This document shows, in pieces, positions 1-64,000 of a DNA stretch of 64,000 nt (the first letter of the stretch is position 1; each line of letters opens with the position of its first letter). The DNA comes from a virus. Made by a program: the position numbers and the translations under genes. The stretch covers positions 1 through 64,000 of IMG/VR virus record IMGVR_UViG_3300021963_000034; one strand, 5' to 3'. Under the pieces are notes generated by a model, which worked only from the letters and a program-made list of their open reading frames with translations, had not been told where the DNA came from and ran no database searches.

Positions 1-5
1 TTGTT

Positions 6-122
6 ATGTTAAACTCTATTCAGAAAGAACAAAAATCAAATGTTCTGACTTCACAAGATATTGCCTGGCAAGAGGCAAGACGCCAACGCAAAGTAAAGCG
101 TTTGGATTTTGAGGTTCGCTGA
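6..122 (+). CDS. Small basic protein, possibly the 3' end of a longer gene
   Basis: A 38-codon frame from ATG at 6 to TGA at 120-122. It is rich in Arg, Lys and Gln near the C-terminus (motif EARRQRKVKR). The frame is open to the window edge, so this may be the tail of a gene that starts upstream. It ends 12 nt before tRNA-Ser. I do not recognise the family. Confidence 0.4.
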   Translation: MLNSIQKEQKSNVLTSQDIAWQEARRQRKVKRLDFEVR

Positions 123-134
123 ACCTCTAATATT

Positions 135-220
135 GGAAGATTGGCCGAGTGGTTGATGGCGATAGTCTTGAAAACTATTAACGTTAATAGCGTTCCAGGG
201 TTCGAATCCCTGATCTTCCT
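135..220 (+). tRNA. tRNA-Ser(UGA)
   Basis: An 86-nt cloverleaf. The acceptor stem GGAAGAT (135-141) pairs with ATCTTCC (213-219). The anticodon loop CTTGAAA gives anticodon TGA. A long variable arm follows, as expected for a class II Ser tRNA, and the T arm carries TTCGAATC. No CCA is encoded. UGA-anticodon Ser tRNAs read UCN codons, which are common in this AT-rich phage. Confidence 0.93.
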
Positions 221-333
221 TTAAGAAAAATTACAAATTTAATAATTCCTTCAACAGTGTTACTGAATGAACACAAAAGTTGACTTTGAAAGGTTAGTGA
301 TTAGTATATAGTAGTATACTAAGATAAAGACCT

Positions 334-483
334 ATGGATCAGCACACCTACCTTAACTGGGTGAAGATCAAGGAGACCTTTGAAGAGTCTGGTAATACAG
401 ACAATATGTTTTACAAAAGATCAGTTGAAATTGTGAAAACCCGAAGAGATCCTCTCGCAAAATTTCTTGGAGATGAGAAATGA
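334..483 (+). CDS. Conserved cyanophage small hypothetical protein
   Basis: A 49-aa protein from ATG 334 to TGA 481-483, beginning MDQHTYLNWVKIKETFEESG. It is charged, with no membrane segment or Cys. The stop overlaps the next start (ATGA). It looks like one of the small early proteins typical of T4-like cyanophages. Function unknown. Confidence 0.65.
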   Translation: MDQHTYLNWVKIKETFEESGNTDNMFYKRSVEIVKTRRDPLAKFLGDEK

Positions 484-686
484 TGGAACCTTTCGATGAT
501 GATTATGTAACTCGCACAGAAGTGCAGGAGATGATCGATGCAGCAATACGACGACACAACCGTAATGCTTCTATCATTAGTATGTGCGTCGGTTGGGTGG
601 TTCTTGCTTTATTTGCTGAGGGACTGCTGAGGTTAGTTGGAGTAATTCCCCCATTACTACCATGGCTCAAAATCACTCTGAACTAA
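480..686 (+). CDS. Small single-pass membrane protein
   Basis: A 68-aa protein: an acidic N-terminus (EPFDDDYVTRTEVQEM), then one long hydrophobic segment at about residues 33-60. The start at 480 overlaps the upstream stop by 4 nt; ATG at 483 is the alternative. The 3' end overlaps the next gene by 25 nt, suggesting translational coupling. Function unknown. Several neighbours are also one-helix proteins, so an inner-membrane role early in infection is possible but not shown. Confidence 0.6.
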   Translation: MMEPFDDDYVTRTEVQEMIDAAIRRHNRNASIISMCVGWVVLALFAEGLLRLVGVIPPLLPWLKITLN

Positions 687-952
687 TTTTTTTGGTTCCG
701 TGGTTTGTTCTTTTAGTTATTTCTATATCAATGTTTGTGCAGGGATGGATGATTATGAATGCTCATCATGGGTATTCAAAAAGTCCAAAAGTCAAACACC
801 CAGAATTAAACGACGTTAAGGCAGGAGATCCTTTACTGGTGATTAGATTTACAGAAGAAGATTTACAAGAACTACACCAAAGAATTCTTCAACAAAAAAT
901 GGATGAACTCTTTGAAGAACCATCTACTTACGAGGATGAAGAGGATGACTAA
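662..952 (+). CDS. Membrane-anchored acidic protein
   Basis: A 96-aa protein with one hydrophobic helix at about residues 9-32, followed by a charged soluble tail ending in an acidic patch (EDEEDD). It shares its architecture with the 77-aa protein at 38404-38637 (one helix, then an acidic Asp/Glu tail). The downstream gene starts inside its last codons. Function unknown. Confidence 0.6.
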   Translation: MAQNHSELIFLVPWFVLLVISISMFVQGWMIMNAHHGYSKSPKVKHPELNDVKAGDPLLVIRFTEEDLQELHQRILQQKMDELFEEPSTYEDEEDD

Positions 953-1037
953 AACGCTTTTAACTTTAACGCTCATTTACGGTTCAACCATGGCAATTTG
1001 GATTGTCTGGGGATTAAATAGCGCATATCCACAATAG
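945..1037 (+). CDS. 30-aa single-helix membrane peptide
   Basis: From ATG at 945, which overlaps the upstream gene by 8 nt, to TAG at 1035-1037. Almost the whole peptide is one hydrophobic helix with two Trp (AIWIVWGL). Very small one-helix proteins are common in photosystem and cytochrome complexes, but I cannot match this one to any of them. It lies 10 nt before talC. Confidence 0.5.
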   Translation: MTKTLLTLTLIYGSTMAIWIVWGLNSAYPQ

Positions 1038-1047
1038 GAGTTAATGG

Positions 1048-1701
1048 ATGAAGATTTTTCTAGATACTGCTGATGTTTCACTAATTGCACCAGCATATGA
1101 AACGGGAATACTAGATGGTGTCACTACAAATCCATCACTTATTCTCAAAAGCGGAAGACAACTTCTAGACGTTATCGCAGAGATTTCAAGTGAATTTAAA
1201 AACTTGGAAAGTATCTCCGCAGAAGTTGTAGCAGATACATCTGAAGAAATGCTTTCGCAAGCAGAAAAGTATTACACGATTGCACCTGTAGTTACGATTA
1301 AAGTTCCTTGTACAGTGGAGGGACTTAAAGCATGTAAGTTTCTTACTGATAATGGAATACAAGTCAATGTAACTTTGGTGTTTTCAGTTTCCCAAGCAAT
1401 ATTAGCATCTAAGGCAGGTGCAACATTCATTTCACCTTTTGTAGGTCGTTGGATGGATAATTCAATTGATGGTATTGAGTTAATCAAAAATATCCGTAAG
1501 GCATTTGATTACTCTGGAACAAAAACCCAAATCCTTGCTGCATCTCTTCGTGATGTAAGACAAGTTGAGCAATCTGCATTAAACGGTGCTGATGTAGTTA
1601 CCATTCCACCAATTGTATTCTGGGGAATGTATAAGAATATTATGACTGATAAAGGATTGGAATTATTTCAAAAAGATTGGGAAGAAGTTCTTAAAAAATG
1701 A
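1048..1701 (+). CDS. talC: Transaldolase, TalC / fructose-6-phosphate aldolase type
   Basis: A 217-aa protein, the usual length of the short TalC/FSA class and shorter than the ~330-aa host TalB type. It opens MKIFLDTADV with TTNPSL nearby, the hallmark of the family. The Schiff-base Lys lies in VTIKVPCT (about residue 86). TalC moves three-carbon units between sedoheptulose-7-P and glyceraldehyde-3-P in the cytoplasm. It is a standard cyanophage auxiliary metabolic gene thought to push carbon through the pentose phosphate pathway for NADPH and ribose. Here it sits in an operon with gnd, which supports that role. It overlaps the next gene by 4 nt. Confidence 0.95.
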   Translation: MKIFLDTADVSLIAPAYETGILDGVTTNPSLILKSGRQLLDVIAEISSEFKNLESISAEVVADTSEEMLSQAEKYYTIAPVVTIKVPCTVEGLKACKFLTDNGIQVNVTLVFSVSQAILASKAGATFISPFVGRWMDNSIDGIELIKNIRKAFDYSGTKTQILAASLRDVRQVEQSALNGADVVTIPPIVFWGMYKNIMTDKGLELFQKDWEEVLKK

Positions 1702-1904
1702 AAAAAGAACATGAATGTTGGAACTTTGTGATGTCTTCTTTTGCAAGAATTTATGGAGTACCAAAAATGAAAAGTGATGAAAGAATTCATGCATTCGCAT
1801 TAGAATGGTGCGATGAAAATAATTATACTTGTGATATTCATTTAGATGATTTGAGAAAAGTTGATGCTTATTTTAAACAACAATACGAAAATTGGGAGGG
1901 TTAG
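1698..1904 (+). CDS. Conserved hypothetical protein, intact paralogue of the broken gene at 3008-3235
   Basis: A 68-aa protein with a Trp near the start (CWNFVMSSFARIYG) and an aromatic C-terminus (FKQQYENWEG). It aligns along its length with the frame at 3008-3235: FVMSSFARIYGV against FAMSAFSRMLGV, and QYENWEG against YEYKNWRG. The family is unknown. It lies between talC and gnd with 0-4 nt spacing, so the three genes are co-translated. Confidence 0.65.
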   Translation: MKKEHECWNFVMSSFARIYGVPKMKSDERIHAFALEWCDENNYTCDIHLDDLRKVDAYFKQQYENWEG

Positions 1905-2939
1905 ATGAAAATAGGACTGATTGGACTGGGACGTATGGGAGAAGGTATGTCCCGTCGTATGATGAAAGCGGGTATTGAAGTTTGGGGGTATAGAAGAAAT
2001 TATGAAAAAGCAAACGAAACTTTTGAAAATGGATTTGTTAATGGAATTGCAACTAATATTGAAAGCCTTGTTAAAGTAGTTAAACAAAACAATAAAGGTG
2101 GATCACAACCAGGCATATTCCAAATGGTTGTCCCTGCCGAAACAGTAGAGGAAACAATCAATGAGTTACTACGATATTGTAGTGAAGGAGATATTATTAT
2201 TGATCATGGCAATAGCAATTTTAAAGACAGTAGGAAAAGAGCAGAACGCTTGGCAAAACTGGGTATCCAATATATTGATTGTGGTACTAGCGGTGGTGTT
2301 TATGGTTTGGATCGTGGATACTGTCTTATGGTTGGTGGCGGAAATACTGCGGTCGCCACTTGTTCGCGCATTTTTGATGCCCTTGCCCCAGGAATCAATG
2401 CTGCCCCAAGGACTCAATTTGACTCGGACATAACTTCTGCAGAGTATGGATGGTTGCATTGTGGTGGTCCAGGTGCTGGACACTTTGTGAAGATGGTGCA
2501 TAACGGCATTGAATATGGAATGATGCAAGCATATGCTGAAGGATTTAATATCTTAAAGAATGCAAATAATGGAGCACAATATGTCAGAGAAGGAGATGCT
2601 GAGGTCGCTCCAATGGCAGATCCAGAAAGTTATTGCTATGATATTGACGTTGCTGAGGTGGCTGAGTTATGGCGTCGCGGTAGTGTGGTTGGCAGTTGGT
2701 TACTCGATCTTACTGCTGATGTGTTACGCAGGGATGGTAGCCTTAAACAGTTCTCTGGTGGAGTTTCCGATAGCGGTGAGGGTCGTTGGACTGTTTCTGC
2801 CGCTGTGGACCTGGGGGTTCCCGCTCCTGTCATTACTACTGCCCTTTTTGAAAGATTTAATTCACGCAATCTCGGATCATTCGGAGCAAAAATCCTGAAC
2901 GGAATGCGATACATGTTTGGAGGTCATCATGTTAGGTAA
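1905..2939 (+). CDS. gnd: 6-phosphogluconate dehydrogenase (decarboxylating), short form
   Basis: A 344-aa protein. The N-terminal Rossmann motif is GLGRMGEGMSRRM. The substrate-site block DHGNSNFKDS is at about residue 90, the SGG motif is in CGTSGGVYG, and the catalytic Lys is in GHFVKMVHNGIEYG. The length fits the short, tetrameric GntZ/YqeC-like class rather than the ~470-aa form. It converts 6-phosphogluconate to ribulose-5-P with NADP+ reduction. With talC it gives the phage two pentose-phosphate enzymes; no zwf or cp12 gene is seen beside them. The start overlaps the upstream TAG region with no gap. Confidence 0.93.
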   Translation: MKIGLIGLGRMGEGMSRRMMKAGIEVWGYRRNYEKANETFENGFVNGIATNIESLVKVVKQNNKGGSQPGIFQMVVPAETVEETINELLRYCSEGDIIIDHGNSNFKDSRKRAERLAKLGIQYIDCGTSGGVYGLDRGYCLMVGGGNTAVATCSRIFDALAPGINAAPRTQFDSDITSAEYGWLHCGGPGAGHFVKMVHNGIEYGMMQAYAEGFNILKNANNGAQYVREGDAEVAPMADPESYCYDIDVAEVAELWRRGSVVGSWLLDLTADVLRRDGSLKQFSGGVSDSGEGRWTVSAAVDLGVPAPVITTALFERFNSRNLGSFGAKILNGMRYMFGGHHVR

Positions 2940-3048
2940 AGCACTATTATTCGTTGCTATTCCATTTGTGTTATCTACACTTTACTTTGGAACACGAGGA
3001 GGATACTATGACTCCAAAGACTATAAGGGAAATGGAACCGCACATTAG
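2929..3048 (+). CDS. 39-aa membrane peptide
   Basis: From ATG at 2929, inside the last codons of gnd (11-nt overlap), to TAG at 3046-3048. It has one hydrophobic helix (LLFVAIPFVLSTLYFG), then a Gly/Tyr-rich polar tail. It is preserved despite overlapping genes on both sides, which suggests selection. Function unknown. Confidence 0.5.
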   Translation: MLGKALLFVAIPFVLSTLYFGTRGGYYDSKDYKGNGTAH

Positions 3049-3235
3049 GCAGAGATATTGATTTGCAATGTCTGCCTTTTCAAGAATGCTTGGAGTAAAG
3101 ACTGCTGCTAATGATATACATATTAAACAGTTCTGTATTGAATGGTCACATTGGGATGTTCAATCTCCTTTACAGGGACTTGACGAAGCGGACCAATACA
3201 TGTATTATGAATACAAGAACTGGAGAGGAAGATGA
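3008..3235 (+). pseudogene. Paralogue of the 1698-1904 gene, interrupted by an in-frame TGA at 3059-3061
   Basis: A strong Shine-Dalgarno (GAGGAGG) precedes ATG 3008. The frame runs 17 codons to TGA at 3059-3061 and continues open in the same frame to TGA at 3233-3235. Without that stop it would encode 75 residues resembling the 1698-1904 protein. The TGA falls exactly where the paralogue has Trp (CWNFVMSS against Y-stop-FAMSA), a TGG-to-TGA change. Reinitiation at ATG 3068 would give a 55-aa product (MSAFSRMLGVKTAAND). Either a recent nonsense mutation, a readthrough site or a sequencing error. Confidence 0.7.
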
Positions 3236-3348
3236 TTTTCCACTTGGTTGAAACACTAGCAGCAAGTCCTTTTTTTCTTTTTCTATGTGGATGTGGGTTG
3301 ACAATCGTACCATTTGCTGGTATTATGTACATACATAAAAGCAAATAA
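3232..3348 (+). CDS. 38-aa membrane peptide
   Basis: From ATG 3232, overlapping the previous stop (ATGA), to TAA 3346-3348, immediately before tRNA-Pro. The middle is strongly hydrophobic (SPFFLFLCGCGLTIVPFAGI) with a short Lys-rich tail. Function unknown. Confidence 0.45.
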   Translation: MIFHLVETLAASPFFLFLCGCGLTIVPFAGIMYIHKSK

Positions 3349-3422
3349 CGGGGTGTAGCGCAGTTTGGTAGCGCGGTTGCTTTGGGAGCAATAGGTCGCA
3401 GGTTCGAATCCTGTCACCCCGA
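3349..3422 (+). tRNA. tRNA-Pro(UGG)
   Basis: A 74-nt cloverleaf. The acceptor stem CGGGGTG (3349-3355) pairs with CACCCCG (3415-3421); the discriminator is A. The anticodon loop TTTGGGA gives TGG. The T arm holds GGTTCGAATCC. The first C-G pair is typical of bacterial tRNA-Pro. Confidence 0.94.
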
Positions 3423-3446
3423 TTAAAATTATTTTTACATCATAAA

Positions 3447-4031
3447 ATGGCGGAACATCTTATTGCACAACCTTATTTTCTTTATTCTGAAGTAATTCCT
3501 TCTGATCTTGTTGATTTGATTCTTAAAGAAGTAAATGAAATTCCTTCGAATGAATATTGTTTAGGTGAAGTTCAATCCTCTTCGGATCATCATGAGTATG
3601 AAATTTCAGAAAAAACTAGAAATTCAAAAATTTCTTGGTGGAATGAAGAACATTGGACTGCGTTAATATTTTCTCATTATTTTAATAAATCTAACAGAGA
3701 AAATTGGGAATATGATTTAGATCATCTTGATGACATACAAGTTAGTACATATAATGAAGGAGATCACTATACGTGGCATTGTGATTATGGAACTTCAACA
3801 GATGATAGATACACAAGAAAAATAAGTGCATCTTTACTTGTTACAGATCCTTCTGAATATGAAGGTGGTGACTTAGAATTAATTGACTATCACAATAATT
3901 TAATTGTTGCTCCAAAACAAAAGGGAACAATTGTTGTCTTTGATTCTAGAGTTCCTCATAGAGTTACTCCAGTTACAAAAGGAAAACGAATATCGATAGT
4001 ATCGTGGATGTTAGGTCCTAAATTAAGATAA
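3447..4031 (+). CDS. 2-oxoglutarate/Fe(II)-dependent oxygenase
   Basis: A 194-aa protein with a double-stranded beta-helix domain of the PKHD/prolyl-hydroxylase type. The Fe(II) ligands are visible: HCD in YTWHCDYGTS (about residues 111-113) and the distal His in SRVPHRVTPV, followed by the 2OG-binding Arg in GKRISIVSW. An EGGDLEL turn is also typical. These enzymes hydroxylate proteins or small molecules and are frequent in T4-like cyanophages; the substrate is unknown. It stands alone between tRNA-Pro and the antitoxin-like gene. A second, distant member is at 62480-63046. Confidence 0.85.
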   Translation: MAEHLIAQPYFLYSEVIPSDLVDLILKEVNEIPSNEYCLGEVQSSSDHHEYEISEKTRNSKISWWNEEHWTALIFSHYFNKSNRENWEYDLDHLDDIQVSTYNEGDHYTWHCDYGTSTDDRYTRKISASLLVTDPSEYEGGDLELIDYHNNLIVAPKQKGTIVVFDSRVPHRVTPVTKGKRISIVSWMLGPKLR

Positions 4032-4056
4032 ATTTATTAAACTTTAAATCAAATTT

Positions 4057-4299
4057 ATGAAAAACCAAAATTCAGAAACTGAAGAATTATCAAATATTCC
4101 AAAGTTTACAGTTGAAGAATTTCAAGAAAATTTTGACAATTTAATGAATAGGGTTGAAAACGGTGAATCAATTATAATTACAAGTGATCATGGAAATGCA
4201 GTTATGGTTCCATATAAAGAAGTAATTGAAATATTTAAAGAATCAGGTATAGATGAAGAACTAATACGAATACACACAGACCACGAAGAAGGTTCTTGA
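4057..4299 (+). CDS. Phd/YefM-type antitoxin-like protein without a toxin partner
   Basis: An 80-aa protein. The core (FTVEEFQENFDNLMNRVENG, then ESIIITSDHGNAVMVPYKE) fits the Phd/YefM fold: an N-terminal helix that places the antitoxin on DNA, and a strand pair ending in VP(Y/L)xE. The acidic C-terminus (HTDHEEGS) would be the toxin-binding arm. No RelE- or Doc-like toxin frame follows; the next elements are a promoter and tRNA genes. It may neutralise host toxins or act as a repressor. The family call is by motif only. Confidence 0.7.
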   Translation: MKNQNSETEELSNIPKFTVEEFQENFDNLMNRVENGESIIITSDHGNAVMVPYKEVIEIFKESGIDEELIRIHTDHEEGS

Positions 4300-4324
4300 C
4301 AAAGCGTTCCAGATCCGCTATTAT
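4296..4324 (+). promoter_or_regulatory. Sigma70-type promoter for tRNA genes
   Basis: TTGACA at 4296-4301, a 17-nt spacer and TATTAT at 4319-4324. It lies 15 nt before tRNA-Ile, so it most likely drives the two tRNA genes. Confidence 0.7.
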
Positions 4325-4338
4325 AGATCTGGATTCAA

Positions 4339-4410
4339 GGGAGTATAGCTTAATGGTTAGAGCGGGCTCCTTATAAGGGCTTAGTCTGGGTTCAACTCCC
4401 AGTATTCCCA
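4339..4410 (+). tRNA. tRNA, probably Ile(UAU)
   Basis: A 72-nt cloverleaf. GGGAGTA (4339-4345) pairs with TATTCCC (4403-4409) with one G-T pair; the discriminator is A. The anticodon loop reads CTTATAA, giving anticodon TAT (Ile, AUA codons). The T arm has GGTTCAACTCC. The anticodon stem has two wobble pairs, so the isotype is less certain than the tRNA itself. Reading AUA would suit AT-rich phage mRNAs. Confidence 0.8.
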
Positions 4411-4412
4411 TC

Positions 4413-4485
4413 GCTCCTTTAGCAATCTGGTGAATGCAGCGAACTCATAATTCGCCTGAGGCGTGTTCGATCCACGCAAGGAGCA
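4413..4485 (+). tRNA. tRNA-Met(CAU)
   Basis: A 73-nt cloverleaf two bases after the previous tRNA. GCTCCTT (4413-4419) pairs with AAGGAGC (4478-4484). The anticodon stem GCGAA/TTCGC encloses CTCATAA, anticodon CAT. It could be elongator Met, or Ile if the C is modified to lysidine; sequence alone does not decide. Confidence 0.88.
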
Positions 4486-4486
4486 C

Positions 4487-4516
4487 TTGACAGATTGCCT
4501 GTCAAACCTTTATAAT
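4487..4516 (+). promoter_or_regulatory. Strong promoter with an inverted repeat over the -35 box
   Basis: TTGACA at 4487-4492, an 18-nt spacer and TATAAT at 4511-4516. The -35 is the left arm of a perfect inverted repeat, TTGACAG-ATTGC-CTGTCAA (4487-4505). The repeat has no T-run, so it is not a classic terminator. It could be an operator site or a processing hairpin for the tRNA transcript. It drives the gene at 4539. Confidence 0.72.
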
Positions 4517-4538
4517 AACAAGGTCAACATTCAAAACA

Positions 4539-4754
4539 ATGACTCTCACAACAAAATTCAAGAAAGATGTTCAAACCCTTCGTGGTGCAGCAAATGGCGA
4601 TTTCTACCTTGATGTAAAGAATCCGAAACTCTACAAAAAGGTTCGTCGTTTCTACGAAAACGAAGGTGTAGTGTTCTCTGGTGATCCTCTGGATGATTAT
4701 GAGATGCTTATGGAATATGTTCTTGCTGATCTTGAATCCGTTGAGGTTGCATGA
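4539..4754 (+). CDS. Conserved cyanophage hypothetical protein
   Basis: A 71-aa soluble protein (TTKFKKDVQTLRGAANGDFY near the start, then a basic YKKVRRFYENEG motif and an acidic C-terminus). It is the first gene after a strong early-type promoter and overlaps the next start by 4 nt. The family is common in T4-like cyanophages as far as I recognise; function unknown. Confidence 0.65.
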   Translation: MTLTTKFKKDVQTLRGAANGDFYLDVKNPKLYKKVRRFYENEGVVFSGDPLDDYEMLMEYVLADLESVEVA

Positions 4755-4996
4755 CAACACGACTTCCTAAAGTACTTTTGGAACGTGAAGGATACCGCTT
4801 TGTAGAAGTTGGTATTATTGAGTTAAACGGTAAACCTGATTACCGTCTCCAAAAACAAAATGAATACACAAAACGCTGGAATGACATTTATCTTTTTGAT
4901 AATGTTCTACAATGTTCTACTGCAATGGAGGATATTGAATATGCGAAATGGTTAGATCCAGATCGTGTTCCATGTTATGTAAAAGATGATGATTAA
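4751..4996 (+). CDS. Hypothetical protein
   Basis: An 81-aa protein starting at ATG 4751 within the upstream stop. It is mixed charged and aromatic (QKQNEYTKRWNDIYLFD), with no membrane segment. Coupled to the 4539 gene. I do not recognise it. Confidence 0.6.
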   Translation: MTTRLPKVLLEREGYRFVEVGIIELNGKPDYRLQKQNEYTKRWNDIYLFDNVLQCSTAMEDIEYAKWLDPDRVPCYVKDDD

Positions 4997-5044
4997 ATAG
5001 ACACGGATGGTCTATAACAGCACTGGTCGGGAGCAAACCCCTTT

Positions 5045-5272
5045 ATGTCAAAAACAAGTATCTTAAGATACATTGGAAACTCTCTCCTTATCGTTGGTTA
5101 TCAAATCATGTTATGGGGAGATTTCAAATATGGACTGCTAGTAAAGTTTATTGGTGGTGCTTTAACAATACCGTTTGCGATAAAACTAAAACTCTATGAT
5201 GTTTTAGTTTTATGTTTGTTCTTTTCTGTAAATGAATTAGCAAAATTATCGCAACTTTTCCTAGTTTCTTAA
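5045..5272 (+). CDS. Small membrane protein
   Basis: A 75-aa protein with two predicted hydrophobic helices, about residues 10-45 (LLIVGYQIMLWG and LLVKFIGGALTIPFAI) and 50-63 (LYDVLVLCLFFSV). It ends before a 137-nt stretch without a gene and a terminator. That stretch holds short GC-rich repeats but no convincing tRNA or frame. Function unknown. Confidence 0.55.
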   Translation: MSKTSILRYIGNSLLIVGYQIMLWGDFKYGLLVKFIGGALTIPFAIKLKLYDVLVLCLFFSVNELAKLSQLFLVS

Positions 5273-5409
5273 AACTAGGTGGTGGAGTCAAATGACCCTC
5301 GTTTGGTTTCTTGCTTTTCCATAAAAAAGCAAGTGGTGCGGATGGGACTCTCTCCCGCCTGGTTTCCAATTTCCAGTCAAAGAATTGGTGGCGAGCCTGA
5401 ATACTATAA

Positions 5410-5445
5410 AGAGAAGTTGCATAAACTTCTCTTTTTTTGTATAAT
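5410..5445 (+). promoter_or_regulatory. Composite terminator-promoter ahead of the glycan operon
   Basis: Hairpin AGAGAAGTT (5410-5418) / AACTTCTCT (5424-5432) with loop GCATA, followed by seven T: a rho-independent terminator. In the same bases TTGCAT (5417-5422), a 17-nt spacer and TATAAT (5440-5445) form a sigma70 promoter whose -35 lies across the loop. The upstream operon would stop here and the 15-kb glycan operon start. Confidence 0.75.
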
Positions 5446-5465
5446 ATCATAAGTGATAATCTGAT

Positions 5466-6473
5466 ATGAAAAAAGCATTAATTACTGGTATTACTGGACA
5501 AGATGGTTCATACCTTGCAGAGTTACTTTTGAAAAAAGGATATGAAGTTCATGGCACAATCCGAAGAAGTTCTACTATTAACAATAGTAGAATTAATCAT
5601 CTATCTGATGATGTCTCCTTACATCACGCAGATTTAACTGATGCAACAAATATTCTTCATGTAATCCAAGAAGTTCAACCAACTGAAATTTATAATCTTG
5701 CTGCGCAAAGTCATGTAAAAGTATCTTTTCAAATGCCTGCATATACTGCAGAGGTTGATGCCTTAGGTGCCGTTCGCATTTTACATAGTCTTTGTATTTT
5801 GGGCATGGAAAAAGATGTTCGTTTTTATCAAGCATCAACTTCAGAAATGTTTGGTTTAGTTCAAGAAATTCCACAAAAGGAAACTACGCAATTTTATCCA
5901 CGTTCTCCTTATGGTGTAGCAAAACTTTATGGACATTGGATTACTAAAAACTATAGAGAATCTATGGGAATTCATGCAAGTTCAGGAATTCTCTTTAATC
6001 ACGAGTCTCCTAGAAGAGGAGAAACTTTTGTCACTCGTAAGATTGCAATTGGACTATCAAAAGTTAAAACTGGTCTCTTGGATTGTTTGCCATTAGGAAA
6101 CTTAAACGCAAAACGTGATTGGGGACATGCTAAAGATTTTGTAGAGGCAATGTGGTTAATGCTTCAACAAGATGTTCCTGATGATTATGTTATTGCAACT
6201 GAAGAGCAGCATTCTGTACGTGAATTTGTAGAACGATGTGCTCCATATTTTGGTATGAATATTGAATGGCATGGAGAAGATCTTGAAGAAATTGGTATTG
6301 ATACTGTTACTGGTAAAGTTGTAATTAGAGTTGATGATAAGTATTTTCGTCCATCTGAAGTAGAAACTCTTGTTGGAGATTCTTCTAAGGCAAGAGAAAA
6401 ACTGGGATGGTCTCCAAAAATTTCTTTCGATGATCTAGTTAAAGATATGTGTCTAAATGAATTAAAATTTTAA
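5466..6473 (+). CDS. gmd: GDP-mannose 4,6-dehydratase
   Basis: A 335-aa SDR-family enzyme. The NADP-binding motif is [14 protein letters not shown] at residues 7-20; [11 protein letters not shown] is a Gmd-specific cofactor/tetramer segment. The catalytic STSEMFG and [10 protein letters not shown] (YxxxK) are intact, and [16 protein letters not shown] is diagnostic of Gmd. It makes GDP-4-keto-6-deoxy-D-mannose, the branch point to GDP-fucose, rhamnose, perosamine and colitose. It is the first gene of the glycan operon and would feed the ColD-like enzyme next door and the Rmd-like reductase at 17020. Confidence 0.95.
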
Positions 6474-6490
6474 TATTGGAGGATATTCTA

Positions 6491-7648
6491 ATGTATTGGC
6501 CTTTAATGAAAGATACGATCACCTTTAGTGATCGTTTAAAAATGGCAGCATTTTTGCTTACTAGCAGTAGGTTGACAAATGGACCAAAGGTAAAAAAGTT
6601 TGAAGACGCTTGGTCAAATTGGTTAGGTGTAAAGCATTCTCTATATGTTTCTAGTGGGAGCACTGCAAATTCATTACTTGTTTCTTCTGTAAAAGAATAT
6701 TATGGATTGAAAGATGGAGATAAAGTTTTAGTTCCTGCAACTACTTGGATGACAAACGTTGCTCCTATTATTCAATCTGGGTTACAACCTATTTTTTGTG
6801 ATATTAATTTAAAAAACTTTTCTTTTGATATTGATGAGTTAAAATATGTTGCTTCTCAGCATCCAGACATTAAGTGCGTATTTATTACTCATCTAATCGG
6901 ACTTTCTTCCGACGTAGAAAAAATTAAAGAGATATTTCCAAATGCACTTATTCTTGAGGATGTTTGTGAGTCTCATGGAGTAAGAGGTCCAGACGGTAAA
7001 AGACGAGGCACAACTTCTGTTGGTTCGACGTTTAGTTTTTATTTTGGGCATCATATTACAACTATTGAGGGTGGAATTGTTTGTACTAACAATAGTGAAC
7101 TATATGAAATAATGAGGATGAAAAGAAGTCACGGTATGGCTCGTGAAGCTTCTCCAAAGATTTTTGAAAAATATAAAAAAGAAAATCCTTATATTGATCC
7201 AGCGTTTTTATTCATTACTGATGGATACAACTTTAGAAATCATGAGATTTGTGCTGTTCTTGGGTTATCTCAACTTAAAAAATTAGATAAAAATATTGAT
7301 ATTCGTCAACAAAACTTTAGATATTGGTGGAAAAAAGTATATAAATCTTCCGAGTATATTATTCCAGAATATCAAGTTGGTAATAGTAGTTTTTCTTTCC
7401 CACTTATTTCTAAAGAAAAGAGCGTTTGTTACTATCTGAAAGAAAAACTAAAAGAGAATAGTATAGAGTATCGTCCTATTATTAGCGGAAATTTACTTTT
7501 ACATCCTGCATTTAAGCAATATAAACTTTGCACAGAAAGACAAAATCCAAATGTCTCTACTCTTCATTATAATGGTTTATATGTAGGAAATAGTCAGTTT
7601 GTGAAAACAGAACAAATAGATAGACTTACTACTCTTATGGGTCTATAA
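6491..7648 (+). CDS. PLP-dependent sugar 3-dehydratase, ColD/RfbH-like (DegT/DnrJ/EryC1 fold)
   Basis: Start ATG 6491 is chosen because GGAGGA lies 7 nt upstream; a TTG at 6476 would sit on that ribosome site. 385 aa. The fold is DegT aminotransferase (SSGSTANSLL, VPATTWMTNV, ILEDVCESHG, IEGGIV). Where aminotransferases have the PLP-binding Lys this one has FSFYFGHHITTIEGG (His187-His188). Replacement of Lys by His is the hallmark of ColD (GDP-4-keto-6-deoxymannose 3-dehydratase) and of RfbH/DdhC-type dehydratases. Placed right after gmd, whose product is ColD's substrate, it probably makes a GDP-3,6-dideoxy-4-keto sugar. An aminotransferase role is unlikely without the Lys. Confidence 0.8.
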   Translation: MYWPLMKDTITFSDRLKMAAFLLTSSRLTNGPKVKKFEDAWSNWLGVKHSLYVSSGSTANSLLVSSVKEYYGLKDGDKVLVPATTWMTNVAPIIQSGLQPIFCDINLKNFSFDIDELKYVASQHPDIKCVFITHLIGLSSDVEKIKEIFPNALILEDVCESHGVRGPDGKRRGTTSVGSTFSFYFGHHITTIEGGIVCTNNSELYEIMRMKRSHGMAREASPKIFEKYKKENPYIDPAFLFITDGYNFRNHEICAVLGLSQLKKLDKNIDIRQQNFRYWWKKVYKSSEYIIPEYQVGNSSFSFPLISKEKSVCYYLKEKLKENSIEYRPIISGNLLLHPAFKQYKLCTERQNPNVSTLHYNGLYVGNSQFVKTEQIDRLTTLMGL

Positions 7649-7656
7649 TATAAATA
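7649..7656 (+). promoter_or_regulatory. Candidate T4-type late promoter
   Basis: TATAAATA directly after the ColD-like stop and 28 nt before the next start. It matches the T4 late consensus, so part of the glycan operon may also be expressed late. Confidence 0.4.
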
Positions 7657-7684
7657 CAAAAAAATTTTTTTGAGGTGTAATTGA

Positions 7685-8752
7685 ATGACTGAAAGACAAA
7701 AGACTGCTTTAGTGTGTGGTGCTGGTGGATTTATTGGAAGTCACATGGTGCGCAGATTGAAAAGTGAAGGTTATTGGGTTAGAGGTGTAGATATTAAAAA
7801 TCCAGAATATTCTGAGACATCAGCAGATGAATTTATTATCGGCAATCTTACTGATGCTCGATTTGTTGATCGCGTAGTCAGATTTATGGGAAATTCTGGT
7901 AATTTTTATAATACTATTCCGGAAAGATATCAAGAACCATTTGATGAAATTTATCAGTTTGCTGCTGATATGGGTGGTGCTGGATTTGTTTTTAGTGGTG
8001 ATAATGATGCTGAAATTATGCACAATTCTGCAGCAATCAATTTGAATATTCTTGAGTCAGTAAAGCAACTTAATCAATCTACTAATACTAATAAGACCAA
8101 AATTTTCTATTCATCGTCTGCTTGCATGTACCCTGAGTATGCTCAAATGGATGTTGATAATCCTGGACTAAAAGAAACTGATGCATATCCTGCAGGTCCA
8201 GATTCTGAATATGGATGGGAAAAACTATTTTCCGAACGTATTTTTCTAGCATACAATAGAAATCATGGTATTCCTGTGCGTATTGCGCGTTACCATAATA
8301 TCTTTGGTCCAGAAGGAACTTGGACTGGTGGTAGGGAAAAATCTCCAGCAGCAATGTGTAGAAAAGTTGCTGAACTTCCTGTTGAAGGTGGAGAAATTGA
8401 AATCTGGGGCGATGGTGAACAAACTCGATCATTCCTTTATATTGACGAATGTATTGAGGCAACTCGTCGCTTAATGGATTCGGATTTCATGGGACCAGTA
8501 AATATTGGTTCGGAAGAAATGGTCACAATCAATACTCTAGCAGATACTGCTGCAAAAGTTGCTGGCAAAACAATTACCAAAAAACATATTGATGGTCCTC
8601 TTGGTGTTCGTGGACGTAACTCTAACAATGACCTTATTCGTGAAAAACTTGGTTGGGATTATTCTCAAACTCTTGAAGAAGGAATTTCTAAAACATACGA
8701 GTGGATTAATATACAAGTTAATAAGAATACTGTATTACATCATTCGGTTTGA
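7685..8752 (+). CDS. GDP-mannose 3,5-epimerase-like SDR enzyme
   Basis: A 355-aa protein. The NAD-binding GAGGFIGSHMVRRLK is near residue 13. Segments match plant GDP-mannose 3,5-epimerase closely: AADMGGAGFV, SSACMYPE, the YGWEKLFSE catalytic YxxxK, ARYHNIFGPEGTWTGGREK, QTRSFLYIDECIE and GVRGRNSNND. The catalytic Cys is in SSACMYP. The plant enzyme turns GDP-D-mannose into GDP-L-galactose and GDP-L-gulose. In this cluster it may supply GDP-L-sugars or epimerise the 4-keto intermediate made by Gmd and the ColD-like enzyme, as ColC does in colitose synthesis. Confidence 0.85.
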   Translation: MTERQKTALVCGAGGFIGSHMVRRLKSEGYWVRGVDIKNPEYSETSADEFIIGNLTDARFVDRVVRFMGNSGNFYNTIPERYQEPFDEIYQFAADMGGAGFVFSGDNDAEIMHNSAAINLNILESVKQLNQSTNTNKTKIFYSSSACMYPEYAQMDVDNPGLKETDAYPAGPDSEYGWEKLFSERIFLAYNRNHGIPVRIARYHNIFGPEGTWTGGREKSPAAMCRKVAELPVEGGEIEIWGDGEQTRSFLYIDECIEATRRLMDSDFMGPVNIGSEEMVTINTLADTAAKVAGKTITKKHIDGPLGVRGRNSNNDLIREKLGWDYSQTLEEGISKTYEWINIQVNKNTVLHHSV

Positions 8753-8754
8753 AA

Positions 8755-9690
8755 ATGAAAAAAATATACCTGGTAAACACTCCAGAGTATCCTAGTGTTG
8801 GTACTAATTATCTTTTTAATTTAAAGTTTATTAATACTTTTTCATATCATGGTCTGGAGTGTAGAGAAATTACAAGTTTTGAAACCTTCAATGAATTAGA
8901 AGATTCTGAAGATCAAATTTTCTTTTTGTGCGATAATTTTTATGATCATCGTAGACCAACTTGGAAAAATGATTTTCAATTTTTGTCTGAAAAGTTTTCT
9001 AAGTCTACCTGGATTTTTTGGTCATTCCAAAATGTACTGAGTGTCCTGTATGCAGGAGATACTTTTCCATTTAAGAAAAGTATTTTTACAGGTGAATATT
9101 ATCGAAAACCTAATATTGATGTTCTAGGACAAAATTTTCAAGATTATATTGATCTTCCTAATTATGTTCCACTTCCTTTTTCTGCAGGCGCTCATCCAGA
9201 TACCCTGGATGATCTCTGGGAAAAGAGAACAGATGTCTACGATTGTGGATTTTGTGGATGTGGATATAAAGTTGATTGGTCTAAAAAATTAAGTGAAAAG
9301 TATAATTGCTTCATTCATTACTATCCACCATTCCTGGACGAAGAAACTAGACTTCAAAAAGTATTTCTAGATTCTAAAATTTGTTTAGGATTTAATTCTG
9401 ATCATGCTGTAGAAAATGGTATGCCAACAGAAAGAGTTTTTGAAGGAGTTGCCTATGGATGCATTGTGTTAACTGATTGTCCCATGGCAGTTGATGCAAC
9501 TGATGGTGCAGCAGTTCTTGTAACAAGTTATACTGACTTAGAAGAAAAAGTTGAGTATTATCTAAACAATGAAGAAGCCCGCTTAGAAAAACAAAAGCAA
9601 GGGAAAATATTTGCAAAATCTAAAGGGACTTACTTTAGTGTAGTTAAAAACTTTTTAGAAACTATTAATAAAATTAATCAAGAACAATGA
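8755..9690 (+). CDS. Glycosyltransferase, GT-B type (CgeB-like)
   Basis: A 311-aa protein starting at ATG 8755, 2 nt after the epimerase stop. The C-terminal half has a nucleotide-sugar-binding pattern: NSDHAVENGMPTERVFEGVA, then GCIVLTDCP and a helical tail (GKIFAKSKGTYFSVVKNFLE). This resembles the C-terminal domain of CgeB/group 1 transferases. The N-terminal part has no clear motif. Probably adds one sugar of the phage-directed glycan in the host cytoplasm. Confidence 0.7.
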   Translation: MKKIYLVNTPEYPSVGTNYLFNLKFINTFSYHGLECREITSFETFNELEDSEDQIFFLCDNFYDHRRPTWKNDFQFLSEKFSKSTWIFWSFQNVLSVLYAGDTFPFKKSIFTGEYYRKPNIDVLGQNFQDYIDLPNYVPLPFSAGAHPDTLDDLWEKRTDVYDCGFCGCGYKVDWSKKLSEKYNCFIHYYPPFLDEETRLQKVFLDSKICLGFNSDHAVENGMPTERVFEGVAYGCIVLTDCPMAVDATDGAAVLVTSYTDLEEKVEYYLNNEEARLEKQKQGKIFAKSKGTYFSVVKNFLETINKINQEQ

Positions 9691-10448
9691 ATAGAATTTC
9701 AAATTATAAAGAAGTTAAAGATAACATTGTAAAATGGTTGGGCGACTATGTTGTAAAAAATCCAGGCATTAAATCTTTTGTTGTTGGAGTGTCTGGTGGA
9801 ATTGATTCTGCTGTAGTATCCACTCTTTGTGCAGAAACTGGTTTGCCAACCTACGTTTTATCAATGCCTTTGCATTCTAGTGCAAAAAATGATACTCTTT
9901 CTGATGATTACAGTGATTTTCTTGAGAAGAATTATTCAAATGTCACTAAGATTAGAATCGATCTTACCACTGCATATGATCAATTTTTAAATTCATTTGA
10001 TTTTTGGACAGGTAAGGGAGAATATACCTCAAATCAATTGACCAATGCAAACACAAAGTCTCGTCTTCGTATGGTGACTTTATACCAAGTAGCAGGTACT
10101 GTTGGTGGTATTGTTGTTGGAACTGGCAATAAGGTTGAAGATTATGGTGTAGGATTTTATACTAAATATGGTGACGGTGGAGTTGACATTGCTCCCATCG
10201 CAGATCTTTACAAAACCGAAGTATGGGAACTTGGGAAGTATCTTGGCGTAGATCAACGTATCATTGATGCTCCTCCTACGGATGGTCTTTGGGAAGATAG
10301 TAGATCTGATGAAGATCAGATTGGTGCATCTTATGCTGAACTTGAAGAAGCAATGGAAAGCGGAACTGGACCTGCAGTTGAAATTCTGCTAAAATTTAAT
10401 AATCAAAACAAACACAAAATGGAACCCATCCCCACGTTTAAACTATGA
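9687..10448 (+). CDS. nadE: NAD+ synthetase (ammonia-dependent)
   Basis: A 253-aa protein, the normal length for NH3-dependent NadE. The ATP pyrophosphatase loop GVSGGIDSAV is at about residues 33-42. GTGNKVEDYGVGFYTKYGD, DIAPIADLYKTEVWELGKYL and APPTDGLWEDSRSDEDQIG are conserved NadE blocks for deamido-NAD+ and ATP. It makes NAD+ from nicotinate adenine dinucleotide. It overlaps both neighbours by 4 nt, so it belongs to the glycan operon. It might sustain the NAD-dependent dehydrogenases and epimerases encoded around it, or general redox needs. Confidence 0.92.
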   Translation: MNRISNYKEVKDNIVKWLGDYVVKNPGIKSFVVGVSGGIDSAVVSTLCAETGLPTYVLSMPLHSSAKNDTLSDDYSDFLEKNYSNVTKIRIDLTTAYDQFLNSFDFWTGKGEYTSNQLTNANTKSRLRMVTLYQVAGTVGGIVVGTGNKVEDYGVGFYTKYGDGGVDIAPIADLYKTEVWELGKYLGVDQRIIDAPPTDGLWEDSRSDEDQIGASYAELEEAMESGTGPAVEILLKFNNQNKHKMEPIPTFKL

Positions 10449-11608
10449 AAATTGGAGTAATTGGTGCAGGAAGACTTGGTATTTGCTTTGCTCTTCTTTG
10501 TGAAGCAGCAGGATATGATGTTCTTGTTTCTGACATTAGAGAAGATTATGTCGAAAGTCTTAATAATAGAGATATTGTAACTAACGAACCAGAAGTTCAA
10601 AGTCTTTTGAAAGTTGCTAAAAATTTCAGAGCAACTACCGACAACAAAGAAGTAATTCGTGAATGTGATTTAATTTACACATTGGTAGCCACTCCTTCTC
10701 TGGAAGATGGTTCATATGATGTTTCTTCTGTTTGGAGTATCGTTGAAAATTTCAATGAAGAAAATATTAGAGATAAAAAATATTTTGTTGTTGGGTGTAC
10801 TGTAAATCCTGGAGATTGTGATAACTTTAGAAAAAATCTCCCAAGTAATATAAAGGTTTTTTATAATCCAGAATTTATTGCACAAGGATCTATTATCAAT
10901 GATCTTCGTAATGCTGATATGGTTCTTCTTGGTGTAGATCCTAGAGTTGACAGTGATGATAAAACTATTTCGGATATCAAAGGTCTCTATAAGAAAATCC
11001 AAGTTAACCGAGCAATTGTTTGTACAATGTCAACAACTGCTGCCGAGATTACAAAAATTGCAGTTAATTGCTTCCTGACAACAAAAATTAGTTATGCCAA
11101 TATGCTTGGAGACGTTCTTAATCTTTCTGGTTGTGGCGATGAAGTTATTGGAGTTCTTACTGCAATTGGAACTGATACTAGAATCGGTAGAAAATATCTT
11201 AACTATGGTTTAGGATATGGTGGACCTTGCTTACCAAGAGATAATAGAGCATTTGCTGCATTTGCAAAAAACCTTGGATTAGATTATAATCTAGGTACTG
11301 TCACTGATGAAATTAATAATCAACATGCAAGTTTTGTTTGTGACTTTTACAATAAAATAAACAAAAATCACAAACCTTTTTATTTTGATTATATTACCTA
11401 TAAGAAAGGTACTGACATTCTAACAGAAAGTCAGCAGTATAGACTTTGTATTGATCTTTTAGAACTTGGACATTCTGTTTACATTCATAATGATAAACGA
11501 ATTTTTAATGAAGTTTATGATTATCTAAATGAAAAATATGGAGACAGAGTTAAGTTTGTTGATGACATTAAAAATATTACAGAACCTATTTTCATTGTAA
11601 ATCTATGA
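10445..11608 (+). CDS. UDP-glucose/GDP-mannose 6-dehydrogenase family enzyme
   Basis: A 387-aa protein. The N-terminal Rossmann motif is GVIGAGRLGICFALLC. Family blocks include CTVNPGDCDN, YNPEFIAQGSI, AEITKIAVNCFLTTKISYAN and the catalytic Cys in GLGYGGPCLPRDN. These enzymes oxidise the C6 alcohol of a nucleotide sugar to a carboxylate in two NAD+-dependent steps. The C-terminal domain is shorter and more divergent than in Ugd, so the substrate (UDP- or GDP-sugar) is not clear. It overlaps nadE upstream and the fucosyltransferase-like gene downstream. Confidence 0.87.
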   Translation: MKIGVIGAGRLGICFALLCEAAGYDVLVSDIREDYVESLNNRDIVTNEPEVQSLLKVAKNFRATTDNKEVIRECDLIYTLVATPSLEDGSYDVSSVWSIVENFNEENIRDKKYFVVGCTVNPGDCDNFRKNLPSNIKVFYNPEFIAQGSIINDLRNADMVLLGVDPRVDSDDKTISDIKGLYKKIQVNRAIVCTMSTTAAEITKIAVNCFLTTKISYANMLGDVLNLSGCGDEVIGVLTAIGTDTRIGRKYLNYGLGYGGPCLPRDNRAFAAFAKNLGLDYNLGTVTDEINNQHASFVCDFYNKINKNHKPFYFDYITYKKGTDILTESQQYRLCIDLLELGHSVYIHNDKRIFNEVYDYLNEKYGDRVKFVDDIKNITEPIFIVNL

Positions 11609-12450
11609 TAGGATATAACAGACTCGGTACAAATGGTAGATTTGGTAATCAACTATTTCAATATGCAGCACTTAGAGGAATTGCTGCAAAACATGGATAT
11701 GAGTGGACTATTCCTCCAGATGAGTATGAAACCCATGCAAACTATGGAATTCATCATCCATTCAAATTAAAACATTTAAAAAATATTGGAATTGTTCCTT
11801 TCCCGACGAAAGATGAATCGCATTTTCATTTTGATGAAGAACTGTTTGATACCTGTCCAGACAATATAAATCTAGACGGGTATCTTCAGAGTGAAAAATA
11901 TTTTAAACACATTGAAAATGAAATTCGCGAAGATTTTGAATTTATTGATGGAATTCTAAATCCTTGCAAAGAGTTCATTGATCAATATGAAAAGATTATT
12001 TTTCTTCATGTTCGTCGTGGAGACAATGTAGGCAGAGAAGATTATCATCCTATTCCTACTTTTGATTATTACAAGTCTGCACTTGAGAATTTTGATGATG
12101 ATGTTAATGTTCTAATTTGTTCCGATGATGTCAATTGGTGTAAGGAACAAGAGTTTTTCTCTGGTGATAAATTTTTGATTAATGAAAACGTTCAACAATA
12201 CTCTCATAAATGTGTAGAAGGTGATGGTGTGGCAAGAAATTCTTTCATTCCTTATACTGATTTGTGCTTAATGAGCCTCTGTGACGGTGCTATTATTTCT
12301 CCAAGTACTTTGAGTTGGTGGGGTGCCTGGCTGCAAAAGAATAGAACTAGAGCAGTCGTTGCTCCAAATCCTTGGTTTGGTCCCAAACTTTCCATTAAGA
12401 ATAATACAAAAGATTTGCTTCCCGATGATTGGATTAAACTATCTTGGTAA
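11605..12450 (+). CDS. Glycosyltransferase family 11 (alpha-1,2-fucosyltransferase-like), copy 1
   Basis: A 281-aa protein. GT11 motifs: RFGNQLFQYAALRGIA at the N-terminus, HVRRGDN (the nucleotide-binding HxRRGD), VLICSDDVNWC and SPSTLSWWGAWL near the C-terminus. Members transfer fucose, or a related GDP-6-deoxyhexose, to galactose. GDP-fucose-like donors could come from Gmd in the same operon. It is followed by an overlapping paralogue. Confidence 0.87.
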   Translation: MIGYNRLGTNGRFGNQLFQYAALRGIAAKHGYEWTIPPDEYETHANYGIHHPFKLKHLKNIGIVPFPTKDESHFHFDEELFDTCPDNINLDGYLQSEKYFKHIENEIREDFEFIDGILNPCKEFIDQYEKIIFLHVRRGDNVGREDYHPIPTFDYYKSALENFDDDVNVLICSDDVNWCKEQEFFSGDKFLINENVQQYSHKCVEGDGVARNSFIPYTDLCLMSLCDGAIISPSTLSWWGAWLQKNRTRAVVAPNPWFGPKLSIKNNTKDLLPDDWIKLSW

Positions 12451-13234
12451 AATGGGGCAACTTGGAAATCAAATGTTCCAATATGCCGCATTAAAAGGAA
12501 TTGCCAGAAATAAAAATTATGAATTTTGTATTCCAAACCATCAAGAAGTAGTTGATGATGGTTTGGGAAATAAATTGCGAATAGAACTTTTAGATGTATT
12601 TGACTTAAACAAAAACACTTTTGGGTATGTAAATACATCTAATAATATTCAAGAAGCAAATTTTTCATTTGATTCTGAGTTGTTCAACAACTGTCCTGAT
12701 AACTCATGTTTGATTGGATATTTTCAAACTGAAAAATATTTCAAACATATTGAAACTGAAATAAGAAGTGATTTTTCTTTTAAGGAAGAATTTCTTAGTT
12801 CATATGAAGAAATTAAAGATATGTTTGATAATCCAATTGCTCTTCATATCAGACGCGGAGATTTTTTAATCAACTCTGCAAATCACTATAATCTTTCTCT
12901 TGATTATTATAGAACTGCTTTATCGCAATTTGAAAGTAATCGTCAGGTAGTAATATTTTCTGATGATACTCGATGGTGTAAAGAACAAGAATTATTTGCT
13001 GACGATAGGTTTTTAGTTTGTGAAACAAATAATTCTTATGTCGATCTTTGTATAATGTCAAAGTGCTCTGACTTTATAATTGCTAACTCTACTTTTTCCT
13101 GGTGGGGTGCTTGGCTTTGCGATAATAAAAATAAAGTGGTATTATATCCAGATAAATGGTTCGGGCCCAACAACAGCGATAAATCAACAAAAGATTTGTT
13201 TCCCGAAGAGTGGAGAATGATTAATGAAAACTAA
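12425..13234 (+). CDS. Glycosyltransferase family 11, copy 2
   Basis: A 269-aa protein. Start ATG 12425 is chosen because it gives MIGLNYLGKMGQLGNQMFQY, matching the start of copy 1; it overlaps copy 1 by 26 nt. Motifs: HIRRGD, FSDDTRWCKEQELFADDRF and NSTFSWWGAWL. The two copies share order and motifs but have clearly diverged, so this is an old tandem duplication with probably different acceptors. Confidence 0.85.
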   Translation: MIGLNYLGKMGQLGNQMFQYAALKGIARNKNYEFCIPNHQEVVDDGLGNKLRIELLDVFDLNKNTFGYVNTSNNIQEANFSFDSELFNNCPDNSCLIGYFQTEKYFKHIETEIRSDFSFKEEFLSSYEEIKDMFDNPIALHIRRGDFLINSANHYNLSLDYYRTALSQFESNRQVVIFSDDTRWCKEQELFADDRFLVCETNNSYVDLCIMSKCSDFIIANSTFSWWGAWLCDNKNKVVLYPDKWFGPNNSDKSTKDLFPEEWRMINEN

Positions 13235-14105
13235 TTTAAAAGATACAACATTCATAATTCCTTTAAGAATTGATACTGGAGATAGGCTTAGAAATGTAAT
13301 TATTTCTACTGCCTATCTTTTACATCATTTTGATACTAATGTATTAATTAAGGAAGTGGATTCTGAGCATAGGTTTGAAACTTATGCATTGCCTGTAATT
13401 AAAAGACTTGTAGATACCTCCAATTTAATTCATATTTTTGAAGAAGAAACTAGAACAGATGATTCTTTTCATCGTACAAAGGTTCTTAATGATATGATTT
13501 TAAGTGCAACTACAGAAATAGTTGTTAATTATGACACAGATATTATTCTTCCTGTAAGCACTTACATCAAGTCTAACAAAATGCTTAACGGAGAATATGA
13601 TGTGGTCTACCCATACAGATTTGGCAACTATGGGGAAAGGAAAGTAGTTCTTGATTTTACTATTGAAACTCAAGATGATATGGATAATTTTGAAAAAAAT
13701 AGTTTTGTAAGTCAATTCATTCAATCAAATTATAATTGCGAATGTTTTGATGATAAGTATTTTCATTATGAAAGTCATCAAGGTCTTGGGTGGGCAGAAT
13801 ATGGAATGGTTCAGTTTTTTAATCGTCAAGTTTATATTGACGGTTATCTAGAGAATGAGGGTTTTATTGCTTATGCTCCAGAAGATGTAGAAAGACATCA
13901 TAGATGGAAAACTTTGGGTTACAATATTGGAAGAGTTGATAATCATGCATATCACTTAGAGCATGAAAGAACTCAAAATTCTTGGTATCATAACCCTCAT
14001 ATGCAAAATAATAACAATCTTTGGGAACACCTTAAAAATTTATCTAAAGAAGAACTTATTACATACTACGAAAATCAAGAGTATGTAAAGGAGAGGAAAA
14101 AATGA
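13224..14105 (+). CDS. Glycosyltransferase, GT-A type
   Basis: A 293-aa protein overlapping the previous gene by 11 nt. It opens with a GT-A strand-helix (TTFIIPLRIDTGDRLRNVII) and has a metal-binding DxD in VNYDTDIIL at about residue 98. A later HHRWKTLGYNIGRVD block resembles the C-terminal part of galactosyltransferase-like (GT7/GT27) domains. The donor sugar is unknown. Part of the long glycan operon. Confidence 0.75.
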   Translation: MKTNLKDTTFIIPLRIDTGDRLRNVIISTAYLLHHFDTNVLIKEVDSEHRFETYALPVIKRLVDTSNLIHIFEEETRTDDSFHRTKVLNDMILSATTEIVVNYDTDIILPVSTYIKSNKMLNGEYDVVYPYRFGNYGERKVVLDFTIETQDDMDNFEKNSFVSQFIQSNYNCECFDDKYFHYESHQGLGWAEYGMVQFFNRQVYIDGYLENEGFIAYAPEDVERHHRWKTLGYNIGRVDNHAYHLEHERTQNSWYHNPHMQNNNNLWEHLKNLSKEELITYYENQEYVKERKK

Positions 14106-14851
14106 AATTAGTTTATATAAATTATTCTGATTTAAATTACAGAGAACATCAAGAAAAATTAATACAGCATGTTTTAGGCAATAAACTATTTGATGCTGCA
14201 ATTCCATTTACTAAAGAGTGGTTATTAGAAACTGATTTCTACAATCAAAATAAAAAAATTCTTGATAGAGATCGCCTTGCTGGTTATGCAATATGGAAAC
14301 CTTACATCATTTTAGAAGCATTTAATCATGTCGAAGAGGGTGATGTAATTGTTTATATGGATTGTGGTGATGTTCCTTTTCCAGGAATTGATCAGTGTAT
14401 TCGTGACTATATGAAAGTAAATGATCAATATTTCCTATCCCAAAATCATACAGGTGTGCATAAATGGTTTACTAAAAGAGACTGTTTTTATTATATGAAT
14501 TGTGATAGTGAAAAGTATTGGGATGCTATTCAACTTGAAGATGGTTTTATGGCCTTTAAAAAGACTGAATATAATATTAATCTTCTCAATGAGTTTTTAA
14601 AATATTGTTGCGATGAAAGAATAGTTACTGATATTCCCAATCAGTGCGGATTAGAAAATTTTGAGGGGTTTCAAGATCATCGGCATGATCAAAGCATCAT
14701 AACCAATCTTCAATTGAAGTATGATCTTCCTAGGGTAGTTGGTCATAGTGGAGTTAGAAACTTTATTCAGTGGAATGTCTTACTTCATAAAGATGGTGAA
14801 GAATATTCTAATGGTTCATATAATTGGGGGGAGATGGGATGCATAGCATAG
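14102..14851 (+). CDS. Glycosyltransferase-like protein of glycan clusters
   Basis: A 249-aa protein. The segment AIWKPYIILEAFNHVEEGD followed by IVYMDCGDVPFPG has the WKPYI and xDCG features of a GT-A-like family found in polysaccharide loci. The DCGD could hold the metal. There is no membrane segment. Overlaps its neighbours by 4 and 13 nt. The functional call is weaker than for the flanking transferases. Confidence 0.6.
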   Translation: MKLVYINYSDLNYREHQEKLIQHVLGNKLFDAAIPFTKEWLLETDFYNQNKKILDRDRLAGYAIWKPYIILEAFNHVEEGDVIVYMDCGDVPFPGIDQCIRDYMKVNDQYFLSQNHTGVHKWFTKRDCFYYMNCDSEKYWDAIQLEDGFMAFKKTEYNINLLNEFLKYCCDERIVTDIPNQCGLENFEGFQDHRHDQSIITNLQLKYDLPRVVGHSGVRNFIQWNVLLHKDGEEYSNGSYNWGEMGCIA

Positions 14852-15669
14852 TATTAACTGTTCACAATAAAGATTGGCTTTTACCTTTAGTATTGAATGG
14901 TATTAAGGATAATACTTTAGGAGATTATGAACTGGTTGTTGTTCTTGATGGATGCACTGATAATTCTGAACAATCTCTTAATGAATTTGTAAAAGAAAAT
15001 CCAAACATTAAAACAAAGATTGTTTTCACTCCAGATGTCTTTGAAACAAAGGCAAATAATGCTGGTCTTAAAGTTTGTGAGGGTGATAAAGTAATCATCG
15101 TTCAAGATGATATGGTTATAAAGGAACTTGGATGGAACCAAAGACTGGAAAAACCATTTGACGAGTTTATTGATGTTTTTGCAGTAACTGCCCGATCTGC
15201 ATTTAACTATAGGTTTAATCATAATAGTGTTCATGTAAATTTATCTGTAGATGAAGACTCTAAAATAGATAATTGCTGGAGTGATATCTTTACATACGAA
15301 TCTCACATCAATAGCGATGAAGGTTTGAGTAGAAATATTTTTGCAGTTAGAAATAATGTTAATCGAGGTCCACTTATGATTGATCATGCAGACCTGATTA
15401 AATTAGATTATTTTGATGAGATTTTTTCTCCTCAAGACCAGGATGATGCAGATCTTTGTTATCGTGCCTTTAAAGAACTAGGAAAAGTAGTTGGGGCATA
15501 TTGGATTGAATATGATTGCGATCATGCTTGGGGTGGAACCCGTCCAGATGGAAAAAACCCTGCACCTTGGTTGTTGAGAGCACATCATAAAAATAGTAGA
15601 ATAGTTTTTGATCGACATTCAGATATTATTTTCTTTGAAAAACATGACGAGGATAGAGTTTTAAAATGA
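14839..15669 (+). CDS. Glycosyltransferase family 2
   Basis: ATG 14839 follows the G-rich ribosome site at 14826-14838; 276 aa. Classic GT2 start HSIVLTVHNKDWLLPLVLNG, VVVLDGCTDNSE, and the metal motif VQDDM at about residue 90. A later FSPQDQDDADLCYRAFKELG is the ED(D)xDLxxR acceptor-side block of GT2 enzymes. Likely adds a sugar at the cytoplasmic face. Confidence 0.85.
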   Translation: MHSIVLTVHNKDWLLPLVLNGIKDNTLGDYELVVVLDGCTDNSEQSLNEFVKENPNIKTKIVFTPDVFETKANNAGLKVCEGDKVIIVQDDMVIKELGWNQRLEKPFDEFIDVFAVTARSAFNYRFNHNSVHVNLSVDEDSKIDNCWSDIFTYESHINSDEGLSRNIFAVRNNVNRGPLMIDHADLIKLDYFDEIFSPQDQDDADLCYRAFKELGKVVGAYWIEYDCDHAWGGTRPDGKNPAPWLLRAHHKNSRIVFDRHSDIIFFEKHDEDRVLK

Positions 15670-16292
15670 ATAATTTTTCCGATATTTTCAAACTTGAATA
15701 TTTTGAAAAAATGAAAACGCCCGGAAGTCTTAATAATCCTGTTAGAAATAGGGCTGATAGTTTTTTGAAAATATTTGAATTGCTAGAGCAAAAAAAAGAT
15801 AAGACTTTTTATATTGTAGAAACTGGAACTACAAGAGCAGATCATGGACACCTTGCTTTTGGAGATGATGGTGCATCTACGTATATTTTTGATCAGTTTA
15901 TAAATTACTATGATGGAGAGGTAAATTCGGTAGATATAAGTCAAGCAAATGTAGATCACTGTTCTAGTCTTGTTTCTTCTAAAACAAAAGTTTTTTGCTC
16001 AGACTCTGTTAAATTTTTATGGGACCTTCCTAAAAAAAGAAAAATTGATTTCTTATATTTGGATTCTTATGATATTGAAAAAAACAATCCACATCCATCA
16101 CAACTTCATCATGTAAAGGAGTTGTGTGCTGCAATAGATAAATTAAAGAGTGGATCTATAGTTGCAGTTGATGATCATGATGCTTTCTTTACTGGTGGAC
16201 AAATCGGCAAAGGAAATTATGTAAAAGATTTTATGGATGATATTGGAGCAACTCTTGTTTATGAAGGTTATCAAATAGTTTGGATTTTATGA
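15666..16292 (+). CDS. Class I SAM-dependent methyltransferase
   Basis: A 208-aa protein. YIVETGTTRADHGH is motif I of the SAM-binding fold, NSVDISQANVDHC motif II, and IDFLYLDSYDIEKN motif IV. This pattern is that of the Methyltransf_24 / FkbM-like group used to methylate sugars or lipids. Its place between transferases suggests methylation of a glycan residue; the substrate is inferred from context only. Confidence 0.75.
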   Translation: MNNFSDIFKLEYFEKMKTPGSLNNPVRNRADSFLKIFELLEQKKDKTFYIVETGTTRADHGHLAFGDDGASTYIFDQFINYYDGEVNSVDISQANVDHCSSLVSSKTKVFCSDSVKFLWDLPKKRKIDFLYLDSYDIEKNNPHPSQLHHVKELCAAIDKLKSGSIVAVDDHDAFFTGGQIGKGNYVKDFMDDIGATLVYEGYQIVWIL

Positions 16293-17017
16293 CTGACATT
16301 TTTTTAAAGGCATATCATGGCGGACTTGGAGATAGTCTACAATTTTCTACTCTGCCAGAACAATTTTCAAAGCAACAAGGAAAAAAGACTTACATTCTAG
16401 AAGACGCACCTTTCAGAAATACTGAGATTTATGAACTAGTCTGGGGTAAAAATCCATATGTTGAGGGAAGAGCATTAGGCACTTGGAATGCGGGAGATAC
16501 TCCAGAAATTGAGTATTCTAATCTCACTGGAAATACCATTTTGAATTGGGAAAAACTTCACGGACTTAAACCAGTTAATACTCACCCAAAAATTTATTAT
16601 GAACCAGAAAATCATAAAGACATGAAAGATGTTTTTATTGTAGATTTTTCTTGTATTAGCATAGATTATGATAAGTGGCAACTTAAAAATATTTTTGAAA
16701 AAATAAAAAATGAATATCCTGATAGAAAATTTTTATCAGTATACTTTAAAAATAAAGTTTCTGATGGTAAGCATAATGTTTATGATATTGGATTTGATGG
16801 TTATATTGAAATCGAAAGTATTTTTAGGTATTGTGATTTAATTTCTTCTGCATATGGATTTCTTTCTTTGAGTAGTGGAGCTAGTCATTTGAGTTCTGCA
16901 ATCAAAGAATATTCTCCCAATCTTAAGAGTATTTGCATAATGCCAGAGAAATGGTATAATATTCATAGAGATCGTGGTCTTTTTCTTTTTGATAATATTG
17001 AATACTTAAAATACTAA
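16289..17017 (+). CDS. Possible glycosyltransferase, GT9/heptosyltransferase-like
   Basis: ATG 16289 overlaps the upstream stop (ATGA); 242 aa. The N-terminus KAYHGGLGDSLQFSTLPEQF resembles the G-D-x(2)-x-T-P loop at the start of GT-B heptosyltransferase-like proteins, and LSLSSGASHLSSA resembles their donor-site SG(A/P)SH segment. The rest is unfamiliar. The call rests on these two motifs and the operon context. Confidence 0.55.
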   Translation: MTDIFLKAYHGGLGDSLQFSTLPEQFSKQQGKKTYILEDAPFRNTEIYELVWGKNPYVEGRALGTWNAGDTPEIEYSNLTGNTILNWEKLHGLKPVNTHPKIYYEPENHKDMKDVFIVDFSCISIDYDKWQLKNIFEKIKNEYPDRKFLSVYFKNKVSDGKHNVYDIGFDGYIEIESIFRYCDLISSAYGFLSLSSGASHLSSAIKEYSPNLKSICIMPEKWYNIHRDRGLFLFDNIEYLKY

Positions 17018-17019
17018 AA

Positions 17020-17997
17020 ATGAAATTTTTAATTACAGGAATTACTGGATTTGCAGGACCGCATCTTGCAAATCTTCTTCATAAAGAAGGTCATAAAGTT
17101 TATGGATTAATCCGCCGCACGAATGGAATGGAGAGTGATATTCGTGATGTTGTTCCGGACGATGTTTATAATTCGATTACATTTTTGTACGGAGATCTAA
17201 CAAACTATCGCTCAATGCGAAAAGTTTTTGAAGAAAATCAATTTGATGGAGTATTTCATCTCGCCGCCCAGTCTCATCCACCAACCAGTTTTATTGATCC
17301 TATTGGAACAATGGAAACAAACGTGATTGGTAGTGCAAATCTTATTCAAGTGTTGCAAGATCACCAACCCGATTGTAAAGTAATGTTCTGCTCTACTTCG
17401 GAGGTTTATGGTAATGTGGGTCAAGATGGACGTAAAATTCATTGGGAAGATCATATCGTTCCTTCCAATCCATATGGAGCATCTAAAGCAGCTACTGACG
17501 TTTATCTACAAGAAAGATTTAATAATGGGTTCCTAGAGGGATTTATCACTCGGGCATTTTCTCATACTGGACCTCGTAGAGGAAGAATTTTTTCAATTTC
17601 ATCAGATGCATATCAAATCGCACGAATGATGAAAGGTATGCAAGATAAAGTTCTTCTTGTAGGAAACCTTAGTACCACTAGAGTTGTTATGGATGTAAGA
17701 GATACTGTTCGTGCATATTATCTTGCAATGATTAATCCTGAGGTGACTAATCATGTATTTAATATTTGTGGAGACACTCCTCGTAAGATGCAGTTCTTTA
17801 CTGACAAATTGATTGAACTTTCTGGTCTTGATTATGTTGAACAAAAAATTCATGATCCATTTTGGAGACCTCATGAAATTTATTATCAACATGGAGACTC
17901 TACCAATCTAGTAGAAATGACTGGTTTTAAGGAAGAGTATAGTATTGAAAAAACACTAGATGATCTTTTGAAGTATTGGTACAATAAAATTTCGTGA
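17020..17997 (+). CDS. GDP-6-deoxy-D-mannose reductase / GDP-mannose dehydratase-like SDR
   Basis: A 325-aa protein. NAD-binding GITGFAGPHLANLL at residue 7; the catalytic CSTSEVYGNVGQ and NPYGASKAATDVY (YxxxK) are intact; SHTGPRRGRIFSISS is typical of the Gmd/Rmd subgroup. It lacks the RRSST cofactor segment of true Gmd, so it more likely acts on the product of the gmd at 5466, for example as a 4-reductase (Rmd) giving GDP-rhamnose. A second dehydratase is possible. Confidence 0.8.
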   Translation: MKFLITGITGFAGPHLANLLHKEGHKVYGLIRRTNGMESDIRDVVPDDVYNSITFLYGDLTNYRSMRKVFEENQFDGVFHLAAQSHPPTSFIDPIGTMETNVIGSANLIQVLQDHQPDCKVMFCSTSEVYGNVGQDGRKIHWEDHIVPSNPYGASKAATDVYLQERFNNGFLEGFITRAFSHTGPRRGRIFSISSDAYQIARMMKGMQDKVLLVGNLSTTRVVMDVRDTVRAYYLAMINPEVTNHVFNICGDTPRKMQFFTDKLIELSGLDYVEQKIHDPFWRPHEIYYQHGDSTNLVEMTGFKEEYSIEKTLDDLLKYWYNKIS

Positions 17998-18395
17998 CTA
18001 AAGTATTTGTAAACGGAACATTTGATGTCCTCCACCGAGGGCATCTTTTGCTGCTTAATTATGCTAAAAGTTTGGGTGATGTTCTTTACGTTGCCATAGA
18101 TACAGATGAAAGAGTTAAAGAAAAGAAAGGACCATCAAGACCTGTCAATTCTCTTGATGAGAGAATGTTTATGCTTGAAAATTTAAAAGCAGTTGATCAT
18201 GTCATGTCATTTTCAAACGATAAGTCTTTAGAGAGTCTTGTAAAAATTTTAAAACCTGATATAATGGTTGTAGGATCTGATTGGAAAGATAAATCTGTAA
18301 TAGGATCTTATTATGCAGCAAAAGTTATATTTTTTGATAGAATAGATGAGTACTCAACAACAAAAATCATTCAAAGTATTATTGATAGGGGATAG
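17994..18395 (+). CDS. Nucleotidyltransferase, HldE C-terminal domain (RfaE2)-like
   Basis: A 133-aa protein with GTG start at 17994 (GTGA overlap with the previous stop). NGTFDVLHRGHLLLLNYAK holds the HxGH nucleotide-binding motif, and GSDWKDKSVIG matches the second family block. It is the size of the ADP/GDP-heptose nucleotidyltransferase domain that is fused behind a kinase in bacterial HldE. Here it is a separate gene, and the kinase gene follows it and overlaps it by 50 nt. Probably activates a heptose or related sugar phosphate. Confidence 0.85.
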   Translation: MTKVFVNGTFDVLHRGHLLLLNYAKSLGDVLYVAIDTDERVKEKKGPSRPVNSLDERMFMLENLKAVDHVMSFSNDKSLESLVKILKPDIMVVGSDWKDKSVIGSYYAAKVIFFDRIDEYSTTKIIQSIIDRG

Positions 18396-19107
18396 TTGCG
18401 TAGATGAGTATGTCTATGGCGTATGCGATAGATTAAGTCCTGAAGCACCAGTTCCAGTTCTTTCATATAAAGAAACAAAAAAATCAATAGGAATGTCTCA
18501 TAACGTTTTTTTAAATCTCCTTTCATTTGGCATTGATTGTCAATTTCATACTAATGACCCAGAGGAATTAATTAAAAGAAGGTTTGTTGATCTAAAATCA
18601 ATGACACAGTTAATGCGTCAAGATATTGGATCGTTGGTTGAATCAAAACCAGTAGAAGTTAATAGTGAATATGATGCTGTTGTAATCTCAGATTATAATA
18701 AAGGATTTGTAGATGCTGATTCAATTAAAAAATTATGTGAAACATTTTCTGGTCCAATATTTGTTGACAGTAAAAGAAAAGATCTTAGTATCTTTCCAAA
18801 TTCTATAATAAAAATTAATCAGTATGAGGCAGAACATGCAATTTTACCACATGCATGTGACATAATTGTTACTTATGGGAAAGATGGAGCAATGTATAAA
18901 GGTGATCATTTTAAAGCACCACATGTGGATGTTTATGATGTGACCGGTGCAGGAGATATCTTTCTCGCATCTTTATGTTACTTTTATCTTAAAACAAAAA
19001 ATCTAGAGGAGTCAATTCCTAAATGTGTAACCCTAGCAACTAAGTCAGTTCAGCATATTGGATCTTACATTCTTACAGAGGAGGATATTAATGAAGTATG
19101 TAATTGA
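18346..19107 (+). CDS. PfkB-family sugar kinase, HldE N-terminal domain (RfaE1)-like
   Basis: A 253-aa protein. VLLIGDSCVDEYVYGVCDRL then SPEAPVPV matches the RfaE1/HldE kinase start. VFVDSKRKDL, KINQYEAE and the catalytic DVTGAGDIFLASL are present. It is about 60 residues shorter than usual (~310): the region after the N-terminal lid is trimmed. With the preceding nucleotidyltransferase it forms a split HldE in reversed gene order. Likely phosphorylates heptose-7-P or a related sugar. Confidence 0.85.
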   Translation: MSTQQQKSFKVLLIGDSCVDEYVYGVCDRLSPEAPVPVLSYKETKKSIGMSHNVFLNLLSFGIDCQFHTNDPEELIKRRFVDLKSMTQLMRQDIGSLVESKPVEVNSEYDAVVISDYNKGFVDADSIKKLCETFSGPIFVDSKRKDLSIFPNSIIKINQYEAEHAILPHACDIIVTYGKDGAMYKGDHFKAPHVDVYDVTGAGDIFLASLCYFYLKTKNLEESIPKCVTLATKSVQHIGSYILTEEDINEVCN

Positions 19108-19414
19108 TATTGATGGAACTATTTGTGATAAGGAGGATGGTAAAAGTTATTCATCTTCTATACCAAAAAGAGATAGGATAGAAGCGATCAATCGACTTTA
19201 TGATGATGGGCATTTGATTGTTTATCTTACTGCACGAGGTATGGGTAGATATGATAATAATGCAAAACTAGCAGAGGCAGACTTGAGATATATAACGGAG
19301 TTGCAACTTAAAGAATGGGGATGTAAATATCACGAATTGTTTATGGGCAAACCTTCAGGTGATGTCTATATAGATGACAAAGGAGTTAATGCAAATGACT
19401 TTTTCACAGAATGA
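19091..19414 (+). CDS. HAD-family phosphatase
   Basis: ATG 19091 has GAGGAGG about 6 nt upstream; 107 aa. HAD motif I is YVIDIDGTIC, motif II is IVYLTARGM, and DVYIDDKGVN is motif IV. It has no large cap domain. Proteins like this lie in capsule and LPS clusters and may dephosphorylate a sugar phosphate; here it follows the kinase, as GmhB-type phosphatases do in heptose pathways. Confidence 0.75.
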   Translation: MKYVIDIDGTICDKEDGKSYSSSIPKRDRIEAINRLYDDGHLIVYLTARGMGRYDNNAKLAEADLRYITELQLKEWGCKYHELFMGKPSGDVYIDDKGVNANDFFTE

Positions 19415-19760
19415 TTTTATTAAGTTTGTTTCAAAAGGATGGGGATTTGAAAAGTGGATTGTAAATTGTGAACAGTATTGCGGTAAACTTCTTTATCTTG
19501 CAAAAGGTAGAAAATGTTCCTGGCATTATCACGAAATAAAAGATGAAACTTTTTACATTCAATCTGGTAAACTTATATTGTTTTATGGGAATGATGACGA
19601 TATTAATTTAGCCCAGAAAAAAGTTCTTAAAAAAGGTGATAAATTTCACGTTCCAATTGGTCTCAGGCATAGAATGTATGCTTTAGAAGACACTGAATTA
19701 TTTGAATTTTCTACTCAACATTTTGATAGTGATAGTATTAGAATTATTAATGGTGACTAA
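19395..19760 (+). CDS. Cupin-domain protein
   Basis: ATG 19395 overlaps the HAD gene by 20 nt; 121 aa. A single cupin: motif 1 WHYHEIKDETFYIQSGKL, motif 2 GDKFHVPIGLRHRMYAL with metal-binding His residues. It resembles the metal-binding domain of mannose-6-phosphate isomerase type II or sugar-binding cupins. Probably a sugar isomerase or epimerase of the glycan pathway. Confidence 0.72.
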   Translation: MTFSQNDFIKFVSKGWGFEKWIVNCEQYCGKLLYLAKGRKCSWHYHEIKDETFYIQSGKLILFYGNDDDINLAQKKVLKKGDKFHVPIGLRHRMYALEDTELFEFSTQHFDSDSIRIINGD

Positions 19761-19762
19761 TA

Positions 19763-20560
19763 ATGGATAAAAATAAATCAACATATAAACTGAAAAATAT
19801 TGGACCTATCTATTACCTTAATCTTGATGGTCAACCAGAAAGGCAACAGTATATGGAAGACCAATTTAAATATTGGGAAATAGAAAACTATACTCGAATT
19901 TCTGCATATGATGGTAGAGAAGATGATCTGAGTGATATTATTAAGGGAAGATATCCCGAGATGATGTCTTCTGGAGAAATCGGATGCGTTACTTCTCATC
20001 TTAAGGCAATCAAACATTGGTATGAAACTTCTGATAGTCCTTATGCGATTATCATGGAAGATGATTGTAATTTGGATCTTGTCAAGTATTGGAATTTTAC
20101 TTGGGATGATTTTTATTGCCGTGTTCCATATGATTGGGATATTGTTCAGATCGCTATTATTTGTACTGGTGATTTGCATGTAAAACTACATAAAAGATTT
20201 GTAAACGATTTTTCTACAGCTTGTTATTTGATTAATCGTCATCATGCAACTAAGTTGCTAAAACATCATATTAGGGATGACAAATATAAACTTGATAATG
20301 GTGTTAAACCAAGACCCGTTGCTGATGATTTAATTTACAATTCTGGAAACACATATAGTATTCCTCTATTCCTTTATAAGATTGAACTTGGTTCATCTAT
20401 TCACCCAGAACATATTGACATCTTTCATAGGGGTAGTCATGATGGTCTGTTAAACTTTTGGAGTCAAAAAGGATCTGAAATGGATATTTCCGATTTAATG
20501 AACTACGATCCATACTTGGGTCGAATAACTGAAAATTCGGCAACACAACAAAGTGCTTGA
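19763..20560 (+). CDS. Glycosyltransferase family 25
   Basis: A 265-aa protein, last gene of the glycan operon. GPIYYLNLDGQPERQQYMED is the GT25 start (YxINLDxRxDR), ARISAYDG-like spacing follows, SSGEIGCVTSHLKAIKHW is the central block, and AIIMEDDCNL carries the EDD metal motif. GT25 enzymes add galactose or glucose to lipooligosaccharide. A promoter overlaps its stop codon. Confidence 0.87.
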   Translation: MDKNKSTYKLKNIGPIYYLNLDGQPERQQYMEDQFKYWEIENYTRISAYDGREDDLSDIIKGRYPEMMSSGEIGCVTSHLKAIKHWYETSDSPYAIIMEDDCNLDLVKYWNFTWDDFYCRVPYDWDIVQIAIICTGDLHVKLHKRFVNDFSTACYLINRHHATKLLKHHIRDDKYKLDNGVKPRPVADDLIYNSGNTYSIPLFLYKIELGSSIHPEHIDIFHRGSHDGLLNFWSQKGSEMDISDLMNYDPYLGRITENSATQQSA

Positions 20561-20586
20561 CATAATCTTAAAAACAATGTTAAGAT
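20557..20586 (+). promoter_or_regulatory. Sigma70-type promoter before the porin gene
   Basis: TTGACA at 20557-20562, which spans the TGA stop of the GT25 gene, then an 18-nt spacer and TAAGAT at 20581-20586. The predicted start falls at the left edge of the hairpin at 20591-20618, so the porin mRNA could carry that hairpin at its 5' end. Confidence 0.65.
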
Positions 20587-20590
20587 AGCA

Positions 20591-20618
20591 AAACCTTGAG
20601 GAAACTTAAGGTTTTTTT
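20591..20618 (+). terminator. Rho-independent terminator of the glycan operon
   Basis: The stem AACCTTGAG / CTTAAGGTT around a GAAA tetraloop, followed by T7. It ends the 15-kb operon from 5466. Its overlap with the start region of the next promoter is unusual. Confidence 0.8.
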
Positions 20619-20645
20619 CATATTCTATAGAAGAAATACAAACTT

Positions 20646-22112
20646 ATGAAACTCAAACAACTGATGCTTGCACCTGTTGCTCTGGGAATGATTGCTCCTG
20701 CTGCTGCGAATGCGGCAGACCTTAACATGGCAGCAGTCAATCAATATTCTGCAGAACAGGTTACAAGCGTCACTCAACTTTCTGATGTGCAACCAACTGA
20801 TTGGGCGTATCAGGCACTCAGCAACCTTGTAGAGCGTTATGGTTGCGTCGCTGGTTACCCCAATGGCACCTTTGCTGGTGGTAAGGCAATGACCCGCTAT
20901 GAGGCAGCTGCTCTTTTGAATGCTTGCCTTGACCGTGTAACTGAAGTTACCGACGAACTCAAGCGTCTTGCTAATGAGTTTGAGCAAGAACTTGCTGTGC
21001 TTCGTAATCGTGTAGGCAAACTGGAAACACAAGTTACCACTCTTGAAGCACAACAGTTCTCCACTACCACCAAACTGCGTGGTGAAGCAAACTTTGTTCT
21101 CGGTGGTGTTGATGACTATCAAACCAAAGGTGGCGATGTAACTCATACTGCATTTAACTACGATCTTCGTCTTAACCTGGATACTTCATTCACTGGTAAG
21201 GATCTGCTACGCACTCGTCTGCGTTCCGCTAACTTCAGTGGCGATCCTTTCGGTTCCAGTTCTTCAATCTTTAAACTGGATAAAGCAGACGATACTTCTA
21301 GCGAAGTTGGTAACAACGTAGTTATCGACCGTCTGTATTATTCGTTCCCTGCTTTCAATAACAGCACTACTCTGACTGCTGGTGCTCTGGTTCGTAACAC
21401 CGAAATCTCCTGGGTGCCTACTGCATATAAGTCTGGTATTCTTGACTTCTTTGCTGTTGCTGGTACTCCTGGTGTTTATAACAAAGCAACTGGTGCTGGT
21501 TTCGGTGCCCAGTACGGCACAAAAGGTCTTGTTGCTGGTGTAAACTATGTTGCCCAAGCAGGTCAAGATAGCACCCGTGGTGAGTTTGATGAGACTGGTG
21601 CTCTGAATACTCTGGCACAAATCGGTTATCGTGGTAATAACTGGGGTGCTGCATTCGGTTATCGTTATGGTACTGAAGGTACTCGTGTTCGCACTTACAA
21701 CGGTCTGAACGGTGCTTCTGGTACTCTTGTTCCAGGTCAAACCTCTAACGGTTATGCCCTGAACGCTTATTGGCAACCTCAGAAATCAGGCATTATTCCT
21801 TCTGTATCTGCTGGTTATGGTTGGAACACTGTTAGCGGAACCGCTAGCAATGCTACCAATAGTCAGTCTTGGTTCGCTGGTCTTCAGTGGGAAGATGTGT
21901 TTGTTGGTGGTAATTCCGCTGGTGTTGCTATCGGACAGGCTCCTACTGGCGAGAACCTTGAGAAGTCCACTCTGCTTGAAATCTTCTACAAGTATCAAGT
22001 GTCTGATAACATCAGCGTCACTCCTGCTATCATCTACGGTAGCGACAATCAGCGTCTTGCTGATAACTCTTCCAACTGGGGTGGTGTAATCCAGACTACC
22101 TTTAAGTTCTGA
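20646..22112 (+). CDS. Cyanobacterial-type porin with SLH domain (OprB family)
   Basis: A 488-aa protein. Signal peptide at residues 1-24 (LMLAPVALGMIAPAAANA). An SLH domain lies at about 45-98 (DVQPTDWAYQALSNLVERYG, CVAGYPNGTF, MTRYEAAALLNACL), then a coiled coil (about 100-135, EFEQELAVLRNRVGKLE), then an OprB-like beta-barrel. The last residue is Phe (TTFKF), as outer-membrane barrels require. This is the architecture of the main cyanobacterial outer-membrane porins. Base composition is more GC-rich than in the neighbouring glycan genes, suggesting host origin. It could alter solute entry or replace host porins. Confidence 0.9.
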   Translation: MKLKQLMLAPVALGMIAPAAANAADLNMAAVNQYSAEQVTSVTQLSDVQPTDWAYQALSNLVERYGCVAGYPNGTFAGGKAMTRYEAAALLNACLDRVTEVTDELKRLANEFEQELAVLRNRVGKLETQVTTLEAQQFSTTTKLRGEANFVLGGVDDYQTKGGDVTHTAFNYDLRLNLDTSFTGKDLLRTRLRSANFSGDPFGSSSSIFKLDKADDTSSEVGNNVVIDRLYYSFPAFNNSTTLTAGALVRNTEISWVPTAYKSGILDFFAVAGTPGVYNKATGAGFGAQYGTKGLVAGVNYVAQAGQDSTRGEFDETGALNTLAQIGYRGNNWGAAFGYRYGTEGTRVRTYNGLNGASGTLVPGQTSNGYALNAYWQPQKSGIIPSVSAGYGWNTVSGTASNATNSQSWFAGLQWEDVFVGGNSAGVAIGQAPTGENLEKSTLLEIFYKYQVSDNISVTPAIIYGSDNQRLADNSSNWGGVIQTTFKF

Positions 22113-22144
22113 TCTCCTAACAAAATTAGGTATAAATGACTACT

Positions 22145-22181
22145 AGAGGGGCTTGACCCCTCTTTCTTTTTGCTATATAAT
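22145..22181 (+). promoter_or_regulatory. Composite terminator-promoter before hli
   Basis: Hairpin AGAGGGG (22145-22151) / CCCCTCT (22157-22163) with a CTTGA loop and a T-rich tail ends the porin transcript. TTGACC (22153-22158) in the loop and right arm, a 17-nt spacer and TATAAT (22176-22181) form a promoter for the hli operon at 22210. Confidence 0.78.
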
Positions 22182-22209
22182 TATGTAACAATTCTTAACG
22201 AATTAAACA

Positions 22210-22404
22210 ATGACTGTAACAACTAATGAGTATGGGCAACAAAACATGTTTGCCAAAGAACCGACAATGTATTATGAGAACTATGGGATGCTGTCTCCCA
22301 ATCAAGTAAAGGAGCGCACTAATGGACGCTGGGCAATGCTCGGTTTTGTTGCTGGTGTTATTTCTTATGCTAGCACTGGGAACTTCTTCTTCGGTATCTT
22401 CTGA
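22210..22404 (+). CDS. hli: High-light-inducible protein
   Basis: A 64-aa protein with the chlorophyll-binding motif ERTNGRWAMLGFVAGVISY near the C-terminus and one transmembrane helix. Hli proteins bind chlorophyll and carotenoid, protecting photosystem II in the thylakoid. They are standard cyanophage genes and fit with psbA and psbD here. First gene after a strong promoter. Confidence 0.95.
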   Translation: MTVTTNEYGQQNMFAKEPTMYYENYGMLSPNQVKERTNGRWAMLGFVAGVISYASTGNFFFGIF

Positions 22405-22490
22405 TGATTGAAGCAATTTGGACAGTGACTACGGTTGCATTTTTTGTGATTCTAGGTTATGCTGTTGATCAACTATCTGAAACATACTGA
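22404..22490 (+). CDS. 28-aa single-helix peptide
   Basis: From ATG 22404, overlapping the hli stop (ATGA), to TGA 22488-22490. One helix (IWTVTTVAFFVILGYAVDQL). Its size and position in an hli operon recall the tiny subunits of photosystem II or cytochrome b6f, but the sequence matches none that I know. Confidence 0.5.
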   Translation: MIEAIWTVTTVAFFVILGYAVDQLSETY

Positions 22491-22768
22491 TGACCGCTGG
22501 AATGCTCGGGCAATTTGCGCTTGCCCTTGAAACACTTGGATGGGATAAAGATGATGACATCTCAGTTGAAATTGGTGGTGTAGCAGTCACAGGAACTCCT
22601 ACTAGTCCAGATGCTAATCCAAAATGGGCAAAACCATTTGGAACAGTATCTTACCAAAACGATGCCTTCATCGTAATTAAAAACAAATCAAGGAACCCAG
22701 TTGTTCCTTCACAACCAAATCCTGAACTCAAACAACGACACCCTTATAATGGAACACTCTCTAGTTGA
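22490..22768 (+). CDS. Hypothetical soluble protein
   Basis: A 92-aa protein; ATG overlaps the previous stop. The N-terminus is MLGQFALALETLGWDKDDDI, followed by Pro-rich segments (GTPTSPDANPKWAKP). No membrane span. Translationally coupled within the hli operon. Family not recognised. Confidence 0.55.
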   Translation: MTAGMLGQFALALETLGWDKDDDISVEIGGVAVTGTPTSPDANPKWAKPFGTVSYQNDAFIVIKNKSRNPVVPSQPNPELKQRHPYNGTLSS

Positions 22769-22934
22769 ACTGCTGACTTACTATGTAATCGTTGCTGCTC
22801 TCTTTATTGGAGCACCTGCAGTATTTTTTACAATTGCTTTTATGCCTGCTTTGATGAATACTAAGGGCGCAGTTGTTGGTTATAAAATTCACCGCGATTA
22901 TGGTGAAACATTTATCTATTCTAAAGTAAAATAA
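22749..22934 (+). CDS. Small membrane protein of the hli operon
   Basis: 61 aa from ATG 22749, overlapping the upstream gene by 20 nt. One strong helix (YYVIVAALFIGAPAVFFTIA) with a short hydrophobic extension, then a polar tail (YKIHRDYGETF). It lies between the two hli genes. Function unknown; a thylakoid location is inferred from context only. Confidence 0.55.
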   Translation: MEHSLVELLTYYVIVAALFIGAPAVFFTIAFMPALMNTKGAVVGYKIHRDYGETFIYSKVK

Positions 22935-22946
22935 AGGAGAAAAACA

Positions 22947-23066
22947 ATGAACAAAATTTTTACTGAAAAAGCAGAACGCATTAATGGTTGGGCTGCAATG
23001 ATTGGATTTGTTGCCGCTGCTGGTTCTTATCTTGTCACTGGCCAAATTATTCCTGGTTTGTTTTGA
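22947..23066 (+). CDS. hli: Short high-light-inducible protein
   Basis: 39 aa, with GGAG at 22935-22938 upstream of ATG 22947. The motif EKAERINGWAAMIGFVAAAG is the core Hli chlorophyll-binding helix (ExxNGxxAMxGF). It is little more than the helix itself, so it probably acts as a dimer or partner with the longer Hli at 22210. It overlaps the upstream region of the peroxiredoxin gene. Confidence 0.88.
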   Translation: MNKIFTEKAERINGWAAMIGFVAAAGSYLVTGQIIPGLF

Positions 23067-23077
23067 TGGAGGTTAAA

Positions 23078-23605
23078 ATGCGTAAAGAAGGTTATCAAAT
23101 TCCACAAGTTGAATTTGTATTCCGCGAGAATAGCGAATTCGTAACCCGTACATCTTCAGAACTTTTCGATGGAAAGCGTGTGGTCCTGTTTAGCCTGCCT
23201 GGTGCTTTCACTCCTACTTGCAGTGCCTATCAGCTACCTGGATTCGAAGAGAAATTTGACGACTTTATTGGTAGTGGCATCGACGATATTTACTGCATCT
23301 CTGTTAATGATGGGTTTGTGATGAATGCCTGGGCACAAGATCAAAACATTAAGAATGTAAAACTTATTCCGGATGGCAATGCATATTTTACACGCTCAAT
23401 GGGGCAACTTGTAATGAAATCAAATCTTGGATTTGGTGGACGCAGTTGGAGATATGCTGCGATTGTTGATAATGGTATTATCGAAAAACTATTCGAAGAG
23501 TCTGGAAAGAGAGACAATGCTGATACTGATCCTTACGAAGAAACTACCCCAGACAAAGTTCTGGATTATGTAAAATCTACAACAAGGGAAACTGTTACTG
23601 CCTGA
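23078..23605 (+). CDS. Type II (Prx5-like) peroxiredoxin
   Basis: Start ATG 23078 is preferred because GGAGG lies 5 nt upstream; an ATG at 23066 would add four residues. 175 aa. The peroxidatic site is LPGAFTPTCSAYQLPGFEEK, with Cys in PTCS. ISVNDGFVMNAWAQD and a Tyr/Arg-rich C-terminus (GFGGRSWRYAAI) match Prx5. It reduces H2O2 and organic peroxides using glutaredoxin or thioredoxin; a glutaredoxin is encoded at 37624. With the hli genes it makes a photo-oxidative stress operon. Confidence 0.92.
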   Translation: MRKEGYQIPQVEFVFRENSEFVTRTSSELFDGKRVVLFSLPGAFTPTCSAYQLPGFEEKFDDFIGSGIDDIYCISVNDGFVMNAWAQDQNIKNVKLIPDGNAYFTRSMGQLVMKSNLGFGGRSWRYAAIVDNGIIEKLFEESGKRDNADTDPYEETTPDKVLDYVKSTTRETVTA

Positions 23606-23613
23606 AGATAATC

Positions 23614-23638
23614 AAAGCGCCTAAAAAGGCGCTTTTTT
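23614..23638 (+). terminator. Rho-independent terminator after the hli-peroxiredoxin operon
   Basis: The stem AAGCGCC / GGCGCTT with a TAAAAA loop, then a run of T. Position 8 nt after the peroxiredoxin stop. Confidence 0.88.
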
Positions 23639-23646
23639 TATAAATA
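23639..23646 (+). promoter_or_regulatory. Candidate late promoter
   Basis: TATAAATA immediately after the terminator T-run and 25 nt upstream of the C39 peptidase gene. It matches the T4 late -10 element. Confidence 0.6.
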
Positions 23647-23671
23647 TCTTCAGTGTTTATAGAGATAATCC

Positions 23672-24343
23672 ATGACCCTAGATCTTCATAACTTTTTTAA
23701 GTTTTATGATGATAGCAATTCAAATCATGTTGCAGCGGTTCAATGGTTAGAAGACAATCTTCCCGCTCAGTTTTTGGATGATTCAGAGACAGATTGGATT
23801 GGAATTTTCAGAACCAAACCACCAACACCGGCAGTTCTCAACGTTCCTTACTTCAATCAAGTAGATAACTACAGAGATGCACATAGAACTTGCAACTCTT
23901 CATCGTGTGCTATGTGCCTTGCTTTCCTCAAGCCAGGCAGCATCAAAGGCGATGACGAATACGTTAAAAAAGTATTTGCTATCGGTGACACAACTGATCA
24001 TGCCGTACAGACAAAGGTTCTGGCAGGTTATGGAGTTAAGTCACACTTTAGTTACAATCTTTCTTTCGCTGATATTGATAAAAGTCTCGATGCTGGGAAA
24101 CCTGTTGTTATTGGTATCCTTCACAGGGGTTCTCTTTCTGCACCTACTGGTGGGCATATGTGTGTTGTAATTGGTAAGACACCAGATGGAAAGGGATATT
24201 ATGTAAACGATCCTTATGGTTCTCTTAACGATAACTATACTGGACCTGTAACTAACGGTAAGAAGACAATCTATACCAAAGCAGTTCTCAAGCACCGTTG
24301 GTGTCCAGGGGGTAACGATGGATGGGGCAGAATCTTCGACTAA
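23672..24343 (+). CDS. C39-like cysteine peptidase with a shared N-terminal domain
   Basis: A 223-aa protein. Residues 1-35 (LHNFFKFYDDSNSNHVAAVQ, then WLEDNLP) match the N-terminus of the lysozyme at 24442. The catalytic domain is peptidase_C39_2-like: nucleophile Cys in TCNSSSCAMCL, GGHMCVVIG with the His, and VNDPYGS with the Asp. There is no signal peptide. Probably cleaves peptide bonds in the envelope during lysis or entry. Preceded by a late-type promoter. Confidence 0.78.
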   Translation: MTLDLHNFFKFYDDSNSNHVAAVQWLEDNLPAQFLDDSETDWIGIFRTKPPTPAVLNVPYFNQVDNYRDAHRTCNSSSCAMCLAFLKPGSIKGDDEYVKKVFAIGDTTDHAVQTKVLAGYGVKSHFSYNLSFADIDKSLDAGKPVVIGILHRGSLSAPTGGHMCVVIGKTPDGKGYYVNDPYGSLNDNYTGPVTNGKKTIYTKAVLKHRWCPGGNDGWGRIFD

Positions 24344-24356
24344 TTTTAAAAGAAAG

Positions 24357-24464
24357 ATGCTTAAGGTCATTAGAGATCTTACAAATAGTGGAAAGCATCT
24401 AGAGGCAAACGAACTTTATCAACGGTATTTCGGAGACAACAATGGCAAGAATCGACTTACATAA
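24357..24464 (+). CDS. Small overlapping protein
   Basis: 35 aa from ATG 24357 (or 48 aa from ATG 24318), ending at TAA 24462-24464 inside the lysozyme gene. Charged helical sequence (MLKVIRDLTNSGKHLEANEL). The AAGAAAG before ATG 24357 is a weak ribosome site. It fills the gap between two lysis-type genes; whether it is expressed is uncertain. Confidence 0.4.
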   Translation: MLKVIRDLTNSGKHLEANELYQRYFGDNNGKNRLT

Positions 24465-25113
24465 CTTCTTTAAGTTCTATGACGAGAAGAATCCTAATCA
24501 TGTAAAAGCAGTTCAGTGGTTAGAAGATAACCTACCTGTCAAATATCTAGAAGATAATATTGATTGGGCGGAGATTTATAGAGGAAAAAAGACTAGTGCT
24601 GCACCAGCATCTGCACCCGCTGCTGCAGCTCCTGTAACAGGTGGTGATGATGTTCCACAAATGGGAATCAAGTTAATTAAAGAGTTTGAAGGATGTCACT
24701 TAAAGGCATATCCAGATCCTCTTACTGGAGGACTTCCAATCACAATCGGTTGGGGTTCTACCCGCAAGAAAGACGGATCGCCATTTAAACTTGGTGATAC
24801 TCTATCTCAACAAGAAGCAGATGAACTTCTTATCGAACAATGTAAGAAAGAGTTCCTTCCTGCCTTGCGTAAAATCCCTCATTGGAGTGAAATGTCTGAT
24901 GGAAAAAGAGGCGCTCTGCTCAGCTTTGCTTATAATCTTGGTGCCGGTTTTTACGGTGGCGATAACTTTAATACTATTACTAAACGCCTAAAAAATAAAG
25001 AGTGGGATTTAGTTCCTGATGCTCTTTATCTCTATCGCAATCCTGGTTCTAATGTAGAAGCAGGTCTTGCACGTAGAAGAAAGGCAGAAGGTGAAGCTTG
25101 GAAGAAGGGATAA
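24442..25113 (+). CDS. Lysozyme (glycoside hydrolase 24), endolysin candidate
   Basis: A 223-aa protein. The N-terminal segment (LHNFFKFYDEKNPNHVKAVQ, residues 5-24) is shared with the C39 peptidase. An Ala/Pro-rich linker follows at about 52-68, then the GH24 domain: the catalytic Glu in LIKEFEGCHLKAYPDP, Asp 9 residues later and Thr in ITIGWG, as in T4 lysozyme E-D-T. SFAYNLGAGF and GLARRRKAEGEAW are typical phage lysozyme blocks. It hydrolyses peptidoglycan glycan strands. No signal peptide, so it needs a holin; a candidate lies at 27495. Confidence 0.9.
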   Translation: MARIDLHNFFKFYDEKNPNHVKAVQWLEDNLPVKYLEDNIDWAEIYRGKKTSAAPASAPAAAAPVTGGDDVPQMGIKLIKEFEGCHLKAYPDPLTGGLPITIGWGSTRKKDGSPFKLGDTLSQQEADELLIEQCKKEFLPALRKIPHWSEMSDGKRGALLSFAYNLGAGFYGGDNFNTITKRLKNKEWDLVPDALYLYRNPGSNVEAGLARRRKAEGEAWKKG

Positions 25114-25168
25114 ATAGTTACAATCATACCTGATTCTTGATCTTAACTGGTCTGAATCTACATAGTCC

Positions 25169-25255
25169 GAGTCCTCTGTGATTCGGTGAATACTTTACTT
25201 TTAAACATAACTTCGGTTTGTTTTGTTTAGTACACACTGAACTCACAGAGGATTC
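25169..25255 (+). promoter_or_regulatory. Inverted repeat that could hide the ribosome-binding site of the 25258 gene
   Basis: GAGTCCTCTGTGA (25169-25181) is complementary to TCACAGAGGATTC (25243-25255): 13 pairs with one G-T. The right arm contains the Shine-Dalgarno AGAGGA of the gene starting at 25258. If the arms pair in the mRNA (61-nt loop), translation would be blocked until opened. A late-type motif GATAAATA is at 25109-25116. Confidence 0.6.
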
Positions 25256-25257
25256 TT

Positions 25258-27435
25258 ATGTCTTACGCTACAAGGGCGCTTGCTGTAGCGTCTGCTCTTT
25301 TAATGGGGGCACCAACAGCATTCGCAGATACAATTTCTGGTACAGATTTCGAGACTGGAGATACTTCAGGATGGAATACTGGAACTCAAACTGGAACACT
25401 AGATGCCACAATCGGTGGAAATGGAACTGGTGTGAGTGTTGTCGATAATCCAGTTATCTTTAATGCTGGATCTTTCCCCGCAGTAGGAAGCCCAACACTA
25501 CAAGACGGTTCTCCTAATCCATATCACGCACCCGCAGTAACACCAACCACTTGGGAGTTTGCTCCTTATGGAACTGCTGGTGCCGCACTACAACCAAACG
25601 GTCAACAAACATTTAACCAAGCAACAGAAGCACTTGGTTTAACTCCAGAGCAAAATCAAGCAATAAGAGATCTTCTCACTCAACAACAACAAGCATCAGG
25701 ACTTGGAAATCCAAACCCAACCGATGCTTCTTGGATTACTAAATCAGTCACTTTGGAGACTGGAAAAGTTTATACGATGTCTTGGAACTATATTGGAACT
25801 GATTATGTTCCTTTCAATGATGGTTCTATCACTTCACTTGTTTATCAGGGATCTGGAACTTCCCCATCAGTAACAGTTAATAACCAACTTCAAAACTATG
25901 CATTACTTGGATTTACCAATCCAGGAACAGGTGATTATTCAACAGGTTCTTTTGGTTCTACTGGATGGCAGTATTCGACTTATCAGGTAGGTGCTGATGG
26001 TGATTATCTCTTAGGATTTGCAGTATTCAATCTTGGAGATACCGCACTATCACCAGTTCTTTTAGTTGATAGTCAACCTGGAACTACAACAGCAAATGGT
26101 CAGGCATTCACTCCTGTTGCTCCAAACAATCCAGATGCACCATCTGTTGATGAAGTAGCACCAACACCAACTCCTGAACCAGAACCCACTCCTGAACCCA
26201 CACCAGAACCAGAGCCAACTCCTGAACCAGAACCCACTCCTGAGCCAGAGCCAACTCCTGAACCTACACCAGAACCAGAGCCAACTCCTGAACCTACACC
26301 AGAACCAGAACCAACTCCTGAACCTGAAGTAACTCCAGAACCAACTCCTGAACCTGAAGTAACTCCAGAACCAACTCCTGAACCCACTCCAGAACCAGAA
26401 CCCACTCCTGAACCAGAACCACCAACATTATTAAACTCTGTGACTGTTCCTGCACCAGGACTTCCAGTTGTTGTTACTACAGAAGTAACTCATAAGGCAT
26501 CTGAGAAGGATGGAGTTCAGAAGATTAGAAGAGACTTTGCAACCACAACTCAAACTCCATTATTAAAGCAAGATACTTATAGTGATGGAACAGTTGTAAG
26601 TTCTTTACTTCTCTCAGTTGATACTCAAAATACTCGTGATGTTCTTTCTGGTCGTGTAGATCAATATGAAGTTTTAGATAAGATTGGTGGTGGATTACAA
26701 AATCTTCTCATTCACGAACCATCTAAACCAGACACTGATATAGTAAGAGTATTCAGTAACAACTATTATGCATGGTCTTCTGGTGATTATGGATACAATG
26801 GTAAGACTTTAATCATTGGTGGTGGATTAGAGATTGATATTACTCCTACTTGGACAATTGGTGGTCAGTATAATAATATGAATATTGATTTAGGTGGAGT
26901 TGATAGCACTTCTAAACTCCTCAAAAATCATTATGGAATATTCAATATGTTCCGTGGAAATACATTCTCACTCTTAACAAATGCTGGATTTGCACAGAAC
27001 AAATATAATGTATCCAGAAATGTTCAGGGTGTCTTTAATAATGAAAGTTCAACAGAAGGAAAAGAGTGGTTTGTAAATAACAGACTATTCTGGCATCTCA
27101 ATAAGAACGTAACATCATTTGTTGGTTACACTGTTGGTAACTATCAAAGAGATGAATTTGTTGAAAAAGGATCTATTCAATCCAGAAGAACTGTTGATTC
27201 TATAAACAAAACTTCACAATCTGGTGAGGTAGGTCTAAATATTTCACACCGTTTTGGTGGAAAGAAAAAGGATTTATTTGGAGTAACTGTTGGTGGTTCT
27301 TATGAAACCAGTGGAATGATTGAGGCATCTGCTTCTGTTGATTATAAAGAGATGGTCGTTATTGAAGGAATTCATCAAATCAATGATGGAGTTTCTAACA
27401 CAGCAGTTTCTGCAAAACTTAAATTTAAGTTCTAA
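25258..27435 (+). CDS. Large exported protein with PEP-repeat linker and barrel-like C-terminus
   Basis: A 725-aa protein. Signal peptide at residues 1-23 ([17 protein letters not shown]). Residues 24-300 are Gly/Thr/Asn-rich with a lectin-like [12 protein letters not shown] start. Residues about 300-388 are tandem (T)[13 protein letters not shown] repeats. Residues about 480-725 alternate polar and hydrophobic residues in strand-like fashion, and the protein ends in Phe (AKLKFKF), the usual outer-membrane barrel signal. This is the layout of an autotransporter-like or surface protein. It could be a phage-encoded host-surface protein; a virion fibre is less likely given the signal peptide. 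Preceded by the SD-sequestering repeat. Confidence 0.75.
26157..26420 (+). repeat. Tandem repeat encoding Pro-Glu-Pro-Thr
   Basis: About 264 nt of imperfect 6- and 12-nt units (variants of ccaactcctgaa / ccagaaccagag) encode TPEP and EPEP repeats. Synonymous differences (ccc/cca/cct, gag/gaa) show it has diverged by base changes, and VTPEP insertions occur twice. It probably forms a stiff periplasm- or surface-spanning linker. Confidence 0.9.
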
Positions 27436-27494
27436 AATCCTAAATAACAAAGACATCATCACAGGAACTGATGGAAAACAAAAGGGAAAAATGT

Positions 27495-27809
27495 ATGAGT
27501 CAGATTATTCGTATTGCGATTTTGGGTTGGTCTGCCGCACTACTGACAGCAAGTTATGCTGGTGCTCTCGCTAAAATGGATCCTACCTTTATTGCAACCG
27601 TATTCACTGCCTCTGCTGCAACCTTTGGTATTAACACAATGAAGAAGGGCGGTGATGATGATGAAAAAAAGGATGAACCAAAAAGGGAAGAGGTTGTAGA
27701 ATCTCTTCCTGAACCACCTACTCCCGAAGTTTCCGCATCGGAACCAACTCTAGAAGAAAGAGTTGAAGTATTGGAAGGTCAAGTACAACCTCGCACAGGT
27801 GGAGCATAA
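27495..27809 (+). CDS. Small membrane protein, holin candidate
   Basis: 104 aa from ATG 27495 (an upstream ATG at 27471 would add 8 residues). A hydrophobic N-terminal half with two helices (RIAILGWSAALLTASYAGAL and TFIATVFTASAATFGIN), then a highly charged tail (KKGGDDDEKKDEPKREEVVE) and a short coiled coil. Two short helices plus a charged tail, 2.4 kb from the lysozyme gene, fit a class II holin. CTAAATA at 27440-27446 may be its late promoter. Assignment is by architecture only. Confidence 0.5.
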   Translation: MSQIIRIAILGWSAALLTASYAGALAKMDPTFIATVFTASAATFGINTMKKGGDDDEKKDEPKREEVVESLPEPPTPEVSASEPTLEERVEVLEGQVQPRTGGA

Positions 27810-27922
27810 TGGCAAAGTCCGCAAATAAAGGTAAGAAAGGTTCTGCTGGAGGTAAGCAATCCAAGCAAAATCAAGGTAATGCAACTGCCAAAAAAGCAAA
27901 GAATGGTGGAAAGAAAAAATGA
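27809..27922 (+). CDS. Highly basic 37-aa protein
   Basis: From ATG 27809, overlapping the upstream TAA by one base, to TGA 27920-27922. 15 of 37 residues are Lys and most others Gly, Ala, Asn, Gln or Ser. No hydrophobic core, so it is probably disordered and nucleic-acid-binding or a charge-neutralising peptide. Family unknown. Confidence 0.5.
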   Translation: MAKSANKGKKGSAGGKQSKQNQGNATAKKAKNGGKKK

Positions 27923-28098
27923 TTGAATTTGTGACTTTGGTGGTTGTTGGTCATATGATAGTTGGACCTAACTTATGTCAAACTGATTTTTTAGGTGATA
28001 ATCAAATTTACACATTTACATACCAATGCCAAGAGAATGGAACACTCCTAAACGAGAGTGTTGGAATGCTCCCATCCATCAAATACTCAAAGCTATAG
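27919..28098 (+). CDS. Small protein with hydrophobic N-terminus
   Basis: 59 aa from ATG 27919 (ATGA overlap) to TAG 28096-28098, overlapping the next gene by 73 nt in another frame. The N-terminus FVTLVVVGHMIVGPNLC could be a signal or lipoprotein-like segment; two Cys (C20, C37) are in the remaining part. Function unknown; the long overlap lowers confidence. Confidence 0.45.
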   Translation: MIEFVTLVVVGHMIVGPNLCQTDFLGDNQIYTFTYQCQENGTLLNESVGMLPSIKYSKL

Positions 28099-28226
28099 AT
28101 AATCACACCCGTCTTCACATGGAGACGGGTGATTTTTGGCATGAAGAACAGGCCCAGATCTTGAGAAAATATGTCAAAGATTTGAAAATCTGGATTCATA
28201 AACAAGAAGGATGGTGGAATGAATGA
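28026..28226 (+). CDS. Conserved hypothetical protein
   Basis: 66 aa, rich in Trp, His and charged residues (REWNTPKRECWNAP, then TRLHMETGDFWHEEQ and KQEGWWNE). Soluble. Overlaps the next start by 4 nt. Looks like a cyanophage core small protein; function unknown. Confidence 0.55.
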   Translation: MPREWNTPKRECWNAPIHQILKAIDNHTRLHMETGDFWHEEQAQILRKYVKDLKIWIHKQEGWWNE

Positions 28227-28969
28227 AAAAAATTTTAGCAACAATTGGGTTATCCCTAACTTTAGCATTTCCTGCAATTGCTAATTCTTTACAATCAATC
28301 CAACCAACAGTAAAGCCATATAGTGCCGCTGCAATGGGTTGTATGATACTTTTAGAATGTACTGAAGGAGTTGAAAAACTCACAGTAGATTCTGAACTAC
28401 TAAAGGATCCAGACTTTGATCCATTCAGAGAAGAACTAAAAAGAATTATTACTGCTCTTGATGGTGTAAATGTTCCCGTTTATGTTGCACCAGAAAGATA
28501 CTTTACTCCAAGAACAGTAGGATTATATAAACCAAACTATAATCGTTTCTTTGTCAATGAAACTCTTCTCAAAGATCCTAGAGAGTTCTTGGGAACAATG
28601 AGACACGAAGGATGGCACGCTGTACAAGATTGTATGGGTGGAGGAATGCAAACTTCTTTTATGGCTCAGGTACATCAGGATTCAGAAATTCCTGCTTGGG
28701 TAATGAAGCAGACTCGATTAACTTATGAATCAATGATGCAAAGTCGTGCTATTCCTTGGGAAGCAGATGCTAACTGGGCAGAAGAGCAATCAAATCAAAC
28801 AGCAGAAAAACTTGAAATGTGTGCAAAAGGTCCACTATGGGATCAAATCAGACCAACTCCAATGACGATGGATTGGTTAATTGGATGTGGATGGATGAAA
28901 CCACAAGAAGGTAAGTATCCTTATTATCCAAATAAGAAAGTTGAGTATTGCACTGAGGGTAAGTATTGA
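28223..28969 (+). CDS. Exported HExxH metallopeptidase-like protein
   Basis: A 248-aa protein. Signal peptide at residues 1-20 (ILATIGLSLTLAFPAIANS). A zinc-binding motif HEGWHAVQDC (HExxH) sits at about residues 131-140. A downstream Glu in AIPWEADANWAEEQS is a candidate third ligand. Six Cys suggest periplasmic disulfides. The fold is not one I can name. It may process host envelope proteins. In an operon with small membrane proteins and a nuclease. Confidence 0.7.
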   Translation: MKKILATIGLSLTLAFPAIANSLQSIQPTVKPYSAAAMGCMILLECTEGVEKLTVDSELLKDPDFDPFREELKRIITALDGVNVPVYVAPERYFTPRTVGLYKPNYNRFFVNETLLKDPREFLGTMRHEGWHAVQDCMGGGMQTSFMAQVHQDSEIPAWVMKQTRLTYESMMQSRAIPWEADANWAEEQSNQTAEKLEMCAKGPLWDQIRPTPMTMDWLIGCGWMKPQEGKYPYYPNKKVEYCTEGKY

Positions 28970-29118
28970 TGGATTTTCCGTGGGGAGTTGTTACAATATT
29001 GGGATGCGGTCTTATCTTTACTGCATATGTAATTTACTACATACTACGATTAGCACACGAGGAAATGAAAGATGAAAAATCTAGCAATCATTCTGTCAGC
29101 AACGAGTCTGGCAATTAG
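28969..29118 (+). CDS. Single-helix membrane protein
   Basis: 49 aa from ATG 28969, overlapping the previous TGA by one base, to TAG 29116-29118. Helix VVTILGCGLIFTAYVIYYIL, then a charged tail. Overlaps the next gene by 47 nt. Function unknown. Confidence 0.5.
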   Translation: MDFPWGVVTILGCGLIFTAYVIYYILRLAHEEMKDEKSSNHSVSNESGN

Positions 29119-29284
29119 TGGAGCACTTTGTTACGGTGCTTATGTGACCTATAAAAAAGCAGAAGCAATCCTCAACAATCCAGAAGAGTTTGTTGGTAAG
29201 GTTGTAGAGAACCAAGTCAATAAAGCATTTGAAAAATTACCTATCCCCAAACTAAATACTGAGAAGTTCAAATTACCATTCTAA
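29072..29284 (+). CDS. Membrane-anchored or exported small protein
   Basis: 70 aa. N-terminal hydrophobic segment (LAIILSATSLAISGALCYGA) then an amphipathic tail (YKKAEAILNNPEEFVGKVVE). It could be a signal anchor. TAA overlaps the nuclease start. Function unknown. Confidence 0.55.
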   Translation: MKNLAIILSATSLAISGALCYGAYVTYKKAEAILNNPEEFVGKVVENQVNKAFEKLPIPKLNTEKFKLPF

Positions 29285-29721
29285 TGGATAAAGATCCGTA
29301 CATTTATAGAATCAAGTCTGTTCTTAAGGTTGTAGATGGTGACACTATTGACGCTGCTATTGATCTTGGTTTTGATATCTCCCTTACTAAGCGAATTCGT
29401 CTTGCTGGTGTCGATACCCCAGAGAGCAGAACAACTGATGCTAAAGAAAAGGCACTTGGTCTTGAAGTTAAAGAATGGCTTAAGAAAAAGTTAGAAGGTC
29501 AAACCGACATCATTGTTAAAACAGAACTCCCAGATTCTACTGAGAAATATGGTAGAATTCTGGGATATTTGTTTATTGGAGATGCTGAAGTATCTGCAGT
29601 CAATAAAAAGAAATCAGTCAATCAACAAATGATTGATGAGGGATTTGCTTGGGAATATTCCGGTGGAACTAAAAAGAAAGATTTTTCTCTATTGGAATCA
29701 AAAAGACAAGCGAGCAGATAA
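29284..29721 (+). CDS. Staphylococcal nuclease-like (thermonuclease) protein
   Basis: A 145-aa SNase (OB) domain. VVDGDTIDAAIDLGF, RIRLAGVDTPESRT and EKYGRILGYLFIG carry the Asp, Arg and Glu catalytic positions. No signal peptide of its own. Ca2+-dependent cleavage of DNA or RNA; may degrade host nucleic acid. Its 3' end overlaps the convergent minus-strand gene by 24 nt. Confidence 0.88.
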   Translation: MDKDPYIYRIKSVLKVVDGDTIDAAIDLGFDISLTKRIRLAGVDTPESRTTDAKEKALGLEVKEWLKKKLEGQTDIIVKTELPDSTEKYGRILGYLFIGDAEVSAVNKKKSVNQQMIDEGFAWEYSGGTKKKDFSLLESKRQASR

Positions 29722-30576
29722 TTTTTTAGCAATCTTTTTAGGAGGGGCATAGAGAGGTTTGAATCTTTCTTGTCCTTCTTTTGTGAACTTATCTTTTATT
29801 GGTTCATCAATGATTACTTTATTTTCAATTTCGTAAAGTGTGTTTTGCTCTATTTGGTCTCTAATGTACTGTTCAACATTATCAACTTGAGCAACTAATC
29901 TTGTTCCTTCTGCTGAGTATTCAAAAATATCAATATGACCTGCTTCTGCCATCACATAATGGAGAACAGGTTTAACTTGTTTGATTTTAATTTTAAACTT
30001 ATTCTTTGTTGCTTCTTTGATAAATGGTTCAGCAGCATTCTTCAATACATTAAAAGCAGCAGTTGATGCTATCGTAGCAGCAGTTGTAACTACTGCTACA
30101 GCACCAGCCGTAGCAACAAGAGAAGGATCAGGTAGATTAATATCGACACCATAAACAGAAAAGGTTGGTTGAGGTTTATCTGGTGGAACTTCTACAACTG
30201 GTGTAGGAGTTTGAGTAGTGGAGGTTTCAGCAACTTGTGGAAGTTGAGGTTGAGTGATAGTATCTGGAAGTCCTCTATTTTTCTGTTGTTCTTCTGCTGC
30301 TTGTTTTTGACGTTCTGCATTTACTGCAGCATCAAACTCTGCCTGAGTGGGAACATTGAGAACTGGATATTTAATTCCAGTGTTCGGCATATTAATAACA
30401 GGAACTTCTAACCCACGAACTACTGGTACTTCTACACCACGAACACTCGGTCTATCTATAGTTGATATTACAGATGGACCGGATATTCGATTTATGTTTG
30501 CGTTTGGTATGTTAATCGGATTATTTCCGATTATTGGTCTTAAATTTGGATTATCAATTGGTTGTATTGGTTCCAT
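29698..30576 (-). CDS. Hypothetical protein, last gene of a minus-strand operon
   Basis: Start at 30576 is preferred: GAGG lies 9 nt upstream (292 aa); ATG 30585 is too close to that site. The N-terminal half is Asn/Pro/Ile-rich (IQPIDNPNLRPIIGNNPINI), a Pro-rich middle follows, then a hydrophobic Ala-rich stretch at about residues 155-178 (VATAGAVAVVTTAATIASTA) and a charged C-terminus. No signal peptide. The central hydrophobic segment could span a membrane. Family unknown. Confidence 0.6.
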   Translation of the reverse strand: MEPIQPIDNPNLRPIIGNNPINIPNANINRISGPSVISTIDRPSVRGVEVPVVRGLEVPVINMPNTGIKYPVLNVPTQAEFDAAVNAERQKQAAEEQQKNRGLPDTITQPQLPQVAETSTTQTPTPVVEVPPDKPQPTFSVYGVDINLPDPSLVATAGAVAVVTTAATIASTAAFNVLKNAAEPFIKEATKNKFKIKIKQVKPVLHYVMAEAGHIDIFEYSAEGTRLVAQVDNVEQYIRDQIEQNTLYEIENKVIIDEPIKDKFTKEGQERFKPLYAPPKKIAKKLSARLSF

Positions 30577-31135
30577 TGACCACATCCTCAACTCTTGGGT
30601 ATTTCACAACAACATCCGCACAAACTTTATAGTAAGGACTATCGGGATGGAACATTACCCCCGCTTTATATGCCTCACCGCATTTCAATAATCTCACGAG
30701 TTCAAAATCTAATCTTGCCTTATCTGCTTCTGCTTGTTGTCTTGAAATTTCGACCCTTGCTCTTGCCTTACAAAGTTCTTGTAAAGAACCATCTAGTGGG
30801 ACATTAAATCCCATAGACAATCCAGCGTTACCAGAAAAAGATGTAAACTGTTCTGGGTCTTGACTTGCATTTCCATTACCAACAACGAAAGGTGCTAGAG
30901 AGAAGGTCGGTCCCTGGCAACTAACGCCCGCACCATAGGTATTAAGTGCGTACGGCCCTTGGAGAACTTGGACCGCTTGGTTTGTAACGTTTCCAGTAGC
31001 ACTAGCAGAAGGCCCAGCGATATTAGTATTACTAGGAGCTGTTTGAGCCAACACTGGCGATACATAAAGTCCTACTGCGTAAATACAGATACGGATGTAG
31101 TTGTTGATTCTGTTTCTGTAGTTCTGTCTATCCAT
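30554..31135 (-). CDS. Exported protein of the minus-strand operon
   Basis: 193 aa. Signal sequence at about residues 12-31 (NYIRICIYAVGLYVSPVLAQ). The body is Gly/Asn/Ser-rich with four Cys, and a coiled-coil stretch (ELCKARARVEISRQQAEADK). Overlaps the next gene's start and the upstream gene's end. Possibly a periplasmic or surface protein; not recognised. Confidence 0.6.
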   Translation of the reverse strand: MDRQNYRNRINNYIRICIYAVGLYVSPVLAQTAPSNTNIAGPSASATGNVTNQAVQVLQGPYALNTYGAGVSCQGPTFSLAPFVVGNGNASQDPEQFTSFSGNAGLSMGFNVPLDGSLQELCKARARVEISRQQAEADKARLDFELVRLLKCGEAYKAGVMFHPDSPYYKVCADVVVKYPRVEDVVNGTNTTN

Positions 31136-31437
31136 GTTTCTTTTGCCACTCCAGGTCCGAGATAGGTTTCACTGAACTGGAATGGAGCACCTTGCGTCAT
31201 AATTGAATAACCAGAACCTCTTTGAGGAACGCCAGGAATGTTGATGTTCGTACCAGTTACAGTATAAGATTCACCAGTTGTATATTCAACTTGGCGGATT
31301 GTTTCTACAATTCTTGTTGTAGATTCTGTTGTTGCGTTAATAGTGCCTCTAGTAAAATTAGGCACAACTGTATTTGCCATTGCGGGAGTACAAATGACTC
31401 CCGTTGCTAAAAGCAAAGCGGGAGTTAAATGTCTCAT
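31072..31437 (-). CDS. Exported protein, paralogue of the 31434-31898 gene
   Basis: 121 aa with a signal peptide (HLTPALLLATGVICTPAMAN). Its central part aligns with the upstream gene: GESYTVTGTNINI against GASYSASGTNIQA, and TQGAPFQFSETYLGPG against TPGQAFSFSESIIEAD. Ser/Thr-rich, strand-like; it might form beta-rich surface assemblies. Start overlaps the upstream stop (ATGA). Confidence 0.65.
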   Translation of the reverse strand: MRHLTPALLLATGVICTPAMANTVVPNFTRGTINATTESTTRIVETIRQVEYTTGESYTVTGTNINIPGVPQRGSGYSIMTQGAPFQFSETYLGPGVAKETWIDRTTETESTTTSVSVFTQ

Positions 31438-31898
31438 TTGAATACACTTAATTCGATGGATCTTTGAGCAGTAGCACTTGTACCTGCACCACCAGCAGTA
31501 ACAGTAGGAACACCAGTTGGAGAAAGAGTACCTGCAAGAGTTCCTTTCTCGCCACCAACTTGAGTTACACTATCTCCATAGAGATTTGGTGAGTCAAATG
31601 TTCCTTGATTAGAAAGTGTTTGATTGAGAACAGGAGTATCTGCCTCAATAATGCTTTCTGAGAAGCTAAATGCTTGACCTGGAGTATTAATGTCGTAGGT
31701 TCCAGCACCACCAACACCCCCAAAGGATGTTGCTTGGATATTGGTTCCTGACGCTGAATAGGAAGCACCAATTCGGGTTGATTGAACAGCAGCACCATCA
31801 ACTTTCAATTGAACGGAATCAGTGATTTTAGATGTAATTTCAGCAGCATTAACTGGGATTGCGAAGAATAACGAAAAGGCTAATAGAAGTCTTTTCAT
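31434..31898 (-). CDS. Exported protein, first gene of the minus-strand operon
   Basis: 154 aa from ATG 31898 (a GTG at 31919 would add 7 residues before the signal sequence). Signal peptide MKRLLLAFSLFFAIPVNA. The mature part is Gly/Thr/Ser-rich without Cys and looks beta-rich. Paralogue of the next gene. A late motif (CTAAATA) lies 28 nt upstream. Confidence 0.65.
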   Translation of the reverse strand: MKRLLLAFSLFFAIPVNAAEITSKITDSVQLKVDGAAVQSTRIGASYSASGTNIQATSFGGVGGAGTYDINTPGQAFSFSESIIEADTPVLNQTLSNQGTFDSPNLYGDSVTQVGGEKGTLAGTLSPTGVPTVTAGGAGTSATAQRSIELSVFK

Positions 31899-31925
31899 TT
31901 TCTTAATGTGAATAAACACTACTCT

Positions 31926-31932
31926 TATTTAG
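31926..31932 (-). promoter_or_regulatory. Candidate late promoter for the minus-strand exported-protein operon
   Basis: CTAAATA on the minus strand (TATTTAG on plus) within CTCCTAAATAAGAG. Only sequence motif upstream of the four-gene operon; the divergent psbA promoter begins 24 nt away. Confidence 0.5.
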
Positions 31933-31955
31933 GAGAGTGTCTCCATTTGAAGGGC

Positions 31956-31989
31956 TTGACAAGGGCAGCAGACCGTAGTATGATAAATA
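31956..31989 (+). promoter_or_regulatory. psbA promoter, sigma70 box running into a late motif
   Basis: TTGACA (31956-31961), 17-nt spacer, TATGAT (31979-31984). The -10 continues as TATGATAAATA, so a T4-type late ATAAATA overlaps it. The same fused arrangement is seen before psbD and the psbD relic. It could let psbA be transcribed both early and late. Confidence 0.8.
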
Positions 31990-32046
31990 GGTAAACAAAT
32001 GTTACGAACCCTAACGGATCTGTAACATTGTCCACTCCCATTAACC

Positions 32047-32107
32047 GAGACCTATGGGGAGTATAAAAACGTCTCTCATACCCACAGTGGAGGGTGCTGT
32101 GGGGTAT
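32047..32107 (+). promoter_or_regulatory. Structured psbA leader
   Basis: The 167-nt leader holds a hairpin ATACCCACAG (32078-32087) / CTGTGGGGTAT (32097-32107) with a purine-rich TGGAGGGTG loop, and an outer GAGAC/GTCTC pair (32047-32051, 32071-32075). The purine loop mimics a ribosome site. A regulatory role is inferred. The true psbA start has no strong Shine-Dalgarno just upstream (A-rich run). Confidence 0.45.
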
Positions 32108-32156
32108 AATTGTATCAGTTCGTCCCCCCGAACTTTTAACTAACTCTCTTAAAAAA

Positions 32157-33239
32157 ATGACTGCTACAATTTCACGTCAACAATCACAATCGAATATTTG
32201 GGAACAGTTTTGTAACTGGGTAACTTCAACCGACAACCGCCTCTATGTGGGTTGGTTCGGCGTTTTGATGATTCCCTGCTTGCTTGCTGCTACTACTTGC
32301 TTCATCATCGCATTCATCGGTGCTCCCCCAGTGGACATTGATGGTATCCGTGAACCAGTTGCTGGTTCTTTGATGTACGGAAACAACATCATCTCTGGTG
32401 CTGTTATTCCTTCGTCCAATGCAATTGGACTGCACTTTTATCCTATCTGGGAAGCTGCCTCTCTTGATGAGTGGCTATATAATGGCGGTCCTTTCCAACT
32501 TGTAGTGTTCCACTTCCTCATCGGTATCTATGCCTATATGGGTCGTGAGTGGGAACTTTCCTACCGCCTGGGTATGCGTCCTTGGATCTGCGTTGCTTAC
32601 TCTGCACCTGTTGCTGCTGCAAGCGCAGTGTTCCTGGTCTATCCTTTCGGTCAAGGTTCTTTCTCTGATGCAATGCCTCTTGGCATCTCTGGTACGTTCA
32701 ACTACATGCTTGTGTTCCAGGCAGAGCACAACATCCTGATGCACCCCTTCCACATGCTTGGAGTTGCTGGTGTGTTCGGTGGTTCTCTGTTCAGTGCTAT
32801 GCACGGTTCTCTGGTTACTTCCTCGCTGGTTCGTGAAACCACCGAGAACGAGTCACAGAACTATGGTTACAAGTTCGGTCAAGAAGAAGAGACCTATAAC
32901 ATCGTTGCTGCTCACGGTTATTTCGGACGCCTTATTTTTCAATATGCTTCCTTTAATAACTCCCGTTCGCTGCACTTCTTCCTGGCTGCCTGGCCTGTGG
33001 TTGGCATCTGGTTCACTGCTCTTGGTGTAAGCACGATGGCTTTTAATCTCAACGGTCTGAATTTTAACCAGAGCATTCTGGATAGTCAGGGTCGTGTGCT
33101 CAATACTTGGGCAGATGTCCTTAACCGTGCTGGACTGGGAATGGAGGTAATGCACGAGCGCAATGCTCATAACTTCCCTCTGGACCTTGCTACTGCACAG
33201 AACACTCCTGTTGCTCTGACTGCTCCTGCAATCGGTTGA
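32157..33239 (+). CDS. psbA: Photosystem II D1 protein
   Basis: ATG 32157 gives the normal 360-aa D1; upstream codons in frame lie in the leader. All five helices are conserved. Key residues: Tyr-Z region, GISGTFNFM-type block (here [20 protein letters not shown]) and QB site ([17 protein letters not shown]). The residue in [10 protein letters not shown] is Glu, the high-light D1:2 type, at the position usually numbered 130. The C-terminal processing site (LDLA) is present. No intron interrupts it. Phage D1 replaces damaged host D1 in the thylakoid so photosynthesis continues during infection. It has its own promoter and terminator. Confidence 0.98.
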
Positions 33240-33240
33240 T

Positions 33241-33285
33241 AAAAACTCAATAGTTTTTAAGACCTCCTTCGAGAGGTCTTTTTTT
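33241..33285 (+). terminator. psbA terminator
   Basis: Two adjacent hairpins: AAAAACT/AGTTTTT (33241-33258) and AAGACCTC/GAGGTCTT (33259-33266, 33273-33280) followed by T5. The second is a standard rho-independent terminator. Confidence 0.85.
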
Positions 33286-33293
33286 GTGACTAC

Positions 33294-33323
33294 TTGACTA
33301 AATACTTAAAGTTATGCTATAAT
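33294..33323 (+). promoter_or_regulatory. Promoter for the endonuclease gene
   Basis: TTGACT (33294-33299), 18-nt spacer, TATAAT (33318-33323), 27 nt before the endonuclease ATG. A CTAAATA late motif overlaps the -35 (33298-33304). Confidence 0.7.
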
Positions 33324-33349
33324 AACTTTAACAACTTAATCAAAGGACT

Positions 33350-33790
33350 ATGAAAACCTGTAAAATTTGCAACGAATTAAAACCACTTACAGAATTTTAC
33401 CAGACAGTAAGGAATGGAACTCCTTATGGACATCATGGTAAATGTAAAAAATGTTATGTAAAAAAGCAACAAGAAAACTATGACCCTATAAAAAAGAGAG
33501 ATGAAAACTTGAAAAGGGTTTATGGTATTGGTATTGAAGAGTATAATAATCTTCTAGAAAAACAAGGACATAAATGTGCTGTCTGTGGTTCTACTGACCC
33601 GAAAGGTAGAAAATCTGGTAGAGGTGGTGGTGTAGATGTTTTCTATGTTGACCATAACCATAAAACTGGTAAGGTAAGAGGTCTACTCTGTAATGTCTGC
33701 AATAGAACTATTGGATATGTAAATGAGGATGTTGATTTGATTAGGAATATGATAGAATATGTTAAAAAGCATAAAACCAATGTCTCATAA
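33350..33790 (+). CDS. Endonuclease VII-family HNH homing endonuclease
   Basis: 146 aa. An N-terminal CxxC...CxxC zinc unit (KTCKICNELKPL, GKCKKCYVKK), a middle CAVCG, and the catalytic ββα-metal core FYVDHNHKTGKVRGLLCNVCN (DHxH...N). This is the recombination endonuclease VII domain common in phage mobile genes. It stands directly behind psbA and has its own promoter. It probably cuts psbA or nearby sequence in competing phages and so spreads with the flanking DNA. Confidence 0.85.
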   Translation: MKTCKICNELKPLTEFYQTVRNGTPYGHHGKCKKCYVKKQQENYDPIKKRDENLKRVYGIGIEEYNNLLEKQGHKCAVCGSTDPKGRKSGRGGGVDVFYVDHNHKTGKVRGLLCNVCNRTIGYVNEDVDLIRNMIEYVKKHKTNVS

Positions 33791-33902
33791 TAATCAACAT
33801 CATCCTATGGAACCCTGGATTATCTGGGCAGGTGTAGGTATGATGGGATTCACAATCATTGTGTTTGTCGTATTCACTCTTTCGGTAATTTATTGGGGAT
33901 GA
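33780..33902 (+). CDS. Small membrane peptide
   Basis: 40 aa from ATG 33780 (overlapping the endonuclease end) or 31 aa from ATG 33807. A His-rich start, then one helix (WIIWAGVGMMGFTIIVFVVF). The size recalls small photosystem subunits, but I cannot assign it. Confidence 0.45.
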   Translation: MSHNNQHHPMEPWIIWAGVGMMGFTIIVFVVFTLSVIYWG

Positions 33903-33915
33903 GCACAAACACTCA

Positions 33916-33949
33916 TTGACTTCTTTGTTAAGCAATGTTAAGATAAATA
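33916..33949 (+). promoter_or_regulatory. Promoter of the psbD relic
   Basis: TTGACT (33916-33921), 17-nt spacer, TAAGAT (33939-33944), continuing as TAAGATAAATA with a late motif fused to the -10, like psbA and psbD. Still intact upstream of the relic. Confidence 0.65.
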
Positions 33950-33970
33950 TGAGAAACGATATAGGAGGCT

Positions 33971-34042
33971 ATGACTTCTTCAACTCTTTCACCGCCCATT
34001 TCTCAGAGAGGTTGGTTCGATGTCCTGGATGACTGGAAATAA
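33971..34042 (+). pseudogene. psbD: Remnant of a second psbD (first 23 codons)
   Basis: ATG 33971 to TAA 34040-34042 encodes a 23-residue peptide: MTSS start, then [12 protein letters not shown]. The intact PsbD begins [20 protein letters not shown] with DDWLKRDRF next. The leader AGGAGGCTATGACTTCTTC is also shared. Codon choices differ at many sites (TGG TTC GAT GTC CTG against TGG TTT GAT GTC CTT), so it is a diverged copy, not a fresh duplication. The rest of the gene is absent. It keeps its promoter and ribosome site, so the peptide may be made. Confidence 0.82.
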
Positions 34043-34075
34043 ACAAAACCTCTTAGCTTCCGTGAGGACTTCTGT

Positions 34076-34168
34076 ATGACCTTTTTGGGACTATATCTTA
34101 TCTTTCTTGGTGTGAGTGGATTGTTTAGAGATTTACAGAGATACAGAGAACAAACTGACGATAGGTAG
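34076..34168 (+). CDS. 30-aa single-helix peptide
   Basis: ATG 34076 to TAG 34166-34168. Hydrophobic MTFLGLYLIFLGVSGLF, then a charged tail (RDLQRYREQTDDR). It directly follows the psbD relic. Function unknown. Confidence 0.4.
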   Translation: MTFLGLYLIFLGVSGLFRDLQRYREQTDDR

Positions 34169-34189
34169 ACACTAAAAAAATCGGCACAG

Positions 34190-34224
34190 GGGCACTTGAA
34201 AACAGGTGCCCTTTCTGGTATGAT
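34190..34224 (+). promoter_or_regulatory. Composite hairpin-promoter
   Basis: Hairpin GGGCAC (34190-34195) / GTGCCC (34206-34211) with loop TTGAAAACAG. TTGAAA (34196-34201) in the loop, 17-nt spacer, TATGAT (34219-34224). The T-run after the stem is short (CTTTCT), so termination is weaker than at similar elements. Drives the gene at 34246. Confidence 0.65.
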
Positions 34225-34245
34225 ACTCTTATATACAAATGACTG

Positions 34246-34437
34246 ATGACCAACAACAAAGAAGTAGCACAAAAAGTTTATGAAGCATTCTGGAAAGATG
34301 AACCACATCCCTGTAATGTTGATGGATATGAGATTGCTAATGCTCTCCGTGAAGTAATCAACCAACTCCAACAATCTCCTGGTGTGATTTCTTGTCCCGA
34401 CCTCCTTGAACTTTGCGATGAGTTGGAAAATCTATGA
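34246..34437 (+). CDS. Conserved small protein
   Basis: 63 aa, soluble and acidic (VAQKVYEAFWKDEPHPCNVD, then ELCDELENL). Start 22 nt after TATGAT; overlaps the next start by 4 nt. Family unknown. Confidence 0.55.
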   Translation: MTNNKEVAQKVYEAFWKDEPHPCNVDGYEIANALREVINQLQQSPGVISCPDLLELCDELENL

Positions 34438-34610
34438 CTGAAATCAAATACCGACTTACTTGGAAATCAGACACTCAACGCACTCGTAAAGAAGCATACT
34501 TTCCTACACGCACGATGGCTGAAAAGTGGTATGATGAGAAACTAACAGAAGGTAAAAAACCACAACTCTGGATGGAAGAAACCACCACTATCCTTTATAA
34601 ACTGAAATGA
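34434..34610 (+). CDS. Conserved small basic protein
   Basis: 58 aa from ATG 34434 (ATGA overlap) to TGA 34608-34610. Pattern KYRLTWKSDTQRTRKEAYFP then LWMEETTTILYKLK. Probably an alpha/beta fold; function unknown. Confidence 0.5.
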   Translation: MTEIKYRLTWKSDTQRTRKEAYFPTRTMAEKWYDEKLTEGKKPQLWMEETTTILYKLK

Positions 34611-34669
34611 GTCGTTTTACTAAAAACCCAGACGAAGAATATATGGTATCTATTGATGAGAACTATTGA
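34607..34669 (+). CDS. Possible 20-aa peptide or gene stub
   Basis: ATG 34607 overlaps the upstream TGA; stop at 34667-34669. It is acidic (KNPDEEYMVSIDENY). It ends close to the homing endonuclease gene at 34742, so it may be the start of a gene cut off by that insertion. Low confidence. Confidence 0.25.
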   Translation: MSRFTKNPDEEYMVSIDENY

Positions 34670-34704
34670 AGAACTGGAAACTAAAAAGTAGAAATATTCA
34701 TTTG

Positions 34705-34712
34705 TATAAATA
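34705..34712 (+). promoter_or_regulatory. Candidate late promoter of the HNH gene
   Basis: TATAAATA 29 nt upstream of ATG 34742. Confidence 0.5.
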
Positions 34713-34741
34713 TTTATGTAGTCAATACAGTAGCAGTAAGA

Positions 34742-35323
34742 ATGAAGCATAAACATCATATTGTTCCAAGACATATGGGTGGAACTGACGACCCTTCTAA
34801 TCTTATTGAACTGACTGTGGAAGAACACGCAGAGGCACACAGAAAGTTATGGGAACAATATGGTAATATCAAAGATTACTGTGCTTGGAAAGGTTTAGAA
34901 GGAACTATTGGTAAAGAAGAGATTGTAAGATTGCTGATGGACCCAACTGGAAGAGTTCATACAGAAGAGACCAAACAGAAAATGAGTGAGGCACATAAAG
35001 GTAAGTCAAAACATACAAAGGAAAGTAAAGAAAAGATAAGTGAAGCAAGAAAAGGAAAGCCTTTGAGTGAAGAGCACAGGGCAAAAATATCAAAAAGTTT
35101 AGAAGGAAATACCCGTATGGTGGGTAAAAAATTGAGTGATGAGACAAAGAAAAAAATAAGTGAGGCAGGTAAAGGTAATAAGAGAGCATCTGGTCCTCAT
35201 AATGTTAGTGAAGAAGCAAAAAGAAATAGGATTGAAGCAACAAAAGAAAGGTGGAGGAAATACAGGGAGGCAAAAGGACTTGACCCAAATAAACCTATTG
35301 ATAGTAGATACTCCAAGATATAG
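34742..35323 (+). CDS. HNH homing endonuclease with NUMOD3 repeats
   Basis: 193 aa. An HNH core at the N-terminus: HHIVPRHMGGTDDPSNLIEL then TVEEHAEAHR. Three or four NUMOD3 DNA-binding repeats follow (HTEETKQKMSEAHKGKS, LSEEHRAKISKSLEGN, LSDETKKKISEAGKGN), and a basic C-terminus. Typical of free-standing phage homing endonucleases. It lies 100 nt upstream of psbD and likely targets psbD or the interval around it. Confidence 0.9.
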   Translation: MKHKHHIVPRHMGGTDDPSNLIELTVEEHAEAHRKLWEQYGNIKDYCAWKGLEGTIGKEEIVRLLMDPTGRVHTEETKQKMSEAHKGKSKHTKESKEKISEARKGKPLSEEHRAKISKSLEGNTRMVGKKLSDETKKKISEAGKGNKRASGPHNVSEEAKRNRIEATKERWRKYREAKGLDPNKPIDSRYSKI

Positions 35324-35351
35324 TGCCCGCAAGGGCACCTGCCGAAGGCAG
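35323..35351 (+). terminator. Two tandem hairpins after the HNH gene
   Basis: GTGCCC-GCAA-GGGCAC (35323-35338) and CTGCC-GAA-GGCAG (35339-35351) abut each other at the stop codon. There is no T-run after them, so they may stabilise the 3' end or weaken readthrough rather than terminate. Confidence 0.5.
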
Positions 35352-35355
35352 TAAG

Positions 35356-35400
35356 TATAAATACACTTCCCTCCTTACTTGATTTGCCCTATAATAAATA
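35356..35400 (+). promoter_or_regulatory. psbD promoter region
   Basis: A late motif TATAAATA at 35356-35363 and a -10 fused to a late motif, TATAATAAATA, at 35390-35400. No good -35 lies 17 nt upstream of TATAAT (TTCCCT), so late-type recognition may matter more here. AAGGAGG precedes ATG 35424. Confidence 0.6.
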
Positions 35401-35423
35401 TGTAAAGTAATGTAAAGGAGGCT

Positions 35424-36488
35424 ATGACTTCTTCTGTTTTACAGACACCCTCCCAATCGCAGCGTGGATGGTTTGATGTCCTTGACGATTGGTTGAAAAG
35501 GGATAGATTTGTGTTCGTAGGTTGGTCTGGCCTGCTTTTATTTCCAACAGCATACCTCGCACTTGGGGGGTGGTTGACTGGAACTACATTTGTTTCAGCG
35601 TGGTATACACACGGTTTAGCATCAAGTTATTTGGAAGGTTGTAATTTTTTGACCGCAGCGGTAAGTAGCCCCGCAGACGCTCTTGGACATTCCTTACTTC
35701 TTCTATGGGGTCCAGAAGCTCAGGGAGATTTCGTCCGCTGGGTCCAACTTGGGGGACTATGGACTTTTGTGGCGCTCCACGGGGCTTTCAGCCTGATTGG
35801 ATTTATGCTCCGCCAGTTTGAGATTGCCCGTCTTGTAGGCATCCGCCCTTACAACGCAATCGCGTTCTCTGGTCCCATTGCGGTGTTCGTCAGCGTTTTC
35901 CTGATGTACCCTCTGGGTCAATCCAGTTGGTTCTTCGCACCATCCTTTGGTGTCGCAGCAATCTTCAGATTCCTTCTGTTCTTACAAGGATTCCATAACT
36001 GGACCCTCAACCCTTTCCATATGATGGGAGTTGCTGGTATACTGGGAGGAGCACTTCTCTGTGCAATCCATGGAGCAACTGTAGAAAATACTCTATTTGA
36101 AGATGGTGATCAAGCAAATACATTCAAGGCATTTGAACCGACTCAAGAGGAAGAAACCTATTCAATGGTTACTGCGAACCGCTTCTGGTCGCAGATTTTT
36201 GGAATTGCTTTTTCCAATAAGCGTTGGTTACATTTTTTCATGCTTTTTGTTCCCGTTATGGGTCTCTGGACTAGTTCTATTGGGATTATTGGTCTCGCTC
36301 TCAATCTTCGTGCTTATGATTTTGTAAGTCAAGAAGTAAGAGCAGCAGAAGACCCAAGTTACGAAACTTTCTACACAAAAAATATCTTATTAAACGAAGG
36401 GCTTCGTGCTTGGTTAGCACCAGTTGATCAACCACACGAATCGTTTGTTTTTCCTGAGGAGGTATTGCCTCGCGGAAACGCACTTTGA
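35424..36488 (+). CDS. psbD: Photosystem II D2 protein
   Basis: A 354-aa full-length D2. [16 protein letters not shown] start, [17 protein letters not shown] lumenal loop, quinone/iron region [19 protein letters not shown] and the C-terminus [12 protein letters not shown]2 pairs with D1 in the photosystem II reaction centre in the thylakoid. With psbA it keeps photosystem II repaired during infection. Flanked by homing endonucleases on both sides. Confidence 0.98.
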
Positions 36489-36492
36489 TTTT

Positions 36493-36518
36493 AAAGACCT
36501 CATTGTTGGGGTCTTTTT
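36493..36518 (+). terminator. psbD terminator
   Basis: AAAGACC / GGTCTTT stem around a TCATTGTTGG loop, then T-rich, 5 nt after the psbD stop. Confidence 0.8.
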
Positions 36519-36548
36519 TATTTACATAAGAACCAAAATATGATATTA

Positions 36549-36556
36549 TATAAATA
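36549..36556 (+). promoter_or_regulatory. Candidate late promoter of the third endonuclease
   Basis: TATAAATA 25 nt before ATG 36582, within an AT-rich stretch. Confidence 0.45.
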
Positions 36557-36581
36557 ATAATAGATATTCATATTCAGGATA

Positions 36582-37163
36582 ATGCCTTTAAATAATAAAT
36601 CAAAACCTTGTGGTGCTTTGGTTGGTGAAAAGTTTGGAAAACTTACCGTTTTAAAAGAAGAAGTTATTTTTAAAAGTGGAAAGAATAGAGTATACACAAC
36701 TTGTAAGTGCGAATGTGGTGGGCAAAAAACCTGTGAAAGATATGGTTTAGTGTCTGGAAGAACTACTAGTTGTGGGTGTGTATTAACAGAACGAACTATT
36801 GCTTTTAATAAAACCAAAAAGAAACCAAAAGGTAGCAAAAAAGCAGATGATAGAAGATATAAGATGTTTCATAATGCTCAACATAGAGCAAAAAGAAAAG
36901 GCATTCCATTCAGTATAACTATAGATGATATTATTATTCCAGAAACTTGTCCTTTACTTGGAATACCTCTTATATCTACTAATGATAAGAGTGATCCAAG
37001 AAATCCAAGTCTGGATCAAAAGGTTCCCGGTAAAGGATATACTCCAGATAATATTTGGGTTATATCTTCAAGAGCAAATGCTTTAAAGTGGGACGCATCC
37101 CTACAAGAACTAGAACTCCTAGTAGAAAACCTAAAATGTTTCTCATCCTCTTCTCATTCATAG
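36582..37163 (+). CDS. Putative homing endonuclease with N-terminal zinc ribbon
   Basis: 193 aa. The N-terminus GEKFGKLTVLKEEVIF followed by CKCECGGQKTC and GRTTSCGC is the zinc-binding domain found at the front of many phage homing endonucleases. The C-terminal half (CPLLGIPLIS, NPSLDQKVPGKGYTPDNIWV) matches a compact nuclease in the HNH superfamily. It lies just behind psbD with its own late-type promoter, and its 3' end overlaps a small phage gene, as expected for a mobile insertion. Confidence 0.75.
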   Translation: MPLNNKSKPCGALVGEKFGKLTVLKEEVIFKSGKNRVYTTCKCECGGQKTCERYGLVSGRTTSCGCVLTERTIAFNKTKKKPKGSKKADDRRYKMFHNAQHRAKRKGIPFSITIDDIIIPETCPLLGIPLISTNDKSDPRNPSLDQKVPGKGYTPDNIWVISSRANALKWDASLQELELLVENLKCFSSSSHS

Positions 37164-37210
37164 CGTTTGGAATTCTAATGTTTATATTATCTGTTATGCA
37201 AGACTTATGA
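37136..37210 (+). CDS. 24-aa membrane peptide
   Basis: ATG 37136 to TGA 37208-37210: almost entirely hydrophobic (MFLILFSFIAFGILMFILSV). It overlaps the end of the endonuclease gene by 28 nt and the next start by 4 nt. Function unknown. Confidence 0.45.
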   Translation: MFLILFSFIAFGILMFILSVMQDL

Positions 37211-37326
37211 TAACTTCAACTACACCATACAAACTCGCAGAAATCATTAGAGATACTTGGCCTGGACTTTACAGACCACCAGTAAAGAGTTATAATCAAG
37301 CAAAAGCACCAGAAAAAAATGTATGA
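37207..37326 (+). CDS. Conserved small protein
   Basis: 39 aa from ATG 37207 to TGA 37324-37326 (TTPYKLAEIIRDTWPGLYRP). Chained by overlaps to both neighbours. Looks like a cyanophage core small protein; function unknown. Confidence 0.5.
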   Translation: MITSTTPYKLAEIIRDTWPGLYRPPVKSYNQAKAPEKNV

Positions 37327-37603
37327 TTATTGGGTGGTCACAGATAAAACCACAGGTAGGGTAATCGCTCATTGTGGCGAAGAAAATGATGCATTGATGT
37401 TAGTTGGATTCGATAAAGACAAAAGAACTTATCGAAAGCAAAAGTTTATTATGGATCAAGTGATTACAATAACATCAACAACAGATAAACAACTTCTTGG
37501 TCAACAAGGATTGCCTGCTGCAAAAGAAGAACTTCCTCCAATAGAACTTCAACAACAAGTATGGTTACCTGAAGGACAAGGAATTCCAGTTAACGCTAAA
37601 TAA
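37319..37603 (+). CDS. Conserved hypothetical protein
   Basis: 94 aa. A beta-rich start (YDYWVVTDKTTGRVIAHCGE), a Gln/Pro-rich C-terminus. Overlaps the previous gene by 8 nt. Soluble; family unknown. Confidence 0.6.
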   Translation: MYDYWVVTDKTTGRVIAHCGEENDALMLVGFDKDKRTYRKQKFIMDQVITITSTTDKQLLGQQGLPAAKEELPPIELQQQVWLPEGQGIPVNAK

Positions 37604-37623
37604 CTTTCAGTTTTATAAGAATT

Positions 37624-37860
37624 ATGAAGTTTACAGTTTATTCAAAAGACGGTTGCCCATATTGCACAAAAGTCCAACAGGTGTTAGAGTTGGCACAACT
37701 ACAGCATGTAGTCTACAAATTGAATACTGATTTTACTCGCGATGAGTTTTATGCTGAGTTTGGAGAAGGTTCTACCTTTCCCCAAGTGATTGTCAATGAT
37801 CAACACATTGGTGGTTGTTCTGACACAGTTCAATATCTACAGGAGCAAAAACTAGTTTAA
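37624..37860 (+). CDS. Glutaredoxin
   Basis: A 78-aa single-domain glutaredoxin. The active site CPYC lies in YSKDGCPYCTKVQQVLELAQ; the cis-Pro is in TFPQVIVN and the GG pair in HIGGCSDT. It reduces disulfides with glutathione and could serve ribonucleotide reductase or the peroxiredoxin at 23078. Stop overlaps the next start by one base. Confidence 0.93.
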   Translation: MKFTVYSKDGCPYCTKVQQVLELAQLQHVVYKLNTDFTRDEFYAEFGEGSTFPQVIVNDQHIGGCSDTVQYLQEQKLV

Positions 37861-38219
37861 TGGATAATAATCTTTACGAAGTTTGTAACGATGTTGAAAA
37901 AGCAATTGATTATGCTTTTAATGGTCAATTTGTTTTGAGTTTTTATGATTATTTAAAAGTTCGTGGAACTAAAAAAGTAGAAGTTGAACAGTTTATTGAA
38001 AGTAATACAGCACATGAACTGAGTAATCTTGTAATGGATTTGGATGACTATCTTGAAGGTGGGTCTGATGAGATGCATAAACAACTTCGTGAAGGATATG
38101 GTCATATTCCAAAGCCACAAGCAAGAAAAATAAGAAATTACCTATATGGTATTCTTGAAGATGCATGGAGATATAGTAATGACAAAAAACCGGGAAGGCG
38201 AAAGAAGCAAACTAAATAA
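37860..38219 (+). CDS. Conserved cyanophage protein
   Basis: 119 aa, helical, soluble. Acidic N-terminal half (VCNDVEKAIDYAF), Lys/Arg-rich C-terminus (KKPGRRKKQTK), suggesting nucleic-acid contact. Overlaps the next gene by 41 nt. Function unknown. Confidence 0.6.
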   Translation: MDNNLYEVCNDVEKAIDYAFNGQFVLSFYDYLKVRGTKKVEVEQFIESNTAHELSNLVMDLDDYLEGGSDEMHKQLREGYGHIPKPQARKIRNYLYGILEDAWRYSNDKKPGRRKKQTK

Positions 38220-38385
38220 GTCAGAACCTCAAATTAATCGAGGTGTTGAATTATTACTTAGGAATAAAAGGAGGAGAGAATCAAAACCAAAAACCTTTCA
38301 AGTGAAGTTTGGTAAAATGATTTCTCTCTTTCGCAGAGAGTTTCACTTTTTTATAGAATTTCATTTTGATGTTAGAAAAAAATAA
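38179..38385 (+). CDS. Conserved small basic protein
   Basis: 68 aa from ATG 38179, in a different frame within the end of the previous gene. Very basic (LLLRNKRRRESKPKTFQVKF) with an aromatic C-terminus (RREFHFFIEFHFDVRKK). Typical of the cyanophage small-protein set; function unknown. Confidence 0.6.
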   Translation: MTKNREGERSKLNKSEPQINRGVELLLRNKRRRESKPKTFQVKFGKMISLFRREFHFFIEFHFDVRKK

Positions 38386-38403
38386 ACTCTCTGGAGAAAA
38401 CAA

Positions 38404-38637
38404 ATGGAAACGGCATACGTAGTAACATTTATTACAATGTTTACCTTGCTCTTTTTTATGGTAGGAGGTATAATAGGTTGGTTAACTTATAAACATCTAC
38501 TGGAATCAAAACCTCCATATTTGCATCCAGAGTTTTTTGATGAAAATGGTCAGATTATTCCTGACGAAATAGTATCTGTACGATTTGAAAACGATTACGA
38601 TTATGACTACGACGAAGATGAAGAAAGCGACGATTGA
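38404..38637 (+). CDS. Membrane-anchored acidic protein
   Basis: 77 aa. One helix at about residues 5-28 (YVVTFITMFTLLFFMVGGII), then a strongly acidic tail with a DYDYDYDEDEESDD end. Same architecture as the 662-952 product. The 3' end overlaps the next gene by 20 nt. Confidence 0.6.
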   Translation: METAYVVTFITMFTLLFFMVGGIIGWLTYKHLLESKPPYLHPEFFDENGQIIPDEIVSVRFENDYDYDYDEDEESDD

Positions 38638-39178
38638 AAAACCTATTGAAACTCTTCCAACAAACCCCTTTGTATTTGAGATTCTAGAACTTGCCTCAAA
38701 GCAAAGAAGCAATGCAAAGAAAGTAGAAGTTCTTAAGACATATGAACACGATTCTCTAAAAGCAATTTTTATTTGGAACTTTGATGAGTCTGTTATTTCC
38801 CTTCTTCCCGAAGGTCAAGTTCCATATGCCAGTACAGGAGAGCAAACATCCTATAGTGGAACTCTAAGTGGAAAAATTGAAGACGCAGTATCTAAGATGC
38901 AAGAGTTAAACTCAAATTCTCTTGGATCAATGGATCAAGGAAAATCTTCCATCAGAAAAGAATATCATATGTTTTATAATTTCCTAAAAGGTGGTAATGA
39001 TGGATTGAGTTCTCTACGTAGAGAAACTATGTTTATTAATATTCTTCAGGGACTTCATCCTCTTGAGGCAGAAATTCTTTGTTTGGTAAAAGATAAAAAA
39101 CTTTCCAATAAATATAAGATATCTTTTGAAAATGTTAAAGAAGCATACCCCGATATTCAATGGGGTGGTCGTTCATGA
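38618..39178 (+). CDS. Conserved T4-like cyanophage protein
   Basis: 186 aa from ATG 38618, within the acidic tail of the previous gene. Conserved-looking core PIETLPTNPFVFEILELASK, IWNFDESVISLLPEG and helical C-terminal half (NILQGLHPLEAEILCLVKDK). I recognise it as a family widespread in T4-like phages but with no assigned function. Overlaps the next start (ATGA). Confidence 0.65.
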   Translation: MKKATIEKPIETLPTNPFVFEILELASKQRSNAKKVEVLKTYEHDSLKAIFIWNFDESVISLLPEGQVPYASTGEQTSYSGTLSGKIEDAVSKMQELNSNSLGSMDQGKSSIRKEYHMFYNFLKGGNDGLSSLRRETMFINILQGLHPLEAEILCLVKDKKLSNKYKISFENVKEAYPDIQWGGRS

Positions 39179-39513
39179 GTGCAGTAGTAGGAGAAAAGAA
39201 AAAAATGGCAGAAAATAAAACCAAGATTAATAAAGTTCTGCCACATGAATATGGATGCGAAATTCTTTTAGAAAAAACTACTGTAGAAAAAGCAAAAGAT
39301 TCTTCACTCCCAAATGATGCATATTTAATTTGGTATATCGTTGATGATGAAGAATGTATTGATCTAACTCGTTGCCCCAAACGAGTAAATCTTTTTGATA
39401 TGTACTACGATAAGTATGGTCCTGGTGCTGTTAAAAAAATTGATTTTGGGTATGGTAGAACTAATCCAAAACTTTGGGGATATAAACAACCAGAGAAAAA
39501 GAAAAGAAAATGA
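39175..39513 (+). CDS. Conserved hypothetical protein
   Basis: 112 aa from ATG 39175. Features: LPHEYGCEILLEKTTVEKAK, an alpha/beta middle, a C-terminus rich in Lys (QPEKKKRK). Start and stop both overlap neighbours by 4 nt. Function unknown. Confidence 0.6.
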   Translation: MSAVVGEKKKMAENKTKINKVLPHEYGCEILLEKTTVEKAKDSSLPNDAYLIWYIVDDEECIDLTRCPKRVNLFDMYYDKYGPGAVKKIDFGYGRTNPKLWGYKQPEKKKRK

Positions 39514-39689
39514 GTTCAGGATTTGATGTAGAAATTGAAATGCCGAAGTCTGATATTGACAAACTTCTTAAGCAGTATAAAAAAATAAAAAAGTATCAAA
39601 AATCATCTCTGTATGCTATCAAAACAATGGACGGCACAGAAGATATTGTGAGTTCATTGATAAAGGAAGCGGAGGAGAATCCACTGTAA
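39510..39689 (+). CDS. Conserved small helical protein
   Basis: 59 aa from ATG 39510 to TAA 39687-39689. Lys/Ile-rich amphipathic helix (DIDKLLKQYKKIKKYQKSS) and acidic C-terminus. Immediately before speD. Function unknown. Confidence 0.5.
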   Translation: MSSGFDVEIEMPKSDIDKLLKQYKKIKKYQKSSLYAIKTMDGTEDIVSSLIKEAEENPL

Positions 39690-40016
39690 ATGGGAAAGCA
39701 TTATCTACTTAACTTGTATGGATGCTCGTTTGTCCTTTTGGACGACGAGCGTTGTCTTATAGACTTACTAGAAAACGCAGCAGTAGCAAGTGGTGCTACT
39801 GTGGTTCAAACTATCTCAAAAAAGTTTGAACCACAGGGAGTTACTGTTATTTGTTTATTGTCTGAAAGTCATATTAGTATTCATACTTGGCCTGAAGAAG
39901 GTAAGGCAGCAGTGGACGTTTATACCTGTGGTGATTGTAATCCAAAGATTGGGTGTGATATGATTATCGAACAACTCTTTGCACAGAACCATACATTAAG
40001 TTATATTGAACGGTAA
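39690..40016 (+). CDS. speD: S-adenosylmethionine decarboxylase proenzyme
   Basis: 108 aa, the short prokaryotic class. The self-cleavage site is Glu-Ser in LLSESHISIHTWPEEGKA; the new Ser becomes the pyruvoyl group. The Cys in DVYTCGDCNP is also conserved. It makes decarboxylated SAM for spermidine synthesis. It is a common cyanophage auxiliary gene. No other polyamine gene is visible nearby. Confidence 0.95.
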   Translation: MGKHYLLNLYGCSFVLLDDERCLIDLLENAAVASGATVVQTISKKFEPQGVTVICLLSESHISIHTWPEEGKAAVDVYTCGDCNPKIGCDMIIEQLFAQNHTLSYIER

Positions 40017-40034
40017 CAAAAGTTACAAAAGTAC

Positions 40035-40064
40035 TTGTATAGATAATGTAACTAGAGGTATAAT
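40035..40064 (+). promoter_or_regulatory. Sigma70-type promoter
   Basis: TTGTAT (40035-40040), 18-nt spacer, TATAAT (40059-40064), 21 nt before the 40085 gene. Confidence 0.65.
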
Positions 40065-40084
40065 AATCCTCTACCGTTCATCCT

Positions 40085-40288
40085 ATGACTAAAGCACTCT
40101 TGCTTTTAGCATGGGTTCCTTTCCTCTTTGTTTCAGCGCCACAAGCATCTAGCATCCAACAGGTTGCAGTTTCTTGTGACACCGCGATGGAACTAATGGA
40201 CATCGTTAAAAACGGCGATGTAGTATCACAAAAGACAGAGGACCGATTGTTATTAGAACTCCGAAAGGATTTTATAGTAAAGTGCTAA
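40085..40288 (+). CDS. Exported small protein
   Basis: 67 aa with a signal peptide (LLLLAWVPFLFVSAPQASS). The mature part has two Cys, at about residues 31 and 67 (VAVSCDTAMELMDIVKNGD), that could form a disulfide. Its own promoter. Function unknown. Confidence 0.6.
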   Translation: MTKALLLLAWVPFLFVSAPQASSIQQVAVSCDTAMELMDIVKNGDVVSQKTEDRLLLELRKDFIVKC

Positions 40289-40290
40289 AA

Positions 40291-40380
40291 CCTAATAGGA
40301 CGGAAGTAAGCCGACGCGGAACGGATCGTTCATTCGCTATTCGCAAATAGCGAACGCAAACGCCGACTGAAGGAACGCTC
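40291..40380 (+). ncRNA. Candidate glutamine-type riboswitch (Downstream-peptide / glnA RNA-like)
   Basis: A 120-nt GC-rich gap holds signature blocks of the cyanobacterial glnA/Downstream-peptide RNAs: GGACGGAAGTAAG (40298-40310), CGTTC (40327-40331) and CTGAAGGAACG (40367-40377), with CGTTC/GAACG able to form the closing helix and a perfect hairpin TTCGCTATT-CGCA-AATAGCGAA inside it (40333-40354). GGAAGTAAG here lies 5' of CGTTC, not inside the helix as in known examples, and GCCGAC..GGAACG occurs twice (40310-40323, 40362-40377). So the element is permuted, duplicated or degenerate. It lies directly before a YRG-motif peptide gene, as expected for the Downstream-peptide class. Confidence 0.5.
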
Positions 40381-40408
40381 TTTAACCTAAAAAACTAAGG
40401 AGAACCCA

Positions 40409-40546
40409 ATGTCTAGAGTAGTATATCGTGGTGTTGAGTATGACACCCAAAAGCGTCTTGAGTATCAACAACAAATGATGCAGCAACCCCAACAATACAA
40501 CGAAACCTATCGTGGTGTTAAGTTTGTAAAGGAGGGGCATAAATGA
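40409..40546 (+). CDS. YRG-motif small protein (DUF4278-like)
   Basis: 45 aa from ATG 40409 (AAGGAG 6-11 nt upstream) to TGA 40544-40546. Two copies of a YRGV motif: VVYRGVEYDTQ and ETYRGVKFV, separated by a Gln-rich linker. The YRGxxY motif is that of short cyanobacterial DUF4278 peptides that lie behind glutamine-responsive RNAs. It may act in nitrogen-status signalling; the role is unknown even in the host. Confidence 0.6.
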   Translation: MSRVVYRGVEYDTQKRLEYQQQMMQQPQQYNETYRGVKFVKEGHK

Positions 40547-40641
40547 AGAAACTAAACTTCCTTCAACTCATTAAAGAGCAAAAACAAAAAGAAGAGAGGC
40601 GTCAAAAAGCATCTCTTGCTACTTTAGTAGCAGCAAAATAA
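40543..40641 (+). CDS. 32-aa basic peptide
   Basis: ATG 40543 (ATGA overlap) to TAA 40639-40641. KKLNFLQLIKEQKQKEERRQ: a charged helix. Co-transcribed with the YRG peptide and closed by a terminator. Function unknown. Confidence 0.5.
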   Translation: MKKLNFLQLIKEQKQKEERRQKASLATLVAAK

Positions 40642-40644
40642 TTT

Positions 40645-40683
40645 AGAGAGGGACTTGACTCCCTCTCTTTTTTTATGTATAAT
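40645..40683 (+). promoter_or_regulatory. Composite terminator-promoter
   Basis: Hairpin AGAGAGGG (40645-40652) / CCCTCTCT (40661-40668), loop ACTTGACT, then T-run. TTGACT (40655-40660) in the loop, 17-nt spacer, TATAAT (40678-40683). It ends the peptide operon and starts the thyX operon. The clearest of the set. Confidence 0.85.
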
Positions 40684-40706
40684 TACCTTTGTCGAGGTTA
40701 ATAAAC

Positions 40707-40892
40707 ATGGATCAAGAAAAGCTTAAGCTAATTGTCAGAAACCTTGAATCTCTGGTAGAATGTTTAAAGTCAGAGATTAGTTCTGATGAGGATTCTTTTA
40801 AACCAGAATTACAATATGAGGAAATTAAAAACTTTCTAAATGATTACGACGAAGTATTTTATGACGAGGAAGATGAATACAATGTTCGATGA
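40707..40892 (+). CDS. Conserved acidic protein
   Basis: 61 aa from ATG 40707 (a TTG at 40689 would add six residues). EKLKLIVRNLESLVECLKSE is a coiled-coil-like helix; the C-terminus is Asp/Glu/Tyr-rich. First gene after the promoter; overlaps thyX. Function unknown. Confidence 0.6.
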   Translation: MDQEKLKLIVRNLESLVECLKSEISSDEDSFKPELQYEEIKNFLNDYDEVFYDEEDEYNVR

Positions 40893-41592
40893 TTTTGAAT
40901 TTATGAAACCAGAAGTAAAACTAATTAGTGTTACTCCTGACGCAGAAAAGCATATGGCATATTGTGCTCGCGTAAGTAACCCTGCAAATCAGGAGAATGA
41001 AAAGTTCTCTGGACTACTCAAGTATTGTATTCAACATCAGCACTGGAGCATCTTTGAGCAAGCAAGTATGACTGTAGAAATTAATACTACAAGAGGTATC
41101 GCAGCTCAGATTTTACGTCATAGGTCATTTACATATCAAGAATTTTCGCAACGATATGCTGATGCTAATCTTCTGAATAATACTATTCCTCTTCCTGAAC
41201 TTCGTCGTCAGGATACAAAGAATCGTCAGAATAGTATCGATGATATTCCGGACTATCTGCGTCTAACTTTGACAGAAGATGTCCGCGTCCATTTTGAGAG
41301 TGCTCTACGCCTCTACAACCGCCTTCTGGAGAAAGGAGTGGCAAAGGAGTGTGCAAGGTTTGTACTGCCCTTAGCAACGCCTACAAGACTCTATATGACC
41401 GGTTCTGTAAGGTCATGGATCCATTATATTGATCTTCGTTCTGCACATGGTACACAGAAAGAACATATGGAGATTGCAGAACTTGTTCGCTGTATCTTTA
41501 CCTGCCAGTTCCCTGCGGTATCTGAAGCACTTGGTTGGACTCGTGAGGGATGTGTAGAATGTGTTGATCCACCTTCAGTCACTATTGAATAA
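40882..41592 (+). CDS. thyX: FAD-dependent thymidylate synthase
   Basis: 236 aa from ATG 40882 (GAGGAAG 10 nt upstream; ATG 40873 or 40903 are alternatives). The ThyX motif RHRSFTYQEFSQRY is at about residues 73-86. TGSVRSWIHYIDLR and AHGTQKEHMEIAE are also conserved. It makes dTMP from dUMP using methylene-tetrahydrofolate, NADPH and FAD. Standard in T4-like cyanophages for phage DNA synthesis. Confidence 0.95.
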   Translation: MFDDFEFMKPEVKLISVTPDAEKHMAYCARVSNPANQENEKFSGLLKYCIQHQHWSIFEQASMTVEINTTRGIAAQILRHRSFTYQEFSQRYADANLLNNTIPLPELRRQDTKNRQNSIDDIPDYLRLTLTEDVRVHFESALRLYNRLLEKGVAKECARFVLPLATPTRLYMTGSVRSWIHYIDLRSAHGTQKEHMEIAELVRCIFTCQFPAVSEALGWTREGCVECVDPPSVTIE

Positions 41593-41621
41593 ATATCCTT
41601 ACATACTATGGAGGTGTAACA

Positions 41622-41870
41622 TTGGCAACGTATCCAGTTTATAATAAAGTTACTGGTGAACAAAAAGAAGTTGTTCTCAGTGTTCATGATTGGGATCAGT
41701 GGAAAAAAGATAATCCAGATTGGGATAGAGATTGGTCTGATCCATCAACTTGTCCTGCATCTGGAGAAGTTGGTGAGATTTATGATCGACTTATAAAATC
41801 TCATCCAGGATGGAATGATGTTCTTCATAAAGCATCAAAAGCACCAGGATCAAAAGTAAAACCAATTTAA
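41622..41870 (+). CDS. Conserved T4-like cyanophage protein with TTG start
   Basis: 82 aa. The start is TTG 41622, set by a strong GGAGGTG at 41610-41616; no ATG is available in the conserved region. Start ATYPVYNKVTGEQKEVVLSV, then a Trp/Asp-rich DWDQWKKDNPDWDRDWSDP. AATAAATA at 41588-41595 may be a late promoter. The family lies upstream of phoH in related phages; function unknown. Confidence 0.7.
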   Translation: MATYPVYNKVTGEQKEVVLSVHDWDQWKKDNPDWDRDWSDPSTCPASGEVGEIYDRLIKSHPGWNDVLHKASKAPGSKVKPI

Positions 41871-41877
41871 TCATTCT

Positions 41878-42630
41878 ATGGCAAGAAGAAGAAAAGAAGA
41901 CCAACCAATTGGTGTTGGGATGACTGCTAAGCAGATGAAGCGTAAAAAACCAATCAATCTAGATTTAATTAGAGAGATTGAACCACTAACAGATAATCAA
42001 AAACTTTTATATCAAGCATACGAAAAGGGACAAAATATCGTTGCATATGGATGCGCAGGAACAGGTAAGACATTCATCACGCTTTATAACGCTCTTCAAG
42101 ACGTACTTGATGAAAGATCTCCTTACGAAAAGATTTATATCGTTAGGTCTCTTGTTGCTACCCGTGAAATTGGTTTTCTTCCTGGTGATCATGAAGACAA
42201 GTCATCACTTTATCAAATTCCCTATAAGAATATGGTGAAGTATATGTTTCAGATGCCAGATGATGCGTCGTTTGAAATGCTTTATGGAAATCTAAAACTT
42301 CAAGGAACAATTAGTTTTTGGTCTACTTCCTTTATTCGTGGAACTACTCTGGATAATGCAATCATCATTGTCGATGAATTTCAAAACTTGAATTTTCATG
42401 AACTTGATAGTATCATTACTCGTGTAGGTGAAAATAGTAAGATTATGTTCTGTGGAGATGCTACTCAAAGCGATCTTATTAAAACGAACGAAAAGAATGG
42501 AATTATCGATTTTATGAAAGTTCTTCGCGTGATGCCTTCAATTGATATTATTGAATTTGGAGTTGATGATATCGTCCGCTCTGGATTTGTGAAGGAATAT
42601 ATTCTTGCTAAAATGGAAGTCGGTGTATGA
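41878..42630 (+). CDS. phoH: PhoH-like ATPase
   Basis: 250 aa. Walker A GCAGTGKTF at about residues 58-66, Walker B AIIIVDEFQN, and GDATQSDLI: the PhoH/RecD-like P-loop core. Very common in cyanophages. Its role in the phage is unknown; links to phosphate stress and to RNA metabolism are proposed. Start 7 nt after the previous gene; overlaps the nuclease gene by 4 nt. Confidence 0.95.
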   Translation: MARRRKEDQPIGVGMTAKQMKRKKPINLDLIREIEPLTDNQKLLYQAYEKGQNIVAYGCAGTGKTFITLYNALQDVLDERSPYEKIYIVRSLVATREIGFLPGDHEDKSSLYQIPYKNMVKYMFQMPDDASFEMLYGNLKLQGTISFWSTSFIRGTTLDNAIIIVDEFQNLNFHELDSIITRVGENSKIMFCGDATQSDLIKTNEKNGIIDFMKVLRVMPSIDIIEFGVDDIVRSGFVKEYILAKMEVGV

Positions 42631-43307
42631 GTTTTATTCATTGTAATTACTTAGGTGATCTTGAATTAGAAAAGAAAGAAACAAATGGCATCCGCTTGTA
42701 TAATCTTCCTGATGGTCAGTGGGTGCCATCAATTACATCTGTGACTTCTTTTTATAATCGCGATATCTTTATTAAGTGGAGAAAAAGAGTAGGACTGGAA
42801 GAGGCAAATCGAATTACTAAAAGAGCCACTGCAAGAGGAACCGATTTTCACCAAGTCTGTCAAGATTATTTGGAAAACAAAGAACTTGATTGGAATGATT
42901 ATCAACCAATGACAAAGATAATGTTTTCTTACGCAAAACCTTATCTTAATAAGATAAATAATATTCATGCAATTGAAAGGACACTTTATTCTGAATATTT
43001 GGGACTTGCTGGAAGAGTAGATTGTATTGCAGAATACGAAGGAGAACTAGCAGTAATAGATTTTAAAACATCTGAGAAGATTAAACCCGAGGAGTGGATT
43101 GAAAATTATTTTGTTCAAGAAACTTTTTATGCTGCAGCATATTACGAACTCACTGGTCAGGTTGTTAAGAAACTTATTACACTCATGGTAACTCCTGGTG
43201 GAGAAGTGAAAGTATTTGACAAAAGAAACAAAGGCGACTATATTAAACTATTAGTTCGTTATATTAAAGAATTTGTACATCACAATACTAGGTCAGATGG
43301 AGAATGA
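42627..43307 (+). CDS. RecB-like PD-(D/E)XK exonuclease
   Basis: 226 aa. Nuclease core GRVDCIAEYEGELAVIDFKT with D and DxK, upstream ARGTDFHQVCQDYLE (the GxxxH helix) and a QxxxY-type motif QETFYAAAYYELTG. This is the Cas4/MGME1-like exonuclease pattern. Probably processes DNA ends in replication or recombination. Sits just before gp33. Confidence 0.85.
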   Translation: MSFIHCNYLGDLELEKKETNGIRLYNLPDGQWVPSITSVTSFYNRDIFIKWRKRVGLEEANRITKRATARGTDFHQVCQDYLENKELDWNDYQPMTKIMFSYAKPYLNKINNIHAIERTLYSEYLGLAGRVDCIAEYEGELAVIDFKTSEKIKPEEWIENYFVQETFYAAAYYELTGQVVKKLITLMVTPGGEVKVFDKRNKGDYIKLLVRYIKEFVHHNTRSDGE

Positions 43308-43554
43308 ATTAGAGAAAGCATTAGAAAGTAAGTTTTTTTGTCCCTCTAAATTCGCACAAGAAATCGAAAATCTTGTACAAGTTAATGTTGAAATGAACTA
43401 TATCGATGCCATTGTTTATTTTTGTGAACAAAATAACATCGATATAGAGTCAGTGCCAAAACTTATTTCAAAACCATTGAAAGAGAAAATTAAGTATGAA
43501 GCAATGGAACTTAATTTTTTAAAGAAAACATCTCGTGCTAAATTAGTTTTTTGA
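43297..43554 (+). CDS. 33: gp33-like late transcription co-activator
   Basis: 85 aa from ATG 43297. Conserved block NYIDAIVYFCEQNNIDIESV then KLISKPLKEKIKYEAMELNF. Identification rests on this block and on gene order: T4 has 33-59-32, and the same order occurs here. In T4, gp33 links RNA polymerase to the sliding clamp for late promoters, together with gp55. The late TATAAATA motifs in this window need such a factor. Confidence 0.78.
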   Translation: MENELEKALESKFFCPSKFAQEIENLVQVNVEMNYIDAIVYFCEQNNIDIESVPKLISKPLKEKIKYEAMELNFLKKTSRAKLVF

Positions 43555-44151
43555 ATGATTCCTTTTGATGCTTATAAATGTTATTTGTCTTTGAAAAATC
43601 ATTTTACCAAAGACAATTATGATTACCATAAGTATTGTGGTAAAAGTAGAGCAACTCTTCAATCTTTTTATAGAAGAAAAGATAGGATGTGGTTTGAAAA
43701 AGTTTCCAGACAAAAATCTGATAAAGAGGTAGAAGAGTTTTTCGTCGCCAATTTCGTATCATGCAATGATCCAGAAACTCTCTGGATTGGAGAAATGATT
43801 AAAGATGGTGAAGGAAGATATACTGAATGGAAAAAGAAAATACAATCTCTTTCATATATCTTTAAACAAGAAACAGAAAATTTATTTTCTGAAAACAAAT
43901 TTGAGGATGTTTTTAAGTGTTCTAAGGGACATCCTCCAATCTTAAAAAAGTTCCTGAACGGTAATATTAGCCTAGAAACTCTAGTCATATATGATAAAAT
44001 ATTCCTGTTCGGGAATGACTTTGATAAGAAACTTCAAGACCCGGTATGGCAAACCGTCAGTCGTAGGATTAAAAAATATAATCCATTTCTAAATATTGAT
44101 GTATTTCGTTACCGAAAAATTTTAAAGGAAGTAGTTCTAGGAGAAAGATGA
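43555..44151 (+). CDS. 59: gp59-like helicase loader
   Basis: 198 aa, close to T4 gp59 (217). The spacing of aromatic and basic residues resembles it: YKCYLSLKNHFTKDNYDYHK at the start, SFYRRKDRMWFEKVSRQ, FFVANFVSCNDPETLWIGEM and SLETLVIYDKIFLF. gp59 loads the gp41 helicase on gp32-coated DNA at forks. It starts one base after gp33's stop. Confidence 0.82.
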   Translation: MIPFDAYKCYLSLKNHFTKDNYDYHKYCGKSRATLQSFYRRKDRMWFEKVSRQKSDKEVEEFFVANFVSCNDPETLWIGEMIKDGEGRYTEWKKKIQSLSYIFKQETENLFSENKFEDVFKCSKGHPPILKKFLNGNISLETLVIYDKIFLFGNDFDKKLQDPVWQTVSRRIKKYNPFLNIDVFRYRKILKEVVLGER

Positions 44152-44492
44152 GTTTTTTTAATTCTGAAGTTGTACGTGCTGAGATGGTAGAAATATCTGA
44201 ACTTCAAGAGGAAATTTATGGAAGTGTCTTTAAATTTCCAGCTATGACGAAAGAAGATAAAATTAAGCATGTTGATCTTTTAGAAAAACTTTTGAATAAG
44301 CAACAAATTCTTTATACTCGTTTAAGTTTATCTGATGATCCTGAAGCTCAGGAAATGAAAAAACGGATAACAGAATCTGCTTCTATGATGGGTCTTCCTT
44401 CTGGAGTGGACATGAATATCATCTTTGGTAATATGACTAAGATGCTTGAAGTGATGAGGAAACAGATTGACAAGACTGGTTCCGACCTGTAG
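44148..44492 (+). CDS. DUF1825-like protein between gp59 and gp32
   Basis: 114 aa. MSFFNSEVVRAEMVEISELQ, a helical body (KHVDLLEKLLNKQQILYTRL, then SLSDDPEAQEMKK) and NIIFGNMTKMLEVMRKQID. The pattern resembles DUF1825, a family of small cyanobacterial proteins with a GFF(D/N)S start. It interrupts the T4 gene order 59-32. Possibly a host-derived protein recruited to replication; unproven. Confidence 0.68.
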   Translation: MSFFNSEVVRAEMVEISELQEEIYGSVFKFPAMTKEDKIKHVDLLEKLLNKQQILYTRLSLSDDPEAQEMKKRITESASMMGLPSGVDMNIIFGNMTKMLEVMRKQIDKTGSDL

Positions 44493-44539
44493 AATAACGA
44501 AGTACACAAAGGCCAAATCTCAACAAATAAGAGGTACAA

Positions 44540-45493
44540 ATGTCTAATTTTGCAAATCTTAAAAAGCAATCTTCGCTTGGTTCATTGACTGAGAAACTAG
44601 TGAAGCAAGTCGAGAAGATGAATACCACTTCTGGTGGTGCTGATGAACGTCTCTGGAAACCTGAGATGGATAAAACTGGAGTAGGTTCTGCAGTTGTTCG
44701 TTTCCTGCCTGCTCCTGATGGCGAAGATGTTCCTTGGGTAAAGATGTATACTCACGCTTTCCAAGGTCCTGGTGGTTGGTATATTGAAAACAGTTTGACT
44801 ACGATTGGTCAAAAAGATCCTGTTAGTGAATACAATCGTGGTCTCTGGAATAGTGGTAGCGAGAAAGATAAGGAAACTGTTCGTAAGCAAAAGCGTAAAC
44901 TTTCTTACTACAGCAACATTTATGTTGTAAAGGATCCTGCTAATCCATCTAACGAAGGTAAAGTATTTCTCTTTAAGTATGGTAAGAAGATCTTTGATAA
45001 GATTCTGAATGCTATGCAACCTGAGTTTGATGATGAAGATCCGATCAATCCTTTTGACTTCTGGCAAGGTGCAAACTTCAAGATCAAGATCGTGAAGAAA
45101 GATGGTTATTGGAACTATGATAAGTCTGAATTTGATCGTGTTGCTCCTCTTCTGGATGATGATGACGCACTTGAAGCACTTTGGAAGAAAGAGTATTCTC
45201 TGACTGCAATCACTGCTCCAGATCAGTTTAAGACTTATGAAGAACTTGAGAAGCGTATGAATTACGTTCTTGGTGTTGGTGGAACTAATACACCCACTCA
45301 GTCTCGTGCAGTAGTTGAACAGGAAGATGTATACGAGTCTTACAGTTCTCCCGTAACCCGTGAGGATAAAGTTATGGAAGAACTTGAGCAGTCTTATACT
45401 CGTTCTAAGTCTCCTTCACTTCCAGTTATCTCTCAAGATACTGATGATGAAGATGACGCTCTTTCTTATTTCCAGCGACTTGCTGAAGATTGA
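44540..45493 (+). CDS. 32: Single-stranded DNA-binding protein gp32
   Basis: 317 aa. A basic N-terminus (FANLKKQSSLGSLTEKLVKQ) for cooperativity, the OB-fold core with VVRFLPAPDGEDVPWVKMYT, GPGGWYIENSLTTIG and KVFLFKYGKKIFDKI, and an acidic C-terminus (SQDTDDEDDALSYFQ) for partner binding. Coats single-stranded DNA in replication and repair. The stop abuts the convergent gp53 stop with no gap. Confidence 0.95.
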   Translation: MSNFANLKKQSSLGSLTEKLVKQVEKMNTTSGGADERLWKPEMDKTGVGSAVVRFLPAPDGEDVPWVKMYTHAFQGPGGWYIENSLTTIGQKDPVSEYNRGLWNSGSEKDKETVRKQKRKLSYYSNIYVVKDPANPSNEGKVFLFKYGKKIFDKILNAMQPEFDDEDPINPFDFWQGANFKIKIVKKDGYWNYDKSEFDRVAPLLDDDDALEALWKKEYSLTAITAPDQFKTYEELEKRMNYVLGVGGTNTPTQSRAVVEQEDVYESYSSPVTREDKVMEELEQSYTRSKSPSLPVISQDTDDEDDALSYFQRLAED

Positions 45494-46504
45494 TTATTCA
45501 GAAAGTTTAATATTGTGCGCTTTCTTTAGGGTATCACTCACATACTGGGTGCTACCCTTTTTATATGGCATAATATCTTCTAAGTCATTAAACATTACGT
45601 TCAGATAACTTGGTTTTAGTATAAAGATATTTCTTTTTCTATTTTCAATTTCAGATTCATATTCAAAATTTGTAACTGATCTTAAAATTGATGATGAAGG
45701 TAATAATGAGTAATAGTTTAGTCCTGCATCATAAAATTCGTAGTAGTATGAATTTCCTCCAGTTCCCACTTGAAAAATAACTTCCTCGCTGCCATTTGTA
45801 CTTAAAGTTGGTGTTGCGGAAATTGGTGTTCTTGGTAATTCATATGTAAATGAAACTGCAATGTCATCGAATGGAACATACGCGGAGGTAACTTCAAATC
45901 TACCATTGAATATTCTTTCTGAAATATTGTTGATATTAACTTCAGAACCAACGTTTAATCCTTTTATGCCGTTGTTTAATGTTATGGTTACTGTTTTTGA
46001 TGGTGTTCTGCCATCTCCAGAAAATATTTGAGTAATTTTTGAGTTATTCACTTCAATAAAATTACCGCTAGTCTTCCATGTATTTGGCATTTTTAATCCA
46101 GCAGGTAAGACAACAGCACCTCTAGAATCTGTAGTTCCTATAGTTTCATAGTGATGAACACCAGAGTATAAGTTTTCATATGATCCATATTTGTTTAGGA
46201 GAACTTCATCAAATACTGATAGTGGCAAAGGCCATTCTGTTTGAACACTGAGAATATTATTGGACAACAATACCACCCAATCTAGAGTTTCATCTCCGTA
46301 GACTTTATAAGCAACATTGTCTGGTCTATCACCTCCTTGGATTTGATATTTTTCAAAGAAAGAAAGATTTCCAAAAATGTCTTCTCTAAGTTTCCCTCTC
46401 TTGAATAAATTTTTTACAGGAACACTGTCTGTAATTGAACTATATTGAGTAGTTCTATCTACATATTCGAAGTTTGGTACTTGTCTGAAATATGGTTTTG
46501 CCAT
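45494..46504 (-). CDS. 53: Baseplate wedge protein gp53
   Basis: 336 aa, minus strand. N-terminal region YFRQVPNFEYVDRTTQYSSI, DIFGNLSFFEKYQIQGGDRP and ETLDWVVLLSNNI is conserved in gp53 and carries the LysM-like peptidoglycan-related fold. gp53 joins the six wedges. Longer than T4 gp53 (196 aa) because of a strand-rich insert. Third structural gene of the minus-strand operon; 3 nt after gp48. Confidence 0.88.
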   Translation of the reverse strand: MAKPYFRQVPNFEYVDRTTQYSSITDSVPVKNLFKRGKLREDIFGNLSFFEKYQIQGGDRPDNVAYKVYGDETLDWVVLLSNNILSVQTEWPLPLSVFDEVLLNKYGSYENLYSGVHHYETIGTTDSRGAVVLPAGLKMPNTWKTSGNFIEVNNSKITQIFSGDGRTPSKTVTITLNNGIKGLNVGSEVNINNISERIFNGRFEVTSAYVPFDDIAVSFTYELPRTPISATPTLSTNGSEEVIFQVGTGGNSYYYEFYDAGLNYYSLLPSSSILRSVTNFEYESEIENRKRNIFILKPSYLNVMFNDLEDIMPYKKGSTQYVSDTLKKAHNIKLSE

Positions 46505-46507
46505 TTT

Positions 46508-47758
46508 TTAGTAACCTATTGGGTGATCTGTGTAGTCTGTACTGTATATTGGTTCTAGTTCTTGGAATGATAATGTCATTGTATATGCAACCATAGTTCC
46601 ATCATCATAAGTCATGTAGGTTCCCAGTGGCGTATAGTCAACCGCACAGTTTAGAAGAGCACATTCTTTAATTTGATTTATGCCAGTGTGGGTTGTTTCT
46701 CCTCCTTTAAGTTTATATTCGATGAAAAAAGTTTTTGGAGCCTTAAGGAAGATATTATCATCTGTTTTTCTTGGTGCCATATTTTCCTTGAAAAACTTGA
46801 TAATTTTTTTGATGTTATTCGCTTCTCTCTTTTCTCTTGCTGACATTTTAAATGTAAAGTCAAAAGGTCTTAGTTGTGGACCAGTAAAGAGAAGTTCTAA
46901 GTTTGGGTTCAATACTGAACCAAATCTTCCAAGTAGGTTTTGAATACCTACTGCTTCTCCTGCAAGGGCAACTCTTACTTCGTCTCCATACTTAACGACA
47001 TTTGCCAGTGCCTTATTGCCACTCTGCTCAAAAGCTGTACCTAAATCTTTGGTTGTTTGTGCTTTCATAGCATTGAGAGACAAGTTCACAAGTTCTCTGT
47101 CAACTACATTTAAACTTGCACCTTGCCAATCAACTGAGTTTGAATCTGTAATAGAGGCTTGAATTGGTAAAAATACATGTGGACCAGATCTAGTCTTTGT
47201 TCTGTTTGGAGAACTGAGACCAGATGATAAATTTCCACTTGCTTGATATTCAACTGCAGTAAATTTAATTCTATCTTGATCTGTCCCTCTCATTCCAAGT
47301 GGGTAAATTAATACGCCATCATCTTGTGGTTTTTGTTGTTGTATTTGTTGAGTTGGATTACTTCCACTCTGCTGGTCTGGAGTTCCAGCAGTACTAGCAG
47401 TATTTCCACTTCCACCACCAATCTGACTTAACGTTGATTGTTGTATTGGAGTGCCGATAGGTTCAAAGAAAGTTTTTTCAGTTGATCTTACTTGATCTCT
47501 TCTAACTTGATTTAAAGTTGAGTTTGGATTTGCAAGAAGTTTTTGTTCTTCTGCGGAAGCGTTGACTGTGTTTATTGATCTAGCAACAGGACCACCACCA
47601 GCTGGAGTTGCGTAACCCGCAATAGGTACATCGTTTTTTCCTTGAGAATCTGTTCGAAATAAAGTAGTACTAAAAGTACCATCTCCTTGATCGGTTACTT
47701 GTGTTCTATAAAAATTGTTACCTACTTTATTGACACCGCTTACTGCAATTTTTGCCAT
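46508..47758 (-). CDS. 48: Baseplate tail tube cap gp48
   Basis: 416 aa, minus strand. Features: a Gly/Ser/Gln-rich N-terminal region, then LIYPLGMRGTDQDRIKFTAV, GNKALANVVKYGDEV, LLFTGPQLRPFDFTFKMSAR and TYMTYDDGTMVAYTMTLSFQ, typical of the gp48/gp54 tube-initiator fold. It caps the hub and seeds the tail tube. Confidence 0.88.
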   Translation of the reverse strand: MAKIAVSGVNKVGNNFYRTQVTDQGDGTFSTTLFRTDSQGKNDVPIAGYATPAGGGPVARSINTVNASAEEQKLLANPNSTLNQVRRDQVRSTEKTFFEPIGTPIQQSTLSQIGGGSGNTASTAGTPDQQSGSNPTQQIQQQKPQDDGVLIYPLGMRGTDQDRIKFTAVEYQASGNLSSGLSSPNRTKTRSGPHVFLPIQASITDSNSVDWQGASLNVVDRELVNLSLNAMKAQTTKDLGTAFEQSGNKALANVVKYGDEVRVALAGEAVGIQNLLGRFGSVLNPNLELLFTGPQLRPFDFTFKMSAREKREANNIKKIIKFFKENMAPRKTDDNIFLKAPKTFFIEYKLKGGETTHTGINQIKECALLNCAVDYTPLGTYMTYDDGTMVAYTMTLSFQELEPIYSTDYTDHPIGY

Positions 47759-47773
47759 TAGACACAGCGTTTT

Positions 47774-48172
47774 TTATTTATTTAGACGGAATTTTGCATA
47801 AGGTATAGAAAGCATTTCATCAAGTTCTTCATATTTAACAGTATATAATTTTCCCGCAACTTCTTCCCAAGTATAATTTCTATATTTTTCCCAATGAAAA
47901 TTGATTCCTCTGAATCCCCAATTTTTAAGATCTACGCAAGCAATTAAAGGATGTTGATCGTATTCAATATCTGGAGTTTTTGGATTATATACAAATGTAT
48001 AAAATTTTCCTATTTCTGGATATAATGCATCTTCTTTTAATACTTCCATAATAATTAGCATTAAATCTTCTGGGTCGTTAGTTCCTGCATCAATAATTTT
48101 TTTTCTAAGTTCTCTCATTCTTGGTGGAACGTTAGAATACTGATTAGAATACTGACCAAAACCCTCTGCCAT
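47774..48172 (-). CDS. Conserved structural-region protein
   Basis: 132 aa, minus strand. EGFGQYSNQYSNVPPRMREL then PEDLMLIIMEVLKEDALYPE, FYTFVYNPKTPDIEYDQHPL and a VDLKNWGFRGINFHWE block. I recognise no T4 equivalent. It lies between gp48 and gp4 with a 1-nt overlap to gp4, so a virion or assembly role is likely. Confidence 0.65.
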   Translation of the reverse strand: MAEGFGQYSNQYSNVPPRMRELRKKIIDAGTNDPEDLMLIIMEVLKEDALYPEIGKFYTFVYNPKTPDIEYDQHPLIACVDLKNWGFRGINFHWEKYRNYTWEEVAGKLYTVKYEELDEMLSIPYAKFRLNK

Positions 48173-48624
48173 TATTTGATACCTAATTCGTTTTCTGTAA
48201 TTATGAGGAACTTAATCATTCTGTCTTCGCACCATTCTCGAATAGAATTCCATTTAGATTGATTAACAGCATATGTATTTACTTCATTAATATATGTTTT
48301 TGTTTTCTTATTTCCTTGAACTGGTGGTATAGTTTGTTTTCTTGGTTTTATTTCTATAACATATTTCTGTGTTTTTCCGTTACTTTCTAATACTTCAATA
48401 ATAAAATCTGGAAAGTATCTACATACTCGTTGTTTTACTGGATTATAATATGGAATACAAAATTCTTCTGAACCATATTTCAAAATATTAGAAGACCTAT
48501 CACACCATTGCATAAATTTAAGTTCCCATCCACTACGATATACTATGTTTTGAGGATCTCCAATATATTTTTCTGGATTTCTTGGATGGAAATACCCTTG
48601 ATGATACTTTGGTTCACGACGCAT
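48172..48624 (-). CDS. 4: Head completion nuclease gp4
   Basis: 150 aa, minus strand. YHQGYFHPRNPEKYIGDPQN, RSGWELKFMQWCDRSSNILK then FPDFIIEVLESNGKTQKYVI and EIKPRKQ: D...ExK of a TnsA-like nuclease core, as in T4 gp4 (gp50/gp4 head completion). It trims DNA ends or seals the filled head before tail joining. Start overlaps the upstream endonuclease-like gene by 11 nt. Confidence 0.9.
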   Translation of the reverse strand: MRREPKYHQGYFHPRNPEKYIGDPQNIVYRSGWELKFMQWCDRSSNILKYGSEEFCIPYYNPVKQRVCRYFPDFIIEVLESNGKTQKYVIEIKPRKQTIPPVQGNKKTKTYINEVNTYAVNQSKWNSIREWCEDRMIKFLIITENELGIK

Positions 48625-48973
48625 TTTTCCAACCTTTATGCGATTTTCTCTTTCTAGATAAAAGTTCTGATAGGTGACCCGTACTTAAATTTAATTCTTT
48701 TGCTGCTTTAGTAATACAATCAAATTCAAAAATTTTTCCATCTTTTATAATTTTTCCACCCTTATGTAAATGTGGTTTACTTTTTTGTGCAGATAAACTC
48801 ATTTTCTTTTTAGTTTTTTCTGAATGTTTTTTTCCTAACATTCCAGGAAAATGATATCCGCTTTGAGTGTATTCAAAAGTTTCTTCATATGTTGTAGCAC
48901 CATCTACATTAAAAAGTTCGCATAATTTTGTTGTATCAAATTTATACATATATGTTTTAATACTTTCTGCCAT
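48614..48973 (-). CDS. Nuclease-less homing-endonuclease relic (NUMOD3 + NUMOD1-type HTH)
   Basis: 119 aa, minus strand. A NUMOD3-like segment GKKHSEKTKKKMSLSAQKSK and a helix-turn-helix module FDCITKAAKELNLSTGHLSE with KSHKGWKN, as at the C-terminus of I-TevI-type enzymes. There is no GIY-YIG or HNH core; the first 45 residues (SIKTYMYKFDTTKLCELFN) resemble neither. A decayed mobile gene or a DNA-binding protein derived from one. Overlaps gp4. Confidence 0.65.
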   Translation of the reverse strand: MAESIKTYMYKFDTTKLCELFNVDGATTYEETFEYTQSGYHFPGMLGKKHSEKTKKKMSLSAQKSKPHLHKGGKIIKDGKIFEFDCITKAAKELNLSTGHLSELLSRKRKSHKGWKNAS

Positions 48974-49003
48974 TTTCCAGCATACATAATATAATAGTAA
49001 AAG

Positions 49004-49011
49004 TATTTATA
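49004..49011 (-). promoter_or_regulatory. Candidate late promoter for the minus-strand baseplate operon
   Basis: TATAAATA on the minus strand (TATTTATA on plus), 31 nt before ATG 48973. The same palindromic stretch reads TTTATAAATG on plus at the start of the 49013 gene. Confidence 0.6.
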
Positions 49012-49012
49012 A

Positions 49013-49942
49013 ATGCCTGGAAGAGAGGACTTAATCCAAAGAAATATAACCAGAGCAGCAGCACAAGGACAACCTCCTGTGCCCGGAGTTCCACTACCTT
49101 CGAATAATTTTACTTCAGGATCAGGAAGTAGTCCGGGAAATGCCAATCCATCTATGAATTCAACGGCAGAGGTTCCTTCTGGACCAAAACCACAAAGAGT
49201 TCCTAATTATGAAATAAAATCAAAGTTATTAAGACCTGCATTAACTTCACATTTTCAATGCATTTTTAATCCACCCAATGTAGATACCATAAGAAGATAC
49301 TATCTGGAAGGTGGAAAAATAATTACTTTATTGTGCAGTGAAGCCTCTTTACCAGGTTCATCCGTTCTTACTAATGAAATCAATGATGATTATACTGGCG
49401 TAACCGAGAGAATAGGTTATCGTAAACAGTATGATGATAGAGCAGACTTTACTTTTTATGTTGATCAAGGAACTCAGAATGGTGGTTATAATGTAATTAG
49501 ATTGTTTGAAGAATGGATAAGATATGCTATGGGTGAAAAGGAGACAACTGGTGCAAATTATAGTTATAGAGTGAGATTTCCAGACGAACCTGGAAGTGGA
49601 TATAGGACTGATATGTTCATTCAAAAATTTGAAAAAGATTTTGGTGGAAATTATTTGGAGTATGTTTTCGTAAAGGCATATCCAATTAGTATTGCATCTA
49701 TGCCAGTTTCTTACGATTCTTCTCAATTACTAAAATGTACAGTTTCTTTTACTTACAATCGTTATGTTCTTAGATTACGTCAGAATGTGCAAGAAAAAGA
49801 ACCACAACCATCAACACCACCAGGAGTTCCAAAAAAACCAGAATATTATGGACCTGGATTGCCTGGAGAACAAGCAAACGAACTTCGAAGAGGTCTCCTT
49901 GAAGACTTTATTGTAAGACAGCAAAATAATCCTCTTTTTTAA
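49013..49942 (+). CDS. Baseplate-tail tube initiator-like protein (gp54-like)
   Basis: 309 aa. A Pro/Gly/Ser-rich N-terminus, then a tube-protein-type domain: SHFQCIFNPPNVDTIRRYYL, EASLPGSSVLTNEINDDYTG, FYVDQGTQNGGYNVIRLFEE and FEKDFGGNYLEYVFVKAYPI with a final TVSFTYNRYVLRL. This is the gp19/gp54 fold. gp54 assignment rests on fold and position before gp26; it could be another tube paralogue. Confidence 0.7.
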   Translation: MPGREDLIQRNITRAAAQGQPPVPGVPLPSNNFTSGSGSSPGNANPSMNSTAEVPSGPKPQRVPNYEIKSKLLRPALTSHFQCIFNPPNVDTIRRYYLEGGKIITLLCSEASLPGSSVLTNEINDDYTGVTERIGYRKQYDDRADFTFYVDQGTQNGGYNVIRLFEEWIRYAMGEKETTGANYSYRVRFPDEPGSGYRTDMFIQKFEKDFGGNYLEYVFVKAYPISIASMPVSYDSSQLLKCTVSFTYNRYVLRLRQNVQEKEPQPSTPPGVPKKPEYYGPGLPGEQANELRRGLLEDFIVRQQNNPLF

Positions 49943-49991
49943 TATCTAATAAAAACAATAAATAATCACACTGAAACTTCTATAGGACATT

Positions 49992-50711
49992 ATGCCTTTA
50001 CCTAAGATCTCTACGCCAACTTATGAACTTGAGTTGCCATCTACAGGACAATTAATTAAGTATAGACCTTTTCTAGTAAGAGAAGAAAAACTTTTAGTTC
50101 TTGCTCTAGAATCTGAAGATACCAAACAGATTACCACAGCAATTAAAACTGTTATTAAAAATTGTATAGAAACAAAAAATGTTAAGGTAGAATTGTTACC
50201 TACATTTGATATTGAATTTATCTTTTTAAATATTAGAGGTAAGTCAGTCGGTGAAGAAATTGAGGTAAATATTATCTGCCCAGATGATGGTGAAACGACA
50301 GTACCTATTAAAATAAATGTAGATGATATTCGGGTTCAAAAAAATCCTGAGCATAGTAAGAGAATTAAAGTCGATAACTCTATCATGATGGAAATGCGGT
50401 ATCCATCTCTGGATCAATTTATTAAGAGTAACTTCGATTTCTCTGCAGATAATACAATGGATCAATCTTTTGAATTAATCTCTTCATGTATTGACAAAAT
50501 TTTTACAGAAGAAGAAGTATGGTCTGCCTCTGATGTAACCAAAAAAGAACTTATGGAATTCCTAGATCAAATGAATTCTAGTCAATTTAAAGAGATTGAG
50601 AAGTTCTTTGAAACAATGCCTAAACTTTCGCATACAATTAAGGTCACAAATCCAAATACTGAAATTGAAAGTGAAGTAGTTCTAGAAGGGTTATCAAGTT
50701 TTTTCGCATAG
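49992..50711 (+). CDS. 26: Baseplate hub protein gp26
   Basis: 239 aa. Pattern PKISTPTYELELPSTGQLIK, RPFLVREEKLLVLALESEDT, TFDIEFIFLNIRGKSVGE and IICPDDG is that of the T4 gp26/bacteriophage baseplate-protein family. Also the tape-measure chaperone-like region at the C-terminus. Late-type AATAAATA lies upstream (49958-49966). Followed by gp51, as in T4. Confidence 0.88.
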   Translation: MPLPKISTPTYELELPSTGQLIKYRPFLVREEKLLVLALESEDTKQITTAIKTVIKNCIETKNVKVELLPTFDIEFIFLNIRGKSVGEEIEVNIICPDDGETTVPIKINVDDIRVQKNPEHSKRIKVDNSIMMEMRYPSLDQFIKSNFDFSADNTMDQSFELISSCIDKIFTEEEVWSASDVTKKELMEFLDQMNSSQFKEIEKFFETMPKLSHTIKVTNPNTEIESEVVLEGLSSFFA

Positions 50712-50713
50712 GT

Positions 50714-50884
50714 ATGTCCCATATGGACTTGGAAAATTATTTCAAACTAAATTTTTCCTTAATACAGTACCATAAATATTCATTAACAGAGATTGAAAAC
50801 TTGATACCTTGGGAAAGGGATGTATACGTTGGATTGTTAAAAAATCATCTGGAAGAAGAAGAACTTAAGCAACAACAACGATAA
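50714..50884 (+). CDS. 51: Baseplate hub assembly protein gp51-like
   Basis: 56 aa from ATG 50714 to TAA 50882-50884. LENYFKLNFSLIQYHKYSLT and EIENLIPWERDVYVGLLKNH. This resembles the short chaperone encoded after gp26 in T4-like phages (gp51; analogous to the frameshifted G-T products of other myophages). The T4 order 26-51 supports the call. Confidence 0.75.
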   Translation: MSHMDLENYFKLNFSLIQYHKYSLTEIENLIPWERDVYVGLLKNHLEEEELKQQQR

Positions 50885-53374
50885 ATGAACTCAGTATCCG
50901 AAAAAATAGATGAAAGAATTCTGAGGTTACTGGGACTTCAATATACGTTTGACCTTGATTATGATACCTACTTAACTCTCATTAGGGAGGCAATGGTTTC
51001 TGGCGCAGGCAAATTACCACAAGAGGAACTTGCTCTCCTTGCAAATGAAAGAAAGAGAGTAAGAGGAAAGAAGGGTAGATTTAAACCAAAGAAGCAAAAA
51101 ATAACTGCAGGAAAATTTGCAACTACTAAGTTTCTAAAACCAACTGTTCAACCAGTATCTACCCCACTCCTGTCTGGATCAGTTGAACCACAAACTCAGT
51201 TAGTTAATTTATCGCCACTCCAAGGTCCTATTGAATCTATAAAGAAAACATTATCATCTTTCTTTGATTTTAGAAAAGATGCTGGTGAACAGGAGAGAAG
51301 AGACTACGAATTTCAAAAAAGATCTAAAAGAGAGGAGGGTCTTGAGGGCATAAAGAAGGGGATGGGTGCAGTCTCCGATGCCGTACAGAAATTTATTTCT
51401 CCTTTTCAGGGTATTATTGATAGAATTTGGAGATTTATTTACTTTACTTTATTGGGTAGAGCATTTACTCAACTTGTAAATTGGTTTGGTGATTCTAAAA
51501 ATAAAAAGAAGGTTGAAGTTTTAAAGAGATTTTTGAAGGATTGGTGGCCCTCTCTTCTTGCAGCGGCAGGATTCTTTTTTACTCCATTTGGAAAATTTGT
51601 TAGAGGGATTTTATCAATTGTTGGTGGATTAACTGGTAGATTAATATCGTTAATACCAAGAATTTCTGGTGCAGTAAAGGGACTTAGTAGAGTTTTACTT
51701 AATCCTTGGGTTGCTGTTCCTGCAGCAGCAGTTGGATTAGCAGCCGCTGCAAATGAAGTTACTGGACAAAGAAAAGCAGCAGGAGTACAAGCAGAGAACA
51801 AAGCAAGAGCACAGACTGGAAAGGGTCTAGGTGTTCAGGGAACTGACACTATGACAGATAAAGTTCCTAGTGTTGGTAACATGGGTGCTACAACACCTTA
51901 TGGACTCTTACAACAAGCTGCCCGTGGCGGTTCTGTGATGGATGGGTATTATGGTATTGATCATAGTACTGGACAAAGGATATCTGGATTTGGTCCTGAC
52001 ACACAATTAATCGCTGCACAACCTGGTGAAGTTGTTATTAATAAGAAAACTGTAGATGCTGTTGGTGCAGATACATTTTTAAGTTTAAATCATTACTATG
52101 GCGGTAGTGGTGCAAATCAACCTAAGTTTGGTAGATTATTTAATACTGGTGGAATTGTTGGTGGATTATCCCGTGGTGTTACAAAATTAGCAACTCCAAT
52201 CGAGAGAGCTATTAACTTTGCATTTCCGGTGGGAGGAAGAAAACCAACAACTAAAGGGCTTCGTGGCGCTCCTCTTAAAAGAATTATGCATGGCACCTCA
52301 TTTGGAGCACCTGAGTCTATTCGTGCTACAGGATTTAGAGAACAAATGGGAATGCTGGGGAAAGGTGTTTACGGTAGCGTAAAAGGTTGGGTTTCTGATA
52401 CTTATAGAGGTGCTGGTAAATTTAAAGGAATTTTACCTGGACAAGGACCAAGATTGGATATGTTAGTTCCTCAAGGAGCAAGAACATTAAGAGGTGCTAC
52501 AGTTGTTTCTGCCAGACAAGCAAATAGAGGTCTAAGAATTGCTGAAGGTATTATGAGTGGGAGGTATACTGGTGCTAAGGCAAGGTCATTAATGCCACTA
52601 TTGACTAGACAGACACCATCTATGGGTCGTGTATTAACAACAAGTGCTGCCAGACTTGGTGGTAGATTTGTTGGCGCTCTAAATGCGCCGATAATTGGAG
52701 ACATGCTTGACCCTGCAGGTACTGCAATGTACGATCAACTTAGCGGTCCTTATGCATATTACAATGCACCTGGATATAGAGGACCAAAACCACTAAGAAG
52801 GCAAGGTGGTGGAGAGATATCTGGATCAATAACTCCTGAAGAGGGAATGCGTGGATACCAGATGGCTTTAAAGAAAAAAGAACTTCCTGACTGGATAATA
52901 ACTGAATTAGGGAGAGAGATATGGGATGCTAAGTATGGTCCTGCTGCTAGAGGTGGTGCTGCTTTGAAAAAATACTATGGTGGTGGATTAGTTAAAGAAA
53001 ATACTGGAATGAATATTCGTGGTGCAACTGCTGATAGACAAATGACTGCACTTCAACCTGGTGAATATGTTTTACCTGTTGACACAGTTTCTCGTCTTGG
53101 AACTTCTTTGATTGATAAACTTGTAGCATTTACTGACAGCAATTCAAACCCCGCAAAATTAGGTAAGAAAAATATCAATAGACCAAATATTACTCCACTA
53201 TCCAATGGTGGAGGGAGTGGAGTGATTACTCTTCCGCCAATTACACAATCAACCTCTGGAGGATCTGCAGGTTCTCGTGGTGCTGGATCAAGAGTTCCTC
53301 CATTTCCTGCGACTTCTCCAACTGCTATTGAAGTAAGATCTATGAATGCTAGTATCTATGGGATTGTAGGATAA
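50885..53374 (+). CDS. Large tail/hub protein, possible tape measure
   Basis: 829 aa, starts right after the gp51 stop. Charged helical N-terminal third (about 1-160, including a Lys/Arg-rich GKKGRFKPKKQK), two or three hydrophobic helices at about residues 176-290 (IWRFIYFTLLGRAFTQLVNW, WPSLLAAAGFFFTPF, WVAVPAAAVGLAAAANEV), then Gly/Arg-rich repeats with GGxV-type and QPGEVVINKKTVD / QPGEYVLPVDTV motifs shared with tail tape-measure proteins. Position after gp26-gp51 fits the length-determining hub protein (gp29 role). No domain is conclusive. Confidence 0.6.
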   Translation: MNSVSEKIDERILRLLGLQYTFDLDYDTYLTLIREAMVSGAGKLPQEELALLANERKRVRGKKGRFKPKKQKITAGKFATTKFLKPTVQPVSTPLLSGSVEPQTQLVNLSPLQGPIESIKKTLSSFFDFRKDAGEQERRDYEFQKRSKREEGLEGIKKGMGAVSDAVQKFISPFQGIIDRIWRFIYFTLLGRAFTQLVNWFGDSKNKKKVEVLKRFLKDWWPSLLAAAGFFFTPFGKFVRGILSIVGGLTGRLISLIPRISGAVKGLSRVLLNPWVAVPAAAVGLAAAANEVTGQRKAAGVQAENKARAQTGKGLGVQGTDTMTDKVPSVGNMGATTPYGLLQQAARGGSVMDGYYGIDHSTGQRISGFGPDTQLIAAQPGEVVINKKTVDAVGADTFLSLNHYYGGSGANQPKFGRLFNTGGIVGGLSRGVTKLATPIERAINFAFPVGGRKPTTKGLRGAPLKRIMHGTSFGAPESIRATGFREQMGMLGKGVYGSVKGWVSDTYRGAGKFKGILPGQGPRLDMLVPQGARTLRGATVVSARQANRGLRIAEGIMSGRYTGAKARSLMPLLTRQTPSMGRVLTTSAARLGGRFVGALNAPIIGDMLDPAGTAMYDQLSGPYAYYNAPGYRGPKPLRRQGGGEISGSITPEEGMRGYQMALKKKELPDWIITELGREIWDAKYGPAARGGAALKKYYGGGLVKENTGMNIRGATADRQMTALQPGEYVLPVDTVSRLGTSLIDKLVAFTDSNSNPAKLGKKNINRPNITPLSNGGGSGVITLPPITQSTSGGSAGSRGAGSRVPPFPATSPTAIEVRSMNASIYGIVG

Positions 53375-56300
53375 TGGCAATTAACACTCAAAAGTTTTTA
53401 CCATCAGCAAAAACTACTGCAATTGCTAAGATTGGTGGATCAAATGCATCATCAAGTATTGTAGGTAAAAAAAGTATAAGTGCCGGTAAATTAATGGCAC
53501 TATCTCAAAAACGCAATGATGAAAGTGTTGATATTGTAAAAAGATCTTTAATTGATGTTGATTCCCTTTTAAGATCTGTTTTAAGTGAAGACAGAAAAAC
53601 AGAAACTGTAAAAAATGTAAGAAAGCAACAAGAAGAAAGTCAAGAAAGAGAGACTAAATTAGAAACTCCTAAAGAATCTAAGAAGTTTAACTTGCCAAAA
53701 GTTTCTCTTCCCGGAATGAGTTTTCTTGATAGAATAAAAAGATTTTTATTTTTCACTGGACTTGGGTGGTTATTTACAAGATTTCAAGAACAACTACCAA
53801 AGTTAACTGCCATTGTTAAAATTATTACTCCAATTTATGGAGTTGTTGAAAATATATTCAAATTCATTTTAGAGTCTGTTGTTAATTTTATAGATCGAGG
53901 ATATCAAACTTATGACAAAATAAGATCTATAGTAAAGAGTGTTGGTGGAGAAAAGGCACAGCAAGACTTTGATAAACTTTCTAGTAAATTAAATGAATAC
54001 ATTAACTATGTTTTTATTGGAGGAATGGCACTCACTGGTGCTATTACAACCTTTACTAAAAATGCAAAAAATTATAAACCACCTAAACCACCAACTCCAA
54101 CTCCACCAAGAGGTCCATTACAGAGAGTAGTTAGACCTGCTCAAGCAGCAGCAATAAAGGCATCTAGAGCAGCTATAGGAAAGCAAGCAACACGTCAATT
54201 ATTGAAACTTGCAAAAGGTCCATTATCAAGACTTCCTATTCTTGGTGGGTTAATTGAATTTGGACTTTCTTGGGCTCTTGGAGATCCTGTAGGTAAAGCA
54301 GCATTTAGAGGAGTTGGAACTTTACTTCTTGGTGCTGTTGGTTCTTTAATTATGCCCGGGTTTGGAACGTTTATTGGTGGTTGGGCTGGCGCAGAACTTG
54401 CTGGAAAATTGTATGAGGTTCTTTTTGAGAATAAAAAACCAGGAGCAACTGTTCAAACTCAAAGACATGGTGGAAAGATTAAACGTTATGCCAAAGGTGG
54501 TCAAGTTCTTGGTTCTAAGGGTAGAACTTTAACAATTCAAAAATCTAAGAAACCATATGTTGCACCACAATCAACTCAACCTGGTAAGGATGTAGGTGGA
54601 AAGAAAAAGATAGAATACTTATATCCAAATCCATCTGGTGGAACATTTTTTAGCAAAAAATTAACTTTAGATGAGTGGTTAAGAACCGGTAGTGGTGGTA
54701 CTTATGAAGACTATTTAAAGGAATATGACAATAGAAAAACTAAACCCAATGCATACAAAGCATTGACTGGTGTTGCTGAAATTTTAAAGGATATTCCTTT
54801 TGGAATTGGTTCTTTGATGGGTGGAGCAGTTGATGTTGCATTGGGTCAAAAATTAGACAGAGGGACTTTGAAAGGTATAAGTTATGGTCTTGAAAATCTT
54901 TTTAGTTCTTTTAGGGCAATATCTGAAAAATCTACACAAGGACTTTATGGTGTTCAGAAAGAAATTTCTACAATGCAGACTGGCGGAGTTATTGGTAGAA
55001 CTTCTGGTATGGGTTCAGTTGAGGTTGACCCCTTAAAAATTATTGGCGTAAGTATAAAGCAAAAAGTTGATGAGGCACTTAGAGAGGTTCAGAAACAAAT
55101 CTCCTTAAAAAAAGAAGAGAAAAAAATCACTCCTGGCGGAGAAACAGGACCATCTGCTCCACCACAAAGAGGGCCTGGAGGTGGAGGTGGAGGTGGACCA
55201 TCTCCAACTGGAGAAAATGGAAGATTGTCAGAATCTGTTCTTAAATCTGTTGGTCAGGGAAGATGTCGTGGTGGATGTAGATTATGGACTCCTGCGGCTA
55301 ATGCCTATTTAAAAATGAAAGCAGATGCTGCAAAAGATAAAATTAATTTTCAATTGGAAAGTGCTTATAGAAGTTATGAACACCAGGCAGAACTTCGTAA
55401 AGATTATGAAGAGGGTAGAGGTCCATTAGCAGCTCTTCCAGGAAAATCGGATCACGGTTTAGGAAAAGCAATTGATTTATATCCAGAAGCGGCGCAAGAT
55501 TGGGTTAGAGCGAACGGAAGAAAATACGGTTGGTATTGGCCTCCAGAAACTGGAGAACCTTGGCACTTTGTTTATGTTGGTGGAGGAAGACTTGAACCAC
55601 AAAAACAACAAACACCAATACCAAAACAACAACCGCAAATACCAGATAATCAAAATTATGGAGTAAAAGATGGTGAGCAAAAAAGAGTCAAATATAATAA
55701 TCAAAACTATGTGATTGCCAGAGACAAAGGTAGGTGGAGAATTTATAAGGTAAATCCAACAACTGGATTACTCGAAGAAGTTGACAGAACAGATCAAAGA
55801 TTCTTAAAGGTGCTTGAAGAGTATAGAAAAACTCAGTCTCCAACTTCGCCCAAACCTTCAGGACAACAACCAAAAGCAAAGAAATCTGGACAAGCTTCTT
55901 GGTATGGTCCTGGATTTCAAGGAGGGAGAACAGCGAGTGGTGAAGTTTATGATATGAATAAATTTACTGCAGCAAGTCCTACTTTGCCATTTGGTACTAA
56001 AGTTACAGTTACTAATAAGGCAAATGGTAAGAGCGTTGTTGTTACAATTAATGATAGAGGTCCATTTGAACCAGATTTAGTTACTCCTCATAGAACAAGG
56101 GTTATCGATCTATCAAAAGCAGCGATGGATAAACTTGGTGGTCTTGGATCTGGTGTAATTAATGTTGATCTTAATTATCAAGGTGGTGGACTTATTCCAA
56201 AACAGTCTCCAAAGAATAGAACATCATCACTCTCAATGTATCCATCATATTCGGAAGGTGGTGTGCGAATTGCTATTCAACCTATGATTATTGAAAAAGT

Positions 56301-56400
56301 AGTTCCTGTTCCTACTCCTTCTGGTGGAAATAGATCAGTAACATTTCCTGTTTCTGCTGGGGTAAATAATAGTAACATGGAAAGTTTAAGTAGAGGATAA
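53374..56400 (+). CDS. Giant tail protein with M15 peptidase and RlpA-like domains
   Basis: 1008 aa. N-terminal helices and hydrophobic segments (about residues 120-345, e.g. RLPILGGLIEFGLSWALGDP). A Gly-rich linker at about 600. Then a VanY/DacB-type M15 DD-carboxypeptidase at about 625-735 with ESAYRSYEHQ, KSDHGLGKAIDLYPE and EPWHFVYV (zinc ligands H, D, H). Then an RlpA double-psi barrel at about 830-930 with GQASWYGPGFQGGRTASGEV, SPTLPFGTKVTVTN, TINDRGPF and RVIDLSKAAM. So one protein can cut peptide stems and, if RlpA-active, naked glycan strands. Probably opens the cell wall during injection. Shares the helical/hydrophobic start with the previous gene. Confidence 0.82.
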   Translation: MAINTQKFLPSAKTTAIAKIGGSNASSSIVGKKSISAGKLMALSQKRNDESVDIVKRSLIDVDSLLRSVLSEDRKTETVKNVRKQQEESQERETKLETPKESKKFNLPKVSLPGMSFLDRIKRFLFFTGLGWLFTRFQEQLPKLTAIVKIITPIYGVVENIFKFILESVVNFIDRGYQTYDKIRSIVKSVGGEKAQQDFDKLSSKLNEYINYVFIGGMALTGAITTFTKNAKNYKPPKPPTPTPPRGPLQRVVRPAQAAAIKASRAAIGKQATRQLLKLAKGPLSRLPILGGLIEFGLSWALGDPVGKAAFRGVGTLLLGAVGSLIMPGFGTFIGGWAGAELAGKLYEVLFENKKPGATVQTQRHGGKIKRYAKGGQVLGSKGRTLTIQKSKKPYVAPQSTQPGKDVGGKKKIEYLYPNPSGGTFFSKKLTLDEWLRTGSGGTYEDYLKEYDNRKTKPNAYKALTGVAEILKDIPFGIGSLMGGAVDVALGQKLDRGTLKGISYGLENLFSSFRAISEKSTQGLYGVQKEISTMQTGGVIGRTSGMGSVEVDPLKIIGVSIKQKVDEALREVQKQISLKKEEKKITPGGETGPSAPPQRGPGGGGGGGPSPTGENGRLSESVLKSVGQGRCRGGCRLWTPAANAYLKMKADAAKDKINFQLESAYRSYEHQAELRKDYEEGRGPLAALPGKSDHGLGKAIDLYPEAAQDWVRANGRKYGWYWPPETGEPWHFVYVGGGRLEPQKQQTPIPKQQPQIPDNQNYGVKDGEQKRVKYNNQNYVIARDKGRWRIYKVNPTTGLLEEVDRTDQRFLKVLEEYRKTQSPTSPKPSGQQPKAKKSGQASWYGPGFQGGRTASGEVYDMNKFTAASPTLPFGTKVTVTNKANGKSVVVTINDRGPFEPDLVTPHRTRVIDLSKAAMDKLGGLGSGVINVDLNYQGGGLIPKQSPKNRTSSLSMYPSYSEGGVRIAIQPMIIEKVVPVPTPSGGNRSVTFPVSAGVNNSNMESLSRG

Positions 56401-56401
56401 A

Positions 56402-57727
56402 ATGCCAGCAGCAAATTTTGCCGCTCAGGCGGGAGAAACTCAAATTAAAATGTTTGAATTTTATTCAAACTATGGTAAAACTGTTGATGTGTCGAGTGGT
56501 TGTATTGAATTAAATTATTATGAGAGCATTCTTGATAATACAATTAGAGCGACTGCAACTTTTGCTGATACTGGAAATAGAAGTTCTGGTGAAGGGTCTG
56601 CTTCTGTAGAAAAAGATGACTTAAATTTAACTGTTGGTGAAAAGGTAAATTTAAAAGTAATTGATGGAAATCGAACAAGCCTTGAATTTACTGGCAGCAA
56701 ACAACTAAGAATTAAAGAAACCCGTAATATTGATGAAAGCACTGATAAATTAACGTTTACTGTAGATCTATTTTCAAAAGAATCTATTGATAATGAAATG
56801 GAAGAATTTAGAGTAAAGAAAAGATATGATGGAAAAATTTCAGATACAGTAGATAAAATATTAAAACAGGTTTTGAAAACTTCCAAGAAAATAGAAATCG
56901 ATACAACTCTTAATTCTCTGAGTGTATTGCCTACGACAACTAAACCGTTTTATCAATGTACTTGGTTGGGCCCTAGATCAGTCCCTACCGTTCAAAATGC
57001 AAAAGGAAATCTTGCGGGATTTTTCTTTTATGAAACATATGATGGATTTAAATTTAAATCTATTGATAAACTTTTTGAACAAAAACCTAAGAAAAAACTT
57101 ATCTTTAATAATTTAATTGGAGAAGTTCCTAAGGAATATGATGCAAAAATATTAGACTATTCTTTCGATAGTACAATAGATTTAAAAAATGTTTTGCTTA
57201 CAGGATCTCAATTAAATTCTAAGATGAAAGCAGTCAATTCTTATGAGAGTGCCTATCGAGAAAGTTCATTTGATTCAAAGAAGCAATTTAACACATCTAA
57301 TAATGGTGGAAAAGAGCAACCATTAATTGCAAAAGATCTTGGAATTCAACAAAAAACATCTAGGATATCTTATAAATGGGATGATCCTGGTTTTCTTGTA
57401 GAAGGAAAGTCTCTAAAAGATCAACTTCCAAAATCAACGTATATTAATTACAGTAACGATGAAATCTTGAGACAATCTTACATGAGATATAATAATCTTT
57501 TTGTTATTAAACTTTCGGTTACTATTGCTGGAGATTTAAGTTTAAGAGCAGGTGATTTGGTTCATTGTGATTTTCCTGAGGTTTCATCTAAAAAGAATAC
57601 GATTGTCAGTCAGAAAAAAAGTGGTATATATATGATAGCAGATGTATGTCATCGCGTAACAAAAAACAGTTGTTATACAAGACTAAATTTGATAAGAGAA
57701 TCCATTGGCAGAAAACCATTTAAGTAA
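56402..57727 (+). CDS. 27: Baseplate central hub gp27-like
   Basis: 441 aa. N-terminal strands FYSNYGKTVDVSSGCIELNY YES-like, KLTFTVDLFSKESIDNEMEE, VDKILKQVLKTSKKIEID and C-terminal YNNLFVIKLSVTIAGDLSLR with AGDLVHCDFPEV. This tube-domain layout, with a following gp5-like gene, matches gp27. It would form the trimeric hub ring. Confidence 0.8.
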   Translation: MPAANFAAQAGETQIKMFEFYSNYGKTVDVSSGCIELNYYESILDNTIRATATFADTGNRSSGEGSASVEKDDLNLTVGEKVNLKVIDGNRTSLEFTGSKQLRIKETRNIDESTDKLTFTVDLFSKESIDNEMEEFRVKKRYDGKISDTVDKILKQVLKTSKKIEIDTTLNSLSVLPTTTKPFYQCTWLGPRSVPTVQNAKGNLAGFFFYETYDGFKFKSIDKLFEQKPKKKLIFNNLIGEVPKEYDAKILDYSFDSTIDLKNVLLTGSQLNSKMKAVNSYESAYRESSFDSKKQFNTSNNGGKEQPLIAKDLGIQQKTSRISYKWDDPGFLVEGKSLKDQLPKSTYINYSNDEILRQSYMRYNNLFVIKLSVTIAGDLSLRAGDLVHCDFPEVSSKKNTIVSQKKSGIYMIADVCHRVTKNSCYTRLNLIRESIGRKPFK

Positions 57728-57728
57728 C

Positions 57729-57944
57729 ATGGACAGAACACTTCAACAACACATTAATGATGATAAAGATGAGATTGATAATCCTAATATCAGTGGCCAA
57801 CGTCGCCGCCACTTGGAGGATGAACTCGATCACTTAGAAAAATATCAGGTAAATCATCCAGATACTGATCATGATCCAACCGGATTTGAAATGTATTGCG
57901 ATGAACATCCAGATGCTCTAGGATGTAGAGTATACGAAGATTAA
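57729..57944 (+). CDS. Small protein with a CP12-like C-terminus
   Basis: 71 aa from ATG 57729 (a TTG at 57705 would lie in gp27). A helical acidic first half (RRRHLEDELDHLEKYQ), then FEMYCDEHPDALGCRVYED. The end reproduces the C-terminal loop of CP12, C-x8-C-RVYED, whose disulfide binds GAPDH; Cys57 and Cys66 keep the spacing. The N-terminal Cys pair of CP12 is missing. Located between gp27 and gp5, so it may be a baseplate small protein by location and a Calvin-cycle inhibitor by motif. Unclear which. Confidence 0.6.
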   Translation: MDRTLQQHINDDKDEIDNPNISGQRRRHLEDELDHLEKYQVNHPDTDHDPTGFEMYCDEHPDALGCRVYED

Positions 57945-58636
57945 TGAATCCATACTCAGGAAACTTTGATTTAGCGACTGTATCTGCTTTACCTAGATGG
58001 TTTGGTAGAGTAGTCTCTAGTATTTCTTGGCAAGATAATATTGAAGCATCCCATTTTAATCCAAAAAATCAAAAAGGATGGGGTTATCGATATAGAGTAA
58101 GATATTTTGGGTTACATTCTAGTAATACTCAGGAAGTCCCTGATGATCAGTTACCGATGGCAAATGTTGTCATGCCAGTAACTGCTGGTTCTGGTCTTGG
58201 TGGATTTATTGATACTCCAACTATTTCTGCGGGGACAATTGTAACTGGTTTTTTCTTAGATGGAATGGGTGGCCAAGAACCTTATATTGATGGTATCTTA
58301 ATAAACTCAAATAATTCTGTTCCAAAATCTCAACCAAAAGATGAACTTGGTGGACTTCAACTTTTTAATGATACTTATAAAGGAACTAGTCCTCAAACGG
58401 GTGCTTTTGTTCCTGATTTTTTGCAGGCAATTAAACCAGTAAATAGACCTTCAAGTGCTAGTACTCAATATAAAGTAGCACAACAAAGTCCACTCACGAT
58501 TGATCAATTGAGAGCAAGAACTGCTGAAAGGGAAGCAGCAGGACCACAAGTTGGACAAAAAGTTACAGATGCCGAGACATTGAAACTCATAGAACAGGAG
58601 AGGGAGATTGGAAGAACCGGAAGATTTACTAGATAA
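57944..58636 (+). CDS. 5: gp5-like hub/spike protein without lysozyme domain
   Basis: 230 aa starting on the last base of the previous stop. OB-fold N-terminal part LPRWFGRVVSSISWQDNIEA, YRYRVRYFGLHSSNTQEVPD, LPMANVVMPVTAGSG and GTIVTGFFLDGMGGQEPYID, as in gp5. T4 gp5 carries a lysozyme domain and a beta-helix; both are absent. In this phage the wall-cutting function may be taken by the 53374 protein. Confidence 0.82.
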   Translation: MNPYSGNFDLATVSALPRWFGRVVSSISWQDNIEASHFNPKNQKGWGYRYRVRYFGLHSSNTQEVPDDQLPMANVVMPVTAGSGLGGFIDTPTISAGTIVTGFFLDGMGGQEPYIDGILINSNNSVPKSQPKDELGGLQLFNDTYKGTSPQTGAFVPDFLQAIKPVNRPSSASTQYKVAQQSPLTIDQLRARTAEREAAGPQVGQKVTDAETLKLIEQEREIGRTGRFTR

Positions 58637-58658
58637 TAATAAGGAGTAGTTGAAAAAA

Positions 58659-59723
58659 ATGACAGCGATCACCGCAGGTTCACCATCTACAAGCACCATA
58701 ATTCAATCTGCTGTAGATAAAGCAAGGACAGTTGACTTTACTGAAATTACTAAAGCGGCATGGTCTCAAGATTTTGACTTGAAAAGGGTTTTAGATATTC
58801 AGAGCCCTTGTAAGTCTGATAATAGTTCTATGAAAGGAATTCAAAGAGTTATTAAAAATCTTCAGAATGATCTTGAGAGAATTAAAAGATTTTCAAATGT
58901 CAATTCTGCTTTTGATGCATTAACTAAAGAAGATGTTGAACCTTGGAAATCTATTAAAAAACTTATAAATTTTTCCGCAGATGACATTGCAAGTTATGTA
59001 AAAAATATATTGGGCGGAGTTCGTGGTTGGGTGATGACCACTATACAAAATAAAGTTAAAGAAAAATTACCATTTCTTTTTCCTGGCGAAATGCCATCAT
59101 TCATTGATAAGTTGAATAAAGGATTGAATGGAATTTCTTGTGCCTTTGCCAAGATTGTGAGAGGTCTTGCAAAAACTGTGGGAAATTTGCTTCTTCAAAT
59201 GTTGGATAAATTTATTAACGGTCCAATGTGTTTGGTTGAAAATTTTATTAATAATTTACTTAAGAAAATTTTAGGACCTATAGAATCTGCAATAAAAACT
59301 GCCTTGGGAATAATCGACAAAGCACTTTCCGCTGTTCAAAATCTAGCAGGCAGTTTGTTCAACTTACTAGACTTTATTACAGGTATTCTCAACTTTTTTA
59401 AATGTGATGATGATAAAGCATGTCCATCAGTTCAGGAGATAACATTGTCTGGTGCTGGGCAAAATAATCCTCAAGGTGGAGATGCTGTTGGTCCAAATTC
59501 TTCTTCATCAAGTTCTTCTCCTTTAGATGGTGGAATTACTCCTACTGGACAGTTTACTTCTGGCGTTGCGCAAGGAGATTCGTCTTCTACCCAAGATGCT
59601 AGAACATCATCTCCTAGCGGATCTACTAATTCTAATATTGATAAAACCTTTGGGACAAGTCAAGAAGCAAAAGATTTACTTGCTGGTAAAAAAGTTGACG
59701 GACTTTCTTTTGAGTTGAATTAA
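58659..59723 (+). CDS. Structural protein of the hub region
   Basis: 354 aa from ATG 58659 (AAGGAG at 58641-58646; a TTG at 58650 is the alternative). Helical segments at about 25-260 include amphipathic repeats (KFINGPMCLVENFINNLLKK, SAIKTALGIIDKALSAVQNL), with a Ser/Gly-rich C-terminal third. No known domain. Probably a virion component by position. Confidence 0.55.
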   Translation: MTAITAGSPSTSTIIQSAVDKARTVDFTEITKAAWSQDFDLKRVLDIQSPCKSDNSSMKGIQRVIKNLQNDLERIKRFSNVNSAFDALTKEDVEPWKSIKKLINFSADDIASYVKNILGGVRGWVMTTIQNKVKEKLPFLFPGEMPSFIDKLNKGLNGISCAFAKIVRGLAKTVGNLLLQMLDKFINGPMCLVENFINNLLKKILGPIESAIKTALGIIDKALSAVQNLAGSLFNLLDFITGILNFFKCDDDKACPSVQEITLSGAGQNNPQGGDAVGPNSSSSSSSPLDGGITPTGQFTSGVAQGDSSSTQDARTSSPSGSTNSNIDKTFGTSQEAKDLLAGKKVDGLSFELN

Positions 59724-59724
59724 T

Positions 59725-60867
59725 ATGGCAGACCAATATAGAGATACCTGTGTAGACAGGCAAAATAAAACTAGAAAATCTTTTAAAGGAAACCCTCTTG
59801 ATCCAATTAGAATTTCTTTCTATGATAAAGATGGACAAAAGATTAATGATGTAACTAGAAGTGAAGCAAATTGTATTGCAAAAGAAAATCCACAGCAAAA
59901 ATTTTATTATCAAGATGGTGGTGGATATCAAAGAGAGTTACTTATTGGTCAAGTAAATGCTTTATCTATTTTAGATTCTTTACCAAAAGCACCTAATTGT
60001 CCATCAAATCCACAACCTTGTGGTCCACCAAGAGTTCAGTTTTTTGGTGGTATGGGATTGGGAGCAATGGCAAATACAATAATCAGTCCAAATTCTAAAT
60101 CAATTATTGGATTTGATATTGTAAATCCTGGATTCAATTATCTAAATCCTCCTTTTGCAAATCTTGTTGATGAATGTGGAAATGGATCTGGTGGAAATTT
60201 ATTAGTTCAGACTAGACCTTATAGTGGAGGAGATCCTACTAAGGGAGGTCTAGAAATAAAGAACATTGTTATTACTGCTCCTGGAGATGGTTATCTTCCT
60301 GCACCTGACGGGTCTCTAGGTGGAAATGGAAGAGTGTGGAAATATCCTGAGGAAGGATATGTTGAAAGGAGTGATGGAAGCATCTATATAGTTCCTTCCG
60401 GTGCTATACCTGAAAATTTACCAGTTGGAGATAAATTTTATCCACCGGAATTACCGAGAACACAACCCACAATAAATACTTTGCCGACAACATATCCAGT
60501 AGTAGCTCAACTTGATGAAATATTTGTGGCAGATCCTGGATTTGGGTATGAACCTGGCGATACTTTGCAGGTGCTTGCTTCTGATGGTACAACCGGAGGA
60601 GCTGAATTGAGACCTGTTATAAATGACAGAGGAGAAATAATTCAAGTTAAAGTTATAAAACCGGGAATAGGATTTGTTGATCTTCCTGAGATTATTATAG
60701 ATTCTTCTAGAGGTTATAATGCAAAATTAATACCTGTATTAAAAGTAATTCCGTTGAGTCAACTTCCTGATCCAGCAGTAATTCCGCGATCAACTGCAGT
60801 AATTTCTGTTGTTGATTGTGTTGGTAGAATACTACCAAGAGAGACCTTTGATGTAGTACCGAGATGA
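59725..60867 (+). CDS. Structural protein, beta-rich
   Basis: 380 aa. Gly/Pro-rich strands (GFDIVNPGFNYLNPPF, VADPGFGYEPGDTLQVLASD, VIKPGIGFVDLPEIIIDSS) form imperfect repeats of a VxxPGxGY unit spaced by about 100 residues. Nine Cys, unusual for a cytoplasmic phage protein. Likely baseplate or fibre component. Overlaps the next gene by 4 nt. Confidence 0.55.
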   Translation: MADQYRDTCVDRQNKTRKSFKGNPLDPIRISFYDKDGQKINDVTRSEANCIAKENPQQKFYYQDGGGYQRELLIGQVNALSILDSLPKAPNCPSNPQPCGPPRVQFFGGMGLGAMANTIISPNSKSIIGFDIVNPGFNYLNPPFANLVDECGNGSGGNLLVQTRPYSGGDPTKGGLEIKNIVITAPGDGYLPAPDGSLGGNGRVWKYPEEGYVERSDGSIYIVPSGAIPENLPVGDKFYPPELPRTQPTINTLPTTYPVVAQLDEIFVADPGFGYEPGDTLQVLASDGTTGGAELRPVINDRGEIIQVKVIKPGIGFVDLPEIIIDSSRGYNAKLIPVLKVIPLSQLPDPAVIPRSTAVISVVDCVGRILPRETFDVVPR

Positions 60868-61442
60868 CAAAATCCAAAAATTACGAAACAAAAAGAACAG
60901 GTACAAAAGATGGACAAATATCTTTTGGACATATTCATGGAGATCAAGTAAAGTCTTCTGTTATGGTTCAGGGACAAGAAGCACTTGAATATATTTCTAT
61001 TGATCAAACTGAACCAAGAAAACGCTGGATGACATCAAGATGTCGTGGAAGATATCAAGTTAAATGTGGTGATGATATTCCTAAGGATCAGGTTGGGATG
61101 TGGTTTAATGCGGATAGAAGTGATATACTAATTCAAACCAGAGGTAGACTTAGATTAGAAGCGGAAAATATTGACATAATTGCTCGTGGGCCTGATGCCA
61201 CTAAAGGTGTGGTTAATATTATTTCAAATGAAAGTGTTAATGTTGAAACTAAAAAGTTTACAGTTAATGCAAATGAGACTATCAGTTTATATACTGATGG
61301 AGAAATGCTGCAGAGCGCAATAAATATTATGAAAATGTACGCTGGAAGTATTCAAAAAATGACTTCCATGAGTGCTATAAAGTCTCCTTCTCAACCGATT
61401 TTGAAGAATTTACTTCAGTTAACAAAACAATTCCCAAATTAA
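60864..61442 (+). CDS. Probable spike or fibre component
   Basis: 192 aa. The second half is short strands repeated in a beta-helix manner (ILIQTRGRLRLEAENIDIIA, VVNIISNESVNVETKKFTVN), like the C-terminal needle of gp5/VgrG proteins. This could supply the spike needle missing from the short gp5. Inference from pattern and location. Confidence 0.6.
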   Translation: MTKSKNYETKRTGTKDGQISFGHIHGDQVKSSVMVQGQEALEYISIDQTEPRKRWMTSRCRGRYQVKCGDDIPKDQVGMWFNADRSDILIQTRGRLRLEAENIDIIARGPDATKGVVNIISNESVNVETKKFTVNANETISLYTDGEMLQSAINIMKMYAGSIQKMTSMSAIKSPSQPILKNLLQLTKQFPN

Positions 61443-61448
61443 AAAATT

Positions 61449-62483
61449 ATGTCAAGTTCAAGCGATTTTGAATTAATTCATGGACAACTTCATGTTTGTG
61501 ATCGGGTTAATGATAAACCTTTAACCCCGGAAGCATTAGGTAGAGGTACTTGCAATATTAGAGGTGCTGCCTATTTTCAGTCTCCCACAATTTTGGGAAA
61601 TGATAAGACCTTTGATGCGACTGAAGCGACCGTTATGATAGGTCCTTTGAAAAATTTAGATGCACCTTTTCCTATTGTTTGTGGAAACTTGGAATTCATA
61701 GACAAATGGGAAATTAGTCCCTGCTCAAACGTCGGAGTTGGGAAGGGAATGGAAAAAGGTAAAGAACTTTTGAATCCATATTCTTTAGTTGTTCGTAAAG
61801 GACGACCAATAGTAGAGGGTCCAGAATGTTGTGCTCCAAAATGCGAAGGTCCTAGAAAAGGTCCAGCTGCCGCGATGTTTATTGGTGATGTTGATTTTTA
61901 TGAGAACGTAAGAATTAAAGAAAAATTATCTGTTGTTGATAAAGCAGATTTTTATGATGATATTGTAGTTAGGCAAAATGTCATTACTGGTAAAAATGGA
62001 TGTTTTGGTGGAACTCTAGATGGTACTCCGACAGGAAGATTACTTGCGAGAATTGAAGTAGCAGATGCTAGACCAAAACCATTTGATATGGTTCATCCAT
62101 CACTTGGGAAAGGTCATCGTCTTCGTTATGCTTGTATTGAGGGCCCTGAAGTTGGTGTATATTTTAGAGGTAGAGTAACGAATAAAACTGAGATTGAACT
62201 TCCCTGGTATTGGAAGGACTTGGTGCATACTAGAAGTATTTCTGTTCAACTTCAACCAATAGGATCTCATCAAGATATTATTGTAAAAAGATGGGACGAT
62301 CAAAAAATATATCTTCAGTCAAAGAGTGGAATTCCTATTGATTGTTTTTATCATGTCTATGCAGAAAGGAAAGATGTTAATGCACTTGTTGTTGAATATG
62401 ATGGCAACGAATGGAGTGATTATCCTGATAAAGATTATAACGATCCTCAATATGCGAATAAGGTAAACACTAAGACGTTGTGA
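61449..62483 (+). CDS. Structural/tail fibre-like protein with S74-like C-terminus
   Basis: 344 aa. Middle: collared strands (GDVDFYENVRIKEKLSVVDK, ADFYDDIVVRQNVIT). C-terminal 130 residues: HPSLGKGHRLRYACIEGPEV, GVYFRGRVTNKTEIELPWYW and HVYAERKDVNALVVEYDGN. This resembles the C-terminal region of phage tail fibres near intramolecular chaperone (S74) domains. Role in host recognition or neck fibre is possible. GTG start of the next gene overlaps the stop. Confidence 0.6.
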   Translation: MSSSSDFELIHGQLHVCDRVNDKPLTPEALGRGTCNIRGAAYFQSPTILGNDKTFDATEATVMIGPLKNLDAPFPIVCGNLEFIDKWEISPCSNVGVGKGMEKGKELLNPYSLVVRKGRPIVEGPECCAPKCEGPRKGPAAAMFIGDVDFYENVRIKEKLSVVDKADFYDDIVVRQNVITGKNGCFGGTLDGTPTGRLLARIEVADARPKPFDMVHPSLGKGHRLRYACIEGPEVGVYFRGRVTNKTEIELPWYWKDLVHTRSISVQLQPIGSHQDIIVKRWDDQKIYLQSKSGIPIDCFYHVYAERKDVNALVVEYDGNEWSDYPDKDYNDPQYANKVNTKTL

Positions 62484-63046
62484 AAAGATTGATTTATATT
62501 GAGGAAAATTTTTTAGACGCAGTAGCGTGTAAATCGTTTATAGATTTTGCTATTGAAAATAAGGATAAAGAATTGCCATATGGTAATGAAAGTAGAGGTG
62601 GAGATACTTTTATTACTAATTTAGATTGTGGTGGTAACCTTTATCAAGGAGGAGTGCCTGATTGTATAGACTTAAATGGTGTAAAAAATCCAATAATTTC
62701 TTCAATTACAAAAATTTGCAAGTCTTTTGATGAAAATATTAAATTAGACTATGCGACGATCGTGAGATGGCCTGAAGGAACTTTTATGAAACCTCATTAT
62801 GATAACTCCTATCAAGATAATCCTGATGTTTTTGCTGCTCTAGTGTACCTAAATGATTCTTATAGTGGTGGATATACTTGCTTTGAGGACTTTGAAGTGA
62901 AACCACAATTAGGAAAACTAGTTATATTTTCCAACTCCCAATATCTTCATCATGTTACAAAAGTTGAGGACAGCGAAAGATTTGTTCTTTCCCTCTGGTA
63001 CAGTGGGTTGACACGGACCCTTGACCGTGCTATGATACATGGGTAA
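62480..63046 (+). CDS. 2OG-Fe(II) oxygenase (prolyl 4-hydroxylase-like)
   Basis: 188 aa with GTG start at 62480 overlapping the fibre gene stop. Fe(II) ligands HxD in FMKPHYDNSYQDN and His in SQYLHHVTKV; the 2OG Arg in ERFVLSLWYSG. FAALVYLNDSYSGGYTCFED is a typical P4H block. It could hydroxylate a virion protein encoded next to it. Second oxygenase in the window, distant from the one at 3447. Confidence 0.85.
   Translation: MKRLIYIEENFLDAVACKSFIDFAIENKDKELPYGNESRGGDTFITNLDCGGNLYQGGVPDCIDLNGVKNPIISSITKICKSFDENIKLDYATIVRWPEGTFMKPHYDNSYQDNPDVFAALVYLNDSYSGGYTCFEDFEVKPQLGKLVIFSNSQYLHHVTKVEDSERFVLSLWYSGLTRTLDRAMIHG
63008..63036 (+). promoter_or_regulatory. Promoter inside the 3' end of the oxygenase gene
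   Basis: TTGACA (63008-63013), 17-nt spacer, TATGAT (63031-63036). CACGG/CCGTG (63012-63016, 63025-63029) can form a small hairpin across the spacer. It drives the gene at 63062. Confidence 0.68.
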
Positions 63047-63061
63047 TCAACGGACGACCGA

Positions 63062-63244
63062 ATGCAAGACGAGTACCTCTCACGCTGCGTGGTGGACCCT
63101 ATCAAGCGTACAGTGTATCTGTATTCTAACGAAGGGTCAGAGAAGCAAGTGACCTGTGATACAGTAGAAGAATTTATGAATGTGCTAGAGTTTGTTCGTT
63201 CTGCAGTGGATGAAGAGACTCTCTCATACGCAAATCCACTTTAA
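63062..63244 (+). CDS. Conserved small protein
   Basis: 60 aa. CVVDPIKRTVYLYSNEGSEK and a helical end (VEEFMNVLEFVRSAVDE). First gene after the promoter at 63008. Soluble; function unknown. Confidence 0.6.
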   Translation: MQDEYLSRCVVDPIKRTVYLYSNEGSEKQVTCDTVEEFMNVLEFVRSAVDEETLSYANPL

Positions 63245-63307
63245 TTTCCATTTTTGGTCCAAAAATTTTCCCGGTAAAAATTGCCCTTATTACTTTTTTG
63301 AAAAAGT

Positions 63308-63511
63308 ATGGTTTATAAAATTTCATACAAAGACCTCAAAGAGGAACCAGTCAAAACCACTCCCGAAAATGTAAAAGAGTCAAATGAAGCACTCTTTACA
63401 GCAAAGTGGAATCTCCCTAAAGCAGCAAAGCACTGTGGAATGTCACAAAAAGAAATGAAGTTGACATTCTGGGAATATATCAAGTATAATCCTAGTACTT
63501 ACCAAGCGTAA
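63308..63511 (+). CDS. Conserved small protein with HTH-like helix
   Basis: 67 aa. KWNLPKAAKHCGMSQKEMKL resembles a helix-turn-helix (AAKHCGMSQ...), so DNA binding is possible. The 63-nt gap before it is AT-rich with no clear promoter. Ends 8 nt before tRNA-Leu. Confidence 0.55.
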   Translation: MVYKISYKDLKEEPVKTTPENVKESNEALFTAKWNLPKAAKHCGMSQKEMKLTFWEYIKYNPSTYQA

Positions 63512-63518
63512 GTTTTTT

Positions 63519-63800
63519 GCGAGTATGGTGGAATCGGTAGACACACCAGACTTATGAAAATTGAGCCTCATTTAGGAAACTTTATGAGTGTAATTCCTCA
63601 AATTCGGTGAAACCTGTAAAATGGCAATACCGAGCCAAGCATCGCAAGATGAAGGTGTAGAGACTAGACGGGGAACACCTAAACCAAAAGGTATGGTGAA
63701 GGTATAGTCCAGACCACAAACCGAAAGGGTAGTGAAAACTATAGTGGTACGAAAATCTGTTGGGCGTATGCCCGTGGGAGTTCAAGTCTCCCTACTCGCA
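63519..63800 (+). tRNA. tRNA-Leu(UAA) interrupted by a group I intron
   Basis: Exon 1 is 63519-63553 and exon 2 is 63752-63800. GCGAGTA (63519-63525) pairs with TACTCGC (63793-63799); discriminator A. Joined exons give the anticodon loop CTTAAAA (anticodon TAA), the long Leu variable arm TTGGGCGTATGCCCGT and the T arm GGGAGTTCAAGTCTCCC. The intron splits the anticodon after its first U, the classic cyanobacterial and chloroplast position. The mature tRNA is 84 nt. The anticodon stem has one mismatch at its base (C-T). Confidence 0.93.
63554..63751 (+). ncRNA. Group I intron (IC3-like) in tRNA-Leu(UAA)
   Basis: 198 nt, ends in G; the upstream exon ends in T, as group I splicing requires. Conserved core elements occur in order: P (AATTCGGTGAAACCT, 63601-63615), Q (AATACCGAGCCAAGC, 63626-63640), R (GTGTAGAGACTAGACGG, 63655-63671) and S (GGTATAGTCC, 63701-63710). 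The ATTGAGCC near its start also matches the Anabaena tRNA-Leu intron as I remember it. No endonuclease is inside. Probably acquired with the tRNA from a cyanobacterial host. Confidence 0.9.
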
Positions 63801-63813
63801 TTAGAGTTCATAC

Positions 63814-63820
63814 TCTAAAT
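63814..63820 (+). promoter_or_regulatory. Candidate late promoter
   Basis: CTAAATA 24 nt before ATG 63844 and 14 nt after tRNA-Leu. Confidence 0.5.
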
Positions 63821-63843
63821 AAACAAAAGTAAGGGACTATTCT

Positions 63844-64000
63844 ATGAAATACAGAATAGATGCCAGATATGTTTGGTATAACAAAGGATCAATGGTTGTT
63901 CTTATGTATTTCATAAACCAGATTCCTTTTACTTTTGATGAACTCCCTGACGAATCTATATTTGACTTGGAGTTAGTAGAATTAGCAGACAAAGAAAGAA
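63844..64000 (+). CDS. Hypothetical protein, cut by the window edge
   Basis: ATG 63844, open to the end of the window (at least 52 codons). YRIDARYVWYNKGSMVVLMY then FTFDELPDESIFDLELVEL. Soluble, mixed alpha/beta. I do not recognise the family. Confidence 0.6.
   Translation, partial: MKYRIDARYVWYNKGSMVVLMYFINQIPFTFDELPDESIFDLELVELADKER

Follow-up and report, generated by a model that had tools for sequence, protein, structure and literature searches.

A predicted cyanophage CP12 encoded in the hub operon, between a tail-protein gene and gp5

Introduction

The CP12 gene is frequent in cyanophages. Of the 16 cyanophages in Sullivan et al. 2010, 15 have cp12, and its position varies and can be in the neighbourhood of gp5 (PMC3037559). 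During phage infection, cp12 expression goes up and carbon fixation goes down (PMC5082946; PMC10665884). Oxidised CP12 puts its C-terminal residues in the active site of GAPDH, and in Chlamydomonas the penultimate Glu meets a GAPDH arginine, which in the case of the related GapB tail is the NADP-binding arginine (PMC4436894). The timing of a phage cp12 has been measured in P-HM2, in which cp12 lies beside talC and the AMGs are expressed in the middle cluster (PMC5082946). A late-promoter sequence, NATAAATA, has been proposed for cyanomyoviruses (PMC2984593).

Here, we analysed a stretch of 64,000 nucleotides of viral DNA (referred to here as the window; positions 1 to 64,000 of IMG/VR record IMGVR_UViG_3300021963_000034). 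An earlier note on this DNA had pointed to a small protein of the baseplate operon that ends in C-x8-C-RVYED, with Cys57 and Cys66, and had offered two explanations: a virion protein with convergent sequence, or a Calvin-cycle inhibitor made from the late structural operon.

Results

The window ORF is a CP12 homologue

The ORF begins with the ATG at 57729 on the plus strand, ends with the stop codon at 57942-57944, and encodes the 71-aa product MDRTLQQHINDDKDEIDNPNISGQRRRHLEDELDHLEKYQVNHPDTDHDPTGFEMYCDEHPDALGCRVYED (Table 1). The C-terminus is as the earlier note had described it, and the CP12 profile search proposed there as a check gave 44.5 bits with PF02672 (Pfam CP12) against a curated cut-off of 22.7, approximately twofold in bits. 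The match to phrog_627 spans residues 3-71 and places the protein within the cyanophage CP12 family (T4-GC337/phrog_627). The top PDB sequence matches (phmmer) are CP12 chains out of GAPDH complexes, namely 6gfo, 3zdf and 5nmu, with a weaker match to 3b1j. An AlphaFold2 model, for which the alignment rows were the window and viral contigs, has three helices and a mean pLDDT of 88, with low confidence in the last residues. Its top fold match is the CP12 of the cyanobacterial GAPDH-CP12 structure 6gfo; this match is weak (E 0.04, prob 0.89), and those that follow have E values of 1.9 or worse.

Table 1. Positions of cp12, its neighbours and the candidate promoter motif in the window
Feature	Coordinates	Strand	Basis
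Late-promoter-like AATAAATA, 35 nt before the first hub-operon gene; candidate cp12 promoter by read-through	49957..49964	+	Motif scan, consensus NATAAATA, sequence match only
Upstream tail-protein gene (T4-GC15 position; gp27 in the earlier note)	56402..57727	+	phrog_350, E 5e-76
cp12, 71-aa predicted CP12 protein	57729..57944	+	PF02672, E 2.7e-11; phrog_627, E 6e-22; PDB CP12 chains
Predicted C-terminal GAPDH-binding loop, residues C57-D71 (C-x8-C-RVYED), codon 65 = GGA (Gly)	57897..57941	+	Invariant Cys pair
Downstream gene, N-terminal part of gp5-like hub protein (gp5 hub/lysozyme family)	57944..58636	+	phrog_1922 positions 20-148, E 4e-28

At the residue level, the protein has the CxxxPxxxxC pair and, after it, a short acidic tail that contains Tyr (C57-DEHP-DALG-C66-RVYED). 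The 68 distinct phage sequences of our first collection have both cysteines and Y69 without exception, and the window protein keeps the penultimate Glu (E70). These are its only two cysteines: the N-terminal pair of canonical four-Cys CP12 is absent, as is the AWD_VEEL core, in place of which stands LEDELDHLEKY.

The host proteins share this reduced architecture. From a bacterial genome collection we kept 80 CP12 loci, corresponding to 69 distinct proteins, the main sources being Prochlorococcus, Synechococcus and Cyanobium. A length of 72 aa is nearly universal among them, all have two cysteines without AWD_VEEL, and they align colinearly with the phage protein from end to end; the CP12 of WH7803 scores 68.7 bits on PF02672. 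Since picocyanobacterial CP12s also lack the N-terminal cysteine pair, its absence from the window protein need not represent a loss in the phage. In a protein tree the phage CP12s form a clade separate from that of the hosts, built on few columns, too few to resolve the order between phage and host. The CP12 loci that came from bins titled Euryarchaeota and Flavobacteriia (L111 and L139) are probably misbinned cyanobacterial or phage contigs; a Prochlorococcus single-cell contig, L162, encodes a phage-type CP12 that groups with P-SSM4. Given the profile, PDB-sequence and host-homologue matches, we reject convergence on a CP12 motif and conclude, on sequence grounds, that the ORF encodes a genuine CP12.

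The window protein shows one oddity. Residue 65, just before Cys66, is Gly in the window and Glu in the 67 other phage and 69 host sequences. One further locus shares the Gly65 base, but it matches the window without a difference over 10,213 bases and may be the same assembly, thus giving no independent support. G65 may reflect natural variation, a sequencing error or an affinity-lowering change; in place of an otherwise universal Glu, it could weaken GAPDH binding.

cp12 lies at its commonest location

In the window, cp12 starts 1 nt past the stop codon of the tail-protein gene, and its own stop codon overlaps the ATG of the gp5-like gene. The earlier note had placed the gene between gp27 and gp5. 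The flanking tail-protein and gp5-like genes are indeed there by phrog_350 and phrog_1922, but no profile confirms the name gp27 for the upstream protein, which PHROGs lists as a tail protein; in cyanophage isolates the gene annotated here is T4-GC15, and its product was detected as a virion protein of S-SM1 (PMC3037559). Three ORFs (230, 357 and 380 aa) at window positions 57944-60867 match successive parts of phrog_1922 (positions 20-148, 214-455 and 781-931), so that the gp5 hub/lysozyme protein appears to be split, and Pfam finds no lysozyme domain in the three. The 1008-aa protein at 53374-56400, before the tail-protein gene, has VanY (D-Ala-D-Ala carboxypeptidase) and DPBB_1 (lytic transglycosylase-type) domains, which suggests that cell-wall enzymes may sit there instead of in gp5.

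We found 373 phage records that encode a relative of the window CP12, many of which carry the annotation CP12 or carbon metabolic regulator. In 80 of 80 viral-contig loci, chosen as the closest relatives, cp12 has a homologue of the tail-protein gene upstream of it, and in 67 of the 80 a gp5-like match comes after it, some of the remainder being cut by a contig end. Among isolates, cp12 lies after the hub tail-protein gene in 16 of the 21 regions inspected (SynMITS9220M01, S-WAM1, P-SSM3, S-SZBM1, Syn19, S-SSM4, S-CAM4, P-SSM7, Syn9, P-SSM4, P-TIM40, S-SM2, S-RIM8, S-MS29, S-T4 and S-RSM4). In the other five it is found near talC (P-HM2 and S-TIM5), before baseplate wedge genes (P-TIM68) or in other places (S-SKS1 and S-SRM01). 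The site between the hub tail-protein gene and gp5 is thus the commonest cyanomyovirus location of cp12 among the isolates inspected. The earlier note had assumed that cp12 normally accompanies talC in cyanophages, which these isolates do not bear out, and proximity to gp5 had already been published; being the commonest location, already annotated and described, the hub operon is no longer a surprising place for cp12.

The same note had remarked that no cp12 lies near talC and gnd here, which holds: talC (1048-1701) and gnd (1905-2939) are real, approximately 55 kb from cp12, and a PF02672 search of the whole 153,555-base record returned no second CP12, the single match being the gene at 57729-57944. 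Elsewhere in the window, psbA and psbD (33350-37163) are flanked by nuclease genes (Endonuclease_7, and HNH with NUMOD3), and GGAGGCTATGACTTCTTC occurs before psbD (35424) and again near 33965, as if the psbD start had been duplicated or interrupted.

Late-type motifs upstream of cp12

We asked how hub-located cp12 might be transcribed. In 26 of the 84 loci scanned, the late-promoter consensus stands no more than 60 nt before cp12, against a background of approximately 0.006 per locus, and by far the strongest peak of this motif within 5 kb either side of cp12 is the one just upstream of the gene. The looser TAAATA core stands 27-34 nt before the cp12 start in all 35 loci with at least 20 nt between cp12 and the gene before it, and in none of the 61 short-gap loci; the 96 hub loci in this count are related and the motif needs a gap, so that these numbers represent two arrangements rather than 96 independent trials. 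The link between gap length and a late-type TAAATA motif upstream of cp12, as read from sequence, is modestly new here, together with the unique E65G.

The window cp12, with its gap of 1 nt, belongs to the short-gap class and has no late-type motif of its own. The nearest clean intergenic late-type motif upstream is the one at 49957, and genes in the run that starts after it are spaced by -4 to +13 nt. Other motif matches between 49957 and cp12 lie inside genes, for example a GTAAATA near 56362 that precedes the tail-protein gene by 40 nt. A sigma-70 promoter for the window cp12 is unsupported, since the number of promoter-like sites in the region 56300-58800, 9, is no higher than the 9.8 expected from shuffled sequence. 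Most likely, the window cp12 is transcribed by read-through within the hub operon.

Discussion

Hub-located cp12 would thus have either a late-type promoter motif of its own or read-through. We consider it very likely that the window carries a cyanophage cp12 at its commonest location, read through in the hub operon, with a product that probably acts like the C-terminal half of host CP12. Following the mechanism already published for CP12, a C57-C66 disulfide would form the C-terminal loop as in that half, and the RVYED tail would enter the NADP site of the host Calvin-cycle GAPDH and block it. The NADPH and carbon freed in this way would feed the pentose phosphate pathway, which the phage TalC and Gnd would serve, and hence nucleotides. 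The product has neither the N-terminal cysteine pair nor AWD_VEEL, both of which the CP12 of the likely hosts also lacks, and for this reason canonical PRK binding is probably absent. In Synechocystis, loss of GapDH inhibition matters more than loss of PRK association (PMC9623430), a result in keeping with a CP12 that has two cysteines and acts only on GAPDH.

The hub operon, the 1-nt spacing to both neighbours and the conserved gene position would also suit a virion or baseplate protein with a convergent CP12-like C-terminus, the first of the two explanations offered in the earlier note. However, homology to host CP12 runs along the whole chain, homologues also occur away from structural operons (in P-HM2 and S-TIM5 they neighbour talC), and a published table puts CP12 apart from the virion structural proteins (PMC3037559). 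Full-length picocyanobacterial homology and the HMM threshold speak against convergence, and we regard a virion protein as extremely improbable; we counted the conserved position, together with talC and gnd in the same genome, in favour of CP12. That the window copy is weakened or decaying through E65G in its GAPDH-binding loop would agree with the occurrence of G65 in 0 of 67 other phage and 0 of 69 host sequences, but the frame is intact and C57, C66, Y69, E70 and D71 are kept, which leaves decay improbable.

The second explanation, a Calvin-cycle inhibitor in the structural operon, stands for identity and position, while late production of the window CP12 is only suggested by operon anatomy and the late-type motifs of relatives. 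If a true CP12 is made late under structural-gene control, its suppression of CO2 fixation would not be confined to the period of genome replication but would extend to virion assembly. The tight hub operon headed by a late-type motif, the presence of such a motif 27-34 nt ahead of cp12 in 35 of the 96 hub loci, and the proposal of NATAAATA as the cyanophage late promoter (PMC2984593) all point this way, but CATAAATA is also found upstream of P-HM2 cp12 and the AMGs of that phage fall in the middle cluster (PMC5082946), so that a late-type motif does not fix timing. We therefore hold late production to be possible but doubtful. Somewhat more speculative still is its extension to most cyanomyoviruses, in which CP12 would be under late structural-gene control, CO2 fixation would be suppressed through virion assembly, and middle-time expression would be limited to a talC-adjacent minority. 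Counting against our main reading, an early effect on metabolism would be expected more of a cp12 next to talC than of one in a structural operon. The measured timing comes from a phage with cp12 beside talC, and most isolates inspected keep the gene in the hub operon, among them Syn9 and P-TIM40, for which RNA-seq time courses have been published; the remaining interest lies in the timing of hub-located cp12, namely whether the inhibitor appears early enough to serve nucleotide synthesis.

Compared with known systems, the window protein shares with canonical cyanobacterial and plant CP12 (PDB 6gfo) the predicted C-terminal GAPDH-binding hairpin, whereas canonical CP12 has in addition two elements that it uses for PRK, the N-terminal cysteine pair and AWD_VEEL (PMC9623430, PMC9406205). 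The window protein resembles picocyanobacterial host CP12 (e.g., Synechococcus WH7803), with approximately 72 aa, two C-terminal Cys only, no AWD_VEEL and the HDP..LE.YC motif, although identity to these is just 37-47%. Cyanomyovirus CP12 (T4-GC 337; phrog_627; e.g., Syn19, P-SSM4, S-SM2, S-RSM4 and Syn9 gp17) matches it in length class, C-x8-C tail and gene position, with 70% identity in SynMITS9220M01 and 39-54% in most isolates aligned. The window differs from Syn19, P-SSM4 or S-RIM8 in having cp12 without its own late-type motif, a lack that it shares with S-SM2 and S-T4, and from other cyanomyovirus CP12s in G65. It adds one more member to the published set of phage CP12s, an ordinary phage CP12 in an ordinary place.
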